Of a stretch of DNA of 64,000 nucleotides, positions 1 to 64,000 are shown piece after piece (position 1 is the first letter of the stretch; each line of letters opens with the position of its first letter). The stretch comes from Flavobacteriales bacterium (lineage in GTDB: Bacteria; Bacteroidota; Bacteroidia; Flavobacteriales; Flavobacteriaceae): assembly GCA_027067965.1 (NCBI GenBank), contig JAMOUV010000027.1:32806-96805 (forward strand). Reading direction: 5' to 3'. The notes under the pieces were generated by a model. That model worked only from the letters and a program-made list of their open reading frames with translations. It was not told the origin of the DNA and ran no database searches. Made by a program: the position numbers and the translations under genes.

Positions 1-289
1 TCAATTCCCGGAACTCATCGACGAGTTGTTTTAAGGAAAATTCTTTGAGTTTTTGAAATTCAAGACCGATTTTTTCTTCCGCTTCCGTTTCTTCCTGTTT
101 GGCCAGATGGTCATCGATTTCATCCACAATCTGATCATCCGACTTTTCGGCGTGAATATCTTCAGATTCGATCAATTGTTGCTCTTCTAAAGTCAGATTT
201 TCAATTTTTGGCTTCTTAATTTCCTGACCTTCAGATTGTTTAGCGTTTTCCTCCTCGGGGAGTAGCGATTGTTTGTTCTCTTCACTCAT
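1..289 (-). CDS. Acidic protein, N-terminal part (possible DUF349 family), runs off the left edge
   Basis: The reverse strand has an open frame from an ATG at 289 to the window edge, about 96 codons, starting MSEENKQSLLPEEENAKQ. The visible part is almost entirely Glu, Asp, Lys and Gln and looks like a disordered acidic leader followed by the start of a helix (LEFQKLKEFSLKQLVDEF). Bacteroidota DUF349 proteins often begin this way, but the defining repeats would lie outside the window, so the family is a guess. The coding frame is clear from the absence of stops and the well-placed start. Confidence 0.6.
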   Translation of the reverse strand, partial: MSEENKQSLLPEEENAKQSEGQEIKKPKIENLTLEEQQLIESEDIHAEKSDDQIVDEIDDHLAKQEETEAEEKIGLEFQKLKEFSLKQLVDEFREL

Positions 290-745
290 GAGACTTAATT
301 TTCCTTATGTTAAGGTTGCCAAATATATGAAATTTTTATATAAAAAAGGAATTTAATTTTGTTTCGCTACGAAATAATTATACAGTAAGCCCGGATAACT
401 GTTGAAAAACGATTAACAATTGCAGGTTGTAGATTGCAGATTTCAGATTTCAGATTAACGATTGTAGATTTCATAAGAGTGAAAGTGAAAGTGAACGTTA
501 AAGTCCAAAAATGAGATGTCTCCCGCCTGAGGCGGACACGGCGTCGTTCGTTCCTCACTTCTCAAACCCGATGGGCGAGTTGCATCTACCCTCGATCGAA
601 GATTCTTACAGAGAATGACAAAAAGATTTCTGAGCATCTGTCATTCTGAGGAGCAAAGCGACGTAAGAATCTTATACTTAGGATTGGAGACAATTCTTTT
701 TCCAAAAAAGTTAACATTAAAGTTAAAGTACAATTTTCCAAAAAC
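290..745. other. Intergenic region without a gene
   Basis: These 456 bases hold no convincing ORF; the short frames here have non-protein-like composition. Visible content: direct repeats of the kind GATT(G/T)CAGATTTCAG (430-460), a GTGAAA/GTTAAA tract (480-505), a compact palindrome CCGCCTGAGGCGG (about 524-536), the inverted-repeat element at 599-673 and another GTTAAAG tract (707-728) just downstream of cmk. Confidence 0.6.
599..673. repeat. REP/MITE-like inverted repeat
   Basis: Outer arms AAGATTCTTAC (599-609) and GTAAGAATCTT (663-673) are perfect 11-bp inverted repeats. Inner arms AGAATGACA (612-620) and TGTCATTCT (639-647) are perfect 9-bp inverted repeats. The text TGTCATTCTGAGGAGCAAAGC resembles short dispersed palindromic elements common in intergenic DNA of Bacteroidota genomes. 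Only one copy is visible in this window, so dispersal is inferred. Confidence 0.55.
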
Positions 746-1447
746 TTACTCCGTGGTAGTGAGATTCTCAACCAATTGAAGAACCTTTTCCAATTGTTCT
801 TCCCGGCTCAGATGCGTATTGTCAATCAGGATGGCATCCTTCGTGCGGGTGAGGGGAGAGTGCTTCCGGGTGGTGTCGATATGGTCGCGGTGGACGACGT
901 TTTCTTTGACTTGTTCATACGGAATGTTCATACCTTTTTGCTTTAATTCTTCCCACCGGCGCCGTGCCCTTATTTCGGGCGAGGCCGTCATAAAAATTTT
1001 GAGTTCCGCATCGGGCATTACAACGGTTCCGATATCGCGACCGTCCATCACCACCCCTTTTTGGCGGGCGATTTTTTGCTGCAATTTGACCAATTTTTCC
1101 CTGACTTCGGGTATTTCGGCCACTTGACTCACATATTCCGAAACGTGCATATCCCGGATTTGTTTTTCTACGTTTTTGCCGTTCAAATAAGTCTCCGATT
1201 TGCCGGTTTTCGAGTTGTGTTTAAATGAAATATCAATCCGGTCGAGGGCACGGATGAGTTTTTCCTTGTCAAAGAAATTTTTACCGATAAATTTATTTTC
1301 CAGGGCAAATAAAGTCACGGCCCGGTACATGGCGCCCGTGTCAATATATATGTAATTGAGGGCTTTGGCAATGTCCTTGGCCAATGTGCTTTTTCCGGTA
1401 GAGGAATAGCCGTCGATGGCGATATTAATTTTCTTTTTTCTTTTCAT
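746..1447 (-). CDS. cmk: Cytidylate kinase
   Basis: Phosphorylates CMP and dCMP to the diphosphates with ATP; cytosolic. The P-loop is seen at the N-terminus (IDGYSSTGKST), followed by the CMP-kinase signature YIDTGAMYRAVT and the NMP/lid residues MDGRDIGTVVMPDA. The length of 233 residues is normal. It starts at an ATG 7 codons before the P-loop strand. The start overlaps the end of porQ by 23 bases, so the two are translated from one transcript, a pairing often seen in Bacteroidota. Confidence 0.95.
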   Translation of the reverse strand: MKRKKKINIAIDGYSSTGKSTLAKDIAKALNYIYIDTGAMYRAVTLFALENKFIGKNFFDKEKLIRALDRIDISFKHNSKTGKSETYLNGKNVEKQIRDMHVSEYVSQVAEIPEVREKLVKLQQKIARQKGVVMDGRDIGTVVMPDAELKIFMTASPEIRARRRWEELKQKGMNIPYEQVKENVVHRDHIDTTRKHSPLTRTKDAILIDNTHLSREEQLEKVLQLVENLTTTE

Positions 1448-2471
1448 GCTTGTTGTTATTCAGAAAAATACTGATGCCGAGGTGATGGGAATTACCGGCA
1501 AAATGGTATTGTCCGTATCCGTAATCCAAGGAAAATTTGTTTAAGCGCAATCCGAATCCCAAGGAAAGTCCGGATGAAAAGTTCATGTCTTTTAAACCCA
1601 GTTCGGCGGCCCGTCTAAAATTATAGCCCATTCGAAAACGAAAGCGTTTCCGGGGAAATACTTCTGCACCCAAAATCATATGTCTGAATATATGATGATA
1701 AAAGCGGATATTTTCTTCGATGGTATTTCCGTCGGGATCAATTTGGTTACGGGCAGTATTGACGAAAGCAATGGCAGGTTGTTGCAAGTTTTCCAAGGTG
1801 ATAAACAGACGTAAAGGTGCATGTTCGAGCAATCGTGCATAGGAAAGCGCTATTTCGAACGGAAGCGGTTCTTTCACACCGTTATATGTGGTCAATTGCG
1901 TCCCTATGTTTCTTATAATCAACGAGCCGCTATTAAATTCGGTCAGATAACTGATGGCCAAATCAAAGGCCAAACCGGTGGAACGAAACCGTTCGAGTTG
2001 GGAGTAGATAAATTTCAAACTGATTCCCGTTTTCCATTTATCGTCAATCGCATGGGCGTAACCCACATAAAAAGCCGTTTCCGATGCCGTAAAATTTCCG
2101 GTTATTTCACCGCTTTCGTCGGCCGCTACGAATTTTCCGTAGTTTAGATATGAAATTCCGGTAAAAAGGGATTGTAATTTGGGAATTTTCCAAACATATC
2201 CGATATGACCGTAATTGATATCGGTGATATAACTGGTATAATTGAGTGAAATTTGTCCGGATTGGTCGGGTGAGATGACGGACGGATTGCTGAAATTCTG
2301 CAAGATGTCGTAAGTCATCGGAACGAATTGTTTGCCGCCCAAGGCGGTTTGTATGGGTGACGGACTCAGATTTAAAAATCTATAGGTGGCTGTTCCGCCG
2401 ATTTGGGCCAAGGCCTGACCGGAAATCCATAAAAAGAAATATAAGATGAATTTAAAATGGTGTTTTCCCAT
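1425..2471 (-). CDS. porQ: Type IX secretion system protein PorQ
   Basis: PorQ is an outer-membrane beta-barrel-type protein of the type IX secretion system. After a signal peptide (residues about 1-22, ending LAQ) comes the PorQ hallmark IGGTATYRFLNLSPSP followed by ALGGKQF. The rest is rich in alternating amphipathic strands with aromatic girdles, ending in a glycine and aromatic-rich segment (FGLRLNKFSLDYGYG). Length 348 residues. A T9SS cargo-like protein lies at 52.1-53.4 kb in the same window, consistent with a working T9SS. Confidence 0.88.
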   Translation of the reverse strand: MGKHHFKFILYFFLWISGQALAQIGGTATYRFLNLSPSPIQTALGGKQFVPMTYDILQNFSNPSVISPDQSGQISLNYTSYITDINYGHIGYVWKIPKLQSLFTGISYLNYGKFVAADESGEITGNFTASETAFYVGYAHAIDDKWKTGISLKFIYSQLERFRSTGLAFDLAISYLTEFNSGSLIIRNIGTQLTTYNGVKEPLPFEIALSYARLLEHAPLRLFITLENLQQPAIAFVNTARNQIDPDGNTIEENIRFYHHIFRHMILGAEVFPRKRFRFRMGYNFRRAAELGLKDMNFSSGLSLGFGLRLNKFSLDYGYGQYHFAGNSHHLGISIFLNNNKHEKKKEN

Positions 2472-2514
2472 GAACCCTTTACCATATATAACCGTTCCGG
2501 CTACGGATTATTGT

Positions 2515-3675
2515 TTAACTTTTACCCGAAAAATTTTCCACGTCTTCTTCCGTGATTTCATCACCGCCCAAAATCATCAAGCGTTCCACTACGTTTCGCA
2601 GTTCGCGAATGTTCCCGGACCATGAATAAGATTGCAATTTTTTTATGGCCTTTTCCGTAAATGCTTTGGGCTTCATATTTTGTTCTTCCGCTACTTTTTT
2701 GGCAAAATGTGTAACCAATAAAGGAATATCTTCCTTGCGTTCGTCCAAGGAAGGGACTTTAATGACAATAACCGCCAGGCGGTGATAGAGGTCTTCGCGG
2801 AAGTTGCCTTTTTTGATTTCTTCTTTCAAATCTTTATTGGTTGCGGCAATAATGCGTACGTCCACCTTGATATCTTTATCGCTTCCGACCCGTGAAATTT
2901 TATTTTCTTGCAATGCACGCAATACTTTCGACTGGGCGGAAAGACTCATATCGCCGATTTCGTCCAAAAATAAAGTGCCGCCGTCGGCCAATTCGAATTT
3001 TCCTTTTTTGTCTTTATAAGCGCCTGTGAATGAACCCTTTACATGTCCGAATAATTCGCTTTCGATAAGTTCCGAAGGAATGGCGGCGCAGTTCACTTCC
3101 ACAAAGGGCTTGTTTGCTCGTTTGCTTTTTTGGTGGATCCAATGAGCGACCAATTCCTTACCGGTGCCGTTGTCTCCCATGATTAGCACGCGCGAATCGG
3201 TGGGGGCCACTTTTTCGATTATTTCCTTTACTTTCTGAATGGCTTTCGACTCGCCGATCATTTCATATTTCTTACTTATTTTCTTTTTCAACCGGATATT
3301 TTCCTTGACCAAAGTGCCGAGTTTTTGGGCATTGCGCAAACTGGTCAATAACCGGTTTAAATCCGGTGGTTTCTGGATATAATCGTAGGCGCCCTTACGC
3401 ATACTTTCCACGGCGGTGGGTAAGTCGCCATGTCCGGAAATCATCACAAACGGAAGGTCGGGTTTTATTTTTTTTGATTCTTCCAATACTTCAATGCCGT
3501 CTTTTTTTGGCATTTTGATATCACATAAAACCACATCGTAGTCATTTTCCTTAATTTTCTTTATTCCTTCCACACCATTATAGGCCGAATCGATTTCGTA
3601 TCCTTCGGATTCCAGTATTTTCTTAAGCACGCGTTGAATGACTTCTTCGTCTTCGATAATGAGAATTTTCGGCAT
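2515..3675 (-). CDS. NtrC-like response regulator (REC + sigma-54 AAA+), no HTH
   Basis: Residues 1-120 form a receiver domain (ILIIEDEEVIQRVLKK, phospho-acceptor Asp in VVLCDIKMPKKDG). Residues about 140-375 form the sigma-54 activator ATPase with Walker A GDNGTGKE, the sigma-54 contact loop as GSFTGA (usually GAFTGA), Walker B GGTLFLDEIGD and the arginine-finger region. The protein stops right after the AAA+ lid (RELRNVVERL...ENFSGKS), so the Fis-type helix-turn-helix usual in this family is absent. It may act without direct DNA binding. No partner histidine kinase is adjacent. Confidence 0.88.
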   Translation of the reverse strand: MPKILIIEDEEVIQRVLKKILESEGYEIDSAYNGVEGIKKIKENDYDVVLCDIKMPKKDGIEVLEESKKIKPDLPFVMISGHGDLPTAVESMRKGAYDYIQKPPDLNRLLTSLRNAQKLGTLVKENIRLKKKISKKYEMIGESKAIQKVKEIIEKVAPTDSRVLIMGDNGTGKELVAHWIHQKSKRANKPFVEVNCAAIPSELIESELFGHVKGSFTGAYKDKKGKFELADGGTLFLDEIGDMSLSAQSKVLRALQENKISRVGSDKDIKVDVRIIAATNKDLKEEIKKGNFREDLYHRLAVIVIKVPSLDERKEDIPLLVTHFAKKVAEEQNMKPKAFTEKAIKKLQSYSWSGNIRELRNVVERLMILGGDEITEEDVENFSGKS

Positions 3676-3702
3676 AATCGTTTGAATGTTTTTCCTGCGA
3701 AT

Positions 3703-4827
3703 TTATGAAAATAAATCGTGAATTTTTTGAAAGAAAGATTTTTGTTTGCTTTTGACTTTAAAATTTTCGTCTTCCAATTTCGATTCGAAGTATTCGATAT
3801 CTTCTTTTGATAATTTTCGAGGCAAATGGACTTTTACGTGAATGTATAAATCACCGTAATGGTCGGTATTTAACTTGGGAATGCCTTTGCCGGGAATGCG
3901 TAATATTTTGCCCGGTTCCACGGGGGCTTCCAGGTTCAATTTGATTTTTCCGTGGGGTGTTTCGATGGTTTTCGAAGTACCCAAAACGGCTTCGGGCAAG
4001 TTTAAATGTAGAGGCATGTGTAAATCCAGGTTTTCGATTACAAATCTTTCGGGTATTTTTTCTTTGAAGGTAACCAGCAGATCGCCGGGAACGCCGTTGG
4101 TTGCCGGGGCATCGTTACCTTTTTGGGCTACTTTAAGTTGAATGCCTTCGCGAATGCCTTTGGGAATTTTGACCTTGACGATTTCTTCTTTCCAAATCAT
4201 ACCGTTTTCATCGCTTCCGGCCGGTCTGTAATCGATTATTTCGCCGCTACCGCCACAGTGAGAACATGTACTTCGCGTTTGTGCCGGTCCGAATATGGTA
4301 TGGGTGACGCGCGAAATTTTTCCCGTACCGTTACACTGCGGACAGGTTTTATAAACCGTTTCGGGCGCTTTTATTTTGCGTTTGACTTTGATTTTTCTTT
4401 CACCGCCGCGAACGATATCTTCAAGCGAAAGATTTAAACGTATTCTTAAATCCGTGCCCTTTACGCGCGGGCGCCTTCCGTAGGATGACGAACGGCTTCT
4501 TGATGAAAATCCACCGAAACCTTCTCCGAAAAAGTCCGAAAAAATATCACTGAAGTGTCTGAAAATATCTTCCACATCTTCATAATGATGCGGACCGCCT
4601 CCTCCGGCAAAAGCCGCTTCGCCGAAGCGGTCGTATTTGGCTCTTTTTTCGGGGTCGCCCAAAATTTCATATGCTTCCGCCGCTTCCTTAAACTTTTCCT
4701 CGGCAGCCCGGTCACCCGGATTTCTGTCGGGGTGATATTTGATGGCTAAACGGCGGTATGCTTTTTTGATTTCTTCTTGAGATGCAGTTCTGCTTACTCC
4801 TAAAATAGCGTAATAATCCTTTCCCAT
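3703..4827 (-). CDS. dnaJ: Chaperone DnaJ with a reduced zinc region
   Basis: DnaK co-chaperone. Residues 1-70 are a J domain with the HPD motif (KYHPDRN), followed by a Gly/Phe-rich linker, then two beta-sandwich domains and a C-terminal dimer region. The cysteine-rich domain has only two CxxCxGxG repeats (CPQCNGTG and CSHCGGSG) instead of four, enough for one zinc site. Length 374 residues. It lies downstream of grpE in the same direction, 91 bases apart, a common stress operon arrangement. Confidence 0.9.
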
Positions 4828-4918
4828 GTGATAATTATTGATTAATGAAAAAACGGCTCAATATATGCATAAATTTGCAAAAACTAAGCCATTTTGTATC
4901 ATATTGTCAATCAATAAG

Positions 4919-5452
4919 TTATTGTACCGTTACCACTTTCGGATAACGAATGACCTTCTTTCCGAGTTTGTATCCTTTTTCAATCACGTCGTGAATCTTG
5001 CCCGACATGTTCTTGTCGCCCGGAATTTGAGCAACGGCTTCGTGAATGTCCGGATTAAAACTATCACCGTGTTTCACTTCAATTTCGGCCAATCCTTTAT
5101 CGGTCAAGGTTTTTTTGAATTTTTCGTAAATTAATTCAACTCCTTTTAATACTTCTACATCTTCGGTCTTTTTCAATTCATTAATCGCGCGTTCGAAATC
5201 ATCCAATACGGGCAACAATGCTTTCATGACATCTTCCGACGCGGTTTCGATTAAATCCATCCGGTCTCGTTGTGTCCTGCGTTTATAATTGTCAAATTCG
5301 GCATATAATCGGATAAATTTATCTTTTTCGGCTTGTAATTCTTCGTTTAGTTGTTGAATTTTATCTTCGATATTTTCTTCTGAAACGTTATTATCCTGCT
5401 GAATATCAGTTTGTTGCTTTTCTTCTTCGATTTTTTTCTTATCCTTTTTCAT
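4919..5452 (-). CDS. grpE: Nucleotide exchange factor GrpE
   Basis: Exchanges ADP for ATP on DnaK. It has a charged N-terminal region, a long coiled-coil helix (about 40-90), then the GrpE core with the typical FDNYKRR and HDVIEKGYKLG...IRYPKVVTV ending. I placed the start at the ATG at 5452 (MKKDKKK) rather than the in-frame TTG seven codons upstream. Followed by dnaJ in the same direction. Confidence 0.92.
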   Translation of the reverse strand: MKKDKKKIEEEKQQTDIQQDNNVSEENIEDKIQQLNEELQAEKDKFIRLYAEFDNYKRRTQRDRMDLIETASEDVMKALLPVLDDFERAINELKKTEDVEVLKGVELIYEKFKKTLTDKGLAEIEVKHGDSFNPDIHEAVAQIPGDKNMSGKIHDVIEKGYKLGKKVIRYPKVVTVQ

Positions 5453-5516
5453 TTTGTTTCTGATTTTTATCAAATATATTCAAAATTATTGCCATTTGCC
5501 AAATTCTGACATGTTG

Positions 5517-6077
5517 TCAGTTTGGCTTTCGGGCGCGTAACATTTCTCTTTTTCCGGGCGGACCGGCTAATTTTTCCACTTCAAATCCCAAATCGATCAA
5601 ATTGCGCCGGACGCTTCCTTTGGCCGAATAGGTTACAAAAAAACCGCCGGCCCGGAGGCCTTCATAAATTCGTTTGAGAACGGGCTTTTCCCACAATCCG
5701 GGTTGTACACGCGGACTGAAGGCATCATAGTAATGCACATGCCATAAATCCTTGGCGGAAATACGGACAAAATCCTTTTGAATTTTTTCGATTTCAAAGT
5801 ATTCGGTTATGCTTGTTTTTTCTTCCCAATTCGCCTCATGAATCTTTAGAAAAAACTTCTTTTCTTCATCTGTAAACATTTCGGCCAATTGCTTTATTAT
5901 TTCGGGTGACAAAGGATATTTTTCGTAGGTTTGATAATGAATTTTGATGCGATTTCGCCGGGCATACAGCAGTGTTAATAAGGCGTTTAATCCGGTTCCG
6001 AATCCGGATTCTCCTATAATGATTTCATTAGCGGGATTGTTTTTTAAATAATCATTCAACCCCTTTTCGATAAACAC
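5517..6077 (-). CDS. mnmD: tRNA-modifying methyltransferase MnmD-like; start uncertain
   Basis: MnmD methylates the aminomethyl-uridine at tRNA wobble position 34. The SAM-binding motif GESGFGTGLNALL, YYDAFSPRVQPGLW and FVTYSAKGSVRRNL are diagnostic. The first usable start codon is GTG at 6077, but the same frame stays open to 6230 and encodes DGSYTLKIPALHETYHSIHG, which matches the conserved MnmD N-terminus. No ATG, GTG or TTG occurs in that extension, so the real protein probably begins near 6180-6224 by a rare start codon, or there is a sequence error. Divergent from ilvE. Confidence 0.85.
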   Translation of the reverse strand: MFIEKGLNDYLKNNPANEIIIGESGFGTGLNALLTLLYARRNRIKIHYQTYEKYPLSPEIIKQLAEMFTDEEKKFFLKIHEANWEEKTSITEYFEIEKIQKDFVRISAKDLWHVHYYDAFSPRVQPGLWEKPVLKRIYEGLRAGGFFVTYSAKGSVRRNLIDLGFEVEKLAGPPGKREMLRARKPN

Positions 6078-6333
6078 ATATTCCGACTCTTGACGTGCCC
6101 CGTGAATCGAATGATACGTTTCATGAAGTGCCGGAATTTTCAGGGTATAACTTCCGTCACCGGTCGGTTGAATTTCTATATGATAATTCTTTAAGTCGAT
6201 GATTGAAAATCTTTTGGCAAAAATAAAGTTTTATTGCAAGAAAAATTAATTATTCTACACATAATAACGATCTTTAAATTTCTTGGAAATTCTATGATTT
6301 TTTTTTAAATTTGTTAAATAAAATTATGAGGTT

Positions 6334-7401
6334 ATGAAAGATGTTTTGGACGACTTAAAAATCATTAAAACTTCCCAATCGCGTTTACCCCAAGTTGACT
6401 TATCCAATTTGACTTTCGGTAGTGTTTTTTCGGATCACATGTTTGTGGTGGATTATATAGACGGTCAATGGCAAGAACCCCGCATTATGCCCTACGGTCC
6501 GCTTCCGATGGAACCGGGGGCCAAGGTCTTTCATTACGGGCAAGCCGTTTTCGAAGGCATGAAAGCATTCAAGGACGAGCAGGGAAATGTTTTTCTTTTC
6601 CGTCCCGAAATGAATTTCGAACGAATCAACCGCTCGGCTTGGCGACTGGCTATGCCGCAAATTCCTGAAGAATTTTTCATGGGCGGAATCAAAAAACTTA
6701 TCGAATTGGACAAAGATTGGATACCCGACGGCGAGGGTGCCTCTTTGTACATCAGGCCGGTATATATTGCCACCGAAAACCAAATAGCCGCTTCCGTTTC
6801 GCGAAATTATCGTTTTATGATTATTACATCGCCCGCCCAAAGTTATTTTTCGGGCGAAGTCAAGGTCAAAATCGAAAAGCGCTATACCCGTGCCTGTCAC
6901 GGCGGAGTAGGTTCGGCTAAAGCGGCGGGCAACTATGCCGCCCAATTTATGCCAACCCAACAAGCCCGTAAAGAAGGATACAAACAATTGATTTGGACCG
7001 ACAGCAAAACCCACGAATTGATTGAAGAATCGGGGGCAATGAATTTATTTTTCCGAATCGGCGACGAAATTTGTACTTCGCCCCTCTATGACACTATTTT
7101 GCCGGGTGTAACGCGCGATAGTTTGCTTACGCTTGGCCGTGATCACGGATTGGATATTAAGGAGCGAAAAATTACCGTAACCGAATTGGTAGAAGCGGCC
7201 GAAAAAGGCGAGTTGAAGGAAATTTTCGGTTCCGGTACGGCTGTAACCGTGTTACCTATAGTAGGTTTCGGTTATGAAGATAAATATTATCCGACGCCCC
7301 AATTGGATAATCCGCTTTGGAGCGTGTTGAAGCAAATGTTAATGGATATTCAATACAATCGCGCACCCGATCCTTACGGCTGGCGGGTTAAAGTATTGTA
7401 A
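6334..7401 (+). CDS. ilvE: Branched-chain amino acid aminotransferase
   Basis: PLP-dependent fold type IV transaminase for the last step of leucine, isoleucine and valine synthesis. Seen motifs: YGQAVFEGMKAF near the N-terminus, the Schiff-base lysine context GGVGSAKAAGNYA, and the ESGAMNLFF and PGVTRDSLL segments typical of the BCAT2-like class. Length 355 residues, full size. ATG start shortly after the 40-base AT-rich run at 6290-6330. Confidence 0.95.
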   Translation: MKDVLDDLKIIKTSQSRLPQVDLSNLTFGSVFSDHMFVVDYIDGQWQEPRIMPYGPLPMEPGAKVFHYGQAVFEGMKAFKDEQGNVFLFRPEMNFERINRSAWRLAMPQIPEEFFMGGIKKLIELDKDWIPDGEGASLYIRPVYIATENQIAASVSRNYRFMIITSPAQSYFSGEVKVKIEKRYTRACHGGVGSAKAAGNYAAQFMPTQQARKEGYKQLIWTDSKTHELIEESGAMNLFFRIGDEICTSPLYDTILPGVTRDSLLTLGRDHGLDIKERKITVTELVEAAEKGELKEIFGSGTAVTVLPIVGFGYEDKYYPTPQLDNPLWSVLKQMLMDIQYNRAPDPYGWRVKVL

Positions 7402-7493
7402 ATTAACAAATACATTTCTTTTATGATTGCTTGCATTTCATGTCAATGTAAGCGAGCTGAATATATGCTAAAGAATGAAGTGGAAAGACACCT

Positions 7494-8045
7494 TTAAATT
7501 TCTTCGGTTTGTTCGGAATCTTCGGAAGGAGAATTTTCCGGTTGATTTTTGAGATATTTATTTTTCCAGTCCCCCGCATATTGGATGAGTTTGCGGGTAT
7601 TGGTAACCAAAGGTTCGTAAATGGTCGATTCTTTGAAGGTATCGGGCGGAAAAACTTGAAATTTTTGTTGAATTTCATCCACGGCTGTAAATAGGAGCCC
7701 GGCCAAAAGCAAATATTTCAGTCCCGAAACCACACCGCCCGCCAAACGGTTCATCCATCCCAAACCGGTCCATTTGAAAAATTTCTCGAGTAAATGAGAA
7801 ATGATACGGGATAGACTTAATACAATAAAGAAAATCAGCACATAGGCCACCCATTTGAGGTGAATTTCGTCCCAATGTAGAATTTCAGCTAAATAAGGGA
7901 TTAGCCGCCCCGAAAGTCGCGAAGCAATAATAAAACCTGCTATTATTCCTATTAATGACAGGACAATAAAGAAAAAACCCTTTCGCAGTCCTTTATAAAA
8001 TCCCCATGCGGCCATGGATAAGATGAGCATATCTATTATCGCCAT
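7494..8045 (-). CDS. CvpA family membrane protein
   Basis: The N-terminus MAIIDMLILSMAAWGFYKGLR followed by a glycine-containing helix (GIIAGFIIASRLSG) is the CvpA pattern. Three to four transmembrane helices are visible (about 1-20, 27-48, 66-88, 105-122), then an acidic soluble tail ending SEDSEQTEEI. CvpA proteins are linked to colicin V production or envelope robustness in other bacteria; the role here is unknown. Convergent with ilvE and divergent from the TolB-like gene. Confidence 0.8.
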   Translation of the reverse strand: MAIIDMLILSMAAWGFYKGLRKGFFFIVLSLIGIIAGFIIASRLSGRLIPYLAEILHWDEIHLKWVAYVLIFFIVLSLSRIISHLLEKFFKWTGLGWMNRLAGGVVSGLKYLLLAGLLFTAVDEIQQKFQVFPPDTFKESTIYEPLVTNTRKLIQYAGDWKNKYLKNQPENSPSEDSEQTEEI

Positions 8046-8101
8046 ATCTTATTTATATTGATTGGAATTTCATAGTTTTGCATAAAAATAAAACGCAAGA
8101 T

Positions 8102-9217
8102 ATGAAAATCATTTCAAAAATTATTTTAGTATTGATTTTAATGGGATTGACCCAGGCCTGTTTTTTAAACCGGACTCAAGGAAAGCATGATGCCAGTACG
8201 GGCGAAACGAAAATAGGCAACAAAATTTTATACGAACAGGAAAAAAAGCATTTCAAATCGGTCAAGCAATTAACTTTCGGTGGCGATAATGCCGAAGCAT
8301 ATTGGAGTTTTGACGATAAAAAATTGGTTTTTCAAGCCCGCAATCCCAAATGGAACGTGCCCTGCGACCAAATATTTATAATGGACGCCGATAAACCTTT
8401 GGATAGTACGACTATGCCCAAAATGGTTAGCACGGGTAAAGGGCGAACCACTTGCAGTTATTTTCTGCCCGGCGATACTTTGGTGCTTTATGCCTCTACG
8501 CACGAAGCCGATCCGGCATGCCCGCCGGTACCCGAAAATAAACCCGGCACCTACGTATGGCCGGTCTATTCTACTTATGATATTTATGTAGCTGATTTGG
8601 ATGGAAATATTGTCAAAAAATTAACCGACGAGCCGGGTTATGACGCCGAAGCCACCGTGTCGCCCCAAGGAGATAAAATCGTATTTACTTCGGATCGCAG
8701 CGGCGATTTGGAACTTTATGTAATGGATATCGACGGTAGCAATGTCCGTCAATTGACTTCCGATTTGGGTTATGACGGGGGCGCTTTCTTCTCGCCCGAC
8801 GGAAAACAAATCGTTTTCCGGGCTTCCAGACCCAAAACACCCGAAGAAATTAAAAAATACAAAGATTTGTTGGCACAACATTTGGTAGAACCCAGTGATA
8901 TGGAAATATTTGTAATCAATACCGACGGAACCGGCTTGCGGCAAGTTACCGATTTGGGTGGGGCCAATTGGGCACCGTTCTTTCATCCTTCCGGAAAAAA
9001 AATTATTTTTTCTTCCAATCATAAGACCAAAACCATACCTTTTAACCTGTATATGATCAATGTGGACGGCACCGGATTGGAACAAATTACTTTCGATCCT
9101 ATTTTTGACGCCTTCCCCATGTTTTCGTATGACGGAAAAAAATTGGTTTTCGGTTCGAACCGTAATAACGGCGGTACGCACGATACGAATTTATTTGTGG
9201 CCGAATGGAAAGATTAA
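8102..9217 (+). CDS. TolB-like PD40 beta-propeller lipoprotein
   Basis: Starts at the ATG at 8102 (MKIISKIILVLILMG), followed by a lipobox-like LTQAC, so it is probably lipid-anchored in the envelope. The mature part has several TolB/PD40 propeller repeats: TFGGDNAEAYWSFDDKKLVF, ATVSPQGDKIVFTSDRSGD, AFFSPDGKQIVFRAS and PMFSYDGKKLVFGSNRN. These domains usually mediate protein-protein contact. About 371 residues. No TolA, Pal or peptidase partner is adjacent, so the function is unassigned. Confidence 0.82.
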   Translation: MKIISKIILVLILMGLTQACFLNRTQGKHDASTGETKIGNKILYEQEKKHFKSVKQLTFGGDNAEAYWSFDDKKLVFQARNPKWNVPCDQIFIMDADKPLDSTTMPKMVSTGKGRTTCSYFLPGDTLVLYASTHEADPACPPVPENKPGTYVWPVYSTYDIYVADLDGNIVKKLTDEPGYDAEATVSPQGDKIVFTSDRSGDLELYVMDIDGSNVRQLTSDLGYDGGAFFSPDGKQIVFRASRPKTPEEIKKYKDLLAQHLVEPSDMEIFVINTDGTGLRQVTDLGGANWAPFFHPSGKKIIFSSNHKTKTIPFNLYMINVDGTGLEQITFDPIFDAFPMFSYDGKKLVFGSNRNNGGTHDTNLFVAEWKD

Positions 9218-9281
9218 AACACTTGACAATCTGAGTGAGAAAACAAAACTAAACTTAGAAATTAGAAGGGAAAATTCTTTT

Positions 9282-9692
9282 ATGAAAATATTGGCATTGG
9301 ATTACGGAAAAAAACGGACGGGAGTGGCGGAAACCGATGATTTACAGATGATTGCCTCGCCATTAACGACGGTTCAAACGGATGTTTTGTTGGATTTTTT
9401 GGATAAATATTTGAAGGAAAATCAAGTGGAAACCATTGTCATCGGCGAGCCGTTGCGCGAAGACGGAACCCATAATGAATTGGAAACGGATATTATTCGA
9501 TTGATAAAAAAACTAAATAAAAAATTTCCTTCTATTAAAATTGAACGAGAAGATGAACGATATACGTCCAAAATGGCTTTTCAATCTTTGATTGAAGGCG
9601 GAGCGGGACGAAAAAAAAGGCGTGATAAATCCCTGACCGACAGGGTGAGTGCCGCTATTATTTTACAAGATTATTTAAACCGAAAAAAATGA
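9282..9692 (+). CDS. ruvX: Putative pre-16S rRNA nuclease / Holliday-junction-resolvase-like YqgF
   Basis: The RNase H-fold protein starts MKILALDYGKKRTGVA, the YqgF signature, with conserved IVIGEPLREDG and DERYTSKMAF. Length 136 residues is normal. A longer frame reaches back into the upstream gene but only the part from 9282 resembles the family. The stop overlaps the def start (ATGA), so the two are translationally coupled. Members process the 5' end of 16S rRNA in E. coli. Confidence 0.9.
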   Translation: MKILALDYGKKRTGVAETDDLQMIASPLTTVQTDVLLDFLDKYLKENQVETIVIGEPLREDGTHNELETDIIRLIKKLNKKFPSIKIEREDERYTSKMAFQSLIEGGAGRKKRRDKSLTDRVSAAIILQDYLNRKK

Positions 9693-10273
9693 TTTTACCT
9701 ATTGTCGCATACGGTATGCCCGTATTGAAGAAAAAAGCCGTTCCCGTAGATATAAATGCGGATTGGCTCGAGAAATTTGTTGAAAATATGTTTGAAACCA
9801 TGTATAAGGCATCCGGTGTGGGTTTGGCGGCACCGCAAGTGGATAAATCCGTACGTATTTTTGTGATTGACCCGGCTCCTTTTGCCGAATGGGACGAGTT
9901 GTCCGATGAGGAGCGTGAAAAATTGAAAAATGCCAAAATGGTCTTTATTAATGCGCAGAAAATCGAGGAAACCGGTGAGGAAAAAAGTTTTGAAGAAGGT
10001 TGCTTGAGTATTCCCGGGATTCATGAAAAAGTAAAAAGACCCGAGAAAATTACATTGGAATATTACGATTTGGAAGGAAAAAAACACAAGCAGACTTTCG
10101 ACGGAATTATTGCACGCGTGATTCAACATGAATATGATCATATCGAAGGCATATTATTCACGGATCATCTTTCCGCGCTCAAAAAACGTATGCTCAAGCG
10201 CAAATTGGATAAGATAAGCCGGGGCGATATCCAAGTGGATTACAAAATGAAATTTCCGAAAAAGAAAAGATGA
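9689..10273 (+). CDS. def: Peptide deformylase
   Basis: Removes the formyl group from nascent proteins with a bound metal. All three signature boxes are present: GVGLAAPQVD, EGCLSIPGI with the metal-binding Cys, and the HExxH box in QHEYDHIEGI. Length 194 residues. It overlaps both neighbours by four bases (yqgF stop and the start of the binding-protein gene), so it sits in a tight operon. Confidence 0.95.
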   Translation: MILPIVAYGMPVLKKKAVPVDINADWLEKFVENMFETMYKASGVGLAAPQVDKSVRIFVIDPAPFAEWDELSDEEREKLKNAKMVFINAQKIEETGEEKSFEEGCLSIPGIHEKVKRPEKITLEYYDLEGKKHKQTFDGIIARVIQHEYDHIEGILFTDHLSALKKRMLKRKLDKISRGDIQVDYKMKFPKKKR

Positions 10274-11382
10274 CACGAGGTTTCTTCCGGCTGTTTTTAC
10301 TGATTTTGCTTTTGATTTCTTGTCGTCATGAGAATAAAAATAACCTTAAGCCATCGCTTCATAACGATTACGCTAAATTCTTTGAACTTAGTAAGTTAAA
10401 GGACGGTTTTTTGCTTAAAGTAAAGGAGCCGTATCCGGGTGCGCGGCCGCAAATAATAGTGTTGTCACAAGATACTGCACACCGCCCGCCGTCCGATACA
10501 CTTTTTGTGACCGTGCCGGTTAAGAAATTCGTCGCCACCTCCGTGACACATCTGCAACCGCTTAAGGAATTGGGCGTACTGGACAAACTGCAAGGATTTA
10601 CCGATACCAAATATATCGCCGATCCGGAGATTATTGCAAGGGTTAAAAGGGGCGAGATCCTTGATGTAGGCCATGCCAATGCAATGGATATGGAAAAATT
10701 ATTGCAGCTTTCGCCCGATTTGATTTTTATGTTTGCCAGCGGTCCCGAAGATCAGCAGGATGATTTGTTGAAACGCCATGGCATCACACCGGTTTATGTA
10801 GCGGAATGGATGGAAACCCATCCGCTTGGACGGGCGGAATGGATTAAATTTTTCGGGATTTTTTTCGGAAAAGAAAAGCAGGCCGTTGATATTTTTGAAA
10901 AAATAAAAAATAATTACCTACGGCTCTTCTCCGGCGTATCAAAAACCGGGCGAAAGCCGAAAATTTTCCAAGGCGGACGTTTCGGTGATAAATGGTATGT
11001 GCCGGGAGGTCGTTCTTGGGCGGCACAACTCATCCGCGATGCCGGCGGTGAATATTTGATTGATAATCATGAAACGGCCAGCACTTTATTAAACAATGAA
11101 CAAGCGCTTTTGCTTTTGGAACAAGCGGATATTTGGTTCAATCCGGGTACTTGGCAAAGTATGGAACAGATACTTAAGGAATTTCCACAAGTGAAAAATA
11201 TACGGGTTTTCAATCAAAATCAAATCTATTCCGCTTACACGAGAAAAAATAGTGCGGGAAAAAACGAATTTTTTGAAAAGTCCGTACTTCACCCCGAATA
11301 TTTACTTGATGATTACCGGAAAATTTTTGAACAATCTCCAGATACCGCTTTTTATTTTATGCAGAAACTTTCCGGTAAATAA
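10270..11382 (+). CDS. Periplasmic-binding lipoprotein of FecB/BtuF type
   Basis: Signal sequence with lipobox (LLLISC, Cys at about residue 18), then a helical-backbone metal or siderophore binding fold: FVATSVTHLQPLKELGVLDKLQGF, ILDVGHANAMDMEKLLQLSPDLI, and a second lobe with PGGRSWAAQLIRDAGG. Likely captures an iron complex or cobalamin for an ABC importer. No permease or ATPase genes are adjacent, so the ligand is unknown. 370 residues; coupled to def by a start-stop overlap. Confidence 0.82.
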   Translation: MTRGFFRLFLLILLLISCRHENKNNLKPSLHNDYAKFFELSKLKDGFLLKVKEPYPGARPQIIVLSQDTAHRPPSDTLFVTVPVKKFVATSVTHLQPLKELGVLDKLQGFTDTKYIADPEIIARVKRGEILDVGHANAMDMEKLLQLSPDLIFMFASGPEDQQDDLLKRHGITPVYVAEWMETHPLGRAEWIKFFGIFFGKEKQAVDIFEKIKNNYLRLFSGVSKTGRKPKIFQGGRFGDKWYVPGGRSWAAQLIRDAGGEYLIDNHETASTLLNNEQALLLLEQADIWFNPGTWQSMEQILKEFPQVKNIRVFNQNQIYSAYTRKNSAGKNEFFEKSVLHPEYLLDDYRKIFEQSPDTAFYFMQKLSGK

Positions 11383-11570
11383 AATGAATTATCGTTTGCG
11401 GCCCTTCTTATTTTTACAACAGAATTTAACGGTCGAAAGAAAAATGGAATTTAGTAAAACGAGGATTGGATATTAAATATAAATCAATTTTAATATTCTG
11501 GACAAAATCTGATTTTTATGCATAAATATTCCGGAGTTTTTGATGTAAATTTACCACAAAAGAAATCAAT

Positions 11571-13796
11571 ATGAAGAAACCATATATAGTTTGGACCAAA
11601 GTCGATGAGGCACCCCAATTGGCCTCTTATTCGTTTTTACCCGTATTAAGAAAGATTTTATCGTCTGCCGGCATAGATATAGAGACCAAAGACATCTCTT
11701 TAGCCGGTAGGATTTTGGCAAATTTCCCCGATTATTTAAAACCCGAGCAAAGAGTTCCCGATGCCCTGTCGGAATTGAGCGAACTCACCGGCAAAAAAGA
11801 AGCCAATATTATTAAATTGCCCAATATCAGTGCCTCTGTTCCGCAATTGCAAGCGGCCATTAAGGAATTGCAAGAAAAAGGATTTGCGGTACCCGATTAT
11901 CCCGAAGAACCCCGAAATCCGGAAGAAGAAAAAATCAAAGAACGTTATGCCAAGGTGTTGGGAAGCGCCGTGAATCCCGTATTGCGTCAAGGAAATTCGG
12001 ACAGGAGAGCGGCAGAATCGGTCAAACGTTTTGCACAGAAAAATCCGCATAAATTGATGAAACCCTGGCCCGAAAATTCCAAAACCCATGTGGCCCATAT
12101 GACCGAAGGCGATTATTATGAAAATGAAAAATCCGTCACGCTCGATAAAGACACGGATTTCAAAATCATATTGGAAACCGACTCAGGCAAAACCATTGTG
12201 TTGAAAGACGGTTTGCACGGAGAAAAAGGCGAAGTGCTCGACGGGACATTCATGAGCAAGGAAAAATTGCGGGAATTTTACCGCAATCAAATCAAAGATG
12301 CCAAGGACAAGGATGTGTTGCTTTCCCTTCATCTGAAAGCCACTATGATGAAAGTTTCCGACCCCATTATGTTCGGTCATGCGGTTTCGGAATATTATAA
12401 AGATGTATTGGAAAAATACAAAAATGAATTGGAACAAATCGGATTTAATCCCAATTTCGGAATAGCCGATTTATATAAAAAATTAAAACGTTTACCTGAG
12501 GATAAACAAGAAGAAATCAAAAAAGCCATTGAAGAAGTTTACAAAAAACAACCCGATTTGGCCATGGTGGATTCCGATAAGGGAATTACCAATCTTCACG
12601 TACCCAACAACATTATAATCGATGCGTCCATGCCGGTGGTCATCCGGGACGGTGGGCGCATGTGGGGCCCCGACGGTCAATTGCACGACACCAAAGCCAT
12701 GATTCCCGACCGGACCTATGCGCGCATGTACCAAACCGTCATTGAAGATGCCCAAAAACACGGCCAATTCGACCCCGCCACCATGGGAACGGTCCAAAAT
12801 GTGGGCTTGATGGCCATGAAAGCCGAAGAATACGGCTCGCATCCCACCACCTTTGAGATTCCCGAAGACGGCACGGTGAAGGTTATCGATAGCGAAGGCA
12901 ATGTATTGATGCAACACCGCGTGAAGAAAGGCGATATTTGGCGAATGTCCCGCACCAAAGATATTGCCGTGAAGGATTGGGTAAAATTGGCGGTAAATCG
13001 CGGGAAAATTACCGGCTATCCGGTGGTATTTTGGCTCGATGAAAACCGCGCCCACGACCGTGAATTGATTAAGAAAGTCAAACGTTATTTGAAAGACCAC
13101 GACACATCCGGCTTGGACATCCGTATTATGGCGCCCGAAAAAGCCATGGCCTATACCTTGGACAGGGTTCGCAAGGGCAAGAATACCATTGCCGTTACCG
13201 GGAACGTATTGCGGGATTATCTGACCGATTTGTTCCCCATTTTGGAATTGGGCACCAGTGCCCGGATGCTTTCCATCGTACCTTTATTATCAGGTGGCGG
13301 GTTATTTGAAACCGGTGCGGGCGGTTCGGCGCCCAAGCATGTACAACAGTTTTTAAAAGAAGGACATTTGCGTTGGGATTCCTTGGGTGAATTTTTGGCC
13401 TTAACGGCTTCTTTGGACCATTTGTCCCGTGTATATAATAACAAGAAGGCCAAAATTTTATCGGAAACTTTGGATAGGGCTATCGAAAGGTATTTGGAAC
13501 ATCGCAGGTCACCGGGCAGAAAAGTTGGAGAATTGGATACCCGCGGGTCGCATTATTATTTGGTTCGTTATTGGGCCGAAGAATTGGCCGCCCAAAAGGA
13601 AGATCCCGAATTGGCGGAGAAATTTAAAAAAGTGGCCCGGGAATTGGCCGAAAACGAAGAAAAAATCTTGAAAGAAATCAGGCAATCCGAAGGAAGCCCC
13701 AAAGATATCGGCGGTTATTACCTGCCCGAAGACAATAAAGCGGAAAGAGCCATGCGGCCTTCCGAAACGTTTAATAAAATAATGAAGGATATTTGA
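11571..13796 (+). CDS. icd: Monomeric NADP-dependent isocitrate dehydrogenase
   Basis: Oxidises isocitrate to 2-oxoglutarate with NADP. The 741-residue size and the motifs [29 protein letters not shown] segment, [17 protein letters not shown] and [14 protein letters not shown] identify the monomeric class, unrelated in length to the ~420-residue dimeric enzyme. ATG start 189 bases downstream of the previous gene. The next gene is an E2 of a 2-oxo acid dehydrogenase, so adjacent genes may serve successive oxidative steps. Confidence 0.95.
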
Positions 13797-13828
13797 AAAA
13801 TTAGTAATTTCGCATAAACACGATAGTT

Positions 13829-15184
13829 ATGGCGCTATATAAATTAAAATTACCACACATGGGCGAAGGAGTTATCGAAGCCACGCTCACCCAATGGTTA
13901 AAAGAAATAGGAGATGAAATCGAAGAGGATGAAGCCGTATTTGAAGTGGCTACCGATAAGGTGGACAGTGAAGTGCCTTCCGAAGTACCGGGCATATTAA
14001 AAGAAAAGTTGTTTCAACCCGGCGATGCCATTAAAATCGGTGAAGTGGTGGCTATTATCGAAACCGACCGGGATGTGGAAGAAGAGGATGACGATTTGAC
14101 GGCACTTTTGGGTGGTGTCAATCAAGAAACGGAAGAAATAATGCCCGAAACAAAATCAACTTCCGAAAAACAACAGACGACTGTTATTTCAACCGAAAAA
14201 AGATTTTATTCGCCCTTGGTAAAAAATATTGCAAAAGTCGAAGGAATTACGCAGGAAGAATTAGACGCCATTCCCGGTACGGGACGTAACGGCCGGGTGA
14301 CCAAACGTGATATCTTGAATTATTTGAAAGCACGCGAAAGCAAGCCGCAGCAAGCAATGGCGAGCCGAATGACTCAAAAGAAAAAGGAAGCTCCCGCGCC
14401 GCAGCCCGCTTCTGTACCCCAAGGTGTTCCGGCAAGCGGTTATACCCCTAAAGAAAAAGGTATCATCATTGAACCGGGCGATGAGATTATCGAAATGGAC
14501 CGCATGCGCAAGTTGATTGCCGAACACATGGTGCGTTCCAAACATACTTCTCCGCATGTGCAATCCTTTGTGGAAGCCGATGTCACGAATATTGTACGTT
14601 GGCGTAATAAGATTAAAAATGATTTTTTGAAACGCGAAGGAGAGAAAATCACCTTTACACCTATTTTTATTTATCTTTTGGCCAAAACCATTAAGGAATT
14701 TCCGATGATTAACGTCCAAGTTGACGGCGATAAAATTATCAAGAAGAAAAATATTAACATAGGAATGGCGGTAGCATTACCCAACGGAAATCTAATTGTA
14801 CCGGTTATTAAAAATGCGGATGAATACAGTTTGTTGGGACTGACTAAAAAGGTAAACGATTTGGCCAAGCGGGCGAGGGAGAATAAATTACAACCCGACG
14901 AAATTATAGGAGGCACTTATAGTTTGACCAATATCGGTTCATTCGGAAATATTGCGGGTACCCCCATTATTCCCCAACCGCAAGTGGCCATTATGGCGGT
15001 GGGAGCCATTCGTAAATTACCTGCGGTGATTGAAACACCCGAAGGCGATATGATTGGAATCCGCCATAAAATGATTCTTTCCCATTCATACGATCACCGG
15101 GTGGTGGACGGTATGCTGGGCGGACTTTTTGTTAAACGCTTCGGAGAATTGCTTGAAAATTTTGATGTAAATACTGAAATATAA
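13829..15184 (+). CDS. 2-oxo acid dehydrogenase complex acyltransferase (E2)
   Basis: Acyl carrier and transferase core of a pyruvate, 2-oxoglutarate or branched-chain 2-oxo acid dehydrogenase. It has one lipoyl domain with lysine in EVATDKVDSEVPS (residues about 1-80), a linker, a peripheral-subunit-binding domain (YSPLVKNIAKVEGI...RVTKRDILNYL) and the catalytic domain ending in HSYDHRVVDGMLGG with His and Asp of the CoA-transferase active site. The substrate cannot be told from the sequence alone; no E1 or E3 gene is adjacent. 451 residues. Confidence 0.9.
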   Translation: MALYKLKLPHMGEGVIEATLTQWLKEIGDEIEEDEAVFEVATDKVDSEVPSEVPGILKEKLFQPGDAIKIGEVVAIIETDRDVEEEDDDLTALLGGVNQETEEIMPETKSTSEKQQTTVISTEKRFYSPLVKNIAKVEGITQEELDAIPGTGRNGRVTKRDILNYLKARESKPQQAMASRMTQKKKEAPAPQPASVPQGVPASGYTPKEKGIIIEPGDEIIEMDRMRKLIAEHMVRSKHTSPHVQSFVEADVTNIVRWRNKIKNDFLKREGEKITFTPIFIYLLAKTIKEFPMINVQVDGDKIIKKKNINIGMAVALPNGNLIVPVIKNADEYSLLGLTKKVNDLAKRARENKLQPDEIIGGTYSLTNIGSFGNIAGTPIIPQPQVAIMAVGAIRKLPAVIETPEGDMIGIRHKMILSHSYDHRVVDGMLGGLFVKRFGELLENFDVNTEI

Positions 15185-15193
15185 TTCTTTCCA

Positions 15194-15538
15194 ATGAAAA
15201 AAATACTCCTTGTCCTGGCAATCGTATTGGTGTTTTTGTTTTTTACGAACCCCGATCAGGCCGATTTTAAAGAATATGTACAAAAAATCGCTGTTGAAGA
15301 GGTGAATAAAGAAGCAGCCGTAAAAAGTCCTTTGCTGGATGGAATTGTTTCCACTTTATCCACAGTAGTAGCCGATGCTTATGTACGTGAAGATTATTAT
15401 TTCTTTTCCTTATATAAATTGGGCGATCATAAAATACTCGGCATTGCCAAACAGTTTATTTCTTTGAATCAACCCGATAAAGAAGCATTTAAAAAAATTC
15501 CGGAAATGAAGGAATTGGAAAAAATGTGGGAGAAATAA
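15194..15538 (+). CDS. Small membrane-anchored DUF4359-like protein
   Basis: 114 residues with one N-terminal hydrophobic helix (KKILLVLAIVLVFLFF) right after the start, then a soluble domain with FTNPDQADFKEYV and REDYYFFSLYKLGDHKILGIAKQF, the pattern of DUF4359. Function unknown. It follows the E2 gene by 9 bases in the same direction and probably shares its transcript. Confidence 0.75.
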   Translation: MKKILLVLAIVLVFLFFTNPDQADFKEYVQKIAVEEVNKEAAVKSPLLDGIVSTLSTVVADAYVREDYYFFSLYKLGDHKILGIAKQFISLNQPDKEAFKKIPEMKELEKMWEK

Positions 15539-15586
15539 AATGAATTGATTGGCGAATAAAGATAAATTTTTTATAAACTTACGTTA

Positions 15587-16774
15587 TTATTTTTGTTTGT
15601 AATAAGGATAAATCTCCTTGTTATAATAACCTAAAATCCGTTTGGCGCCTTGCAAACTTTTGCGTCGTTTTGGATTGTATAAACTATCTTCTGACCACAA
15701 ACTTTCTTCTTTTACTTCGCCCGTGGCATGAATAATCCGGCCGTTACCCGTATAAAACGCTACGTGGGTGATGCGCACTTTGTCACCGTTTTTGCTCCCG
15801 AAAAATAATAAATCACCCGGTTGTAACTCTTTGAGATTATCATCAAGCGGAATATCTTTTCCTATTTTGAATTGTTGCGATGCATCCCGGGGTAATAATA
15901 TGCCGAAATTATGAAACAAACTTTTGGTAAACCCGCTGCAGTCAAGCCCTTTAATGGAAGTGCCTCCCCACAAGTACGGAATGCCCATATAATCCGTTTT
16001 GGCTAATTGAATCATATCTTTGACATCGAACAATTTGCTATTGATAAAATGCCATTCTTCCAATGTAACCGCTTTGTCGGCGCCAATGTATGCTTTTCGA
16101 CCGTCCGGCAGCATGATATGATGGAAATAATCGCCTTGGGAAAGGAGTACCGCCACATCATTTTGTACCGCATCGCTAACTTGCCCCGATGCCGGATCGG
16201 TCTTTTCCGTCAAGCGGGCATAAGGAGCTTGCACAATAATTTTAGGTTGCCGGAGCCATTGGTTGAAATCCTGCCGGTCCATGAGAACCAATGCGGCTAA
16301 GTCCGTCCAGCCCAAATATCCCGAGGGCGTCCGGATGCGGTAAAAATCATCTTTTTGTTCGAGTATTTGAACGGGCATCCCCATAAATAATTGGGTTGAA
16401 AGTTCGGCCGAATGCCGGGGTTGGCTTCGTACGTTGGCCACCGAAAGCCGGATTACGCCGGTGAGATTTTTCCATTTTTCAGCCGGTAATATTCTGATAT
16501 TCTCATGATATGGAATGTTTTTCCGCTTCAATGTTTCCAGTAGCGCGTCTTTTGCTTCCGGCAGGTCGGTAACACCCGAAATGCGATAGGTTTTTTGGTG
16601 GGATTCCATACTGATTTCCCACACATGATCCCTTGGATCGGGAGCGTACCGCCTTTTTATGCTGTCTATAATCGATAGTAACTCTTCTTCGTTGGATTTG
16701 GCTTGTTCGGAAGACCGGAAATCACAAGAAGACAAGCCGATCAGCAAGAGTAGAAAAAGATAAATTTTTTTCAT
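15587..16774 (-). CDS. NlpC/P60 cell-wall peptidase lipoprotein with SH3 domains
   Basis: Lipoprotein signal (FLLLLIGLSSC), then two SH3-like regions (about 125-165, with IRLSVANVRSQPRH, and 190-235), then a NlpC/P60 papain-like domain at about 255-380: GIPYLWGGTSIKGLDCSGFTK carries the catalytic Cys and RITHVAFYTGNGRIIHATG the catalytic His. It probably cuts peptidoglycan stem peptides in the periplasm. It sits 10 bases downstream of murQ, which handles muropeptide sugars, so the pair fits cell-wall turnover. Confidence 0.9.
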   Translation of the reverse strand: MKKIYLFLLLLIGLSSCDFRSSEQAKSNEEELLSIIDSIKRRYAPDPRDHVWEISMESHQKTYRISGVTDLPEAKDALLETLKRKNIPYHENIRILPAEKWKNLTGVIRLSVANVRSQPRHSAELSTQLFMGMPVQILEQKDDFYRIRTPSGYLGWTDLAALVLMDRQDFNQWLRQPKIIVQAPYARLTEKTDPASGQVSDAVQNDVAVLLSQGDYFHHIMLPDGRKAYIGADKAVTLEEWHFINSKLFDVKDMIQLAKTDYMGIPYLWGGTSIKGLDCSGFTKSLFHNFGILLPRDASQQFKIGKDIPLDDNLKELQPGDLLFFGSKNGDKVRITHVAFYTGNGRIIHATGEVKEESLWSEDSLYNPKRRKSLQGAKRILGYYNKEIYPYYKQK

Positions 16775-16784
16775 ACCGGCAACT

Positions 16785-17609
16785 TTAATCCTTGTCTTTA
16801 AAAAATTCCTTTAAAGCGCGTCGTACCGAACCCCATTTTAACAATTCCGCTTTGGCCGAATCATAATCCAATCCTGTTTCTTCCATAATCATCCGGGTAC
16901 CGCGATCGACCAATTTTTGATTGGTTAATTGCATATCCACCATTTTGTTGTCTTTGACCCGTCCCAATTGAATCATGGCGGTTGTGGAAATCATGTTCAA
17001 TACGAGTTTCTGGGCCGTCCCCGCTTTCATACGGGAACTACCCGTGACAAATTCGGGCCCGACCACCACTACTACCGGATATTCGGCGGCCAAAGCCAAG
17101 GGACTTCCCGGGTTCATGGTAATGGCCCCGGTAGTAATGCCGTGCTCACGTGCCTTTCTCACGGCCCCCACTACATAGGGCGTGGTACCCGAAGCGGCAA
17201 TTCCGATGAGCACATCCCGCGGACCGATATGGTATTTTTTCAAATCTTCCCATCCTTGTTGATAAGAATCCTCGGCTTCTTCCACCGCTTTTCGTATGGC
17301 TTTGTCGCCGCCGGCTATCAATGCAATGGCCAAATCGTCTTCCACCCCGAAGGTAGGCGGTAATTCGGAAGCGTCCACCACACCGAGTCGGCCGCTGGTG
17401 CCTGCCCCGATATAAAATAAACGACCGCCTTTTTTGAGTTTTTCAACCACCGCTTTTGTCAGCGCTTCTATTTGCGGAATGGCTTTTTCCACGGCATAGG
17501 GAACGGTTTTGTCTTCATTATTGATATTTACCAAAAGTTCACGAATCGACATTTTTTCCAAGTCGTGATACTTGGATTCCTTTTCGGTTATTTTTTCAAA
17601 ATCAGGCAT
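16785..17609 (-). CDS. murQ: N-acetylmuramic acid 6-phosphate etherase
   Basis: Splits MurNAc-6-phosphate into GlcNAc-6-phosphate and lactate in cell-wall recycling. SIS-fold motifs FYIGAGTSGRLGVVDASELPP and the segment IGIAASGTTPYV are diagnostic, as is the GSSRMKAGTAQK signature. 274 residues. Located between glyA and the NlpC/P60 gene in one co-directional run with 10-12 base gaps. Confidence 0.95.
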   Translation of the reverse strand: MPDFEKITEKESKYHDLEKMSIRELLVNINNEDKTVPYAVEKAIPQIEALTKAVVEKLKKGGRLFYIGAGTSGRLGVVDASELPPTFGVEDDLAIALIAGGDKAIRKAVEEAEDSYQQGWEDLKKYHIGPRDVLIGIAASGTTPYVVGAVRKAREHGITTGAITMNPGSPLALAAEYPVVVVVGPEFVTGSSRMKAGTAQKLVLNMISTTAMIQLGRVKDNKMVDMQLTNQKLVDRGTRMIMEETGLDYDSAKAELLKWGSVRRALKEFFKDKD

Positions 17610-17621
17610 GGTAAATTCGTA

Positions 17622-18896
17622 TTAATAAGCAAATAAGGGTTTGCCCCGGGTTAATTCTTTGACTTTTTCTCCTATTTTTTCCAAATATGCATCGTCCGTG
17701 GCATGTGTAATCACTTCATCGATTAATTTGGCGATAATTTCCATATCGTTTTCATCGAAACCGCGCGTGGTGAGGGCGGGCGTCCCGATTCGAATTCCGG
17801 AAGTTACAAACGGCGATTTGTCGTCAAACGGCACCATATTTTTATTTACCGTAATATGGGCCTTGCCCAATGCTTTTTCGGCATCGCGCCCGGTAATTCC
17901 TTTGTTGCGTAAGTCAATGAGCATCATATGGTTATCCGTGCCGCCCGAAATGATATGATAATCCATTTCGTATAAGGTTTTTGCCATATGTTTTGCATTG
18001 CTGATAATCTGTTTTGCATACTGTTCAAATTCCGGTTGAAGGGCTTCATAAAAAGCCACCGCTTTGGCGGCAATTACATGTTCGAGCGGACCTCCTTGCA
18101 TGCCCGGAAATACGGCCGAATCAATCACCTGCGACATCATTTTAATTTTTCCTTTGGGTGTTTTAATGCCCATTGGATTTTCAAAATCTTCGCCCAATAA
18201 AATCATTCCGCCGCGGGGACCTCGAAGGGTTTTATGGGTGGTGGTGGTCACTACGTGGGCATAGGGCAGGGGAGAATTGAGCAAACCTTTGGCAATCAAT
18301 CCGGCGGGGTGTGAAATATCCGCTACCAAAAAAGCACCAACCGAATCGGCAATTTCACGAAAGCGCTTAAAATCCATATCGCGCGAATATGCGGAGGCCC
18401 CCGCAATGATGATTTTTGGTTTTTCCTTTTCTGCAGTTTCCGCCAAGCTATCGTAATCGATTAATCCGGTATCTTTATCCACCGAATAAAAGGCGGTTTG
18501 ATAAAGTTTTCCCGAAAAATTTACGGGAGAACCATGGGTTAAATGACCGCCATGGGCCAAATTGAATCCCAAGATTTTATCGCCCGGTTTGATAAGGGCA
18601 AAATATACTGCCGCATTGGCTTGAGAGCCGGAATGAGGTTGTACATTGGCATGGACCGCTCCGAAAAGTTCTTTGGCCCGGTCAATGGCGGTCTGTTCCA
18701 CTTGGTCCACTACCTCACATCCGCCGTAATAACGCTTGCGAGGATAACCTTCGGCATATTTATTGGTCAGCACCGACCCCATGGCTTCAAGCACTTGGTC
18801 GCTTACATAATTTTCCGAGGCAATAAGTTCCAAACCTTCGGTTTGACGCTTAATTTCGGCTTGAATTAAATTGAATATATGTGTGTCTTTTTTCAT
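17622..18896 (-). CDS. glyA: Serine hydroxymethyltransferase
   Basis: PLP enzyme converting serine and tetrahydrofolate to glycine and methylene-THF. N-terminal [19 protein letters not shown] and [16 protein letters not shown] are family signatures; the PLP lysine lies in [15 protein letters not shown]. Length 424 residues. First gene of a run with murQ and the NlpC/P60 gene. Confidence 0.96.
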
Positions 18897-19071
18897 TGGA
18901 ATGTTTTTTTAACTTTAACTTTAACCTTAACTTTAACTTTGAAGTTTATTTGGTTGATTTATAATGTCTAGCATGTATTTTGTTTTTGTCTCATTGTACA
19001 ATTAACAAGTGATTATATTCTGTTATTTTATTTTTAATCATTTGGGTTTAAAATTCTTTTTTATGAATCAC
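18897..19071. repeat. Intergenic TTAAC-TTTAAC repeat tract
   Basis: Positions 18909-18940 are a near-tandem series of the hexamer AACTTT/AACCTT (TTAACTTTAACTTTAACC and onward). The same degenerate tract recurs at 25944-25974 and, on the other strand, at 480-505 and 707-728. The rest of the spacer is AT-rich and featureless. Confidence 0.5.
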
Positions 19072-19878
19072 CTATTTATTTTTTTGTTCTAAATTATGAA
19101 GAAAATCCGAGATCACCTTAATCATTTCACTAGGATTTTCGATATAGCTCATATGTCCGCCTTCTATAATTTTGAAATACAACTCCTTGTCTTTTTCGGC
19201 TTCACGTTGAAAAAAGCCGGGATCAATTAGTGGATCATCCTTGGAGATAATCCATGCGCTTGCATAATTTTTTTGGTGGAAAAATAATGAACTTCTATCC
19301 TTGCGGGTCATCATGCCGCGAAGGGCGCCGGCAATGCCGCGGGCGGGCATTTTCATGGCTTTTCGAATCAATTTATCGATTTCTCCGGAGAATTTTTCGC
19401 GGTTATAAGCGGCAAAAAATCCCGGAATGGTTTGGGACAAATAGGCATACTTGTCCTGTAAAACCGCTTGCACGCCCTTTCGCCGTCCTTCGATTTTATC
19501 CGCCGGGTCGGCATACGGATGGGAATTTAATAGAGTAATGCTTTGAACTTTTTCCGGATAGAGTTCGGCCAAAGCAAGAGAAATATATCCGCCCATACTA
19601 TGTCCTATAAGATGTACCTTCTCGATTCCTTGCATAGTCATTAACCGGGCAAGCATTTCGGCTTGTTCTTCCATGGTCAACACATCGCCGGTGAGACCGC
19701 TTTTGTAATGTCCCAGTAAATCGGGGAGGAATAAAAAGTATTTTTCTTTCAAAACATTAATAAGCGGTTTCCACATGGCAGCCGTTTCCGTAAAACCGTG
19801 GATGAGCATCACGGCCGGTCCGGATGGATTGCCTTTTATGCGGTAATGAATACGGGTATTTTTATAATCCGAATACAT
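19072..19878 (-). CDS. Alpha/beta hydrolase
   Basis: Alpha/beta hydrolase fold with oxyanion region VMLIHGFTETAAMW, nucleophile elbow GHSMGGY (Ser), an acid in ISKDDPLIDPG and catalytic His in IIEGGHMSYIENP. 268 residues, no signal peptide, cytosolic. Substrate not inferable; related proteins are esterases or C-C bond hydrolases. Eight bases upstream lies ribE in the same direction. Confidence 0.88.
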   Translation of the reverse strand: MYSDYKNTRIHYRIKGNPSGPAVMLIHGFTETAAMWKPLINVLKEKYFLFLPDLLGHYKSGLTGDVLTMEEQAEMLARLMTMQGIEKVHLIGHSMGGYISLALAELYPEKVQSITLLNSHPYADPADKIEGRRKGVQAVLQDKYAYLSQTIPGFFAAYNREKFSGEIDKLIRKAMKMPARGIAGALRGMMTRKDRSSLFFHQKNYASAWIISKDDPLIDPGFFQREAEKDKELYFKIIEGGHMSYIENPSEMIKVISDFLHNLEQKNK

Positions 19879-19885
19879 AATGGTT

Positions 19886-20485
19886 TTATTTTAAATAATT
19901 CAAAGTCAATTTTTCCACATATTTGCCAATCATATCGAATTCAATATTAACCGTATCGCCGGGTTTTAAGTCGCCGAAGTTGGTATGCTCGAAAGTATAA
20001 GGAATTATGGCTACCTGAAAGCTGCGGTTGGTCACATTAAAAACCGTCAAACTCACACCATTGACCGCTACGGAACCCTTTTCAATCATCACGTGTTGCG
20101 GGGCTTCAATAAATTCAAATGTAAATAACCAACTGCCTTCTTGCGGTTCCACCTTTTTTACCCGGGCGGTTTGATCTACATGTCCCTGAACGATATGGCC
20201 GTCGAGCCGGTCGTTGAGTCGGACCGAGCGTTCCAAATTGACACGATAACCCGGCTGCCAAAATTTTAAATTGCTCCGGTCGAGTGTCTCTTTTATGGCG
20301 GTGACCACATAACTTTTCTTTTCATGATTAAGCCGGACAACCGTGAGGCATACGCCGTCATGGGCGATGCTTTGGTCTATTTTTATTTCGTCGAAAAAAG
20401 GAGCGGTAATTTCAAAATGCTTGTTTTTTTCTTCATCTTTAATGTTCAAAACCTTACCCGTCGCTTCGATTATACCTGTAAACAT
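19886..20485 (-). CDS. ribE: Riboflavin synthase alpha chain
   Basis: Dismutates two 6,7-dimethyl-8-ribityllumazines into riboflavin and the pyrimidine. Starts MFTGIIEATGKV, the family N-terminus, with two repeated lumazine-binding halves: SIAHDGVCLTVV and the second half KGSVAVNGVSLTVF; the ligand-binding GHIVQGHVDQTA is present. 199 residues. Confidence 0.95.
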   Translation of the reverse strand: MFTGIIEATGKVLNIKDEEKNKHFEITAPFFDEIKIDQSIAHDGVCLTVVRLNHEKKSYVVTAIKETLDRSNLKFWQPGYRVNLERSVRLNDRLDGHIVQGHVDQTARVKKVEPQEGSWLFTFEFIEAPQHVMIEKGSVAVNGVSLTVFNVTNRSFQVAIIPYTFEHTNFGDLKPGDTVNIEFDMIGKYVEKLTLNYLK

Positions 20486-20569
20486 AATTTCGCTTTAATA
20501 AATAATTGCGTAAATTTACAACTCAAAATTTACATTTCATAATAAATTAATCATAATCCGGAATATCAT

Positions 20570-21664
20570 ATGCATAAGAAAAAAGATTTGAAAATTCGTG
20601 TGGGCATCAGCATTGGCGACCTAAACGGAATCGGTCCCGAAATAATTCTCAAGACCTTTTCGGATAAAAGAATGTTTGAATTTTGTACCCCTGTGGTTTT
20701 CGGTTCCACTAAGGTCATGTCATATTACAGAAAATCTTTGGGACTGAATATCGACATTTTCGGTATTACGCGGTTTTATCAAATGGCCCCGAAGCGATTG
20801 AATGTTTTGAATCTATGGAAAGAAGTGATCAATATTCAAATGGGCGTTCCCGATCCGGTTATAGGCAAGTACGCCGTCGATTCGTTTAAACATGCGGTTC
20901 AGGCATTGAAAAACGGTGATATAGATGTATTGGTCACGGCTCCGATTAACAAAAAAACGGTGCAATCGGATGAATTTGACTTTCCCGGCCACACCGATTA
21001 TTTGGCCCGCGAATTGGAAGGTGAAGCGCTGATGATGATGATTTCGGATGAAATGAAAGTGGCCTTGGTTACCGATCACTTGCCTTTGCGTTTGGTTTCC
21101 ACTCAAATATCCGAAAAACGAATCCGGAGTAAGGTTTTAACGCTCCTTCATAGTTTACAACAGGATTTCAATATTGAAAAAGGAAAAATAGCCGTTTTGG
21201 GATTAAATCCACATGCCGGAGACGACGGTTTGATAGGCAAGGAAGATAAGGAAATAATTCGTCCCACCATTGAAAAACTCAAAGACGAAGGCCATTTTGT
21301 TTTCGGGCCTTATGCGGCCGACGGCTTTTTCGGAACTGGCGCTTACCGGCATTTCGATGCCGTTTTGGCCATGTATCATGATCAAGGATTGATTCCGTTC
21401 AAAATGTCCGGTTTCGGTAAAGGTGTGAATTTTACCGCCGGATTAAACAAAATCCGTACTTCTCCCGACCATGGAACGGCTTATGAACTTACGGGAAAAG
21501 GAATTGCCGATGAATCTTCATTCAGAGAAGCGGTTTTTGCCGCCATTGATATCTTTAAAACGAGAAAAGAAAACGAGGAATTAAAAGCCGGGCAGTTGCA
21601 AGAACCGGAAGAAAACAAGCAAAATATAGAATCCGACCAAGCGGATAAGGACGACCTGGTATGA
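20570..21664 (+). CDS. pdxA: 4-hydroxythreonine-4-phosphate dehydrogenase
   Basis: Vitamin B6 (pyridoxal phosphate) synthesis. Motifs: GISIGDLNGIGPEIILK, LVTAPINKKT, the metal-binding PGHTDYLA, and GLNPHAGDDGLIG with a later MYHDQGLIPFK carrying a metal-binding His/Asp. 364 residues, with a 30-residue charged C-terminal extension rich in Glu and Gln beyond the usual end. The stop overlaps the next gene's ATG. Confidence 0.95.
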   Translation: MHKKKDLKIRVGISIGDLNGIGPEIILKTFSDKRMFEFCTPVVFGSTKVMSYYRKSLGLNIDIFGITRFYQMAPKRLNVLNLWKEVINIQMGVPDPVIGKYAVDSFKHAVQALKNGDIDVLVTAPINKKTVQSDEFDFPGHTDYLARELEGEALMMMISDEMKVALVTDHLPLRLVSTQISEKRIRSKVLTLLHSLQQDFNIEKGKIAVLGLNPHAGDDGLIGKEDKEIIRPTIEKLKDEGHFVFGPYAADGFFGTGAYRHFDAVLAMYHDQGLIPFKMSGFGKGVNFTAGLNKIRTSPDHGTAYELTGKGIADESSFREAVFAAIDIFKTRKENEELKAGQLQEPEENKQNIESDQADKDDLV

Positions 21665-21999
21665 TTTTGCTTTTGGACTTAATGCGATATTTTGATTTCG
21701 GTAAAATTACCGCTTCCACTGTATTAGAAAATTTTTTGAGTTTGATTACCGGCCTTATTGTAGCCGGTTTGTTTTATTTGGTTTTCTTAAGAAAGATTGA
21801 AGGAATCCGGTTAAAATATGTCATGCTAATTGGTGGTTTGTCGGCTTTTTTCGAATACGCCGTATTGGAGTTATTTCATGCAAAGATAATTTATTGGAAT
21901 TTGCAAAATAACTATCTGACATTAATTATTAATGCCGCTTTGATTTCGTTTCTTTCCTTGTTTGCTTATTGGCAAATACTGGCATTGAAGAAAAAGTAA
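21661..21999 (+). CDS. Small membrane protein, unrecognised
   Basis: 112 residues with about three hydrophobic helices (LSLITGLIVAGLFYLVFL, MLIGGLSAFFEYAVLELF, LIINAALISFLSLFAYWQ). It starts within the pdxA stop (ATGA overlap), so it is almost certainly translated from the pdxA mRNA. No family recognised. The 162 bases after it contain nothing identifiable. Confidence 0.65.
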   Translation: MILLLDLMRYFDFGKITASTVLENFLSLITGLIVAGLFYLVFLRKIEGIRLKYVMLIGGLSAFFEYAVLELFHAKIIYWNLQNNYLTLIINAALISFLSLFAYWQILALKKK

Positions 22000-22161
22000 A
22001 TTGGGTTGATTGATGGTTTTATATGGAATTCTTCAATTGTGAAATAAATGAATAATCTCGGCTATATGAATAGACGCCCTTCCAAAGATGAAATTTTCAT
22101 TTAACAAATTAATCTTGATAAAAGGCATACTAATTAGAAATTAAAAGGATTTTATAATAAA

Positions 22162-23538
22162 TTAATAAAGAATTTGTGAAAATTTTATTTTTTCTAATGA
22201 ATATATTTTTTCTTTAATTAATTGACTTGCCCTATCGATTTTATTGATGTCTAAAGGAATACCTACTAAATGAATAATATTTTGAGTATGATTTAACGCA
22301 TAAGAAAATTTTATTTCCTTGCTCTCTACCTGTGTAGAAGGATAGCATAGAAAGCCATATTTGGCAGGTTGGTCAGAGAAAGACATATAACTCATGATTT
22401 GATGCAAGTCCTTCCGGAATTCAGATTTTAAATCATCGCTCGAAGAAAATTTGTTGAGTAAATGCGACTTGTATTTGGCATCAACAAAAATATTTAACCG
22501 GGTTCCTTTCCGGTAAATACCGTCGGGTTCCAAGTGGCTTAATTCCCAAGTAAATCGGGTGGGGGACATTTGGCGGATTTTGTAATTTGGATAAAATTTC
22601 CCACCTAGTTCCTTGCTAATTTCCATGAAAATATATTGCACATATTTTTCAAAAACTTCATTGAAATCCACACGCCAAGCTATTGCTTGACTGAATTCTT
22701 TTTGCATGATTTTGTTGCCCTGTTTTTTTACTTCTTTGACCAAAGGTGGATCCGAATGCCGAATGATAAAGTGCTTGGTTTTAAGGCTGTTATGGAATTT
22801 TAATTTTGTTTCAAGATAATGCAGAAGGGGCTTAATACCATATTTCATTTCCGTAGGTGTGGCTGGGCCAAGTAATTCTTTTTTACATAGTTCAAACACA
22901 TATTTGATTTGCCCATATTCTTTATGATATTCTGAGAGAATGTTTTTTCGCACAGGAAATTTTAAACTGTTTTCAACTTTGTATTCACGCTGTATATATT
23001 TTTTCCAATTAACTTGTCCCTGAGGATGATCAAAAATTTTTTCTTCTCGATCAAATTTCACCCATTTATTTCGGGTCAGTTGGGCAAGTTTTTTAACGAA
23101 AATCAAAGCTTCGTAATAAAAAGGTGGTTGAAAATTTCTGCCTGAAACCAAAGGAATGGAAGGCTTAAATTCCGCTTGAATGGACTGGTTAATTAAGTTA
23201 AGAATTTTGATATAATCCGTAAATTTCCCCTCCGTTCCATAGCGTGGCGATACGATAAAATCGCCTATTTGTTTGCCTGTATCGGGACTTCGCAACGGAA
23301 TAGCGCCTACAAACTCGGAGGACCTGAAGCGAAGACTTACATTTCGATCTGTTCCTTCCACCAAAGGGGTAACCCCTAAAAAATCAAGAAAAGGTTTGTT
23401 GTATTCAATAAATTTTTGAATATACTGGGCCATGTAACGCTTATCGGCTTTATGGAACCAATGCTTGCGCAAGTATTCCCCACTGAGCGCTTTGGAATAT
23501 TCGGTGAGGCATGGTATTTCAAAGAAAACCTTCCTCAT
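22162..23538 (-). CDS. mcrC: McrC-like nuclease subunit of a type IV restriction system
   Basis: Partner nuclease of McrB. The C-terminal half carries a PD-(D/E)xK pattern: LEPDGIYRKGTRLNIFVDAKYK (Asp ... Asp-Ala-Lys). The N-terminal part resembles McrC in its beta-rich adaptor character (ISPRYGTEGKFTDYIKIL). 458 residues. Its ATG overlaps the stop of the AAA+ gene by one base, so the two are co-translated. Such pairs cut DNA carrying modified cytosine. Confidence 0.85.
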   Translation of the reverse strand: MRKVFFEIPCLTEYSKALSGEYLRKHWFHKADKRYMAQYIQKFIEYNKPFLDFLGVTPLVEGTDRNVSLRFRSSEFVGAIPLRSPDTGKQIGDFIVSPRYGTEGKFTDYIKILNLINQSIQAEFKPSIPLVSGRNFQPPFYYEALIFVKKLAQLTRNKWVKFDREEKIFDHPQGQVNWKKYIQREYKVENSLKFPVRKNILSEYHKEYGQIKYVFELCKKELLGPATPTEMKYGIKPLLHYLETKLKFHNSLKTKHFIIRHSDPPLVKEVKKQGNKIMQKEFSQAIAWRVDFNEVFEKYVQYIFMEISKELGGKFYPNYKIRQMSPTRFTWELSHLEPDGIYRKGTRLNIFVDAKYKSHLLNKFSSSDDLKSEFRKDLHQIMSYMSFSDQPAKYGFLCYPSTQVESKEIKFSYALNHTQNIIHLVGIPLDINKIDRASQLIKEKIYSLEKIKFSQILY

Positions 23539-24980
23539 TATTCAACCAAAGATTTTCCTATTCTGTTTTGGAAATAGGCATTAAATTCTTCCTTGGCCGG
23601 CAAGAGCAATCCTTCTTGTAAATATTCCTTAATGAGCGGAAATAATTCATAGGTTATTCTGTTTTTCATCTCGCCATCATCTCGTGCAATAAAATAGGCT
23701 TGTCCGGGTTGAAGGTTCAATTCATTGGATGAGGCATACCATTTAAAAATATCATCAAATCGTTCAAAATCTTTCTTATAAAATTTGTAGCCATTGGGCA
23801 AATCTCTTCTAGGAATAGACATGGGATAAAAGGTAAGCCACGCAAAGCGCCGACGCAGGGCAAAATCCACTACGGCAAGGCTTCTATCGGCCGTATTCAT
23901 GGTGGCTACCACATAAAAATTATCGGGTAATGTGGAAAGTTTCAAATCTGGGGTAATTTCTATTTTAATATCTGAATTTGTCCGTTGATATTCAAACAAA
24001 TAGAAAATAGGACCTAGGATATTGGAAAGATTGGCTCGGTTGATTTCATCAATTATAAGCAGAATATTTTCGTCCGAGTTTTGTAGGGCATATTCAAGGG
24101 CTTCAACAAATTTTCCTTTTACTTCTTCATAGGCTATATTTTCGGCATTTAATTTTGGTCTAATCCCCCAAATAAAATCCGAATAAGAAGTTTCGGCATG
24201 AAATTGTGTAAAAAAGGTTTGCACATTCAAATCCTGGGCCAGCAAATGAGCCATACGCGTCTTTCCGGTTCCAGGAGCGCCTTCCATGATGAGATATTTT
24301 CGTTGTAGCAACACATTTTTAATATCATCGCGGGACAATGTTTCAATGGGTCTTTTGATCTTGCTAATGCTCTCGGCAATGGCCTTGCGGTGACGGTCAT
24401 TTGAGGCCCAATTCCTTAGTTTGGCATAGGCCGCCAAAAATCCTACTAAGTAATCTATGCTTTCATTTTCAATAATATCTCCATGCTCATCAATTTGAGG
24501 TTTTTCGATAATTTGACACGCAGGAAGCACTTTTTTATAAGTATCCAATGTTTTGCGAATAGAAACGATTTTTTCGTTTTGAAGAAAGAATTTAGGTAAT
24601 GAGGTCTCGATATCCGAAAAATCCGTTTTACAAAAACTGTCCTCCTCTTTCATAATGGACTGAAACAACCGTCTTACGCCAGGATAAGTGGCCAGTTCAA
24701 AATCATTCTTAAAGCCCAAAGAGCCAATACCTAAACAAACCACCCAATACTTGGCATCTTCATCACCGGGAGAGGAAGGAAAAACTACAAAAGAAAAATC
24801 ATGGTAAGGACCTGAGGGCTCTTCTTCGGGATGAATAAAACCAAAGTAGGCACCGCCAGTTTGAAATGCCTCAGGTTTTATATTCCGTCTCAGCACATAA
24901 TCTTTGACTACTTCATTGCTATTATCGGCACCAAATTCCCGGGCTTTTTGTTCGAGGTAGGTTATTATTTGGTCAATCAT
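23538..24980 (-). CDS. mcrB: McrB-like AAA+ GTPase of a type IV restriction system
   Basis: Residues 1-200 form an N-terminal recognition region of unknown fold (GGAYFGFIHPEEEPSGPYHD). From about 230 there is an AAA+ motor: Walker A EGAPGTGKTRMA, Walker B LLIIDEINRANLS, and the McrB signature VVATMNTADRSLAVVD. 480 residues. It sits alone with mcrC between pdxA and the ribosomal cluster, in AT-rich surroundings, which suggests a small acquired defence insertion. The modified-base specificity should lie in the N-terminal domain and cannot be read directly. Confidence 0.88.
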   Translation of the reverse strand: MIDQIITYLEQKAREFGADNSNEVVKDYVLRRNIKPEAFQTGGAYFGFIHPEEEPSGPYHDFSFVVFPSSPGDEDAKYWVVCLGIGSLGFKNDFELATYPGVRRLFQSIMKEEDSFCKTDFSDIETSLPKFFLQNEKIVSIRKTLDTYKKVLPACQIIEKPQIDEHGDIIENESIDYLVGFLAAYAKLRNWASNDRHRKAIAESISKIKRPIETLSRDDIKNVLLQRKYLIMEGAPGTGKTRMAHLLAQDLNVQTFFTQFHAETSYSDFIWGIRPKLNAENIAYEEVKGKFVEALEYALQNSDENILLIIDEINRANLSNILGPIFYLFEYQRTNSDIKIEITPDLKLSTLPDNFYVVATMNTADRSLAVVDFALRRRFAWLTFYPMSIPRRDLPNGYKFYKKDFERFDDIFKWYASSNELNLQPGQAYFIARDDGEMKNRITYELFPLIKEYLQEGLLLPAKEEFNAYFQNRIGKSLVE

Positions 24981-25190
24981 GATCGTTGTTTTAGTATGTA
25001 ACTAATTAGAATCTTTGTGGTGAAATATCTATTAGTTTTGTGTTTAACAAAAATAACTAAAATTTAGCTAAAAAATCATGAGACCCAAATATTAATTTTT
25101 TGGAATAATCCTTTGTTCTATCACATCATAATTCCATAAGTTTTTTTGGGAATTAGAAAGTGTTCTAGAAACATCCCCCTTCCAAACAAA

Positions 25191-25217
25191 AAAACCGCCC
25201 CTTTACAGGACGGTTTT
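25191..25217 (-). terminator. Rho-independent terminator after rplT
   Basis: Arms AAAACCGCCC (25191-25200) and GGACGGTTTT (25208-25217) pair with one mismatch around a 7-base loop. On the - strand the hairpin is followed by a run of T (TTTTTTTG). It lies 33 bases beyond the rplT stop, closing the thrS-infC-rpmI-rplT operon. Confidence 0.8.
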
Positions 25218-25249
25218 ATCTCGAATTCGCGAAACGAATCTAAAGATTA

Positions 25250-25597
25250 TTAAGATTTGATTTTCTTTACAATGGCTTCAAAGGCCTCGGGATGATTCAT
25301 AGCCAAATCGGCTAAAACCTTGCGGTTGAGTTCGATGTTGTTTTTATGAATCAATCCCATGAATTGCGAATAATTGAGTCCGTGTTGGCGTGCGGCGGCG
25401 TTGATACGCTGTATCCACAAGCTCCGGAAATTTCTCTTCTTCAATTTACGTCCTACATAGGCGTATTGGAGTGCTTTTTCCACGGCATTTTTAGCCACCG
25501 TGTATTGTCTGCTTCGTGCGCCGAAATAGCCCTTGGCCATTTTCATTATCTTCTTGCGGCGCTTCTTTCTTGCTACTGCGTTTGTTGATCTAGGCAT
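25250..25597 (-). CDS. rplT: Ribosomal protein L20
   Basis: Binds 23S rRNA early in 50S assembly. Starts [16 protein letters not shown] and contains [18 protein letters not shown] and [17 protein letters not shown] sequence ([17 protein letters not shown]), all typical of L20. 115 residues. Last gene of the translation operon, followed by a terminator. Confidence 0.97.
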
Positions 25598-25685
25598 AAT
25601 TTTAATTTTTTTTGTAACAGGCGGTCATTTTCATGACACTTTGGAGCACAGTTCCATGGTTTCTCAACCGTATTGTTACGGAAAA

Positions 25686-25883
25686 TTATTTTTTTCCGAG
25701 CATTTTCAATACGTTCTTCTTATCCGCATCGCTCACCAAGGTGGCATGCGTCAATCGCAACTTACGCTTCTTGCTTTTCTTCGTCAAAATGTGACTTTTG
25801 TAAGCGTGTTTTCTCTTAATTTTCCCGGTGCCCGTCAACTTGAATCGCTTCTTGGCACTGGCTTTCACTTTGATTTTTGGCAT
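25686..25883 (-). CDS. rpmI: Ribosomal protein L35
   Basis: 65 residues, starts [20 protein letters not shown], a full-length L35 with the [15 protein letters not shown] basic stretch. Lies between infC and rplT, the conserved order. Confidence 0.97.
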
Positions 25884-25943
25884 TTTGCTTTGTTTTTAAT
25901 TTATATATTTAGCCGTTAGCTGTTAGCTTTTTTACTTTTATTC

Positions 25944-26019
25944 TAACCTTAACCTTAACTTTAACGTTAACTTTTTTTGATAGTCAAGGTTAATGTTAAC
26001 GTAACGTTCCGAAGGAACG
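25944..26019. repeat. TTAACC/TTAACG tract with small hairpin
   Basis: Positions 25944-25974 carry another near-tandem TAACCTTAACCTTAAC-type tract and 25985-26004 an inverted version (AAGGTTAATGTTAACG). Then CGTTCC (26005-26010) and GGAACG (26014-26019) form a 6-bp stem with a 3-base loop directly after the infC stop. Possible processing or attenuation structure between infC and rpmI. Confidence 0.4.
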
Positions 26020-26577
26020 CTATTTCTTCTTCTTCGGATGTGGCGCCAGCATCATAATCATCTTCTTGCCTTCCATTTTGGGCAATTGTTCTACCTTGCC
26101 GTACTCTTCCAAATCTTGCGCCAGACGCAATAACAATAATTGCCCTTGGTCTTTGTAAATGATCGATCGCCCTTTAAAGAACACATACGCCTTTACTTTG
26201 TTTCCTTCCTCCAAAAACTTGATGGCATAGCGTTTTTTGAATTCGTAATCATGATCGTCGGTTTGCGGACCGAAGCGAATTTCTTTCACCACCACTTTTT
26301 TGGTCTTTTGTTTTTTGGCCTTTTCCTTTTTCTCCAACTGATACAAGAATTTCTTGTAATCCAATATCTTACATACGGGTGGATCGGCCTTGGGCGAAAT
26401 TTCAACCAGGTCCAAATCCATCTCATCGGCGATTTTCAATGCCTCTTTTAAGGGATAGATTCCCATTTCGACATTATCGCCGACCAAACGCACTTTGGGT
26501 GCCTTGATTTCTTCGTTAATTTTGTGGGGATTTTTTTTGATTACTCTCCCCGGTCCTCTTTTTCTACGTCTTCTAAT
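26020..26577 (-). CDS. infC: Translation initiation factor IF-3, probable AUU start
   Basis: Core segments [37 protein letters not shown] and [17 protein letters not shown] are typical of IF-3. A GTG at 26493 would cut off the conserved HKINEEI segment; the frame continues upstream through [18 protein letters not shown] with no ATG, GTG or TTG. The only fitting start is ATT at 26577, and infC is the classic gene that uses a rare AUU start for autoregulation by IF-3. This gives 185 residues. Confidence 0.92.
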
Positions 26578-26605
26578 TCCGATGGTTGTATGGTTTTTAA
26601 GTTAG

Positions 26606-28555
26606 TTATGCTTCCGGTTTTGCCTGTTCTTCTTCCTTCATCATGGCAATCAAATCTTCAATTTTCATGCTTCCCAAATCGCCTTTCTTTCTTCGTCTTA
26701 CAGAAACCGTGCCGCTTTCTTTTTCTTTTTCACCGACCACAAGCATATAAGGAATTTTCATGGTTTCCGCATCGCGTATCTTTTTTCCTATTCGCTCGTC
26801 GCGTTTGTCCACCGAGGCACGGATGCCTTTTTCAGCCAGCAAATTTAATACATTTTCGGCAAAATCAATATATTTTTCGCTAATTGGCAAAATAACGGCC
26901 TGTTCGGGTGCCAACCACAGGGGCAAATCGCCGCCGGTGTGTTCCAGCAGGATGGCCACAAAGCGTTCTAACGAACCGAAAGGCGCGCGGTGGATCATCA
27001 CGGGACGGTGCATTTGGTTGTCCGGTCCTTTGTATTCCAAGCCGAAACGTTCGGGCAAATTGTAGTCCACCTGAATGGTGCCGAGTTGCCACTTGCGTCC
27101 CAACACGTCGCGCACCATAAAGTCGAGTTTGGGACCGTAGAAAGCCGCTTCGCCGAGTTCCATTTTGGTTTTCAGGCCTTTTTCTTCGGCGGCTTCGATG
27201 ATGGCCTGTTCGGCGCGTTGCCAGTTTTCTTCGCTTCCGATGTATTTTTCCTTGTCGTTGGGGTCGCGCAGGGAGATTTGCGCTTCGAAATTGTCAAATC
27301 CCAACGAACCGAACACATACAACACCAGGTCGATGACGCCTTTGAATTCGTCCTTCAATTGTTCGGGCGTGCAAAAGATGTGGGCGTCGTCCTGTGTAAA
27401 GCCGCGCACGCGGGTGAGGCCGTGCAATTCGCCGCTTTGTTCGTAGCGATACACGGTGCCGAATTCCGCATAGCGGACGGGCAGTTCCTTATAGGACCAT
27501 TGCCGCGTTTTGTAGATTTCGATATGGTGCGGGCAATTCATGGGTTTGAGCAGGAACTCTTCGTCTTCGCGGGGCGTGCGGATGGGTTGGAAACTGTCCT
27601 GTCCGTATTTTTCGTAGTGGCCGGAAGTTACATACAGGTTTTTATGGCCGATGTGGGGCGTAATCACCTGTTGGTAGCCGGCTTTTTGTTGGGCTTTTTT
27701 GAGGAAGTTTTCCAGCAGTTCGCGCAGTTTGGCGCCGCGGGGCAACCACAAGGGCAGGCCTTGGCCTACCTTGTCCGAAAAGGCGAAAATTTCCAGTTCG
27801 CGTCCCAGCTTGCGGTGGTCGCGTTTTTTGGCTTCTTCGAGCATTTGGAGGTATTCGTCCAACAGTTTCTTTTTGGGAAATGAAATACCGTAAACGCGCG
27901 TCAGTTGTTTATTCTTTTCGTCGCCGCGCCAGTAGGCACCGGCCGCGTTCATGATTTTGAAGGCCTTGACCAGTCCGGTGTGCGGAATATGACCGCCGCG
28001 GCACAGGTCCGTAAAATCGTCGTGGTCGCAGAAGGTGATTTCGCCGTCGTTGAGCAATTCGATGAGTTCGATTTTGTAGGGGTTGTTTTCCTTGCGGTAA
28101 AAATCCAAGGCGGCTTGCTTGCTCACTTCGCGCATGCGGAAGGGATGCTTGCCGCGGGCAATTTCCAAAAAGGTTTTTTCGATTTTGGGAAAATCCTTTT
28201 CCGTAAAGGTTTCGTCGCCGAAGTCGATATCGTAGTAGAAGCCGTTTTCGATGGGCGGACCGATGGTGAGTTTGGCGTTGGGGTAATGTTTTTTGATGGC
28301 TTGCGCCATGATGTGCGCCGAGGAGTGCCAAAAGGCGCGTTTGCCTTCGTCGTCGTCCCAGGTGTAGAAGCGCAATTCGCCGTCGCGGGTAAGCGGTGTG
28401 CTCAGTTCGACGGTTTGGCCGTTGAAGGACGCCGACAGGGCGTTGCGTTGGAGGCCGTGGCTGATGGAGCCGGCCACTTCGTAGGGCGTAATTCCGGCCG
28501 GATATTCCCGCACGCTACCGTCGGGAAAAGTGATTTTGATCGTTTGTTCCGCCAT
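26606..28555 (-). CDS. thrS: Threonyl-tRNA synthetase
   Basis: Charges tRNA-Thr. TGS domain at the N-terminus ([15 protein letters not shown]), editing domain with [16 protein letters not shown] and [10 protein letters not shown], class II catalytic core with [12 protein letters not shown] and [14 protein letters not shown], and a C-terminal anticodon-binding domain. 649 residues, full length. First gene of the thrS-infC-rpmI-rplT run. This gene has markedly higher GC in its 5' half than its neighbours, which creates long antisense open frames. Confidence 0.97.
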
Positions 28556-28832
28556 AATCGTATTTGAATTATAAGTGCAAAAATAGGGATTTAATTTGGT
28601 TTGGGGGAATCCTAATTTTTATATAAAATCCTTTTAAAATATTCTTATCGCAGATATCATGCAATAAAATCGGGAGGGAATTTTTATTTAAAGTCCCTCG
28701 CATGACACATAGTACAGCCGATATAAAATATTCATAAAAGTGCGGACAGAAAGGTGTTCAATTACAGAGAGATGATCTTAGGTTATAGACTTATTGAGTG
28801 CCAATAGCCCTGTCTCCGGCGCTTATATAAAA
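28556..28832. other. Intergenic region between thrS and the CRISPR array
   Basis: No gene seen. It should hold the thrS promoter (- strand) within the first 60 bases; a TATTTTTG text that could serve as a -7 element lies there, but I find no good -33 partner. The remainder is AT-rich without recognisable features up to the terminator at 28833. Confidence 0.5.
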
Positions 28833-28857
28833 TTGGCGGTGTTGAGTACACCGCCAA
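28833..28857 (-). terminator. Terminator at the trailer end of the CRISPR array
   Basis: TTGGCGGTGT (28833-28842) and ACACCGCCAA (28848-28857) form a perfect 10-bp stem with a 5-base loop. On the - strand it is followed by TTTTATATAA, giving the T-rich tail of a rho-independent terminator. It lies 15 bases beyond the last degenerate repeat and supports - strand transcription of the array. Confidence 0.8.
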
Positions 28858-29054
28858 AGAAATAAAAAAGATTTTGCAAAAAGATTGTTTTCAAACTCTC
28901 ACAGCGTTAGTGACCTATGGGCCCTCGCTCGGGCGCCCAAGGGTAATCGGGGCCTTCTGCAAGGCCTCGTGGCAACATCGCTGGGGTCGCAGTGAGGTTG
29001 TTCACAGAATCTCACAGAGTCAGTGACCCGTGGACCCTCGCTCGGGCGCCCAAG

Positions 29055-29513
29055 AATACGAGAAGGAGTGGAATGTTCCTTCTGAACTCTCTGCGTCGCA
29101 GTGAGGTTGTTCACAGAATCTCACAGAGTCAGTGACCCGTGGACCCTCGCTTGGGCGCCCAAGAAAGAAAATGCGACGCACAGCGCAAGCGATTTTTGAA
29201 CCGTTGTCGCAGTGAGGTTGTCCACAGGAGTCTGTGACCCCTCGCTCGGGCGCCCAAGAAAAAATTGAAAAAAATGAAACACACGCGACATACCGCCTGG
29301 TCGCAGTGAGGTTGTTCACAGAATCTCACAGAGTCAGTGACCCGTGGACCCTCGCTCGGGCGCCCAAGCAGTACGCGTACATGATGGACTTCGGGTCCTA
29401 CCGAGACATGTCGCAGTGAGGTTGTCCTGTAAGGACCCTGTGGGCCCTCGCTCGGGCGCCCAAGATCGTCTACCCTCACCATGATGAGGACGATGAGACT
29501 CTTTCTTCTAAGA
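29055..29513. repeat. Five-spacer block, copy 1 of an internal array duplication
   Basis: Spacers starting at 29055, 29164, 29259, 29369 and 29465 recur in the same order at 29957, 30066, 30161, 30271 and 30367. The intervening repeats match type for type (34, 18, 34, 20 nt inserts), including a private C-to-T change (CTCGCTTGGGC) in the repeats at 29095 and 29997. This is segmental duplication, not repeated acquisition. Confidence 0.95.
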
Positions 29514-29956
29514 GTCGCAGTGAGGTTGTCCTGTAAGGACCCTGTGGGCCCTCGCTCGGGCGCCCAAGGTGGTGAATTTCCCGAGCGAATCGGGGAGCGG
29601 AGTGAACCTGTCGCAGTGAGGTTGTCCTGTAAGGACCCTGTGGGCCCTCGCTCGGGCGCCCAAGTGCAAAGTTAAACAAACCATTTTAGTCCTTTTGTAG
29701 CAAGTGTCGCAGTGAGGTTGTCCACTGGAGTCTGTGACCCCTCGCTCGGGCGCCCAAGGTTCATTCGTATCTCCAAAACTGGGGACGGGGTGTACCTTCT
29801 TATGTCGCAGTGAGGTTGTCCACTGGAGTCTGTGACCCCTCGCTCGGGCGCCCAAGACTATATACTATGTTTAAAAATTCTAAAGTTAAAGTAAGAACCT
29901 TGTCGCAGTGAGGTTGTCCTGTAAGGACCCTGTGGACCCTCGCTCGGGCGCCCAAG

Positions 29957-30415
29957 AATACGAGAAGGAGTGGAATGTTCCTTCTGAACTCTCTGCGTCG
30001 CAGTGAGGTTGTTCACAGAATCTCACAGAGTCAGTGACCCGTGGACCCTCGCTTGGGCGCCCAAGAAAGAAAATGCGACGCACAGCGCAAGCGATTTTTG
30101 AACCGTTGTCGCAGTGAGGTTGTCCACAGGAGTCTGTGACCCCTCGCTCGGGCGCCCAAGAAAAAATTGAAAAAAATGAAACACACGCGACATACCGCCT
30201 GGTCGCAGTGAGGTTGTTCACAGAATCTCACAGAGTCAGTGACCCGTGGACCCTCGCTCGGGCGCCCAAGCAGTACGCGTACATGATGGACTTCGGGTCC
30301 TACCGAGACATGTCGCAGTGAGGTTGTCCTGTAAGGACCCTGTGGGCCCTCGCTCGGGCGCCCAAGATCGTCTACCCTCACCATGATGAGGACGATGAGA
30401 CTCTTTCTTCTAAGA
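29957..30415. repeat. Five-spacer block, copy 2 of an internal array duplication
   Basis: Second copy of the block at 29055-29513, closer to the leader. It is preceded by a chimeric repeat (29902-29956: left side like the 20-nt insert type, right side GTGGACCC like the 34-nt type) and followed by another mixed repeat (30416-30468). Confidence 0.95.
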
Positions 30416-30830
30416 GTCGCAGTGAGGTTGTCCACAGGACCCTGTGGGCCCTCGCTCGGGCGCCCAAGCAAAATGGACAAATAACTGCGGAAAAAATTAT
30501 CCGCGATATGTGTCGCAGTGAGGTTGTTCACAGAATCTCACAGAGTCAGTGACCCGTGGACCCTCGCTCGGGCGCCCAAGCTGTTAAAATAGTAATAGAA
30601 GGAGAATTTTTAAAAGTACCTCTTGTCGCAGTGAGGTTGTCCTGTAAGGACCCTGTGGGCCCTCGCTCGGGCGCCCAAGTAAAGTTTCCGAACAAAAGCC
30701 TCGGGGGCCGCCTTTTGGGTCGCAGTGAGGTTGCCCTCGCTCGGGCGCCCAAGCAAAATAACGACGGTACGCTGACGGGAAACCTGCGGGTAGATGTCGC
30801 AGTGAGGTTGCCCTCGCTCGGGCGCCCAAG

Positions 30831-30929
30831 CTGTTAAAATAGTAATAGAAGGAGAATTTTTAAAAGTACCTCTTGTCGCAGTGAGGTTGTCCTGTAAGGA
30901 CCCTGTGGGCCCTCGCTCGGGCGCCCAAG
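30831..30929. repeat. Duplicated spacer-repeat unit out of order
   Basis: The 99 bases 30831-30929 (one 44-nt spacer plus one 55-nt long repeat) are identical to 30581-30679. It is the only long repeat on the leader side of the long-to-short change, so it was most likely copied in by recombination. Confidence 0.92.
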
Positions 30930-31708
30930 CGTACCCCGTTGGTATTCCGCCCTTTTACGCAGAAAAAAAGTCGCAGTGAGGTTGCCCTCGCTCGGGCGCC
31001 CAAGGTTAAAAGAAAATAACCTTCTCTCATTTGAAACAAGAAAAGACTGTCGCAGTGAGGTTGCCCTCGCTCGGGCGCCCAAGCCGAATGTGAACGTAAA
31101 TTCGAAAAAAAAATATCCGCGCTGTCGCAGTGAGGTTGCCCTCGCTCGGGCGCCCAAGAATATTCTTAGCCGGTGACCTGTTCACCGATAAGAATGTGTC
31201 GCAGTGAGGTTGCCCTCGCTCGGGCGCCCAAGAAGAAGGAGTAGTAATTCTCCCCTATGAAACTCGCACAAGCGAGAAAGTCGCAGTGAGGTTGCCCTCG
31301 CTCGGGCGCCCAAGAATTGTTTTGAAACTAACCTCAAAAATCATATAACTATGTTTGTCGCAGTGAGGTTGCCCTCGCTCGGGCGCCCAAGTTCGAACGG
31401 GACATGGAGCGGGGCTCCGACACTCCAAATTGGTCCCGCGTCGCAGTGAGGTTGCCCTCGCTCGGGCGCCCAAGAGTATCGTCAGTATGAATACCACCCT
31501 GAACTTGACCCTAATGTCGCAGTGAGGTTGCCCTCGCTCGGGCGCCCAAGATGGACCAACAAAAAAAAGACAGCACCTCCTTCTCAAAATATGAGGTCGC
31601 AGTGAGGTTGCCCTCGCTCGGGCGCCCAAGGTACGACCCGGATGGGCCGTCTTCATTGACGGACTCGTCGGGTGTCGCAGTGAGGTTGCCCTCGCTCGGG
31701 CGCCCAAG

Positions 31709-32260
31709 AGCTTGGGGCCATTGGTTATACAAATTTATTGTAAAATTTTTTAACATACAAATCAATTGATACTCAAAGGCTTGCTTTGAATTGGGATTTT
31801 TATTCGAAAATGCATGTTTTTCTTCGTTTTATTTTATGCCATAATTCATATTTGAGTTTTTTAATCGGATGAAAATCAATTTATTATGTTTTATTTTTTT
31901 TCGAAAATTCAAATTTATTTTTGCCTCATTTTTTCATTTTCGAAAAAGCATTATTATTTCTTATAATCATGACTTGATAATCAGTAAATTATAATTTTAA
32001 AAAATTAAAATTTCGCAAAAGATGTCCTTATGTGGACCTGAAATTTGTATTTTCGAAATTTTAACAAAGGCATGAGGCCGCATTATTTTAACATATTGAC
32101 AGGTATTTCATTGGTTGTCAATTGTTTATCATTGATTAAAATCTTCGAAAATGATTTTGTTTGTAATTGATTGATTTTTAGCAACTTAGACGTGAAAATT
32201 GGTTGAAATTATCTCTGTTTTGATTGATTTTTATTGTTTTGCCCGAAGAAAGGGTGGGGG
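31709..32260 (-). promoter_or_regulatory. CRISPR leader, about 550 bases, AT-rich
   Basis: Between the first repeat and cas2 lies a strongly AT-rich stretch without ORFs, as expected of a leader. The palindromic core TTCGAAA occurs five times (31803, 31900, 31939, 32052, 32144), two copies being mirror partners (TTTTTCGAAAAT near 31897 and ATTTTCGAAAAA near 31937). A 14-nt direct repeat TTGATTGATTTTTA occurs at 32167-32180 and 32220-32233. A small hairpin GTCC-TTATGT-GGAC lies near 32024-32037. Confidence 0.8.
31730..31761 (-). promoter_or_regulatory. Predicted Bacteroidota-type promoter of the array
   Basis: On the - strand TTTG (31758-31761) is followed after 20 bases by TAAATTTG (31730-31737). 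This matches the -33 TTTG / -7 TAnnTTTG consensus of the Bacteroidota primary sigma factor with correct spacing. Transcription would begin about 10-15 bases before the first repeat. Confidence 0.6.
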
Positions 32261-32545
32261 TCATTCGTCGAATATGCTGAATGAGTTGTCTCCGGATTTA
32301 TTTTTACCAAAAACCAAACTCCGGGCATAACATTCTTTTGTGAGCGGATATATTTTTACGGTATCGGTACGAGGATTGATCAAATGATAGAGGTCGTATA
32401 ATAGGGTTTCATATTCATAAAAAGTGAGTGTGCATTCAAATACGCTTAAGTTGATTCGCTTGCCGTGGTGTTTCAAGAGTTCGGCTACTTTATTGCGGCG
32501 TTTGTTGCTCCGAATATCGTATGCAATCACATAGAGTTTTTTCAT
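32261..32545 (-). CDS. cas2: CRISPR adaptation protein Cas2
   Basis: 94 residues with the Cas2 N-terminus MKKLYVIAYDIRSNKRRNKVAELL (catalytic-site Asp in YDI) and NLSVFECTLTFYEYETLLYDL. It bridges Cas1 dimers in spacer integration. It sits between the leader and the RT-Cas1 gene, 79 bases after the latter, same strand. Confidence 0.93.
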   Translation of the reverse strand: MKKLYVIAYDIRSNKRRNKVAELLKHHGKRINLSVFECTLTFYEYETLLYDLYHLINPRTDTVKIYPLTKECYARSLVFGKNKSGDNSFSIFDE

Positions 32546-32624
32546 GGTTGTAGAGTTATGTTGTTAAATCTTGTCATCGTTTACCTGATAATTTTAGTTC
32601 CGGCTAAGTGTAAGTCCTACTTTT

Positions 32625-34859
32625 TTACCAATTAATCATTTTATATGCTTTGAACCTTTTTTCTTGTCCCATGATATACATCCGCAAGAGTTGGGTTTGG
32701 CGGTGTATATTGTCGATCATTGGAAATTTTTTGTTGAGATATTTTTCATACCGGGCCAAATTGGCATCCACGGCCCGGATTAAGCGTTGCTTGGTGGGCT
32801 TATCGATTTTTCCTTTCGGTGCGGCTATAGGAAATTTACGGTTGATTACGGCCAATACCGCGCGGTCCACCACGGGTTGGCGAAAGGGTTCAATGAGATC
32901 GAAAACCAAGGATGCCTTGCCGCGGGCATGTGCATGCAAAAAACCATATTCGGGATGCAATCCTTGAGCTAGCACACTATTCCACACATGGCGGTAGAGA
33001 ATGGCATAACCGTAATTGAGCATGCTGTTTACCGGATCCACGGCACGGCGTGTGATTCGACCGGTGAAAGTGCCGGTTTCTTCATCGATCATCATGCGAA
33101 ACCATTGCCAATATATAGCCGAAGCGATGCCTTCGTAGCCCATGAGTTTTTCCCGGAACTCACCGGAGAATGGAACGGATTTAGCTTCGCTAAGGAGGTC
33201 TTGAAGTTGGGTTAATGCACCCGGCATAAAGAGGGCAATGTCTTCTTCGGTCTTGGCGGCATATTTTCCGAAATATTTTATGAGCCGTATTTGATTGGTG
33301 ATTTTAGCACCGAGTATTTCCCGGGCTATGACGAGTGCTTTTTCGGATTGAGCGGTTTTTTCTTGTTTGGTCCAGGTTTTGACATAAATATGGTGAAAAT
33401 CAAAAATTTTGGCATAAGGTTCGCCATTGGACTTGACCAAATCTACGGAGATGCCGTTTTGCACACAAAAATTGATGAATTCGGTGGATAAATTGGCCGG
33501 ACGGGCGGAAATGGTGATATAGCGTAGATTTTTGGTGGGATATTTGGTTATTGTACGGTCTTTGTGACGAACTGTGATTTTGTTTTTGGAAATACCAATG
33601 GATTTTCCATATCCGCCGATATGCAAATGCATGTTTTCCATGAATTTTCGTTGATATTCTCTTCGCCGGAGCCGGACGGCTTGCTCGGCGGTGGTAATTT
33701 GTTTTTGATTGCGGAGTTCATAAACGGTATTGATAATACTCTTTCGATGCATATTAAGATGGCGGTTATAAAGATCGGTAACGAAACGCAAGTGCTTCAA
33801 AGCTTTTTTGAGTTGTTTTTTGCTAACCCTACCGGGCAAAAGGTTTAATTTTTCCGTCCAAAGTTTAATGAGAAGTTCATCCAAGGGAAAGAGGATGTTT
33901 TGAGGAATAAGATTTCCGTAATAATTGCTTATTCCTTCGACTTGATCGTGGTATTTTTGGGGGAAGGAAGGATGCCGGAAAGCCCGTTTGATTTTTTGTT
34001 GAAGTTCCTTGATTTTTCCCGAAGAAAGGGTAATGAATTTATCGGTGATCCAAACGCCCAAAAAACGGAATCCTTCAGAAGCTTCACGAATAAAATAACC
34101 GGGATTGAGTTTGAGTTTGAGTTGAGTGGAGATGTATTGCATGGTCTGATTCAAAACCTCTTCGGCATTTTGGCGGTTTTTGCATAATATGACAAAATCA
34201 TCGGCATATCTGACATAAGGAATGTTTTTGGCGTGCATGCGTTGGTCCAAAGGAGTGAGGTAGAGGTTGGCCAAGAGCGGGGACAACACGGCACCTTGAG
34301 GTACGCCGGCGGTTCGTTCTTTCCATTGGCGGTCTTTATCAATATATCCCATACGAATAAACATTCGAATGAGTTCGAGCAAGTAATTATCTTGAACTAA
34401 GGGTTTTAACTGTTTGAAAAGGCGGGTATGATTGATGGTGTCGAAATAATTGTCGATATCGCATTTAGCAATAATTTTATTTTTTTCGGCCATGATATAG
34501 TGCCGCACTTTGTTCACGGCTTTTCTGGGACCTAATCTGAGACGATAGGCATAACTTGAGGAGAAAAAATGTTTTTCGAAGCGTTGTTCCAAGAGATTTT
34601 TAATGGCTGTTTGTACAATTTTGTCATGGACAGTGGCGAGTCCCAATATGCGTTTTTCGTCTTTATCCTTGGGAATTTTAATTTGTAAATAGGCCTGAGG
34701 AAGATAGGTTTTGTTCTTGAGTTTGAAGGCAATTTGCATAAGGTATTTTTCTTCTTTTTGTTTGAAATCATTGATGGAGATGCGGTCAATTCCGCCGGAG
34801 GAACCTTTGGCACGGACTTCGTTCCATGCGTCTTTGAGAAGAGAGTAGGTGAGTTGCAT
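32625..34859 (-). CDS. cas1: Reverse transcriptase-Cas1 fusion
   Basis: Residues 1-350 form a group II intron-like reverse transcriptase: fingers (GGIDRISINDF), PRKAVNKVRHYI, CDIDNYFDTINH with a metal-binding Asp, VPQGAVLSPLLANLYL and the catalytic YADD at 218-221; a thumb-like helical part follows. From about residue 410 there is a Cas1 domain: ITISARPANLSTEFINFC, then the metal ligands in GYEGIASAIYW (Glu), GFLHAHARGKASLVFDLIEPFR (His and Asp/Glu). 744 residues. There is no N-terminal Cas6 domain, unlike some Cas6-RT-Cas1 proteins; cas6 is separate, upstream. In studied type III systems such fusions allow spacers to be acquired from RNA. No intron RNA structure is seen around it. Confidence 0.95.
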   Translation of the reverse strand: MQLTYSLLKDAWNEVRAKGSSGGIDRISINDFKQKEEKYLMQIAFKLKNKTYLPQAYLQIKIPKDKDEKRILGLATVHDKIVQTAIKNLLEQRFEKHFFSSSYAYRLRLGPRKAVNKVRHYIMAEKNKIIAKCDIDNYFDTINHTRLFKQLKPLVQDNYLLELIRMFIRMGYIDKDRQWKERTAGVPQGAVLSPLLANLYLTPLDQRMHAKNIPYVRYADDFVILCKNRQNAEEVLNQTMQYISTQLKLKLNPGYFIREASEGFRFLGVWITDKFITLSSGKIKELQQKIKRAFRHPSFPQKYHDQVEGISNYYGNLIPQNILFPLDELLIKLWTEKLNLLPGRVSKKQLKKALKHLRFVTDLYNRHLNMHRKSIINTVYELRNQKQITTAEQAVRLRRREYQRKFMENMHLHIGGYGKSIGISKNKITVRHKDRTITKYPTKNLRYITISARPANLSTEFINFCVQNGISVDLVKSNGEPYAKIFDFHHIYVKTWTKQEKTAQSEKALVIAREILGAKITNQIRLIKYFGKYAAKTEEDIALFMPGALTQLQDLLSEAKSVPFSGEFREKLMGYEGIASAIYWQWFRMMIDEETGTFTGRITRRAVDPVNSMLNYGYAILYRHVWNSVLAQGLHPEYGFLHAHARGKASLVFDLIEPFRQPVVDRAVLAVINRKFPIAAPKGKIDKPTKQRLIRAVDANLARYEKYLNKKFPMIDNIHRQTQLLRMYIMGQEKRFKAYKMINW

Positions 34860-34913
34860 AGTTTTTTACTAAAAATTTACTAAAAATATGGGAATTACGA
34901 ATTGTTGAATGTT

Positions 34914-35102
34914 ATGAAAAGGAAGTTTCTTCGGGGTTCAAAGGTTTTGTTCCGGCCTTATGGGGCCGGTGGCAAACATACCGATGGGCCGGATTTTCTA
35001 GATTGGTATGATATCATAAAATATTCGCGGGCGGTTCTTGAATTGTATTTCAACGGTAGCGGGGCTTGTCGTGATGTCGAGCGATTGCTGAGGGCTTTGT
35101 AA
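34914..35102 (+). CDS. Possible small protein, unrecognised
   Basis: An open frame of 62 codons on the opposite strand to the cas genes, in the 270-base gap between RT-cas1 and cas6. It starts MKRKFLRGSKVLFRPYG and continues GAGGKHTDGPDFLDWYD; composition is protein-like and higher in GC than the surrounding spacer. No family recognised. It could be a remnant of a mobile gene or chance. Confidence 0.3.
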   Translation: MKRKFLRGSKVLFRPYGAGGKHTDGPDFLDWYDIIKYSRAVLELYFNGSGACRDVERLLRAL

Positions 35103-35131
35103 AACTTTGACTGAAATTACGGAGTTGATTT

Positions 35132-36034
35132 TTAATCTAAATCAACCACTTTTAATTTTCCGAATCCTACGGAAGCATTACTACCCACATGAATGGCTTC
35201 GCCGAGCTTGAGGATTTTGTAGAAATCGGGTGCATGACCTTTGAATTCCACCCAACCCGACCAGCCGCGCATGGGATATTTTTCATGGCGTTTTGGGGAG
35301 CGGTAAATTACTTCCTTTTTGATCTTATAGTTGGTCACTTGAAGCCGGTCCATTTGGGGTGATTTGAGCAATTCGGTACGGATGAATCCCGGAAGAAGAT
35401 GAATGTCTTCAGGTGGCGGTTCATGGCCGAAAATCCGGTCGATATTTTCAAACATGGTGGAAGCGCGCCGAAGCATCACGGCCCGGTGGATGAGAAAATG
35501 GAACAGCTCTTCCTTTGAAGAGGGCGGAACGGGTTTTCGAACGCGTATAATGGAAACGGGTACGGGAAATTCCACCCGAAACCGGTCGGAGGATTGGGAA
35601 ACGGATTCAAAATGGCGCAAGCGAATGAACGGGGTATTGCGGTGACCGGCGGCCTCCACCCCTTGAAGACTTCCGTAAAACTGGCGGTGATATAACGGAC
35701 GCTGAAAAGCATGCATAAAAAGGACGGGAATGGACTCGGGCGGAAGAAAAGGTGTGGTCAAATGAGTGAAAAAGAAATGAAAAGTTTCGCCCCGCGGCAA
35801 TTCTCTAATGCGGCGTGGTATGTAGAACCAATAAGGTGCGGGCGGGTTGGACCCGAACAAAGAAAAATAAGGATGTTGGCGGGAAAGTTGGGGCTTGAAA
35901 AAATATTGAAAGGCGGGCGGATGATAATGCTTGAGGGTTTCGCCGAATACTCCCCGGATGAAGCTCCCCAAAAATCCGGGCAATTGGCTATCGGCTAGGG
36001 CGCGTATGGTTATCTTGTAGCGGTGGAGGAGCAT
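35132..36034 (-). CDS. cas6: CRISPR endoribonuclease Cas6
   Basis: Cleaves the array transcript within repeats. A RAMP-type protein of 300 residues with the C-terminal glycine-rich loop VGSNASVGFGKLKVVD and N-terminal LPGFLGSFIRGVFGETL, typical of the Cas6 family used with Cmr complexes. ATG at 36034. Its substrate here is unusual because the repeats occur in short and long forms; it would have to process all of them for older spacers to work. Confidence 0.85.
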   Translation of the reverse strand: MLLHRYKITIRALADSQLPGFLGSFIRGVFGETLKHYHPPAFQYFFKPQLSRQHPYFSLFGSNPPAPYWFYIPRRIRELPRGETFHFFFTHLTTPFLPPESIPVLFMHAFQRPLYHRQFYGSLQGVEAAGHRNTPFIRLRHFESVSQSSDRFRVEFPVPVSIIRVRKPVPPSSKEELFHFLIHRAVMLRRASTMFENIDRIFGHEPPPEDIHLLPGFIRTELLKSPQMDRLQVTNYKIKKEVIYRSPKRHEKYPMRGWSGWVEFKGHAPDFYKILKLGEAIHVGSNASVGFGKLKVVDLD

Positions 36035-36116
36035 GCTCGCAAAAAAAATTCTGAAATTTAAGGAAAAAAATTAGAGTTTTTCGAGGAGGGCGAGATATGA
36101 CATAAAGTTCGATTGT

Positions 36117-36182
36117 AAAATTCCCCGGGGTAAAACTAATGATTTAAGAATTTATATTCCTCATTATACCCCGGGGGATTTT
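36117..36182 (-). terminator. Long hairpin at the end of the cmr operon
   Basis: AAAATTCCCCGGGGTA (36117-36132) pairs with TACCCCGGGGGATTTT (36167-36182) with one mismatch, and TAATGA (36137-36142) pairs with TCATTA (36161-36166) inside. The hairpin starts in the cmr6 stop codon. On the - strand the right-hand arm ends in TTTT. Probably a terminator or an mRNA-stabilising structure separating the cmr genes from cas6. Confidence 0.65.
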
Positions 36183-37320
36183 AATGGATTATTTCTATTG
36201 AGTTTGAAAAATTAACGCTTTTGGATTTGGCATAATCGCTGGTAATTTCAATTTTTACTTTTTGTCCTACTTTCAGTTCCGCGTTCAATTTTGTTTTTTT
36301 CTTTTTGAATTTAAGTTTTTTGCCGAAATCAAACCGGAAATAATAGTATTTTTTATCTTCTCCAATTACTTCGGCTTGCAATTTAGCACCCATTTTGATT
36401 ATTTTATCTTCTTCGGATGGAGGAGGTGGAGGAGGAGGGGTATAAACAGGTTTAGACTGTTGAGGTTGTGAGGAGGACTGGCCGGATGATTCTGAATGTT
36501 CTGATTCGACTTGAGTTCTCTCAAACTGCCCGTAACCTACATTGGTTTTGGCGCCGATGCCGAGGTCTTCGAGAATGGCTTTGAACAATTTCATTTTGTC
36601 GCGGGCCGCCAACTTATTTCCGTTTTCATCCACGTAATCCCGCAAAATAAACTCAAAGCGGAAGGTTACGCCGGGCATTACTTTGAGGAATTGAATGGGA
36701 TTGGGGTTTTTTAAGGGATGCTCGTGGGGAGTTATGTAATCATTACCCAAAAACTTATTTTTCACTTTTACGGGAAAGGCGTCCAGAAATACGTCTCTTT
36801 GGTGCATGGGAAGATGATCCCAAACTTTTTTACCGTTTTTTTCTATATATCCTTTCCCTTCGAAAATATGTTCTTTTAACTTTTTAATATTCAATCCGGT
36901 CTTAATTTTTGGCTTGTCCTCGAGAAGGTATTTTACATAACCGCCGTCGTCCTTATCAAATGCACTTCGTAACACGCCTTTTACGGACGAGCCGGGTATT
37001 ACCGGAAGGCCGGTGGTATGGTCGAAGTAGAAGCCGAGTTTTAATTCATCGGATACCAAAGGTTTGCCGTTTTCATCTTTTTTATCCGCACCTATTTCAT
37101 GAATATAACCGCTGCCTACCAACAAGCCCGGATAGATTGTGGTTAAAGAAAATCCATGGTTTCCGCCGAAAGGCGGTTGTGCGGGCATATTCCATCGAAG
37201 GTTTTGAAGCCGGTCAAGAAAAGTTTTTCCCGAAAACACCGGATACCATTCATTTCTTATCCTTTTAAATTTTAATGATTTAAAATAATCTTTATAATAG
37301 GCGAATCCCAAATTTTTCAT
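36181..37320 (-). CDS. cmr6: Type III-B RAMP protein Cmr6 with C-terminal extension
   Basis: Cas7-family backbone subunit. SLTTIYPGLLVGSGYIHEIG and LPVIPGSSVKGVLRSAF are Cmr6 signatures, and GAKTNVGYGQFE is the glycine-rich loop that usually ends the protein. Here a Ser/Gln linker, a run of seven Pro (PPPPPPP, near residue 300) and about 75 more residues follow (LQAEVIGEDKKYYYFRFDFG ... VGQKVKIEI), an apparently beta-rich domain resembling a small OB-like fold. The start overlaps the cmr5 stop by one base. 379 residues. Confidence 0.88.
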   Translation of the reverse strand: MKNLGFAYYKDYFKSLKFKRIRNEWYPVFSGKTFLDRLQNLRWNMPAQPPFGGNHGFSLTTIYPGLLVGSGYIHEIGADKKDENGKPLVSDELKLGFYFDHTTGLPVIPGSSVKGVLRSAFDKDDGGYVKYLLEDKPKIKTGLNIKKLKEHIFEGKGYIEKNGKKVWDHLPMHQRDVFLDAFPVKVKNKFLGNDYITPHEHPLKNPNPIQFLKVMPGVTFRFEFILRDYVDENGNKLAARDKMKLFKAILEDLGIGAKTNVGYGQFERTQVESEHSESSGQSSSQPQQSKPVYTPPPPPPPSEEDKIIKMGAKLQAEVIGEDKKYYYFRFDFGKKLKFKKKKTKLNAELKVGQKVKIEITSDYAKSKSVNFSNSIEIIH

Positions 37321-37742
37321 TATTCATCAATTTTAAAGGTTCGTAAAGCTAATTTCATAGCCACTAAAATATCTTCGATTTCCTGTTGATACCGCAAAAG
37401 TTTTTCTTTATCCAATATGTCCAAGGAAGCTTCCTCTTCATTTTCACGGATTAGAGTTTGACGGATGACATAGTCTATTAATGTTGGTCCGTCCGTGTCA
37501 TCCCGGTGACCGGGTTTCAGAACATCATAAATTGCTTTCAATAAATGACTGCTTTTGGCTTTTTTTCCGCTGTCATTTTGATAAAAGGCCAATGTTGCCA
37601 ATAATCCCGCCTGAATTATACTTGCACCCATGGATGCAATATATCCCTTAAATTCTTTGGGAATTTCACCGTTTTCATTTTTGAGATGATTGTTGATAGC
37701 TGTTCTGCACGGGGGAATTAACGTATTAATTTTTGCTTTCAT
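37320..37742 (-). CDS. cmr5: Type III-B small subunit Cmr5
   Basis: Helical small subunit (Cas11 class) lining the target-RNA groove. Motifs KGYIASMGASIIQAGLLATLAFYQ and SSHLLKAIYDVLK are typical of Cmr5. I chose the ATG at 37742 (MKAKINTLIPPCRTA), which leaves 13 bases after the cmr4 stop; an in-frame TTG at 37769 would overlap cmr4. 140 residues. Confidence 0.88.
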   Translation of the reverse strand: MKAKINTLIPPCRTAINNHLKNENGEIPKEFKGYIASMGASIIQAGLLATLAFYQNDSGKKAKSSHLLKAIYDVLKPGHRDDTDGPTLIDYVIRQTLIRENEEEASLDILDKEKLLRYQQEIEDILVAMKLALRTFKIDE

Positions 37743-37755
37743 AGCCGGATTTTTT

Positions 37756-38535
37756 TTAAATTTTTTCAATATTTACATATCCGTATCCGATGGTGGCATT
37801 GGCACCTATTTGAACCGTATGGGATGTCATTTCTTTAATGAAATCTGCCATGTAAGGGTCATTATCAGGAATATTTACGAAAAAGATGAATTTGCTTTTT
37901 CGCGGAACAATTTCTTCATACCATAAATTTACGCTTTGGCCGTTTTCCAATTTATTACGGGCAATAACGGGAAGTTCTTTGCCGCGTTGTTTGAATTTAT
38001 GATTTTTATAAACGGCTACCGGTTCATTCCCGAATTTCTCCCATATATCCCATTGGGGGGCACGTTGGGCTTGGTAGTCTTCCAGAATGGTATTGCCATG
38101 TTGGGTAACAATATCGGCATCGAAATCATAATTTCCCTTAATAAACTTTTCATCCAATCCTAATGAACGTGCCTTTTCGTTAATATTATCTATCAAACAC
38201 GGGGCCGTGGCCAAATAATAGGGGGCATTATTGCTTCGAACGGGTAAAGCCAGTAAATCCGCCTGGAAAAATTTGTATTTACCAATTCCGGGATCTTTTG
38301 CACCCCGGGTCAAATCAGGGCCAAAGACATGGTCGATAAAATCCGGACCTTTATTAAGGTAATTGTCAAAGAACTCCCGCAATGCACCTTTAAGGCTGGA
38401 CGCATGAATAACGGGCATATCCGTCACGGGGTCCCGTTGAACCAAATTATCCACTACGCCGTAATTGGCGCCGCCGGCTCCTACATGCATGTTGGTAAGG
38501 GCCGTAATCATGAAGGCTTTAGGTGTGTATTTCAT
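37756..38535 (-). CDS. cmr4: Type III-B RAMP protein Cmr4
   Basis: Repeated Cas7 backbone subunit that cuts target RNA. ALTNMHVGAGGANYGVVDN, VQRDPVTDMPVIHASSLKGALRE and the C-terminal glycine-rich loop IGANATIGYGYV are Cmr4 signatures. An Asp-rich stretch (DNIN, FDADIV) is near the expected active loop, but the catalytic Asp cannot be assigned by eye. 259 residues. Confidence 0.92.
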   Translation of the reverse strand: MKYTPKAFMITALTNMHVGAGGANYGVVDNLVQRDPVTDMPVIHASSLKGALREFFDNYLNKGPDFIDHVFGPDLTRGAKDPGIGKYKFFQADLLALPVRSNNAPYYLATAPCLIDNINEKARSLGLDEKFIKGNYDFDADIVTQHGNTILEDYQAQRAPQWDIWEKFGNEPVAVYKNHKFKQRGKELPVIARNKLENGQSVNLWYEEIVPRKSKFIFFVNIPDNDPYMADFIKEMTSHTVQIGANATIGYGYVNIEKI

Positions 38536-38553
38536 AACTTTTGAATTTTGTTT

Positions 38554-39645
38554 TTAATTGGATTGTGCATATATGATTTTGTAATGATTATATCCCACTT
38601 TTCGAAGGTTATCATAATTAAACAAAGAAGGAATATCCTTGTTTTTATCAGAAAAATAAAAGACGGAACCTTTTTTGTAAACCTCAAATTTTTGAGATTT
38701 GTCCGGTTTCCGCGCCGGATTTTTTATATTAAGGTCCGTAACTAAAAACCTAAAATCGCCGGTCCGGGTAATGGCAAAATCAAAATCCGGAAAAATATCT
38801 TTTTCCACACAGGTATCGCTGAGCAATACCACTTTGTGGAAATTTTTGGAACTTTCATAAGGGGGTAACAAATCTTCAAATCCCTTATCGAATTTTTCAA
38901 CGTCCATCCTAAACATTTGCTGTTCGCCACCAAAAACGACATTATGATTACTTTTTAGGTCAAAATCCAGTTCGGCTATAAACGAAAAGCCGTAGCCTTT
39001 TTTCATTTTCCAAAAGGTTTGAACGTAAAAAGCTTTTTCATCTGTTTTTCCGTTATAATCTTTCCGTATGCCAACTTGTTTGTGTTCGATAAAAACATCG
39101 TCATAACTGTATTTTATTCCGCTTCGGTTGATTAAAAGATCGGGCATATCGTATTTGGGATTATAATTTTCCAGCTTAATGAGGGGTTTTCCGTTTAATT
39201 GCCGTCCTTTTTCCGTCTCCTCTTTTACAGGATTTACCGTTAGCCAACCTTGCTCTTTGTTACATTCATCATCGAATTTTTCTTTCCAAACATATTCCCT
39301 GTTAGCCGGAAAATAATATTCCTTTGTATCATCCGAATTACGGGTAATAAATACAGGGGACAGGGATTTGATTTTTCCGAAATCGAATTTGCCGTTTATG
39401 GTAAAACTCTTTTCTCCTATTAACTTTTTTGCTAATTGAGGATCCTGGATTTTATTGTCAGCAAAAATTTGCGGATCATTGCTTTGGACCAGCAATTGAT
39501 GTCTTAAAAGTCCCAGCAAAGCTGTTTGTTGGGGGAAGTACCGGGAAACCACCAAATAATGCGCATTGGTATCCCCGAAAGTGCGTTCGCCGCCGAAGAA
39601 AAATTTTTCGTGCGGGGTAAGCGTGATAAGATATTTTGTTGCCAT
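38554..39645 (-). CDS. cmr3: Type III-B RAMP protein Cmr3
   Basis: Cas5-like subunit binding the crRNA tag next to Cas10. KYLITLTPHEKFFFGGERTF and SRYFPQQTALLGLLRHQLL match the Cmr3 N-terminus. I use the ATG at 39645 (MATKYLITL), 10 bases after the cas10 stop, instead of the upstream in-frame start that overlaps cas10. 363 residues. The name rests on order and motif; overall similarity to characterised Cmr3 is probably low. Confidence 0.82.
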   Translation of the reverse strand: MATKYLITLTPHEKFFFGGERTFGDTNAHYLVVSRYFPQQTALLGLLRHQLLVQSNDPQIFADNKIQDPQLAKKLIGEKSFTINGKFDFGKIKSLSPVFITRNSDDTKEYYFPANREYVWKEKFDDECNKEQGWLTVNPVKEETEKGRQLNGKPLIKLENYNPKYDMPDLLINRSGIKYSYDDVFIEHKQVGIRKDYNGKTDEKAFYVQTFWKMKKGYGFSFIAELDFDLKSNHNVVFGGEQQMFRMDVEKFDKGFEDLLPPYESSKNFHKVVLLSDTCVEKDIFPDFDFAITRTGDFRFLVTDLNIKNPARKPDKSQKFEVYKKGSVFYFSDKNKDIPSLFNYDNLRKVGYNHYKIIYAQSN

Positions 39646-39655
39646 AATGAGCGGT

Positions 39656-41350
39656 TTAATATTCTTGTTTGTTATTAATGAATTCAATAAAGCGTAATGC
39701 CGCATATAGTTTTTTCAAATTGTCATTATGACGTTTTTCTTTTTCAGCTTCCGGAAGCGAATGAACCGGATTCTCCGTATATACGGCTTTGAATAAGTCC
39801 CTTACTTTTTCCAGGAAAGGAATTAATCTTTTCGTGCCGTCAGGTCCTTTTCTTACGTGTACACTTTCATTGAAATTATTGGTAAAGAAATTATCAAAGG
39901 CATTATTTCTTTCGCCGGTGTCTTGAATTTCGCCGATAGTTTTGATGACACCGTTCAGCGGTTCCAATTTATGCGCCACGGAATGAACGAACCGGCTGTC
40001 TTTCACTTTTTGCTGAAGCAATTCATTATAGAGTTTATAGGAATCGTGATGCTTATGGAAGGTGGTTCCGAAATATTGGCCGCTATGTTTCAGCACCGCA
40101 TAAGACACGGCATTTTTCTTGCAAGTTTTTTTGGCGGTATAAAACAACCGGTTGATGGCTTGTTCCAGCGCCTCGTTTAGCGGAAATTTATAATAGCTGA
40201 CGGAAACACCGTAGGACATGGATGGTTTTTTATCGCCAAGCGAATTGATAATATTTGCGAATTCCGAATGATCATTAAATTTATCAATAAGAAATATTTG
40301 ATTAAATAATTCATCCAATTGATTGATTAAGGTAAAAATGGTTTTCCTAATGCCGTCGGTGATTTCATTCTCTTCGTTTCCTTCTTCAATAATGCCGGTA
40401 TGTGCCACGGGCGCAAAGAAGAGCAAATCATCCCCGCCGGCATAAACGGTTTTACCTTTGTATTGATCAATTAATTCAACAGCATTTTTGCTGAATTCCA
40501 ATAACTTTTTTGAAAATATACTTATTAAGTCCGGATTCGATTTGTAAATTTCATTGATGAGTTTTCCCATATTATCGCCATCGGCCTGTACCACGGTAAT
40601 GTATTTTTGATAATTGCGAAAGCGATCGCCGGCACCTTCTTTTATTTTTTCGTAAAATTTTTCTTGGTCGTCTTCCGCATCTCGCTTAATGAGACGGGAT
40701 GCCTCTTTATAAAAATCTTCACCTTCAAATTCCGCCGCGGCTATTTCGGCCGTGCTTGGAAATCGTTTTCCCGTAAAAGCTTTTCGGTGAAAATAATTGT
40801 ATTCGGAATTTCCGTCTTTGTCTTGGTATTTTTCAAAGAATTTTATTAACCATTGATGTTTTTCGTCATCTGTTGTTGTGCGTATATCATCACATTCATT
40901 GGATACAATTTTTTCTTCCAGTTCCAGCGCGTTCAAATATTCGCTCACCTGCTCGATAACATTCCCCTTTTCTATATTGACTTCAATAGGAATAATACGC
41001 AAATATTCTTCAAGAAAATTTTCAATCCGCTTTGCCGGTACATTGATGTCGTTACTTATAATTATGCTAAGCTCTTTAATAACATTCGAAATAATTTGTT
41101 TTAAATTGGTAATTTCACCGGGATATATTATCCTGTCGGGATAAAATCCTGCTTTTTCGAATTGGTTCAAATCATTTTGATTGAAGTAGGGAATAATAAT
41201 CTCATTCGGATTTAATCCGGCTCTCTTTATGATTTCCTTCATAATCCAGGAAAACATATAACTGGCCGACCAAATGGCTTTGGTGCTTCTGGCACTTTGA
41301 ATGGTCTTATAAATGGGACCTATGGTTAGGGCGGTATAGGTTTTTTCCAT
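39656..41350 (-). CDS. cmr2: Cas10/Cmr2 without HD domain
   Basis: Large type III subunit. The Cmr2 N-terminal palm motif is seen at 9-40 (TIGPIYKTIQSARSTKAIW and SYMFSWIM), the first palm metal site is ADGDNMG (256-262), and the nucleotidyl-cyclase motif is GGDD (305-308). There is no HD motif and no room for an HD domain: only 564 residues, against 800-1000 in nuclease-bearing Cmr2. Target binding should therefore trigger signal synthesis but not DNA cutting. In Bacteroides fragilis an HD-less Cas10 makes SAM-AMP; the adjacent CorA protein suggests the same here. Confidence 0.92.
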   Translation of the reverse strand: MEKTYTALTIGPIYKTIQSARSTKAIWSASYMFSWIMKEIIKRAGLNPNEIIIPYFNQNDLNQFEKAGFYPDRIIYPGEITNLKQIISNVIKELSIIISNDINVPAKRIENFLEEYLRIIPIEVNIEKGNVIEQVSEYLNALELEEKIVSNECDDIRTTTDDEKHQWLIKFFEKYQDKDGNSEYNYFHRKAFTGKRFPSTAEIAAAEFEGEDFYKEASRLIKRDAEDDQEKFYEKIKEGAGDRFRNYQKYITVVQADGDNMGKLINEIYKSNPDLISIFSKKLLEFSKNAVELIDQYKGKTVYAGGDDLLFFAPVAHTGIIEEGNEENEITDGIRKTIFTLINQLDELFNQIFLIDKFNDHSEFANIINSLGDKKPSMSYGVSVSYYKFPLNEALEQAINRLFYTAKKTCKKNAVSYAVLKHSGQYFGTTFHKHHDSYKLYNELLQQKVKDSRFVHSVAHKLEPLNGVIKTIGEIQDTGERNNAFDNFFTNNFNESVHVRKGPDGTKRLIPFLEKVRDLFKAVYTENPVHSLPEAEKEKRHNDNLKKLYAALRFIEFINNKQEY

Positions 41351-41352
41351 GG

Positions 41353-42735
41353 TTATATGATTTGATAGTTGCTGAGTCTTTCGTTACAATCACAATTTTG
41401 AATAGCGAATTCCAAAAAGTCGCCGATATTAAAACTTTCCGGTGTTAAGAGATTTTCAAGTTCTCTACGGAAACGTCGATCATTGACAATCCGGCCATTC
41501 CTTTTCAATCGAAGGGTGAATTGAAATTCTTTTGCCAGTATATCTTCGTTTATATCATTGGCCAACAAATAAACTTTGTTGTTAACAACTTTAAAAAAGA
41601 GAGGCGATTGAAATCTGTCAATTTCATCATGTTTTACTTCAACGATATAGGAAAGTTTTGGTATTCTACCCTTATTGGGATATGGATCAAGAATTACTTG
41701 AAATTCAAAATTCTCGGCAAGACCTAATAAGGCGCGGATATATTTGTAAATAAAAGGATGCGGATCATCCCACCTTTGATTACCTTTCGCATCATAAACA
41801 GCCGAATTTTTATTTCGTGTTTTTAAATCGACTTTAAAATCATTATTATTGATTTCAATAATAAATGGATTGTTATGAATTTGTTGTTTGATTTTTCTTT
41901 TTTCCCAACGAACAGGTGGATTCTGTTGAACGAAGTAGAGGAAAAGTAATGATTTTTTATAACCATTAAAATTAATCCCGGCCTTTAATATTTGATAATC
42001 ATGTTGTATTGACGAAAAAATCCTTTCAAAATCATTAAAACGATTTGTGTTCCTATATGTAAATTGAAATATGTTTCTAAAATCCCTTTCATTGAAAGAA
42101 ACGGGTTGTTGATTTATAGAAGTAACCGTAAAACTCCCGAATCCTTTGTTTTGACGAGTGCCGAAATTGGTGGACAGAAAAAAATCCGGCAAGGTTTCTT
42201 CAATGGTTTTTAAAAGAGTTTTTCCATTTATTTCATTGGTATTGAAAGATTTTATTTCACCATTAATATTTTCATTGGTATAAACCGCAAATCTTACTTC
42301 TTTTAATTTCTTTTTCTCTTGTGGATCAATAAAATTTCCGTTCCATTTAAATTTATCTTCGTTAGCGAAAAATGGAGAATTGTGAATGTAGGTAAAATCG
42401 AAAGAAAATTCTCTTTTCAAATTATTTTCTCTGTGTTGAAAGTTAGTTGTATTTAGCTTTCTGGCCAATGGAAGATAATAACTAACATTTTTCGGCGCCT
42501 CAATCCTCACCTTATAATCCAAAGCCGGATGCTCGCCGTTGCCGGTAAGCCAGCCGTTGTTTTTCGCTATTTGACGGCCTGTATCATAATTACCATTCCC
42601 GAGTTTGGTCAAGATAAACCTGTCCAACTTAGGCTTTAACTCCGTGGCGCGGAGGGTGGCGCCGTCCTGATCGTGCTGGAAGTGGATCAGGGGCGTGTGC
42701 TGTTTGAGGGTGAATTCGAGATGATATTTGCTCAT
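41353..42735 (-). CDS. cmr1: Type III-B RAMP protein Cmr1-like
   Basis: Cas7-family subunit expected at the 3' end of the crRNA. FTLKQHTPLIHFQHDQDGATLRA followed by ELKPKLDRFI resembles the first Cmr1 RAMP repeat; FFLSTNFGTRQNKGFGSFTV is a glycine-rich RAMP loop. 460 residues. First of six genes in the order cmr1-6, 2 bases before cas10. Assigned as Cmr1 from position and these motifs. Confidence 0.8.
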   Translation of the reverse strand: MSKYHLEFTLKQHTPLIHFQHDQDGATLRATELKPKLDRFILTKLGNGNYDTGRQIAKNNGWLTGNGEHPALDYKVRIEAPKNVSYYLPLARKLNTTNFQHRENNLKREFSFDFTYIHNSPFFANEDKFKWNGNFIDPQEKKKLKEVRFAVYTNENINGEIKSFNTNEINGKTLLKTIEETLPDFFLSTNFGTRQNKGFGSFTVTSINQQPVSFNERDFRNIFQFTYRNTNRFNDFERIFSSIQHDYQILKAGINFNGYKKSLLFLYFVQQNPPVRWEKRKIKQQIHNNPFIIEINNNDFKVDLKTRNKNSAVYDAKGNQRWDDPHPFIYKYIRALLGLAENFEFQVILDPYPNKGRIPKLSYIVEVKHDEIDRFQSPLFFKVVNNKVYLLANDINEDILAKEFQFTLRLKRNGRIVNDRRFRRELENLLTPESFNIGDFLEFAIQNCDCNERLSNYQII

Positions 42736-42748
42736 GATAAAAAGGTTT

Positions 42749-45466
42749 TCAATTAAAGATTAATGATAACAGATATGAGAATATACCGCTTAATAAGGCG
42801 ACTATAATAAATTCAAGCAAAACTTTTAAAAAAGGATGAATAGATATGCTTGAAAAGGGATTTTTTATATGTTTTAAAATTGGTTTTCTAAACACATAAT
42901 ACATTATTAACATACTAATAAATAGGAACGGAAACCAAAAACTAGGAACAGACTTACCTCCAATAAGGTATCGGGGAATTTCATTCGGAGATTTCCAAAT
43001 GTTCATTCCCAGAATGCCAGCTATTAACATAGCCGGTAAGAATAGGGTAGCTAAAATAGTGTGTATTCGCATTTCCTTCTTCTCCTCCTTGTCCGCAATC
43101 ATCCCGGCAAAGGCATTGAGTTCGGCGATTTCGTTATCCAAATCCTTGACCTGTTCGGGGATGCGCATGATACGTTGCATCATATCGTACATTTCGATGC
43201 CTTGTTCTTGGGGTGTGACTTCTCGGAAGTATATTTTGTTTACAAACAGAATGTAATGTTTATAAAGGTCTTCAATTTTTTGAATGGCTTTATCCATATC
43301 TTCGCCATCGCGGTGAATTAGATCCGACACATGGGTTACTTCGTCCGAAAAGCTCACGATGGTAGCCCGCTGTAAGAGGGAGAGTTCGGCCATTTTGTAA
43401 TACATGGTTTGAAGGTGCCGGATAAGGAAAGCCGGTGCCGATTTTCCTGTTAGCATCACCATACTATAACGGGACATACCGTATAGGGTCCCTTCGTCAA
43501 TCCAACGTGAATAGGTATGTTTATCCAAATACTTGGGAAGTTTAAGGCGGTCATTAAAAGTTTTCCAAGTATCAATAAAAATATAATTATGCCAAAAATC
43601 ATTTAGCGTGTAGGCATATCTACGTTTTCCGTTTATTCGCCTTATTTTTTGTAGGGTTTGAATTTGGGAATTATTACCATGCCAGCTTATGACATACATT
43701 CTGTCATCATTCAAGGCGGGGCGGAGATACACTTTATAACGGGTATCTTTTTCCAAGCATTTTTCATTTTCCTTGTCCGCTTTTAAGCATCCCGATTTTT
43801 CATGGGTGAGGAAAAATTTTTCGGGAAATAAGACCTTAATAAATTCCGGTAAGAGAAAAGGACCGTGCTTGAAATTATCAGCACAATAATATTTGGAATA
43901 ATCCTCCAAACTTCCGGGAATCCTTTCATTATTCCGGCTCAACCAAATGGCTTCCGGAAGTTCATTGTTTTTTACACACGGAAGCCATTCTCCGGGCGGG
44001 GTGTTTTCTTTTCCGGTTTTTATGCCTTCATCTTTCAGGTTTAGAAAAGGTGGATATAATCTCCTTCCGTATTTATTAATGCGCAAAATATCTTGCGAAT
44101 TCTCATGACTTTTATTGCGAAGATGAAAGGATAAAATCCCTACCCCCGTGCTATACATATTTAGTATAATGCTGTCAATTTCTAATGAATATATGTTATT
44201 TTTTAGCTGTATGTTATAAAACAATTTATTTCCCAGATTGATGTCAGCCGGTTGAAATTCATAATGACGGATGAGTTCTTCGTTTTGTAAATTGGTGGAA
44301 GTGCGTAAATTTTTATCCAAATCGTAAAGAATTTCCCTGACGAAATCAAAAAAGTAATTATACTCATTATAAGTACTTCCGTCAATTAATTTATAAGGTT
44401 TCCTTTTCCAAGGAGAAGTTTTATCCCTAATGAGCAATTTCTCAAATTCTTTGAGATTATATTTTTCTTTCAAGCGGTCGTTTTCATCTTTATTCCACAA
44501 TTGCCATCTGAAAGGGAAAAGAAACACATGATAACTGTACATTTCATCATTTTGAATCTTCTCCAAATCCGGTTTAATCTCCCTAAAAATCTCCTTCCAT
44601 TCTTTCGCTAAAATTTCCGCATCTTTCTCCTTTACATAATCTTTTGTAAATCCGAAATAACCGCTGTCATGGGCGCCCCCGAAAAAAGCCCGGCTGTAGC
44701 CGTTTTTATCTTCTTTTAGCTCATCTTTATACTTTTCAATAATTTTTGTCGGGATATAGCCGGAGTAGTGAAATTTGTTATCGTTATAAAAGATGATTTT
44801 GATTTTCTTTAATTCCCGGGCGCAATCTTTCGGCGTGTTTTTTTCGCCCTTGTCTTTCCGTGTGTTAAGGCACTCATCTAATTTTTCGAAAAAGAATGCA
44901 TCTGTGTAAGGCGTAAAACTTTCGGCATCTTCGGGCAATTTCCAAATGAGCAATCCGCTTAATTTATCCTCTTTCGGCGGGTTTTCCTTTAAAAAGCTAT
45001 GGGCTTTATCAAAATCCGCTTTCGTAAGCCCTTGCGTTTCGCGGTCCTTGCGGCGGATGTTTTCGATTTCGTCTAGGGAAAAACCTTCATCAAGAAGTCC
45101 GGGAATATAAGCTTTATCGTTTACGGCCACTTTCTTTTGCCAATCGGTTAATTCTAGGCCCAAGAGTTTCGCCACTTGTTCGATGGAAGCAGGTTTGCAC
45201 CGCTCATAATTATGGTGGTCGATGTCTATAATGCGGGGATTTTCCGGTTTTTTTGTTTTACCCAACAATTCAATACCGACAACTTGTAAATCTTCATTTT
45301 CTTCAAGGAGTTCTTCTATCCGCGGAATATAAAAATCCCAACGGGCATTATTCCAAGATAAACCCGCACTTTCCAAAGGAATATGATGTTCTTCCAAGAG
45401 TTTTTGGATTTCTTTCATCTCCAAATCTGAACCGCCGAGGAAGAAATGGAATTTTGAGGGGGTCAT
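42749..45466 (-). CDS. CorA-type channel effector fused to a DHH phosphodiesterase-like domain
   Basis: 905 residues. The N-terminus (5-15 FHFFLGGSDLEM; 78-86 IIDIDHHN; 113-122 VAVNDKAYIP; 136-147 IRRKDRETQGLT) has the pattern of DHH-family phosphodiesterases, with a possible DHHA1-like part near AFFGGAHDSGYFGF. A long middle region (about 300-640) is unassigned and probably the cytoplasmic sensor (LFPFRWQLW; YNEYNYFFDFVREILYDLD). The C-terminus is CorA-like: a long helix, TM1 ending in the GMN motif at 820-822 (IAGILGMNIW), TM2 FWFPFLFISMLIMYYVF and a third hydrophobic segment at the end. In B. fragilis, separate CorA and NrN (DHH) proteins form the SAM-AMP channel and its degradase; here both seem to be in one chain. 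13 bases before cmr1. Confidence 0.85.
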   Translation of the reverse strand: MTPSKFHFFLGGSDLEMKEIQKLLEEHHIPLESAGLSWNNARWDFYIPRIEELLEENEDLQVVGIELLGKTKKPENPRIIDIDHHNYERCKPASIEQVAKLLGLELTDWQKKVAVNDKAYIPGLLDEGFSLDEIENIRRKDRETQGLTKADFDKAHSFLKENPPKEDKLSGLLIWKLPEDAESFTPYTDAFFFEKLDECLNTRKDKGEKNTPKDCARELKKIKIIFYNDNKFHYSGYIPTKIIEKYKDELKEDKNGYSRAFFGGAHDSGYFGFTKDYVKEKDAEILAKEWKEIFREIKPDLEKIQNDEMYSYHVFLFPFRWQLWNKDENDRLKEKYNLKEFEKLLIRDKTSPWKRKPYKLIDGSTYNEYNYFFDFVREILYDLDKNLRTSTNLQNEELIRHYEFQPADINLGNKLFYNIQLKNNIYSLEIDSIILNMYSTGVGILSFHLRNKSHENSQDILRINKYGRRLYPPFLNLKDEGIKTGKENTPPGEWLPCVKNNELPEAIWLSRNNERIPGSLEDYSKYYCADNFKHGPFLLPEFIKVLFPEKFFLTHEKSGCLKADKENEKCLEKDTRYKVYLRPALNDDRMYVISWHGNNSQIQTLQKIRRINGKRRYAYTLNDFWHNYIFIDTWKTFNDRLKLPKYLDKHTYSRWIDEGTLYGMSRYSMVMLTGKSAPAFLIRHLQTMYYKMAELSLLQRATIVSFSDEVTHVSDLIHRDGEDMDKAIQKIEDLYKHYILFVNKIYFREVTPQEQGIEMYDMMQRIMRIPEQVKDLDNEIAELNAFAGMIADKEEKKEMRIHTILATLFLPAMLIAGILGMNIWKSPNEIPRYLIGGKSVPSFWFPFLFISMLIMYYVFRKPILKHIKNPFSSISIHPFLKVLLEFIIVALLSGIFSYLLSLIFN

Positions 45467-45477
45467 GGAGATTATTT

Positions 45478-46593
45478 TTAATCGATTCTTATTACATGTT
45501 CATGATCATTGCCAATAGGATAAACTCCTTCAATTTTAATCATATTCTGGTCATTGGCCGAGTTGCCGACAAAAATGGTTTGTACATAATCTTCTTCAAA
45601 TGTATGAATGATAAATTTTCCAAATCCATTTCGATCAGTAGTGCCGGAAGTGCGGGCTTTATAGTGAGTAACCATATGTATATGCTTCGCTAATGGATTT
45701 CCAGAAGTATCTTCTAATTTAAGTTTAATTACAAAATCTTTCTTTTGGGGAGTTTCTAAATACCTTTCCAAATCATCTAAGGATAAATGGGCTTCTCTGT
45801 AAAATGCGGTTTGAATTTCATCACTAATGCTGTCGGGAATGGTGGCCACATTAAATCCTTTTTCAATGGCCTTATTGAAATAGTGAATAACGTCGGAAGT
45901 CAAGTTGTTTATTTGTTCCACTAAATGATTGAGTTTTTTTTCGAATTTTTTAATCTTTAATTTCATGTTCCACATTTGTAATAATGTAATGAAATACATC
46001 CCGAAGAAAATTTCAAAAATATACAAAACTATTGGAATGGCATCATAAATGCCGAAACCAACATCACGGATACCTCCTTCGATTTCTAATTTCACTCGCC
46101 AATATGCCAAGGCGCTTATTATGGCTAGTAAGAGGATGGTACCGATAAGGCCCCACCAAAAGTGTTTGTTTACTTCTTTATGGATACGTCCCCAGATTTC
46201 TTCGTCCGTAAGTGTGGCATATTGGGGATTGTTTCTATATTCACTGAATTTAATATCTTGCATGGCTTTAATTAATTTTTCAGCCAACCAGTGCGATAAT
46301 TGTAATCCGGCTAAAAAGAATACGGCGGCTATGGCCCAAGGCGCCCATGGTATAATAACCCTGTAAATTTCCATACTAATTACAAATTCCACTACGGCAA
46401 CTATTAAAAACAATATACTCATTAAAGTAATGGGCGCATTTGCCAAGTTCTTCTTCCAAATTTCCAACCGCTCTTTTATTTTTTTTAATGATGAAAGGGT
46501 CTCTTGGGCATCAGCTACCATTTTCGTTGTTTTACCTGCTAATTCATCAGCTTGATTGTAATAAGTTTTTGCTTGGGTGAGTTCTTGATTCAT
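45478..46593 (-). CDS. Four-helix membrane protein with C-terminal Ig-like domain, unrecognised
   Basis: 371 residues. The N-terminus is a helical coiled-coil-like stretch (LAGKTTKMVADAQETLSSLKK), then four hydrophobic helices (about 55-75, 85-105, 145-165, 185-210), a further coiled-coil region (LKIKKFEKKLNHLVEQINN), and a soluble C-terminus (about 285-371) with KLKLEDTSGNPLAKHIHM and GTTDRNGFGKFIIHTF, resembling a carboxypeptidase-regulatory or Ig-like fold. No family recognised. It is 11 bases upstream of the CorA fusion and 12 bases downstream of the vWA gene, co-directional, so it probably belongs to the same operon. Confidence 0.75.
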   Translation of the reverse strand: MNQELTQAKTYYNQADELAGKTTKMVADAQETLSSLKKIKERLEIWKKNLANAPITLMSILFLIVAVVEFVISMEIYRVIIPWAPWAIAAVFFLAGLQLSHWLAEKLIKAMQDIKFSEYRNNPQYATLTDEEIWGRIHKEVNKHFWWGLIGTILLLAIISALAYWRVKLEIEGGIRDVGFGIYDAIPIVLYIFEIFFGMYFITLLQMWNMKLKIKKFEKKLNHLVEQINNLTSDVIHYFNKAIEKGFNVATIPDSISDEIQTAFYREAHLSLDDLERYLETPQKKDFVIKLKLEDTSGNPLAKHIHMVTHYKARTSGTTDRNGFGKFIIHTFEEDYVQTIFVGNSANDQNMIKIEGVYPIGNDHEHVIRID

Positions 46594-46605
46594 AATTATA
46601 TGGTT

Positions 46606-47391
46606 TTATTGGTTTTTAGAAAAATAATGAATGAAACCATCTATGGATTCAAATTCTTCAATATTACAATTTTCAAAAATAGTTTTGTCTTTCCAGCCGA
46701 TAAGATTTAATTGTAATTTAGGGTTACATTTAAAGCGAAATGGTTTTTTGGTTTGAAATGCATCATGTATTCCATCACTTATGATAACAACCATTATTTG
46801 GTTGTAGTTTTTGTATGTGGGTTCGTTAATTTTTTTATTTAAATGCTCTAAAAAAGTGATTATATCAGTAACGTCTTTTCCTTGGTAAGGTTTATAATTA
46901 ATTATTTTAGGTTGGATGATATCTTGGATGAATTTATCAATTTTTTTCTTATTTATTTGAATTAATTTTTTGTTTTCATTTAAAATTTTTTCGTTCTCTT
47001 TTTTAATACGCGCTTTTTCAGTAAGCAGGGCTTTTTTCGGAATTGAATTAAGTTTTGAAGGACATTCAATTATTAATGGATAAAATTCACGATCCTCTGG
47101 TGAAGGATTTCCTATTATTATTACATCAATTTCTCCGCAGTATCTCTCATTAAATTTATTAAATATTTGTTGATATTTTTCTGATGTTAATTTTCGTTGA
47201 TTTTTTGTTGATCCTGACCTATCTTCAGCAATAATGAGCAATACTTGCTCTTTATATTGTGAAGTATTGGAACCTGCCCCCTCAGAATTTTCAGAAACTG
47301 AGGAATTTTCTTGAATTTCTTTCGTTCCGTGATTACATGATGCGATTAATAACAGCATAATTAAAAGGGTTAAAAACATACTTTTTTTCAT
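46606..47391 (-). CDS. Lipoprotein with von Willebrand A-like MIDAS motif
   Basis: Lipoprotein signal with lipobox (LLLIASC, Cys 19), a low-complexity Ser/Asn/Glu spacer, then a vWA-like fold: MIDAS DxSxS in EDRSGST (57-62), a Thr in QGKDVTDI and an Asp in VVIISDGIHDAF. A Lys/Glu-rich helix (KARIKKENEKILNENKK) is inserted in the middle. 261 residues, very AT-rich compared with the cmr genes. vWA domains bind partner proteins through a metal. Function unknown; sits between a channel-like gene and a membrane protein. Confidence 0.78.
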   Translation of the reverse strand: MKKSMFLTLLIMLLLIASCNHGTKEIQENSSVSENSEGAGSNTSQYKEQVLLIIAEDRSGSTKNQRKLTSEKYQQIFNKFNERYCGEIDVIIIGNPSPEDREFYPLIIECPSKLNSIPKKALLTEKARIKKENEKILNENKKLIQINKKKIDKFIQDIIQPKIINYKPYQGKDVTDIITFLEHLNKKINEPTYKNYNQIMVVIISDGIHDAFQTKKPFRFKCNPKLQLNLIGWKDKTIFENCNIEEFESIDGFIHYFSKNQ

Positions 47392-47454
47392 GTTGAATTG
47401 AATTTTAAAATTTCAAAATAAATATAATAAAATTTGCTATCATTTAAGTGGCTG

Positions 47455-49845
47455 TTAAATATTTGTAAATTTCTCCATTTCCCTCTTCAACCGCTTCACG
47501 CCTTCCCGCAGCTGCTTTGCATTATAAGCCAATACAATCAAGTGGTCGTCGCCGTCCACCGGGCGGTTGCGTTCCACAGGGTCCACGGGATTGACAATGA
47601 CGTCGCGCGTGATGCCGGGTTCGTGTTTGTGTAATAAATACTGAACCATATTCCTGTCGATGATAATATTATCATTCTTGTCATGAAAAATAATATGTAC
47701 ACCTACCAGCAAAATGCCTACTTTGCGTAGCAACACCAGCAATTCGTCGAAGGTTTTGCCTACCAAATGACTGTTCTCCGGCAGGGAAAGGTCTATTTTA
47801 TAAAATTCATTGTAATCGTTGTACTGCATGATTTCGTCCAGCACTTTGGAAATGCCGTGATTGAAAACGGCTTGTTTCATGATGGCCTTCCGGTAATTGC
47901 CGGCCACCACGATTTCGTTTACGTCGGCATCTACCAATGTATCGCGGAATTCTTCATGGTTGATTTCCGCAATCATATAAATGGGATCACTCATGCGGCC
48001 GATATCGAAGGTGTCGTATCCTTTTTCTTCTTCCTCTTTTTTGTTCCCTTTACCAATCCGTAAGAATTTCTTTACTTTTCTAATAATGCCTTTGGTTTCA
48101 TATACTTGTCCATACAATTTCTCTTTTACAAAACGTGAAATGGCCAAAGCGCGCAGTTGGGTGCGTTCGTCGGCAATTTTGCTGCTATCTTCCGCCAGCA
48201 GGATGATGGTATCGGCTTTGTGTGTATTGGCTTTTTCCAATATATGAAAATCCCGTGCATCGCCTTGGATGATGTCTATGACTTTATTGTCATGCAGATC
48301 TTTAATTTGTTGGTCCGATTCGCGTATTTTTTTAATATCAGGAACCACGCATACGATTTTCATTTTTTTGTTATTATATTCTTTAGCATCTTGCAGGAGT
48401 CCGGTGATGAATTTTCCGGTATTGCCGTTCCATCCGAAAATAATAAGGTGGTTTTCAAAATGTGTTTTCATAAGTCCTTTTTTACGTTTTTGGGTCATTT
48501 TGTAAGTGGCGTATTCCGACACACCGATCAGTATGGTGCCGATCCAGAAGTTAAGTGAGTTTAGCGAAAGCATTAATTTGCCCAGGGTCGAAAGGGGGAA
48601 TACGCCATTGCTATTGCCCGTCACGGTGGTGACGAATAGCCATGAATGCAGGTCCGGGCGCGTCATGTTTAGGATTTGGCTTTTGATGCCAATGTCTTCG
48701 TAAAATCGTCTTTCGGCCCATATCAACAATTCGATACTGCCGAAATAAATGAGAATCAAGGCAATAAATCCCAATTGAAAATGCTTGTAGCGGTTCCAGA
48801 AAAAAAGCAGATTGTACTTGGGAAACCATTTACCTGTATAATAATAATGTAGGAAGAGAATAAGTAATACCAGTGCCAGTAGTATCCAATACGGCATCCA
48901 ATTTACCGAACGCCAGCCCAGGTATTTCTTGAAACCGGGGAATATGGGAATGTTATTCAGTTGTTCCACTTCGTTTCGATCCTTGGATAAGAATCGATCG
49001 AAAGATTGTTTTATGGTTTTGTAATAGGTTAGTAGGGTAGAATCTTTGGGCTTGGAAATAAGGGATTTAATCAAAATATTAGGAGACGTAATTCCGGCTA
49101 AAACTTTCTTGCGCCCAACCAGAAAACTCCAACTACCCAACGTATATTTTTCCGGAGCAATAGAAGTAACATATACGTTATGGAGGCGGTTTTGCAAAAT
49201 GCGTGCATCTTCTTCATTCAGATATACATAATGCAAATTTTTGAGGGTATCCATTCCCGGTAATGGCAAGGAAAAACTGACAAGATAATCGATTTTTCCA
49301 TTGACAAAATCCTTGGAAAGCGAATCGTAGTTTTTGATGCTTTCATGAAACCGGCTCCGGTCAATATTCAGAAATTTTAGCAGTATATTCATCACCTTGT
49401 AGGAAGTGGAATTTTTGCCCGTAAATCCCAGAACCAGCGGTTTGTCTGATTTATTATCAGCTATTTGACGAATGTTTATATCTTGTGGGCCCAGATGATA
49501 AATCCATAGTTTTTCTTGAAATAAGGGAATCACCACTTCTACATTTTTAATTCCTTTTTCTTCGTCGTACATGCTTTCCAATAATACATCCCGTTGAACC
49601 AATGCAAAATCCACCTCATTGTTCCACAACATATTAATATTTTCATGCGAACCTGTGGTTTCAATGATGGAAAATTTCCCGGGAATAGTTTCATTATAAC
49701 GCCGGGCGATATATTGACCGTATTTGTAATAATTGCCGCCGCGACTGCCGGTGGCAATAAAATAATGATCCTGTTGCGCCTCTAAAGTAAATGGAAATAA
49801 TATCCCGAAAAAAATTAGAATCCAAATCCTTGAAATCTTTTCCAT
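47455..49845 (-). CDS. TAXI binding domain-ion channel-RCK fusion
   Basis: 796 residues. Signal peptide (1-23), TAXI-type solute-binding domain (about 25-310: YFIATGSRGGNYYKYGQYIA, IETTGSHENINMLWNNEVDFALVQ), TM helix 318-337, TM helix 356-376, a pore-loop-like TTVTGNSNGVFPLSTLGKL (406-423), TM helix 430-446, then an RCK/TrkA-N domain with the Rossmann turn IIFGWNGNTGKFITG (468-482) and DARDFHILEKANTHKADTIILL, and a probable RCK-C end. The layout is that of a ligand-gated potassium-type channel with an external binding domain and internal RCK gating ring. The filter differs from TVGYGD. First gene of the run that continues through vWA, the TM protein, CorA and cmr1-6 with gaps of 2-63 bases. 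Confidence 0.85.
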   Translation of the reverse strand: MEKISRIWILIFFGILFPFTLEAQQDHYFIATGSRGGNYYKYGQYIARRYNETIPGKFSIIETTGSHENINMLWNNEVDFALVQRDVLLESMYDEEKGIKNVEVVIPLFQEKLWIYHLGPQDINIRQIADNKSDKPLVLGFTGKNSTSYKVMNILLKFLNIDRSRFHESIKNYDSLSKDFVNGKIDYLVSFSLPLPGMDTLKNLHYVYLNEEDARILQNRLHNVYVTSIAPEKYTLGSWSFLVGRKKVLAGITSPNILIKSLISKPKDSTLLTYYKTIKQSFDRFLSKDRNEVEQLNNIPIFPGFKKYLGWRSVNWMPYWILLALVLLILFLHYYYTGKWFPKYNLLFFWNRYKHFQLGFIALILIYFGSIELLIWAERRFYEDIGIKSQILNMTRPDLHSWLFVTTVTGNSNGVFPLSTLGKLMLSLNSLNFWIGTILIGVSEYATYKMTQKRKKGLMKTHFENHLIIFGWNGNTGKFITGLLQDAKEYNNKKMKIVCVVPDIKKIRESDQQIKDLHDNKVIDIIQGDARDFHILEKANTHKADTIILLAEDSSKIADERTQLRALAISRFVKEKLYGQVYETKGIIRKVKKFLRIGKGNKKEEEEKGYDTFDIGRMSDPIYMIAEINHEEFRDTLVDADVNEIVVAGNYRKAIMKQAVFNHGISKVLDEIMQYNDYNEFYKIDLSLPENSHLVGKTFDELLVLLRKVGILLVGVHIIFHDKNDNIIIDRNMVQYLLHKHEPGITRDVIVNPVDPVERNRPVDGDDHLIVLAYNAKQLREGVKRLKREMEKFTNI

Positions 49846-49862
49846 GAATTTTGGAATTTACT

Positions 49863-49870
49863 CAAAATTA
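49863..49870 (-). promoter_or_regulatory. Possible -7 element upstream of the channel-cmr operon
   Basis: On the - strand TAATTTTG fits the TAnnTTTG element and lies 18 bases before the ATG at 49845. I see no clear TTTG partner at the correct distance, so this is weak. Confidence 0.3.
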
Positions 49871-49956
49871 AGAATTTTTGGTTAAATAATAAAAAATAGA
49901 TAGTTGAGTATCAACGAGTTAAAATTACTGAAAGATAAATTTCATCAAAAAAAGAA

Positions 49957-49994
49957 ATATTTTCATGCATTATCAATAAATTTTCATGAATTAT
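49957..49994. promoter_or_regulatory. Paired TTTTCATG repeats, possible operator
   Basis: ATATTTTCATGCAT (49957-49970) and TTTTCATGAATTAT (49981-49994) lie in the divergent spacer between the channel gene and the membrane protein at 50079. The same 14-base text ATATTTTCATGCAT occurs at 53620-53633 ahead of another gene. Confidence 0.45.
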
Positions 49995-50078
49995 AAAAAA
50001 AATTAAAAAAATAAAATACATGTAAATAAAGATATGTGGATTTTTTATATTTTTAGTTCAAAAAAAAAATTAGTTATC

Positions 50079-50578
50079 ATGGAATCCGAAAATCAAATTA
50101 CCCGGTTAATGCGTTGGCAATACCTAACGGGAATATTTTTTATGAGCGCCGTGATGATGTATATCCCATTGTTCCTGCCCGATGAGGAAAATTTTTGTGA
50201 TCTCTGTGAATGGAAAATCGTTTTAATGAGTGGAATGTCCTATTTTTTTATGTGGACCACCTTTTATTTGAGTGGAATATTGCTAAAGGGAAACAAAGCT
50301 TTCAAATATTTTTGGGAAAGTTTTAGGGGTGTACCTCGCCATAAAATAATTCGATATTTGATTGTATTTTGGGTAGCCATTGTCGGTTTGATTGTCACCT
50401 TTTTCCGCGCGGTTTTTAATATGCGCGATATAATCCGGGCGGGCCGTTGCCATACTTCGGATTATCCCGGGATGATTTGGCAGGGGTGTATCCGGGACTG
50501 CTTATTACATTAGCACTTGCGATTTTATTTTGGATTTTAATTACTTTCTATTATCGTTATTTCAACAAAATTGAATAA
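50079..50578 (+). pseudogene. Small membrane protein with an apparent frameshift
   Basis: From the ATG at 50079 (MESENQITRLMRWQYL) the frame encodes three hydrophobic helices (YLTGIFFMSAVMMYIPLFL; VLMSGMSYFFMWTTFYLSG; RYLIVFWVAIVGLIVTFF) and stops at 50513. A different frame overlapping the end continues with a fourth helix, DLAGVYPGLLITLALAI then LFWILITFYYRYFNK, to a stop at 50578. A one- or two-base indel near 50440-50485 would join them. Family not recognised. Confidence 0.5.
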
Positions 50579-50719
50579 TTGAAATGTATTTTATACGCTA
50601 TAATTCTTAATTAAAGTTTGTATTAAATATAAATGAATTAATAATTTATGCGGTTCAATACCATTCCTCCATTTAATAAAATTTTTGTAAATTTCACAGG
50701 ATTTAAAAAATTAATTACG

Positions 50720-51844
50720 ATGAAAAATTTAATGATTTTATTTACCACATTGATCTGGGGTGTTTTCTCTGTGGCATTACAAGCACAAGAAAATCCTAAT
50801 GACACGAAATTCGCTTCAATGAATTTTGAAGAAAACCATTATGACTTGACAAATGTTATACCGGGAGATACAAGGGAAATAAAATATCGTTTTGTTAATG
50901 AAGGTGTGATTCCTTTAAAGATAGATAGTATAATTCCCGATTGTAAGTGTATCAATCCGGTGGGGTGGGAAAAGAAACCCATTGAACCGGGAGAGAAAGG
51001 AGAAATAATTTTAATTTATCAAAACTTAAATCAAGAGCGGAATAAGAAAACGCATGAGGTGACCATTTTCGCCAACACCGCTCGAAAAAAAGAAAAAATA
51101 AGTTTTACCGTTTACCTTCAGGAATATCCGGATACTTCCGATAAGATTGTGGAAATGGAAGCCGATGAAGAAATGCTTAAAGAAAAAGAAAAAATGGCCA
51201 AGGAGAGAGCAAAATATGCGGAAGAACTGGAAAAAGAGCGTAAAGAAGCCCGTAAAAAACGTCAAGAATTGGAAAGGGAATTAACGCAGGCGGAAAAAGA
51301 TCGAAAAAGAATGGTCGAGGAGAGAGATGATTTTGAAGAAGATTTGGATAAACAACGTAAAGAAGCGCATAAAAAACGTCAGCATTTAAAAAAGGAGATA
51401 GAAAAGGCGGAGAAAGACCGGGAAAAAATGGCCAAAGAAAAGGAAAAATACGAAAAAGAGCTTGAAAAGCAACGAAAGGAAATGGAAAAAGCACAAAAAG
51501 AAAGAGAAAAGGCCGAAAAGGAAATGAAAAAAGCGGAAAAAGAAAAAGAAAAGCAAGAGAAAAAATTGGAAAAAGAAAGAAAGGAGGCCGAAAAGGAACA
51601 AAAAAAGATTCAAAAGGAGGAAGAACGGGTAGCCAAGTTAAAAGAAAAAATAAAAAAATATAGAGAGGAAATCGAACAAACGGAAAAGAAAATCGAGAAA
51701 AAACAGAAGAAATTAGATAAACTAACGAAAAAAGGAAAACTTTCTCCCATAGAAATCGAAAAGAGAAAAGAAGACATCATTCGGTTGAAGGATAAAAAAT
51801 TGAAGTTGATGAAAAAAATTGAAAAACTTCAACGAAAACTCTAA
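50720..51844 (+). CDS. Secreted DUF1573 protein with long coiled-coil tail
   Basis: I start at the ATG at 50720 (MKNLMILFTTLIWG), giving a clean signal peptide ending ALQAQ. Residues about 25-140 form a DUF1573-like Ig domain (NVIPGDTREIKYRFVNEG, IDSIIPDCKCINPV, PGEKGEIILIY). From about 160 to the end (375 residues in all) the protein is an uninterrupted Lys/Glu-rich coiled coil (EKEREKAEKEMKKAEKEK style). DUF1573 proteins are common, mostly uncharacterised envelope proteins in Bacteroidota; the long charged coil is unusual. Confidence 0.75.
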   Translation: MKNLMILFTTLIWGVFSVALQAQENPNDTKFASMNFEENHYDLTNVIPGDTREIKYRFVNEGVIPLKIDSIIPDCKCINPVGWEKKPIEPGEKGEIILIYQNLNQERNKKTHEVTIFANTARKKEKISFTVYLQEYPDTSDKIVEMEADEEMLKEKEKMAKERAKYAEELEKERKEARKKRQELERELTQAEKDRKRMVEERDDFEEDLDKQRKEAHKKRQHLKKEIEKAEKDREKMAKEKEKYEKELEKQRKEMEKAQKEREKAEKEMKKAEKEKEKQEKKLEKERKEAEKEQKKIQKEEERVAKLKEKIKKYREEIEQTEKKIEKKQKKLDKLTKKGKLSPIEIEKRKEDIIRLKDKKLKLMKKIEKLQRKL

Positions 51845-52050
51845 ACAAAAACGATAAGAATATTTTATCGGGAGAAAATGAAGGCATTGAATTTTTGCTA
51901 GGAGGAAAATTATTTGAGGAAAGAGGGGAGAGCGAATGCCCTGAAGGGGTCTACAAACCCTGTTTTATGATTTTATACTAAAAATTTATGCTAAGAATTA
52001 AATCTTTAAAATTTCCTCCAAAAAGAATAAATTTCCTTCTATTTAACGGA

Positions 52051-53445
52051 TTATTTTTTTATAAGGATACGGCCGGCGTAGGTCTTGTTTTCGGTTTGAA
52101 TGCGGAGGATGTAAATTCCCGGGGAAAATGAATTAACAGACAAAACACAAAAACTGTCACATTTTTTTTGCAATAGTTTTTCGCCTTGAAGAGTTAAAAG
52201 TTCAATTAGCATCTTGCCAGCATGAAGCCGGCGGATCCATAATATATCATCGGCCGGAATGGGATAAACGGCAGCGACTTGTGTCCAATTTTTTTCCACT
52301 CCTACCAATCCGAATTCATAACATCCCATATCCGGTGCATTTCCGGCATAAGGCAGCCCTACATCCGTGCCGGCATCAATGCAAGGTGACCCTGCTTGCA
52401 AATGCAAATCGCCCCGGTCGGCATCGACAAAGAGCGGATTGAGGTTATCTAAATTATGGTCTCCCGTACCATTATCCGGCATATCTACGTCGCAAAAATG
52501 AAATTCGGCAGAGGCATTTTGTCCGATATGGACATCTTTTCCGTATTGTTGGGTGTTGTTGTAAATAATGCAATTGGTAAAAACGGCATCGGCATAAGCC
52601 AAATCAACGGCGCCGCCTTCGGCATAACCACGGGAATGATTGCGATTAAATGTGCAATTTACAAACGAAATACTGCTCTGAGGATTCAAGGTTTTAACGG
52701 CTCCACCGCCCGAATTGGAAGCCGTATTTTCATAAAAAGCACATTGACTGATCAATACATTTTCCGCCGTATAAAAGAATAAAGCGCCCCCACCGTAACC
52801 GGCCGAATTGCCGTAGAATTTACAACGTATAAATTGTGTGTTTTTATCATTTGTTAGTTTTACGGCTCCTCCTTCGCCGAAAGCATGATTATTTAAAAAT
52901 GTACAATCCTCAAAACGCGTACGTGTTTGTGTGGAATTTCCCGTATTAATGCCGTAAACCGCACCGCCCATGCCATCATTATCGCCCGTGGCATCGTTAT
53001 TTTCAAAAACACAATGATAAAATTCCGCATCGGCATTGTGCAATACCACTGCACCACCATGTTGATCGGGATAAGAACCGTTGGCGGATGTTTTTCCGTA
53101 TTCAAAACGGCAATAATAAAATTCACTGATGTCGGACGTCTGATCCATACGGATTCCGGCCCAGCCGCTATCATGATTGGCGGCAGTAAACACAATCGAA
53201 TCGGTTTCCGTACCGTTGGCGAGCAATTTTCCGTCCACATAAATCCGGTAGCGTCCTTGAAATTCGATACGCACGCCGGCATCAATATGTAACACTTGGC
53301 CCGAAGGTATTCGAATATGCCCGGTGACTTGATAAGGAGAGCCGTCAACGGACCATGTGCCGCTTTGATTCCCGCTTACTTGTGTTTGAGCGAAGATAGA
53401 TAAAACCGGAAAAAATAATGCCGCGATCAAGTAAAATTTGAACAT
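52051..53445 (-). CDS. Secreted right-handed beta-helix protein with T9SS sorting domain
   Basis: Signal peptide (1-19), then parallel beta-helix repeats (about 90-350) with recurring GGAV...HCVFENN, GEGGAVKL and GGGALFFY motifs as in pectate-lyase-like or polymorphic outer-membrane repeat proteins, and DAGTDVGLPYAGNAPDMGCYEF closing the helix. The last 75 residues (VYPIPADDILWIR ... GIYILRIQTENKTYAGRILIKK type) form a type A T9SS C-terminal sorting domain. 464 residues. Likely surface-exposed or secreted through the T9SS to which PorQ belongs; ligand unknown. Confidence 0.88.
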   Translation of the reverse strand: MFKFYLIAALFFPVLSIFAQTQVSGNQSGTWSVDGSPYQVTGHIRIPSGQVLHIDAGVRIEFQGRYRIYVDGKLLANGTETDSIVFTAANHDSGWAGIRMDQTSDISEFYYCRFEYGKTSANGSYPDQHGGAVVLHNADAEFYHCVFENNDATGDNDGMGGAVYGINTGNSTQTRTRFEDCTFLNNHAFGEGGAVKLTNDKNTQFIRCKFYGNSAGYGGGALFFYTAENVLISQCAFYENTASNSGGGAVKTLNPQSSISFVNCTFNRNHSRGYAEGGAVDLAYADAVFTNCIIYNNTQQYGKDVHIGQNASAEFHFCDVDMPDNGTGDHNLDNLNPLFVDADRGDLHLQAGSPCIDAGTDVGLPYAGNAPDMGCYEFGLVGVEKNWTQVAAVYPIPADDILWIRRLHAGKMLIELLTLQGEKLLQKKCDSFCVLSVNSFSPGIYILRIQTENKTYAGRILIKK

Positions 53446-53619
53446 TTATTCGATTTTAAAAAAGTAAGGTACAAAATAGTAAAAAAATAAATTTATATTT
53501 TTGTCGAATGATCTTGTGAAACGGAATGGCCTGGAAGGATGCTGTTTTTTTGGCAATTTATTAGTTATTACCTCGGTATTTAGTTAAAAAGTGAAAATAT
53601 AAGAGTTTGGTAAAAATTC

Positions 53620-53680
53620 ATATTTTCATGCATATCTGCAATTTTTTCATGTAAAATTCTTCAATTATCATGAATTTTTG
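53620..53680. promoter_or_regulatory. TTTTCATG repeat cluster upstream of 53727
   Basis: ATATTTTCATGCAT (53620-53633), TTTTTTCATGTAAA (53643-53656) and ATCATGAATTTTTG (53667-53680) are spaced about two helical turns apart. The first is identical to 49957-49970. A possible operator shared by the two genes; the remaining 170 bases of this spacer show nothing else. Confidence 0.45.
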
Positions 53681-53726
53681 TATCTCAAACAAAATGCTTA
53701 TAAACTTGTAGGAAAAATTAACAAGC

Positions 53727-54209
53727 ATGGTTTATACCGAAGCGAAGATTTATGATGATTCTTTCTGGAAAGATATTAATAAGACATGGTTTAAATTGCG
53801 TTTACCGAAAACATGGAATGAAGTAAAACCATGTAGCCCGATTATTAAATTTCAAGCCATGAATGATGTGATGAAAGAGGAGATGGTGGTTAATATGAAT
53901 GTGGCCATGGAAGAAATAAGTTCATTTATTCCCGACGGACATGCATATGTAGAAGAATCTATTCGGCTTATGAAAAAGCAAATGTCCAAGATGGAATTGA
54001 TATCCAAAGAGATAATGGAACACGAGCATGTGGTATTTTATAAAATAGAATATCTAAGTGAAGTGAAAGGTGTTGATTTTTATAATCTTTCGTACGTTTG
54101 GCCGGTCATGAAAAATGCGGTGATGTTGGTGATGCAAACCGATATTTATCATAAGGATGAGGTAGCTCCGCTTTTTGATAAAATTTTTCAATCGTTTAAA
54201 ATAATATGA
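53727..54209 (+). CDS. Hypothetical protein, 160 residues
   Basis: No signal peptide or membrane segment. It begins MVYTEAKIYDDSFWKDI and ends with DEVAPLFDKIFQSFKII; the final part (VMLVMQTDIYHK ... FDKIFQSFKI) resembles the end of DUF1795/DcrB or PsbP-like domains, but I am not certain. Convergent with the peroxiredoxin gene, separated by a bidirectional terminator. Confidence 0.6.
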   Translation: MVYTEAKIYDDSFWKDINKTWFKLRLPKTWNEVKPCSPIIKFQAMNDVMKEEMVVNMNVAMEEISSFIPDGHAYVEESIRLMKKQMSKMELISKEIMEHEHVVFYKIEYLSEVKGVDFYNLSYVWPVMKNAVMLVMQTDIYHKDEVAPLFDKIFQSFKII

Positions 54210-54268
54210 TCGGTTTACGGAGAAGGAATCTCATGGCCGCTACTTTTTAGGGAAGAATATGAAGAGAA

Positions 54269-54291
54269 AAAGCCGTCGAAAAGACGGCTTT
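54269..54291. terminator. Bidirectional terminator
   Basis: AAAGCCGTC (54269-54277) and GACGGCTTT (54283-54291) form a perfect 9-bp stem with a 5-base loop, flanked by an A-run on the left. It lies between convergent genes ending at 54209 and 54316. Confidence 0.75.
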
Positions 54292-54315
54292 ACATGATTT
54301 AATTCACTAAAAGAA

Positions 54316-54969
54316 TTAGTGTAATGGCTTATGACAAAACCACCAATCGAAGCAATTATCTTTTCCTTTTCTTTCATTTGCCGTTTGAATGTCCGTGGCG
54401 GGCGGAATAATCACGTTGCCGCCGATTAATTCGTTATTCGGCCAATTTTCGGGTGTGGCCACGCCATTATTATCCGAAACTTGTAAGGCCTTCACCGCCC
54501 GGAGAACTTCATCTATGCTACGTCCGATTTCTTGCGGATAATAAATCATCAAGCGCAAAATTCCATTGGGGTCCACAACAAATACGGCTCTAACCGTATT
54601 GCTGGAACTTTTGCCCGGATGAATCATGCCGAGTGCTTTGGATACGCCTTCCGCACTATCGGCAATGACGGGGAATGGAATTTTTACGCCCAATTTTTCT
54701 TCAATCCATTCCACCCATTTGATATGTGAAAATACTTGATCGACCGATAAACCGATTAATTCGACGCCTAATTTGTAAAATTCGTCTGCACGTTTGGCAA
54801 ATGCAACGAATTCGGTGGTACATACGGGCGTAAAATCGGCCGGATGACTAAATAGTACAAACCATTTTCCCTTAAAATCATCGGGTAATGTCATTTTCCC
54901 CATGGTGGTTTGAACTTCTACACGCGGAAATGATTCGCCCAGTAAGGGCATTCTTGTTAATTCTTCCAT
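54316..54969 (-). CDS. Peroxiredoxin (Prx6-like)
   Basis: Reduces peroxides. The peroxidatic Cys is in [16 protein letters not shown], and a further conserved segment [17 protein letters not shown] follows. The C-terminus [10 protein letters not shown] with two Cys is typical of the long (about 215 residue) Prx6-type enzymes also found in archaea. 217 residues, no signal peptide. Confidence 0.93.
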
Positions 54970-55066
54970 AGTTTTATTTTTTAGGTCTTTTACGCAAATT
55001 TAATGACTTTATCAGCGGACTGAAATAAATTTTTATTATAAATCATTATTTAATTATAAATATTCT

Positions 55067-55324
55067 TTATTTTATTTTTTTATATGGATGTAAAGTGATA
55101 TGGGTGGCATCGCAGAAAGGGGGCTTTTTGGTATGTTTACAGACACACCATGCTATTTTTTTCTTCTTGGTAAGAATCAGTTTAACGGGCCCGTAGCCGC
55201 TATCTATATGAGACCCGTCGCAGAACGGTTGTTTTTTACTTAAACCGCATGCACACCAATAGTATTCTCCGGGATTCATTTCGGAAATAATAGGTTCCTT
55301 TCCGGCTATATGGGGAGTTTTCAT
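55067..55324 (-). CDS. CDGSH iron-sulfur domain protein
   Basis: 85 residues with two CxC...PFCD(G/A)xH clusters: CACGLSKKQPFCDGSH and CVCKHTKKPPFCDATH. Each would hold a 2Fe-2S cluster by three Cys and one His. Function in redox or iron handling is likely but unproven. Ten bases downstream of recQ in the same direction. Confidence 0.9.
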   Translation of the reverse strand: MKTPHIAGKEPIISEMNPGEYYWCACGLSKKQPFCDGSHIDSGYGPVKLILTKKKKIAWCVCKHTKKPPFCDATHITLHPYKKIK

Positions 55325-55334
55325 TTTTTGGTTT

Positions 55335-57533
55335 TTAATTGGCCATGTCGCTTATAAATTTAATTCGATACAGCCGTAGTTCTTCCTCATCGTATTCATC
55401 ACCGAATTCTTCAAGGGCATCGCTTATTTTGTCCCTTTCGGCTTCCATAAAGTAGTCATGCAATTCTTCTTGTTGTTCTTCGTCGAACAATTCATCTATA
55501 ATATAATCGATATTTAATTTGGTGCCCATATATACCAATTGCTCCATTTCCTTGATGAGTTCGTCTAGTGTTAATCCTTTGGCATTCATGATGTCTTCCA
55601 AAGGAATTTTCCGGTCCGTACTTTGGATGATGAAAACTTTCATGGAAGAACGGGTAGGGGACGACTTGATTACAATATCATCGGGGCGTATGATATCATT
55701 TTCTTCTACATATTTTTTTATCAATTCGATAAACGGCGGGCCGTATTTTCGGGCCTTTCCTTCTCCTACACCGTAAATGCGGGTCATTTCTTCCACGCTA
55801 ATCGGGTATTTTAAGGCCATATCTTCCAATGAGGCCTCTTGGAATATGACATAGGTGGGAATCTGTTTTTTCTTGGCAATATCTCTTCGCAAGTCCTTTA
55901 GCATTTTCAGCAGGACTTCGTCGGCACCGTGCGATTGTTTCATAACCGAGGCAGTTCGCACGCTTTCATTGAATTTATGATTTTCGGTAATCATGAAACT
56001 TTCGGGCGATTGCAAAAATTTCTTGCCCTTTTCGGTAATCCGGAGCACCCCGAAGTTTTCTATTTGTTTATTCAAAAGTTTTTCAATCAACATATGCCGA
56101 ATCAATGCGTGCCAAAACTCTTTTTCTTTGTCTTTTCCGCTTCCCCAAATGTCTCCTAACAATTTTTTGTGAGATTTGACCCGGGATGTTTCAATACCGT
56201 GAAGAATGTTAATCACATCGTTGATTTTAAAATCTCCCTTTACGGAACTTAATAAATTCAAGACTTTGATCGCTTCGTCTTTGGCTTCGACCCGCGGTTT
56301 GGGATTGCGTACGTTGTCGTCCATGTCACCGCCCGGGTCCTTTTCGGGGTCGAATTCTTCACCGAAATAATCAAGCAGAAATTTACGTCGCGATATGGAA
56401 GTTTCGGCATAGGCCACCACTTCATTGAGCAAAGCCAATCCGATTTCCCGTTCAATACTCGATTTTTCGGAAAAGAGGAATTTTTCCAGTTTTTCAATAT
56501 CTTTATATGAATAAAATGCCAAACAATGGGCATATTCGCCGTCGCGTCCGGCACGTCCGGTTTCTTGGTAGTAACTTTCCAAACTCTTAGGGATGTCGTA
56601 ATGAATCACATAGCGTACGTCGGGTTTATCGATTCCCATACCGAAGGCGATGGTAGCCACCACCACGTCGGCATCTTCTTGCAAAAACATATCCTGATGC
56701 TTGCTACGCGTTTTGGCGTTCAGCCCTGCATGGTAGGGAACCGCTCTGATATCATTGAGTTGAAGAAATTGCGCCAATTCCTCTACCGTTTTACGGCTCA
56801 AGGCATAAATGATGCCAGATTGGCCGGGGCGTTGCTTGATGAATTTAACGATGTCTTTCTTAATTTCTTGGGTTTTGGGAACCACTTCATAAAAGAGATT
56901 GGGGCGATTGAAAGAATCTATAAATACATTGGCATCTTCGATTTCCAAATTTTTCAAAATATCATCCCGTGTTTTGGGGGTGGCCGTAGCCGTCAAAGCC
57001 ATGACGGGCATACCGGGATTAATTTTATTGATAATATTGCGAATATTCCGGTATTCCGGGCGGAAATCATGTCCCCATTCCGAAATACAGTGGGCTTCGT
57101 CCACCGCAATAAAAGATACATTTGCTTCTTTTAGAAATTCCAAATTTTCCGTTTTATTCAATGACTCGGGAGCCATGTAAAGCAATTTGGTTTTTCCGCT
57201 CAATATATCGCTTTTTACTTGGCGCGTTTCGGTTTTGTTTAATAATGAATTCAATACGTGCGCAATACCGGGTTCTTCGGAGATTCCCCGCATGGCATCT
57301 ACTTGGTTTTTCATCAAAGCAATTAGGGGCGATACCACAATGGCTACACCAGGTTGAAGCAGGGCGGGCAATTGATAGGTGAGGGATTTGCCTCCTCCCG
57401 TGGGCATGATGGCCATCGTATTATGGCCCGACATGATGCTATTGATCACATCTTCTTGCAGTCCCCTGAATTGTTCGAAACCGAAATGCTTTTTTAGGGC
57501 TTTTTTTAAATCTATATGATTAACGTCATGCAT
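55335..57533 (-). CDS. recQ: ATP-dependent DNA helicase RecQ
   Basis: 3'-5' helicase for recombination and fork repair. Walker A MPTGGGKSLTYQLPALL, DEAH box VDEAHCISEWGHDFRPEY, motif VI QETGRAGRDGE, then an RQC winged helix and an HRDC-like domain (VSVEEMTRIYGVGEGKARKYG segment). The usual zinc-binding cysteines of the RecQ-Ct region are not evident (instead DYFGEEFDPEKDPGG), which matches a subgroup of Bacteroidota RecQ. 732 residues. Confidence 0.94.
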   Translation of the reverse strand: MHDVNHIDLKKALKKHFGFEQFRGLQEDVINSIMSGHNTMAIMPTGGGKSLTYQLPALLQPGVAIVVSPLIALMKNQVDAMRGISEEPGIAHVLNSLLNKTETRQVKSDILSGKTKLLYMAPESLNKTENLEFLKEANVSFIAVDEAHCISEWGHDFRPEYRNIRNIINKINPGMPVMALTATATPKTRDDILKNLEIEDANVFIDSFNRPNLFYEVVPKTQEIKKDIVKFIKQRPGQSGIIYALSRKTVEELAQFLQLNDIRAVPYHAGLNAKTRSKHQDMFLQEDADVVVATIAFGMGIDKPDVRYVIHYDIPKSLESYYQETGRAGRDGEYAHCLAFYSYKDIEKLEKFLFSEKSSIEREIGLALLNEVVAYAETSISRRKFLLDYFGEEFDPEKDPGGDMDDNVRNPKPRVEAKDEAIKVLNLLSSVKGDFKINDVINILHGIETSRVKSHKKLLGDIWGSGKDKEKEFWHALIRHMLIEKLLNKQIENFGVLRITEKGKKFLQSPESFMITENHKFNESVRTASVMKQSHGADEVLLKMLKDLRRDIAKKKQIPTYVIFQEASLEDMALKYPISVEEMTRIYGVGEGKARKYGPPFIELIKKYVEENDIIRPDDIVIKSSPTRSSMKVFIIQSTDRKIPLEDIMNAKGLTLDELIKEMEQLVYMGTKLNIDYIIDELFDEEQQEELHDYFMEAERDKISDALEEFGDEYDEEELRLYRIKFISDMAN

Positions 57534-57739
57534 TCTGTCTTATGTTTGAATTATTAAAATTAAAATATTTTTTCGAGAAAACAAAATTTATACCATTTTT
57601 AAGTGACTAATTGTCTTATAGTTGTAAATTTTAGTAAAATTTTAATTTCGGAAAATAAAAAAGATGACTTTGTGTCATAAACTATCCGAATGGTATATTT
57701 ATTGGTCTTTTTGAGGTGCAAATTTAAAAATTTATAATT

Positions 57740-58312
57740 ATGATGAACTACCCTGCTCGTAAAGCGTTTTATCAAAAGTACATTGTGCATACCAAGCGAT
57801 TGGCTATTGCATTTTTGTTATTCGGTTTACTAGGAATATTTTTTCCTAGCTTCTTTGGTTTGACCGTAGCGGCATTTGTAGGATGGCTATTATTCTTTTC
57901 CGGAATTTATGCCGGTTACACCACTTACCAAACCGATAAAACAAGTATTTGGGGATGGCTGAAGTCGCTTTTATTGATTATCACGGGAATTTTGATGATT
58001 CTCAATCCCCATTTAGGCACTTCCGCACTGGCAATTTTAATGGCCGTTTATTTGTTTGTCGATTCGGCCCTTAACTTTATGCTTGGATTTAATTTGAAAC
58101 CGGCAATAAATAAAGTATGGCCGTTTTTGAACGGAGTGGTCAGTGCGATTTTGGGTGTGATTTTCTTATTGTATGCGCCCAATCCTTTATATTCTTCCTG
58201 GTTGTTGGGACTTTATGTAGGAATCAGTTTGCTATTCGATGCCATCATGATGTATCAATTAAGCCGCGGTGCCGATAAAATTTATGTGGAAGAATTAATT
58301 GTGGAAGAATAA
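57740..58312 (+). CDS. HdeD/DUF308-type membrane protein
   Basis: 190 residues with six hydrophobic helices in three pairs (LAIAFLLFGLLGIFF, LTVAAFVGWLLFFSGIYAGY, SLLLIITGILMILNPHLGT, ALAILMAVYLFVDSALNF and so on). The N-P-x-G helix turns are typical of DUF308/HdeD proteins linked to acid resistance in E. coli. Role here unknown. Confidence 0.8.
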   Translation: MMNYPARKAFYQKYIVHTKRLAIAFLLFGLLGIFFPSFFGLTVAAFVGWLLFFSGIYAGYTTYQTDKTSIWGWLKSLLLIITGILMILNPHLGTSALAILMAVYLFVDSALNFMLGFNLKPAINKVWPFLNGVVSAILGVIFLLYAPNPLYSSWLLGLYVGISLLFDAIMMYQLSRGADKIYVEELIVEE

Positions 58313-58341
58313 TCCGTATCATTCAACCGGCTTAAAATATC

Positions 58342-58371
58342 AAACGGCTGCCTCATACGAGGCAGCCGTTT
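58342..58371. terminator. Bidirectional terminator between hdeD-like and mdh
   Basis: AAACGGCTGCCTC (58342-58354) and GAGGCAGCCGTTT (58359-58371) form a perfect 13-bp stem with a 4-base loop, followed on the + strand by TTTTTA. Confidence 0.88.
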
Positions 58372-58396
58372 TTATTATCGTTTTCTAAAAACTAAT

Positions 58397-59338
58397 TTAG
58401 AACAATTTCAAGTCGTCCAATACTTTCATCACTTCCTTTACATGCTCGGCCGATTGATAGAGCAAGGCCATTTCTTCCTTATTCAATTTGACTTCCAAGA
58501 TGTTTTCCACGCCGTTTTCTCCTAATTTAACCGGCACACCCAATGCCACATTTTCCAAGCCGTATTCTCCGTCTAACATTACGCAAACCGGCATCACGCG
58601 GTGAGAATCCAATACAATGGCTTCGATCATTTGTGCTACGGCCGCGCCGGGCGCATACCAAGCGGATGTGCCTAATAATTGCACGATTTCGCCGCCGCCT
58701 TTTTGGGTGCGTTTGACCAAGCGTTCGATGGTTTCGTCGTCCATGAGTTCGGTAAGAGGAATACCTGCCACTGTGGTATAACGGGGCAGTGGAACCATTG
58801 TGTCGCCATGGCCGCCCATCAATAATGCGCTTACATCTTTGGGCGAAACGTGAAGTTCTTCCGCGATAAATGCTTCGAACCGGCCAACATCCAATACGCC
58901 CGCCATGCCGAATACCCGGTGACGGGGTAGTCCGGTGGTCAAATAAGCCGTATAAGTCATCACATCCAATGGATTGGATACGATGATGAATATGGCATCG
59001 GGAGAGTATTCATAGGCCTTCTCGGCTACGGATTTAACGATTTTGGCATTGGTGCCTATCAAGTCGTCCCGGCTCATTCCCGGACGGCGAGGCACACCCG
59101 AAGTGATAACAATCACATCGGAATTTGCCGTTTTCGAATAGTCGTCGGTGTAACCTTTTACACGTGTGTCGAAATAATTAATCCTTGACGACTCCCAAAT
59201 ATCCAATGCCTTGCCTTCGGCAAGACCGGGTTTAATATCCAACAGAACGATATCGCTGACAATATTTTTGTTGGCCAATACATCGGCCACCGTGGCGCCT
59301 ACGTTTCCCGCGCCGATGATGGTTATCTTTTTGCTCAT
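58397..59338 (-). CDS. mdh: Malate dehydrogenase
   Basis: NAD-dependent TCA enzyme. I start at MSKKITIIGAGNVGATVA (59338), the Rossmann GxGxxG strand; an in-frame extension upstream has no homology. VSNPLDVMTYTAYLTTG, and the active-site His in GGHGDTMVPLPRYT are visible. 313 residues, lactate-dehydrogenase-like MDH class. Confidence 0.95.
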   Translation of the reverse strand: MSKKITIIGAGNVGATVADVLANKNIVSDIVLLDIKPGLAEGKALDIWESSRINYFDTRVKGYTDDYSKTANSDVIVITSGVPRRPGMSRDDLIGTNAKIVKSVAEKAYEYSPDAIFIIVSNPLDVMTYTAYLTTGLPRHRVFGMAGVLDVGRFEAFIAEELHVSPKDVSALLMGGHGDTMVPLPRYTTVAGIPLTELMDDETIERLVKRTQKGGGEIVQLLGTSAWYAPGAAVAQMIEAIVLDSHRVMPVCVMLDGEYGLENVALGVPVKLGENGVENILEVKLNKEEMALLYQSAEHVKEVMKVLDDLKLF

Positions 59339-59633
59339 GATTAAATTTTTTGTTTGTCTAAATTTAGAAGATTTTTTATTGCTTCGATATATCAAATATC
59401 ATTTTTTCGGTATTAAATCATATCGATGTCATTCTTCCGCCCGGCGGAAAGGTGTTCTATCATGCATCAAAATATTAATTTTACTTCATTAAATTTTATG
59501 AAACAATCGATTTGATATGTCCTCTTTTCCTTCGGTTCATTCTCCCGGATTATTTTTCAACAATTCCGGCGGAAAAACTTCGTGTTTAAAGGGAAATTCC
59601 GTATCTTGCAAATCTGAAAACTAAATTATATTT

Positions 59634-62135
59634 ATGGAGCAGAGAGGAGAAAGAATAATCCCCGTGAATATTGAAGAGGAAATGAAATCGGCATACATCG
59701 ATTATTCGATGTCGGTTATCGTTTCCCGTGCGCTGCCGGATGTAAGGGACGGGCTTAAACCGGTACATCGCCGGGTATTATACGGCATGTACGAATTGGG
59801 TCTGTTTGCCAATCGCCCTTACAAGAAATCGGCGCGTGTGGTCGGGGAAGTTTTAGGTAAGTACCATCCGCACGGCGATAGTTCGGTATATGAAGCCATG
59901 GTACGGATGGCCCAAGATTGGAGCATGCGTTATCCGTTGGTGGACGGACAAGGAAACTTCGGTTCGATTGACGGCGACAGCCCCGCGGCTATGCGTTATA
60001 CGGAAGTCAGAATGACCAAGATTGCCGAAGAAATGCTGGCCGATATCGATAAGGAAACCGTGGATTTTAGAAATAATTTTGACGACACTTTAAAGGAACC
60101 GGTTGTGCTTCCGGCCCGCATACCGAATTTACTTCTCAACGGAGCGCAAGGTATTGCGGTAGGAATGGCCACCAATATGCCTCCCCATAACCTGACCGAA
60201 ATAGTGGAAGGTATCAAAGCATATATCGATAACCCGGATATTAGTGTGGCCGAATTAATGCAATATATCAAAGCGCCCGATTTTCCTACCGGAGGTATTA
60301 TTTACGGTTACCAAGGCGTGAAAGATGCTTTTGAAACCGGCCGCGGTAAAATCGTTTTGCGGGGCAAATCGCATATCGAGGAAATTAACGGCCGCGAAGC
60401 CATTGTAGTAACCGAAATTCCTTATTTGGTTAATAAAGCCGATATGATCAGAAAGGCGGCGGATTTGGTCAATGACAAAAAAATAGAAGGTATTGTCAAT
60501 ATCAAGGACGAATCCGACCGGAAAGGAATGCGTATTGTATTTTATTTGAAAAGAGATGCCATTCCCAGTGTGGTTCTTAATAAATTATACAAATATACCC
60601 AACTGCAATCCTCATTTAATGTCAATAATATTGCATTGGTCAAAGGGCGTCCGCAATTATTGAATCTCAAGGATTTGATTAAATATTACGTGGAACACAG
60701 GCATGAGATTTTAATTAGAAAAACCAATTACGAACTAAGAAAAGCCAAGGAACGCGCCCACATTCTGGAAGGATTGATTATTGCTTCGGATAATATCGAT
60801 GAGGTTATTGCTTTGATTCGTGCCTCGGCAAATGCCGAAGAAGCGCGTCAAAAATTGATTGATCGCTTCGACTTAACCGAAATTCAAGCACGGGCCATTG
60901 TGGAAATGCGATTGCGCCAATTGACCGGATTGGAACAAGATAAATTGCGAACCGAATACGATGAATTACTTAAACGCATTGACGATTTGAACGATATTTT
61001 GGCCAATGAATCCAGAAGGATGTTGATGTTGAAAGAAGAAATGGATGAAATCAAAGAAAAATACGGCGACGAACGCCGAACGGATATAGATTTTGCCGGT
61101 GGAGATGTAAGCATCGAAGATTTGATTCCGAACAAAAAAATGGTCATCACCATTTCGCATGCCGGGTATGTCAAACGAACGCCGCTTGCCGAATACCGTG
61201 TTCAAAACAGAGGCGGTAAAGGACAACGGGGCGTAACCACCCGGGCGGAAGATTTTCCCGAACATATTTTTTCGGCCAAAAATCACGATTACGTCTTATT
61301 TTTTACCCAAAAAGGAAAGGTCTATTGGTTGCGGGTGTTTGAAATTCCCGAAGGGTCCAAAGTATCCAAAGGGCGAGCCATTCAAAATTTGATTAATATC
61401 GAACGGGACGATAAGATTAAAGCCATTTTGAATACGGGCGACCTGAAAGATAAAGATTATGTCAATTCGCATTACGTGATTATGGCTACCAAAAAAGGCG
61501 TAGTGAAAAAAACACCGCTAGAGCAATATTCCCGGCCTCGTCAATCCGGAATTAATGCCATCACCATACGCGAAGGCGATGAATTATTGGATGCCAAATT
61601 GACAACGGGCGATAGCCAAATTATGTTGGCGGCCAAGAGCGGAAAAGCCATTCGTTTTGAAGAAAGCAAGACGCGTCCGATGGGAAGAACCGCATCCGGT
61701 GTGAGAGGCATATCGCTTGAAAATGAGCAAGATGAAGTGATTGGCATGATTTCTGTTCATGATCCTACGACGGATGTGCTGGTAGTCTCGGAGAAAGGAT
61801 ACGGAAAACGTTCGAAGGTCGAAGATTACCGTTTGACAAACCGGGGAGGAAAAGGAGTGAAGACCATCAACATCACGGATAAAACCGGTAAATTGATAGC
61901 CATTAAGAATGTGACGGACGATGATGATTTGATGATTATCACCAAAAAAGGATTAACTATCCGAATTCCGGTCGAAACAATCCGGGTGATGGGGCGGGCC
62001 ACTCAAGGAGTCAAAGTGATTAACATAAAAGATGACGATGAGATTGCCTCGGTGGCCAAAGTAGCAAGCCCCGAAGATGTGGAAGCCAACGGCAATGGTG
62101 AAAACAACGAAGAAGAAGTAAAAAACGACAAATAA
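59634..62135 (+). CDS. gyrA: DNA gyrase subunit A
   Basis: Introduces negative supercoils with GyrB. The quinolone-resistance region is [22 protein letters not shown] and the catalytic Tyr lies in [12 protein letters not shown]. Later blocks GGVSIEDLI-like and repeated [60 protein letters not shown] form the six-bladed C-terminal pinwheel; the GyrA-box appears as [10 protein letters not shown]. 833 residues. This sequence supports gyrase rather than topoisomerase IV. Confidence 0.95.
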
Positions 62136-62164
62136 AACAAACAAAGAATTTAAAAATAAGTATT

Positions 62165-63445
62165 ATGAAAAAAGTATTTTATTTCGCACTTGCCATTTTA
62201 CTAAGTATGAATGTAATGGCGCAAAAAAAAGAAGTTAAAGCCGCACAAAAGGCCTTAAAAAAAGGCGATGTGGAAACGGCATTGCAAATGATTAATCAAG
62301 CATGCAAATTGAAAGATAATGCCGATGTAAAAACCATGGATAAGATTTTGTTTACCAAAGCCCAAATTTATCAAGCCAAAGCCGCTCAGGACGAAAGCTA
62401 TTATGCCAAGGCAGTGGACACTTACAAAAAACTTATCGCATTGGAAAAAGAGAAAGGGCTTAATAAATATAGCGAAGAAGCCAAAAAACAATTGAATTTA
62501 ATGAAGGTGAATTTATTGCAGAAAGTAAAGGCCGCTAATGACCAAAAAGATTATAAAAAAGCCGCCGAAATAATGGCATTGGTTTACAAAATCGATCCGT
62601 CCGACGACAATCTTTATACTTTGGCATTATTGCAATTGTATAGCGATGACAATGAATCGGCTTATCAAAATCTGAAAAAACTTTATGATAGCGGATACAC
62701 AGGCGAAAAAACCATTTACCTTATTACGGAAAAAGAAACCGGAGAAGATATTATGGTGCAAGATGAAAAAATGTTGAAATTGCTTTCCAAGGATCCTAAA
62801 TACACTAATCCTCGGAAAGAAAAAACTAAAAACAAGCGTCCTGAAATTATCACCAATATGCTATATGCGCTTAACCAATTGGGACGTGACGACGAAGCAT
62901 TTCAATTGATTCAAGCTGCCAAAAAAGAAGATCCTAATAATGTGGACCTTTTAATCGGAGAAGCAAACTATTATTTGAAAAAGAAAGATAATAAAAAGTT
63001 TGCCGAAGTAATGCAAAAGGCATTTGAATTGGAGCCGACGAATCCTAATTATGCGTATAACGTAGCCATCGGTTATTTGAATTCCAAACAATATGATAAA
63101 GCCAAAGAATATTTCCAAAAAACTTTGGAATTGGATCCGAATTATAAAAATGCGGTTTTCGGAATGGCTTTAGTGGAATTGGCCGAAGAAGAAAAGATTG
63201 TAGATGAAATCAATAAAAACCTTACGAACGATCGTAAATACAGAGAATTAAAAGCCAAACAAAAAGAAATTTATCGCCGCGCCCTTCCTTACTTGGAAAA
63301 ATATCATCAAATGGATCCCGAAGATATCAATACGGTTAGAACTTTGAAAAATATCTATCTGGAATTGGAAATGATGGATAAATATAAAGAAATGAAAGCC
63401 AAATTTAAAGAATTGAAGGCCAAAAACATGGGAGTAGGTAAATAA
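62165..63445 (+). CDS. Secreted TPR protein
   Basis: Signal peptide (KVFYFALAILLSMNVMAQ), then TPR repeats throughout: KKEVKAAQKALKKGDVETAL, AADKAVDTYKKLIALE-type helices, and the clear TPR pair NPNYAYNVAIGYLNSKQYDKA / YFQKTLELDPNYKNAVFGMA. 426 residues. Periplasmic scaffold of unknown partner; 29 bases after gyrA in the same direction. Confidence 0.82.
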   Translation: MKKVFYFALAILLSMNVMAQKKEVKAAQKALKKGDVETALQMINQACKLKDNADVKTMDKILFTKAQIYQAKAAQDESYYAKAVDTYKKLIALEKEKGLNKYSEEAKKQLNLMKVNLLQKVKAANDQKDYKKAAEIMALVYKIDPSDDNLYTLALLQLYSDDNESAYQNLKKLYDSGYTGEKTIYLITEKETGEDIMVQDEKMLKLLSKDPKYTNPRKEKTKNKRPEIITNMLYALNQLGRDDEAFQLIQAAKKEDPNNVDLLIGEANYYLKKKDNKKFAEVMQKAFELEPTNPNYAYNVAIGYLNSKQYDKAKEYFQKTLELDPNYKNAVFGMALVELAEEEKIVDEINKNLTNDRKYRELKAKQKEIYRRALPYLEKYHQMDPEDINTVRTLKNIYLELEMMDKYKEMKAKFKELKAKNMGVGK

Positions 63446-63466
63446 GAAATTATATAATAGATTCTA

Positions 63467-63496
63467 AAAAGAGACTGTCATTTGGCAGTCTCTTTT
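63467..63496 (+). terminator. Rho-independent terminator after the TPR gene
   Basis: AAAAGAGACTG (63467-63477) and CAGTCTCTTTT (63486-63496) pair perfectly around an 8-base loop and are followed by more T residues on the + strand. Confidence 0.88.
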
Positions 63497-63628
63497 TTTA
63501 TACATAATAATGTGTTGCTTGAAGTCATTTTAAATAAAACTTTTATATCAGAGAATTCCATTAATAAGGATTGAATCATTCATTCATTCAATTATAAAGC
63601 GGAGAATAAAAATTAATTCTTCAAGCGA

Positions 63629-64000
63629 TTATGGATCCGCATTTACCTTTACACGCACATTTCGCAATAGGGGAATGGAGCGAAATTTATCCAAAATCTT
63701 TCGTATTTGAGTCCGTGACGGCATGGTATTTTTATCCGCCGGAAGTTTTATCAACAATTCGAGCCGGTAATAATTGCGAATTTTGTAAACCGGTGGTTCC
63801 GAGGGCCCCAAAACCATTGGGAAATAATAGCGCAATGCTTTATTAAGCCAATCGGCCGCTTTGTTTAAATTATGCGGATTCTTGGATAATAATTCCAATT
63901 TTATGAGTTTGAAAAACGGAGGATATTTGAAAATTTTCCGTTCGTGTAATTCCCGCCGGTAAAACCCGCCGTAATCGTTTTTTAAATAATATTGAATAAC
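63629..64000 (-). CDS. priA: Primosomal helicase PriA, C-terminal part
   Basis: The frame is open from the right window edge to the stop at 63629. It reads YYLKNDYGGFYRRELHERK then FKYPPFFKLIKLELLSKN, and near the end VLGPSEPPVYKIRNYYRLEL and VKVNADP, the characteristic end of PriA (FYERELEER, YPPF, VLGP..P, VDVDP). Restarts stalled replication forks. About 123 codons are inside the window. Confidence 0.9.
   Translation of the reverse strand, partial: VIQYYLKNDYGGFYRRELHERKIFKYPPFFKLIKLELLSKNPHNLNKAADWLNKALRYYFPMVLGPSEPPVYKIRNYYRLELLIKLPADKNTMPSRTQIRKILDKFRSIPLLRNVRVKVNADP

Follow-up and report, generated by a model that had tools for sequence, protein, structure and literature searches.

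A type III-B CRISPR array beside RT-Cas1 whose repeats of four lengths differ by inserts at one internal point

The window, by which we mean the whole 64,000-nt stretch of DNA that was analysed (positions 32,806–96,805 of contig JAMOUV010000027.1, assembly GCA_027067965.1, Flavobacteriales bacterium), carries a CRISPR array of 31 repeats (28873–31708) and, to its right, a set of cas genes on the reverse strand, from which the array is presumably transcribed as well. An AT-rich tract (31709–32260, read on the same strand) lies between the array and cas2 and is the presumed leader. Beyond it, matches to protein models (in brackets) identify Cas2 (32261–32545; TIGR01573, 3.5e-13; Cas2_IIIb, 5.9e-25), an RT-Cas1 fusion (32625–34859; RVT_1, 5.8e-31, and Cas_Cas1, 4.3e-64, in one ORF; Cas1_IIIb, 6.3e-151), Cas6 (35132–36034; PF10040, 3.7e-09; PADLOC Cas6, 4.6e-27), Cmr6 (36181–37320; TIGR01898, 5.5e-38), Cmr5 (37320–37769; PF09701, 1.9e-09), Cmr4 (37756–38535; TIGR02580, 1.3e-40), Cmr3 (38554–39705; PF09700, 9.8e-23), Cas10/Cmr2 (39656–41350; TIGR02577, 5e-35; Cas10b, 1.4e-78), Cmr1 (41353–42735; PADLOC Cmr1, 3.9e-76, with no match in NCBIfam or Pfam), and a DHH-CorA fusion of 905 aa, an ancillary effector (42749–45466; PADLOC DHH_CorA and CorA; PF01544).

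The presence of Cas10/Cmr2 with Cmr1, Cmr3, Cmr4, Cmr5, and Cmr6 assigns the effector genes to type III-B (Cmr1 being recognised by its PADLOC model only), and the adaptation module is of the RT-Cas1 kind, with a reverse transcriptase fused to Cas1 and Cas2 adjoining, beside the array. CorA and a DHH-family phosphodiesterase share a single ORF, as belongs to a CorA-1 cluster, and SAM-AMP signalling is predicted. The CorA-1 type III-B clusters of Bacteroides fragilis and Aliarcobacter butzleri likewise combine cmr1-6, cas6, RT-Cas1, cas2, and corA with a DHH (NrN) partner, and in A. butzleri nrn and corA are fused, the same arrangement as here; in the portions of that account drawn on here variable repeat length is unmentioned, whereas the present array holds four lengths (PMC10600005).

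The repeats were parsed by two constant halves, a right half of the form CCCTCGCT[C/T]GGGCGCCCAAG (31 occurrences) and a left half, GTCGCAGTGAGGTTG (30 occurrences). Twelve of the 31 repeats (R19, R20, and R22–R31) carry no insert and are 35 nt long, among them the ten cas-proximal, presumably newest ones (R22–R31, 30970–31708). A further 18 have both halves but measure 53, 55, or 69 nt, with inserts of 18 nt (five repeats: R4, R9, R10, R13, and R16), 20 nt (seven: R6, R7, R8, R11, R15, R18, and R21), or 34 nt (six: R2, R3, R5, R12, R14, and R17). The insertion point is identical in all 18, in agreement with the initial annotation, whose statement that 11 of the 12 newest repeats are 35 nt long is also borne out by the parse; its count of 19 long repeats holds only if R1, in which the left half is degenerate, is added to these 18. 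R2 (28986–29054, insert at 29001–29034) exemplifies the 69-nt form and R6 (29410–29464) the 55-nt form, and the 53-nt form exists as 18a (R4, 29206–29258), 18b (R9, 29706–29758), and 18c (R16, 30416–30468). Six copies of the 34-nt insert are present in the window, against none in 100 shuffles.

R1 (28873–28941), the cas-distal terminal and presumably oldest repeat, is a degenerate copy that matches the 69-nt form: in an ungapped alignment to R2 it is identical at 54 of 69 positions (9/15 in the left half, 25/34 in the insert, 20/20 in the right half) and at 83% over positions 10–69, whereas the best ungapped match of the 34-nt insert elsewhere in the window is 19/34. The 69-nt repeat, searched in the source genome at E up to 10, returned 51 pieces, none of them outside the array, and the right half is found at one place only in that genome. 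The worn terminal repeat suggests, in line with the usual polarity of such arrays, a leader at the opposite end, where the AT-rich tract lies, so that the cas-proximal end is likely the newest and the cas-distal end the oldest. Direct repeats, spacers of similar length, adjoining cas genes, and a degenerate distal end are all present, as in other CRISPR arrays; one repeat length per array is usual, not strictly defining, and here lengths of 35, 53, 55, and 69 nt stand in one array. We conclude that the array is real and unusual, and belongs to a known system. Spacer sequences all differ except within duplicated blocks, and spacer length is equal in the long part (mean 42.7 nt, n = 13) and the short part (mean 42.8 nt, n = 11). 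Repeats of like length with different spacers stand in runs at R2–R3, R6–R8, R9–R10, and R22–R31.

The inserts form one related family, as the initial annotation had stated. When aligned to the 34-nt insert, the 18a insert (TCCACAGGAGTCTGTGAC) is identical at 16 of 18 positions with gaps of 9 and 7 nt, and 18c aligns with gaps of 17 and 1 nt; 0 of 2000 shuffles score as well in either case, and 1 of 2000 does for 18b. For the 20-nt form, which is not a plain deletion product of the 34-nt form, 17 of 2000 shuffles score as well, so that its kinship is less marked. Within the 34-nt insert and the sequence flanking it on the right, CACAGA and GACCC each stand twice, the copies lying 10 and 8 nt apart, and slippage between these copies would be expected to yield nearly the gaps of 18a, one base off at each.

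Folding of the inserts alone was compared with 2000 mononucleotide shuffles. The best hairpin is that of 18c, TCCACAGGACCCTGTGGG, for which only 0.3% of shuffles fold as low, followed by 18a (1.7%); the 34-nt insert is borderline (6.8% of shuffles and 4.7% of background windows as low), and the 20-nt forms (21 and 48%) and TCCACTGGAGTCTGTGAC (26%) fold in an ordinary manner. The self-complementarity ascribed to the inserts in the initial annotation therefore stands for 18c and 18a, which pair better than shuffles, but is borderline or ordinary in the other four of the six insert forms. Whole-repeat folds resemble those of shuffles (z from −0.3 to −1.8 in seven repeats). The last 8 nt of the repeat in crRNA sense, ACTGCGAC, are kept in 30 of the 30 repeats that have a left half; they are taken as the tag, since repeats of the genus that otherwise differ end in these 8 nt or in a near-identical stretch (ACTGCGAC or ACTACGAC). 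For the predicted Cas6 stem, pair probabilities are 0.95 (20-nt form), 0.67 (18c), and 0.65 (35-nt form), and in 18b three of the four pairs reach 0.87, but the stem is nearly absent from the predicted folds of the 34-nt form (0.01) and of 18a (0.00). The assertion that stem and tag stay intact in most forms thus applies to the letters, including the tag, more than to the predicted fold, where the 34-nt and 18a forms lose the stem; likewise, the description of the repeats as modular is sustained as to one repeat family with several lengths and a fixed point, but as to optional hairpins it has the weak backing of two forms in six. Optional functional hairpins were considered and rejected, the fold statistics of inserts, whole repeats, and stem being insufficient.

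Repeat length falls from the cas-distal to the cas-proximal end (Spearman −0.77 over 30 repeats, and −0.85 over 25 with duplicated units collapsed; neighbouring repeats are not independent and p-values were not used). The cas-distal end is of the 69-nt type, the ten cas-proximal repeats are free of inserts, and between them the forms are shuffled: over the 13 long unique repeats the form changes 8 times, and 44.6% of shuffles have no more changes than this when 18a, 18b, and 18c are pooled, as are both 20-nt forms. The order 34-18-34-20-18-20-18-34-20 is more than copying at the leader end can give by itself, and a further process must be added: much recombination, a mixing of array lineages, or the entry of spacers at internal repeats. 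Integration at internal repeats has been reported for locus E of Sulfolobus solfataricus, in the part of that study used here (PMC4390879).

Rearrangement is visible in two segments, of 502 and 119 bp, that are duplicated exactly and that end within repeats or at their borders. Both ends of the 502-bp block lie inside repeats (first copy 29030–29531, second copy 29932–30433), and at its left breakpoint stands R11 (29902–29956), which has a 20-nt insert but the final base, A, of the 34-nt insert of R2, as is expected of a crossover inside the insert. The 119-bp block comprises the right half of R17, a spacer, and the 55-nt R18 (30561–30679); its left end is at the insertion point and its right end at a repeat border, and its second copy (30811–30929) places a 55-nt repeat among the 35-nt ones. 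One tandem duplication and one deletion would account for R11 and R16, with other paths possible. Duplicated spacer blocks and conserved repeat borders are also features of recombination between repeats as covered in the relevant part of a review; the difference is that here the events end between repeats of unlike length and have left the recognisable hybrid R11 (PMC8047081).

Related genomes supply both a parallel and a set of insert-free arrays. RT-Cas1 is found at 52–54% identity in three of eight genus-mates. In one (G204) its array resembles the present one in having an RT-Cas1 that is 54% identical, a 35-nt repeat, and the end ACTGCGAC, but it is free of inserts in all 21 repeats, the last but one of which is cut short, and past the last 11 nt no local similarity between the two repeats could be aligned. 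In G202 the RT-Cas1 contig starts inside an apparent cas2, so that any adjoining array would lie off the contig; in G205 the RT-Cas1 gene contains a stop and the contig ends 132 bases past the gene, and cas2 and an array, if any, may lie beyond that end. G202 has another array (L186), adjoining Cas1, Cas2, and a Csx20-like protein and built on a 37-nt repeat, in which 2 of 23 repeats, one internal and one terminal, carry an extra 42–43 nt in mid-repeat; in a second G202 array (L207) a mid-repeat extra segment (net +42–43 nt) is found in one of seven repeats, the terminal copy. The insert is flanked by constant parts of 17 nt each. All three G202 inserts can be aligned with each other, and a search of the G202 genome at E up to 1 gave no match to the insert outside these two arrays. 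The G202 inserts are unrelated to those of the window (for the four forms compared, the score is equalled by 328 to 999 of 1000 shuffles). Neither terminal long copy has a regular spacer-side end, and, as terminal repeats can accumulate changes, these two could be insertions into worn-out repeats instead of ancestral forms.

Mid-repeat inserts are absent from ten further arrays of relatives (L174, L175, L176, L177, L183, L194, L195, L196, L208, and L209), of which L175 has just three repeats and stands at a contig end; the repeats of L186 and L208 were read from repeat listings rather than from a computed consensus. The arrays of G203, a genus-mate whose repeat is related to that of G202, are insert-free, and the odd terminal copies in L183 (the G204 array), L194, L195, and L209 are cut or worn, not long.

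The initial annotation had proposed a search of related genomes for the same constant halves. Of 199 family genomes and 9 genus genomes searched, the source genome alone contains the exact left half, which is absent from 8 genus-mates and 198 other family genomes; a search with both halves found nothing in viral contigs. In genome contigs the 15-nt left half occurs in at least 119 stretches, and among the 80 stretches listed 79 hold one match and one holds two, with no array. Peptide patterns for RT-Cas1 found none in genome and viral contigs. By similarity search, counting the source genome, RT-Cas1 is present in 7 of 395 genomes of the phylum at E 1e-50, 7 of 395 of the class at E 1e-80, and 1 of 397 of the family at E 1e-100; at E 1e-3 it has matches in 66 of 199 family genomes, all of which except that in the source genome cover only part of the protein. 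Close relatives of the protein are 81%, 68%, and, in several cases, 54–55% identical, the first two lying on short contigs. No array of at least four copies was found on seven contigs (L169, L182, L184, L185, L187, L189, and L193), and arrays near distant RT-Cas1 matches have different repeats and a single length each. A protospacer search with the array gave no match among phages and one weak match (E 0.8) among plasmids, and a search of open-licence literature by title and abstract found, among the leading entries, no array carrying internal inserts of several lengths.

The explanation that we favour, and to which we give a probability of roughly 55%, is that the mid-repeat point is a tolerated slot between two repeat ends that RT-Cas1-Cas2 would read, and that the array is the product of shrinkage and recombination; each mechanistic step in it is our reconstruction from the sequences. 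In its favour stand the fixed point in all 18 long repeats, the 69-nt type of R1, the fall in length along the array, the kinship of the inserts, the equal spacer lengths, the two duplications, the mid-repeat segments of G202, and the end shared among repeats of the genus. In crRNA sense a repeat would consist of a leader-side part of 20 nt, the slot, and a spacer-side part of 15 nt that closes with the presumed 8-nt tag. The first attack of the integrase would be at the leader-side end, while a motif within the spacer-side part would set, at a constant spacing, where it cuts for the second time, and repeats of 35, 53, 55, and 69 nt would for that reason each be duplicated whole, the contents of the slot being copied with every new repeat, or lost, without harm. 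The runs of same-form repeats with different spacers suggest that each of the four lengths has been copied with exact ends, though recombination could also bring like repeats together. The Cas6 cut would fall within the spacer-side part, with the slot upstream of it, so that the insert would end up in a 3′ handle that is trimmed in type III systems, and immunity would hardly be affected; in type III crRNAs the 5′ tag is kept and the 3′ ends are trimmed, according to the passages cited here (PMC5965380). The predicted loss of the Cas6 stem in the 34-nt and 18a forms could impair processing and counts against this explanation. The insert was likely 34 nt long originally, was probably then reduced by deletions between the short direct repeats CACAGA and GACCC, and would have been lost before the ten newest acquisitions, while recombination between unlike repeats likely shuffled the older part.

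The proposed reading of two ends has a precedent in ruler-guided integration. Work on types I-E, I-B, and II-A showed that the second integration site moves by the inserted length when bases are added between the leader and a ruler motif, and that changes on the other side of the motif leave it unshifted, in the experiments taken from that source (PMC6895254); leader-side inserts would there, as here, give a longer copied repeat. The II-A changes were engineered and of 1–3 nt, with stray sites seen, whereas the present inserts are natural, measure 18–34 nt, and belong to an RT-Cas1 type III system with a presumed ruler, so that extending the rule to them is a stretch (PMC6895254, as far as used here). 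A wider claim, at which we stop a little short of even odds, is that this lineage has a free central slot: the integrase would read the repeat ends regardless of their distance, segments of 18 to about 43 nt would enter, be inherited over many spacer acquisitions, shrink, and leave, this would hold for two or more array types within one genus that are unrelated to each other, and the array would be a fossil record of change in repeat length.

Part of the same evidence could be explained by splicing, through the shared halves, of several arrays or strain lineages of fixed repeat length (69, 55, 53, and 35 nt), with no need of shrinkage. We consider this possible but rather unlikely: the long part is as mixed as a random order, other forms are flanked on either side by identical copies of the 34-nt or 20-nt insert, and R11, R16, and R20 mark duplications whose ends fall in repeats of unlike form, but the right half has its single place in the source genome, the exact left half is missing from 8 genus-mates and 198 other family genomes (all of other species), and length drops strongly from one end of the array to the other. 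Assembly from a mixture of strains is very improbable as the source of the pattern. The genome is a draft of 33 contigs, an exact 502-bp duplication lies within one array, and some unlike forms share up to 32–34 nt (33 for 18c and the 20-nt form, 32 for 18a and 18b, 34 for the two 20-nt forms), which would permit a wrong join at small word sizes; however, in 15 of the 21 pairs of forms the shared stretch does not exceed 21 nt, and neighbouring inserts are about 77 nt apart across a spacer, so that ordinary reads would link them and a wrong join by the assembler is unlikely.

Two other readings concern the nature of the inserts. If these were functional modules under selection, additional hairpins serving to adjust cutting by Cas6 or integration by RT-Cas1, then the folding of 18c and 18a (better than 99.7 and 98.3% of shuffles) and the position of all inserts beside the same 7 nt ahead of the presumed cut would be accounted for; we judge this improbable in view of the four of six forms that are not clearly better folded than shuffles, the ordinary energies of whole repeats, the ten insert-free cas-proximal repeats, and the insert-free array of an RT-Cas1 relative in the genus. 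The order of the forms, long at one end, short at the other, and shuffled in the middle, fits a tolerated, shrinking segment better than a selected module. Repeated entry of a short palindromic mobile element into mid-repeat, with short repeats ancestral and long ones derived, would agree with the finding that two array types of one genus hold inserts which are unrelated yet lie at nearly the same point; it is quite improbable, since no copies lie outside arrays in the source genome (E up to 10) or in G202 (E up to 1) and the terminal repeat of the window array is long. A dispersed palindromic element was rejected on the ground that the 69-nt repeat and the G202 insert match only arrays in their own genomes.

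The array bears on matters beyond this genome. The repeats of one array are usually assumed to share a fixed length, and to our knowledge the measurement of length by integrases has so far been worked out with small engineered changes; four lengths that have apparently been copied with exact ends are natural substrates with which to study how the distant end of a repeat is located by an RT-Cas1 integrase. The array also lets one ask whether Cas6 and type III complexes heed the content of the middle of the repeat, and it informs on how CRISPR repeats evolve. Array finders that assume one repeat length may split or truncate arrays of this kind.

When the whole window array (28873-31708, minus strand) was used as a single query, it gave no matches among phage records and a single weak, chance-like match (E 0.8) among plasmid records; this search therefore yielded no protospacer. 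A single spacer is present in two copies in the array of the genus-mate G202 (contig L186, 5373-5406 and 5519-5552), thus duplications occur beyond the window array too. Adjoining the G202 array is an adaptation cluster of unusual make-up (L186, 576-3845), comprising a Csx20-like protein (score under the curated cut-off), a RecD-like helicase (score likewise under the cut-off), Cas1, and Cas2. In another genus-mate, G204, stacked palindromic repeats (TGTCATTCCCGCGA...; contig L183, 11460-12200), which judged by eye appear REP-like, separate cas2 from the array leader. RT-Cas1 of the genus-mate G205 (contig L184, 133-2355) is interrupted by an in-frame stop, and the contig ends 132 bases past RT-Cas1, so that cas2 and an array of this genome may be situated outside it.

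The RT-Cas1 type III-B locus of the window also encodes a DHH-CorA fusion of 905 aa (42749-45466), a candidate SAM-AMP effector that would bring its own phosphodiesterase, by analogy with the type III-B CorA-1 clusters as described in PMC10600005.
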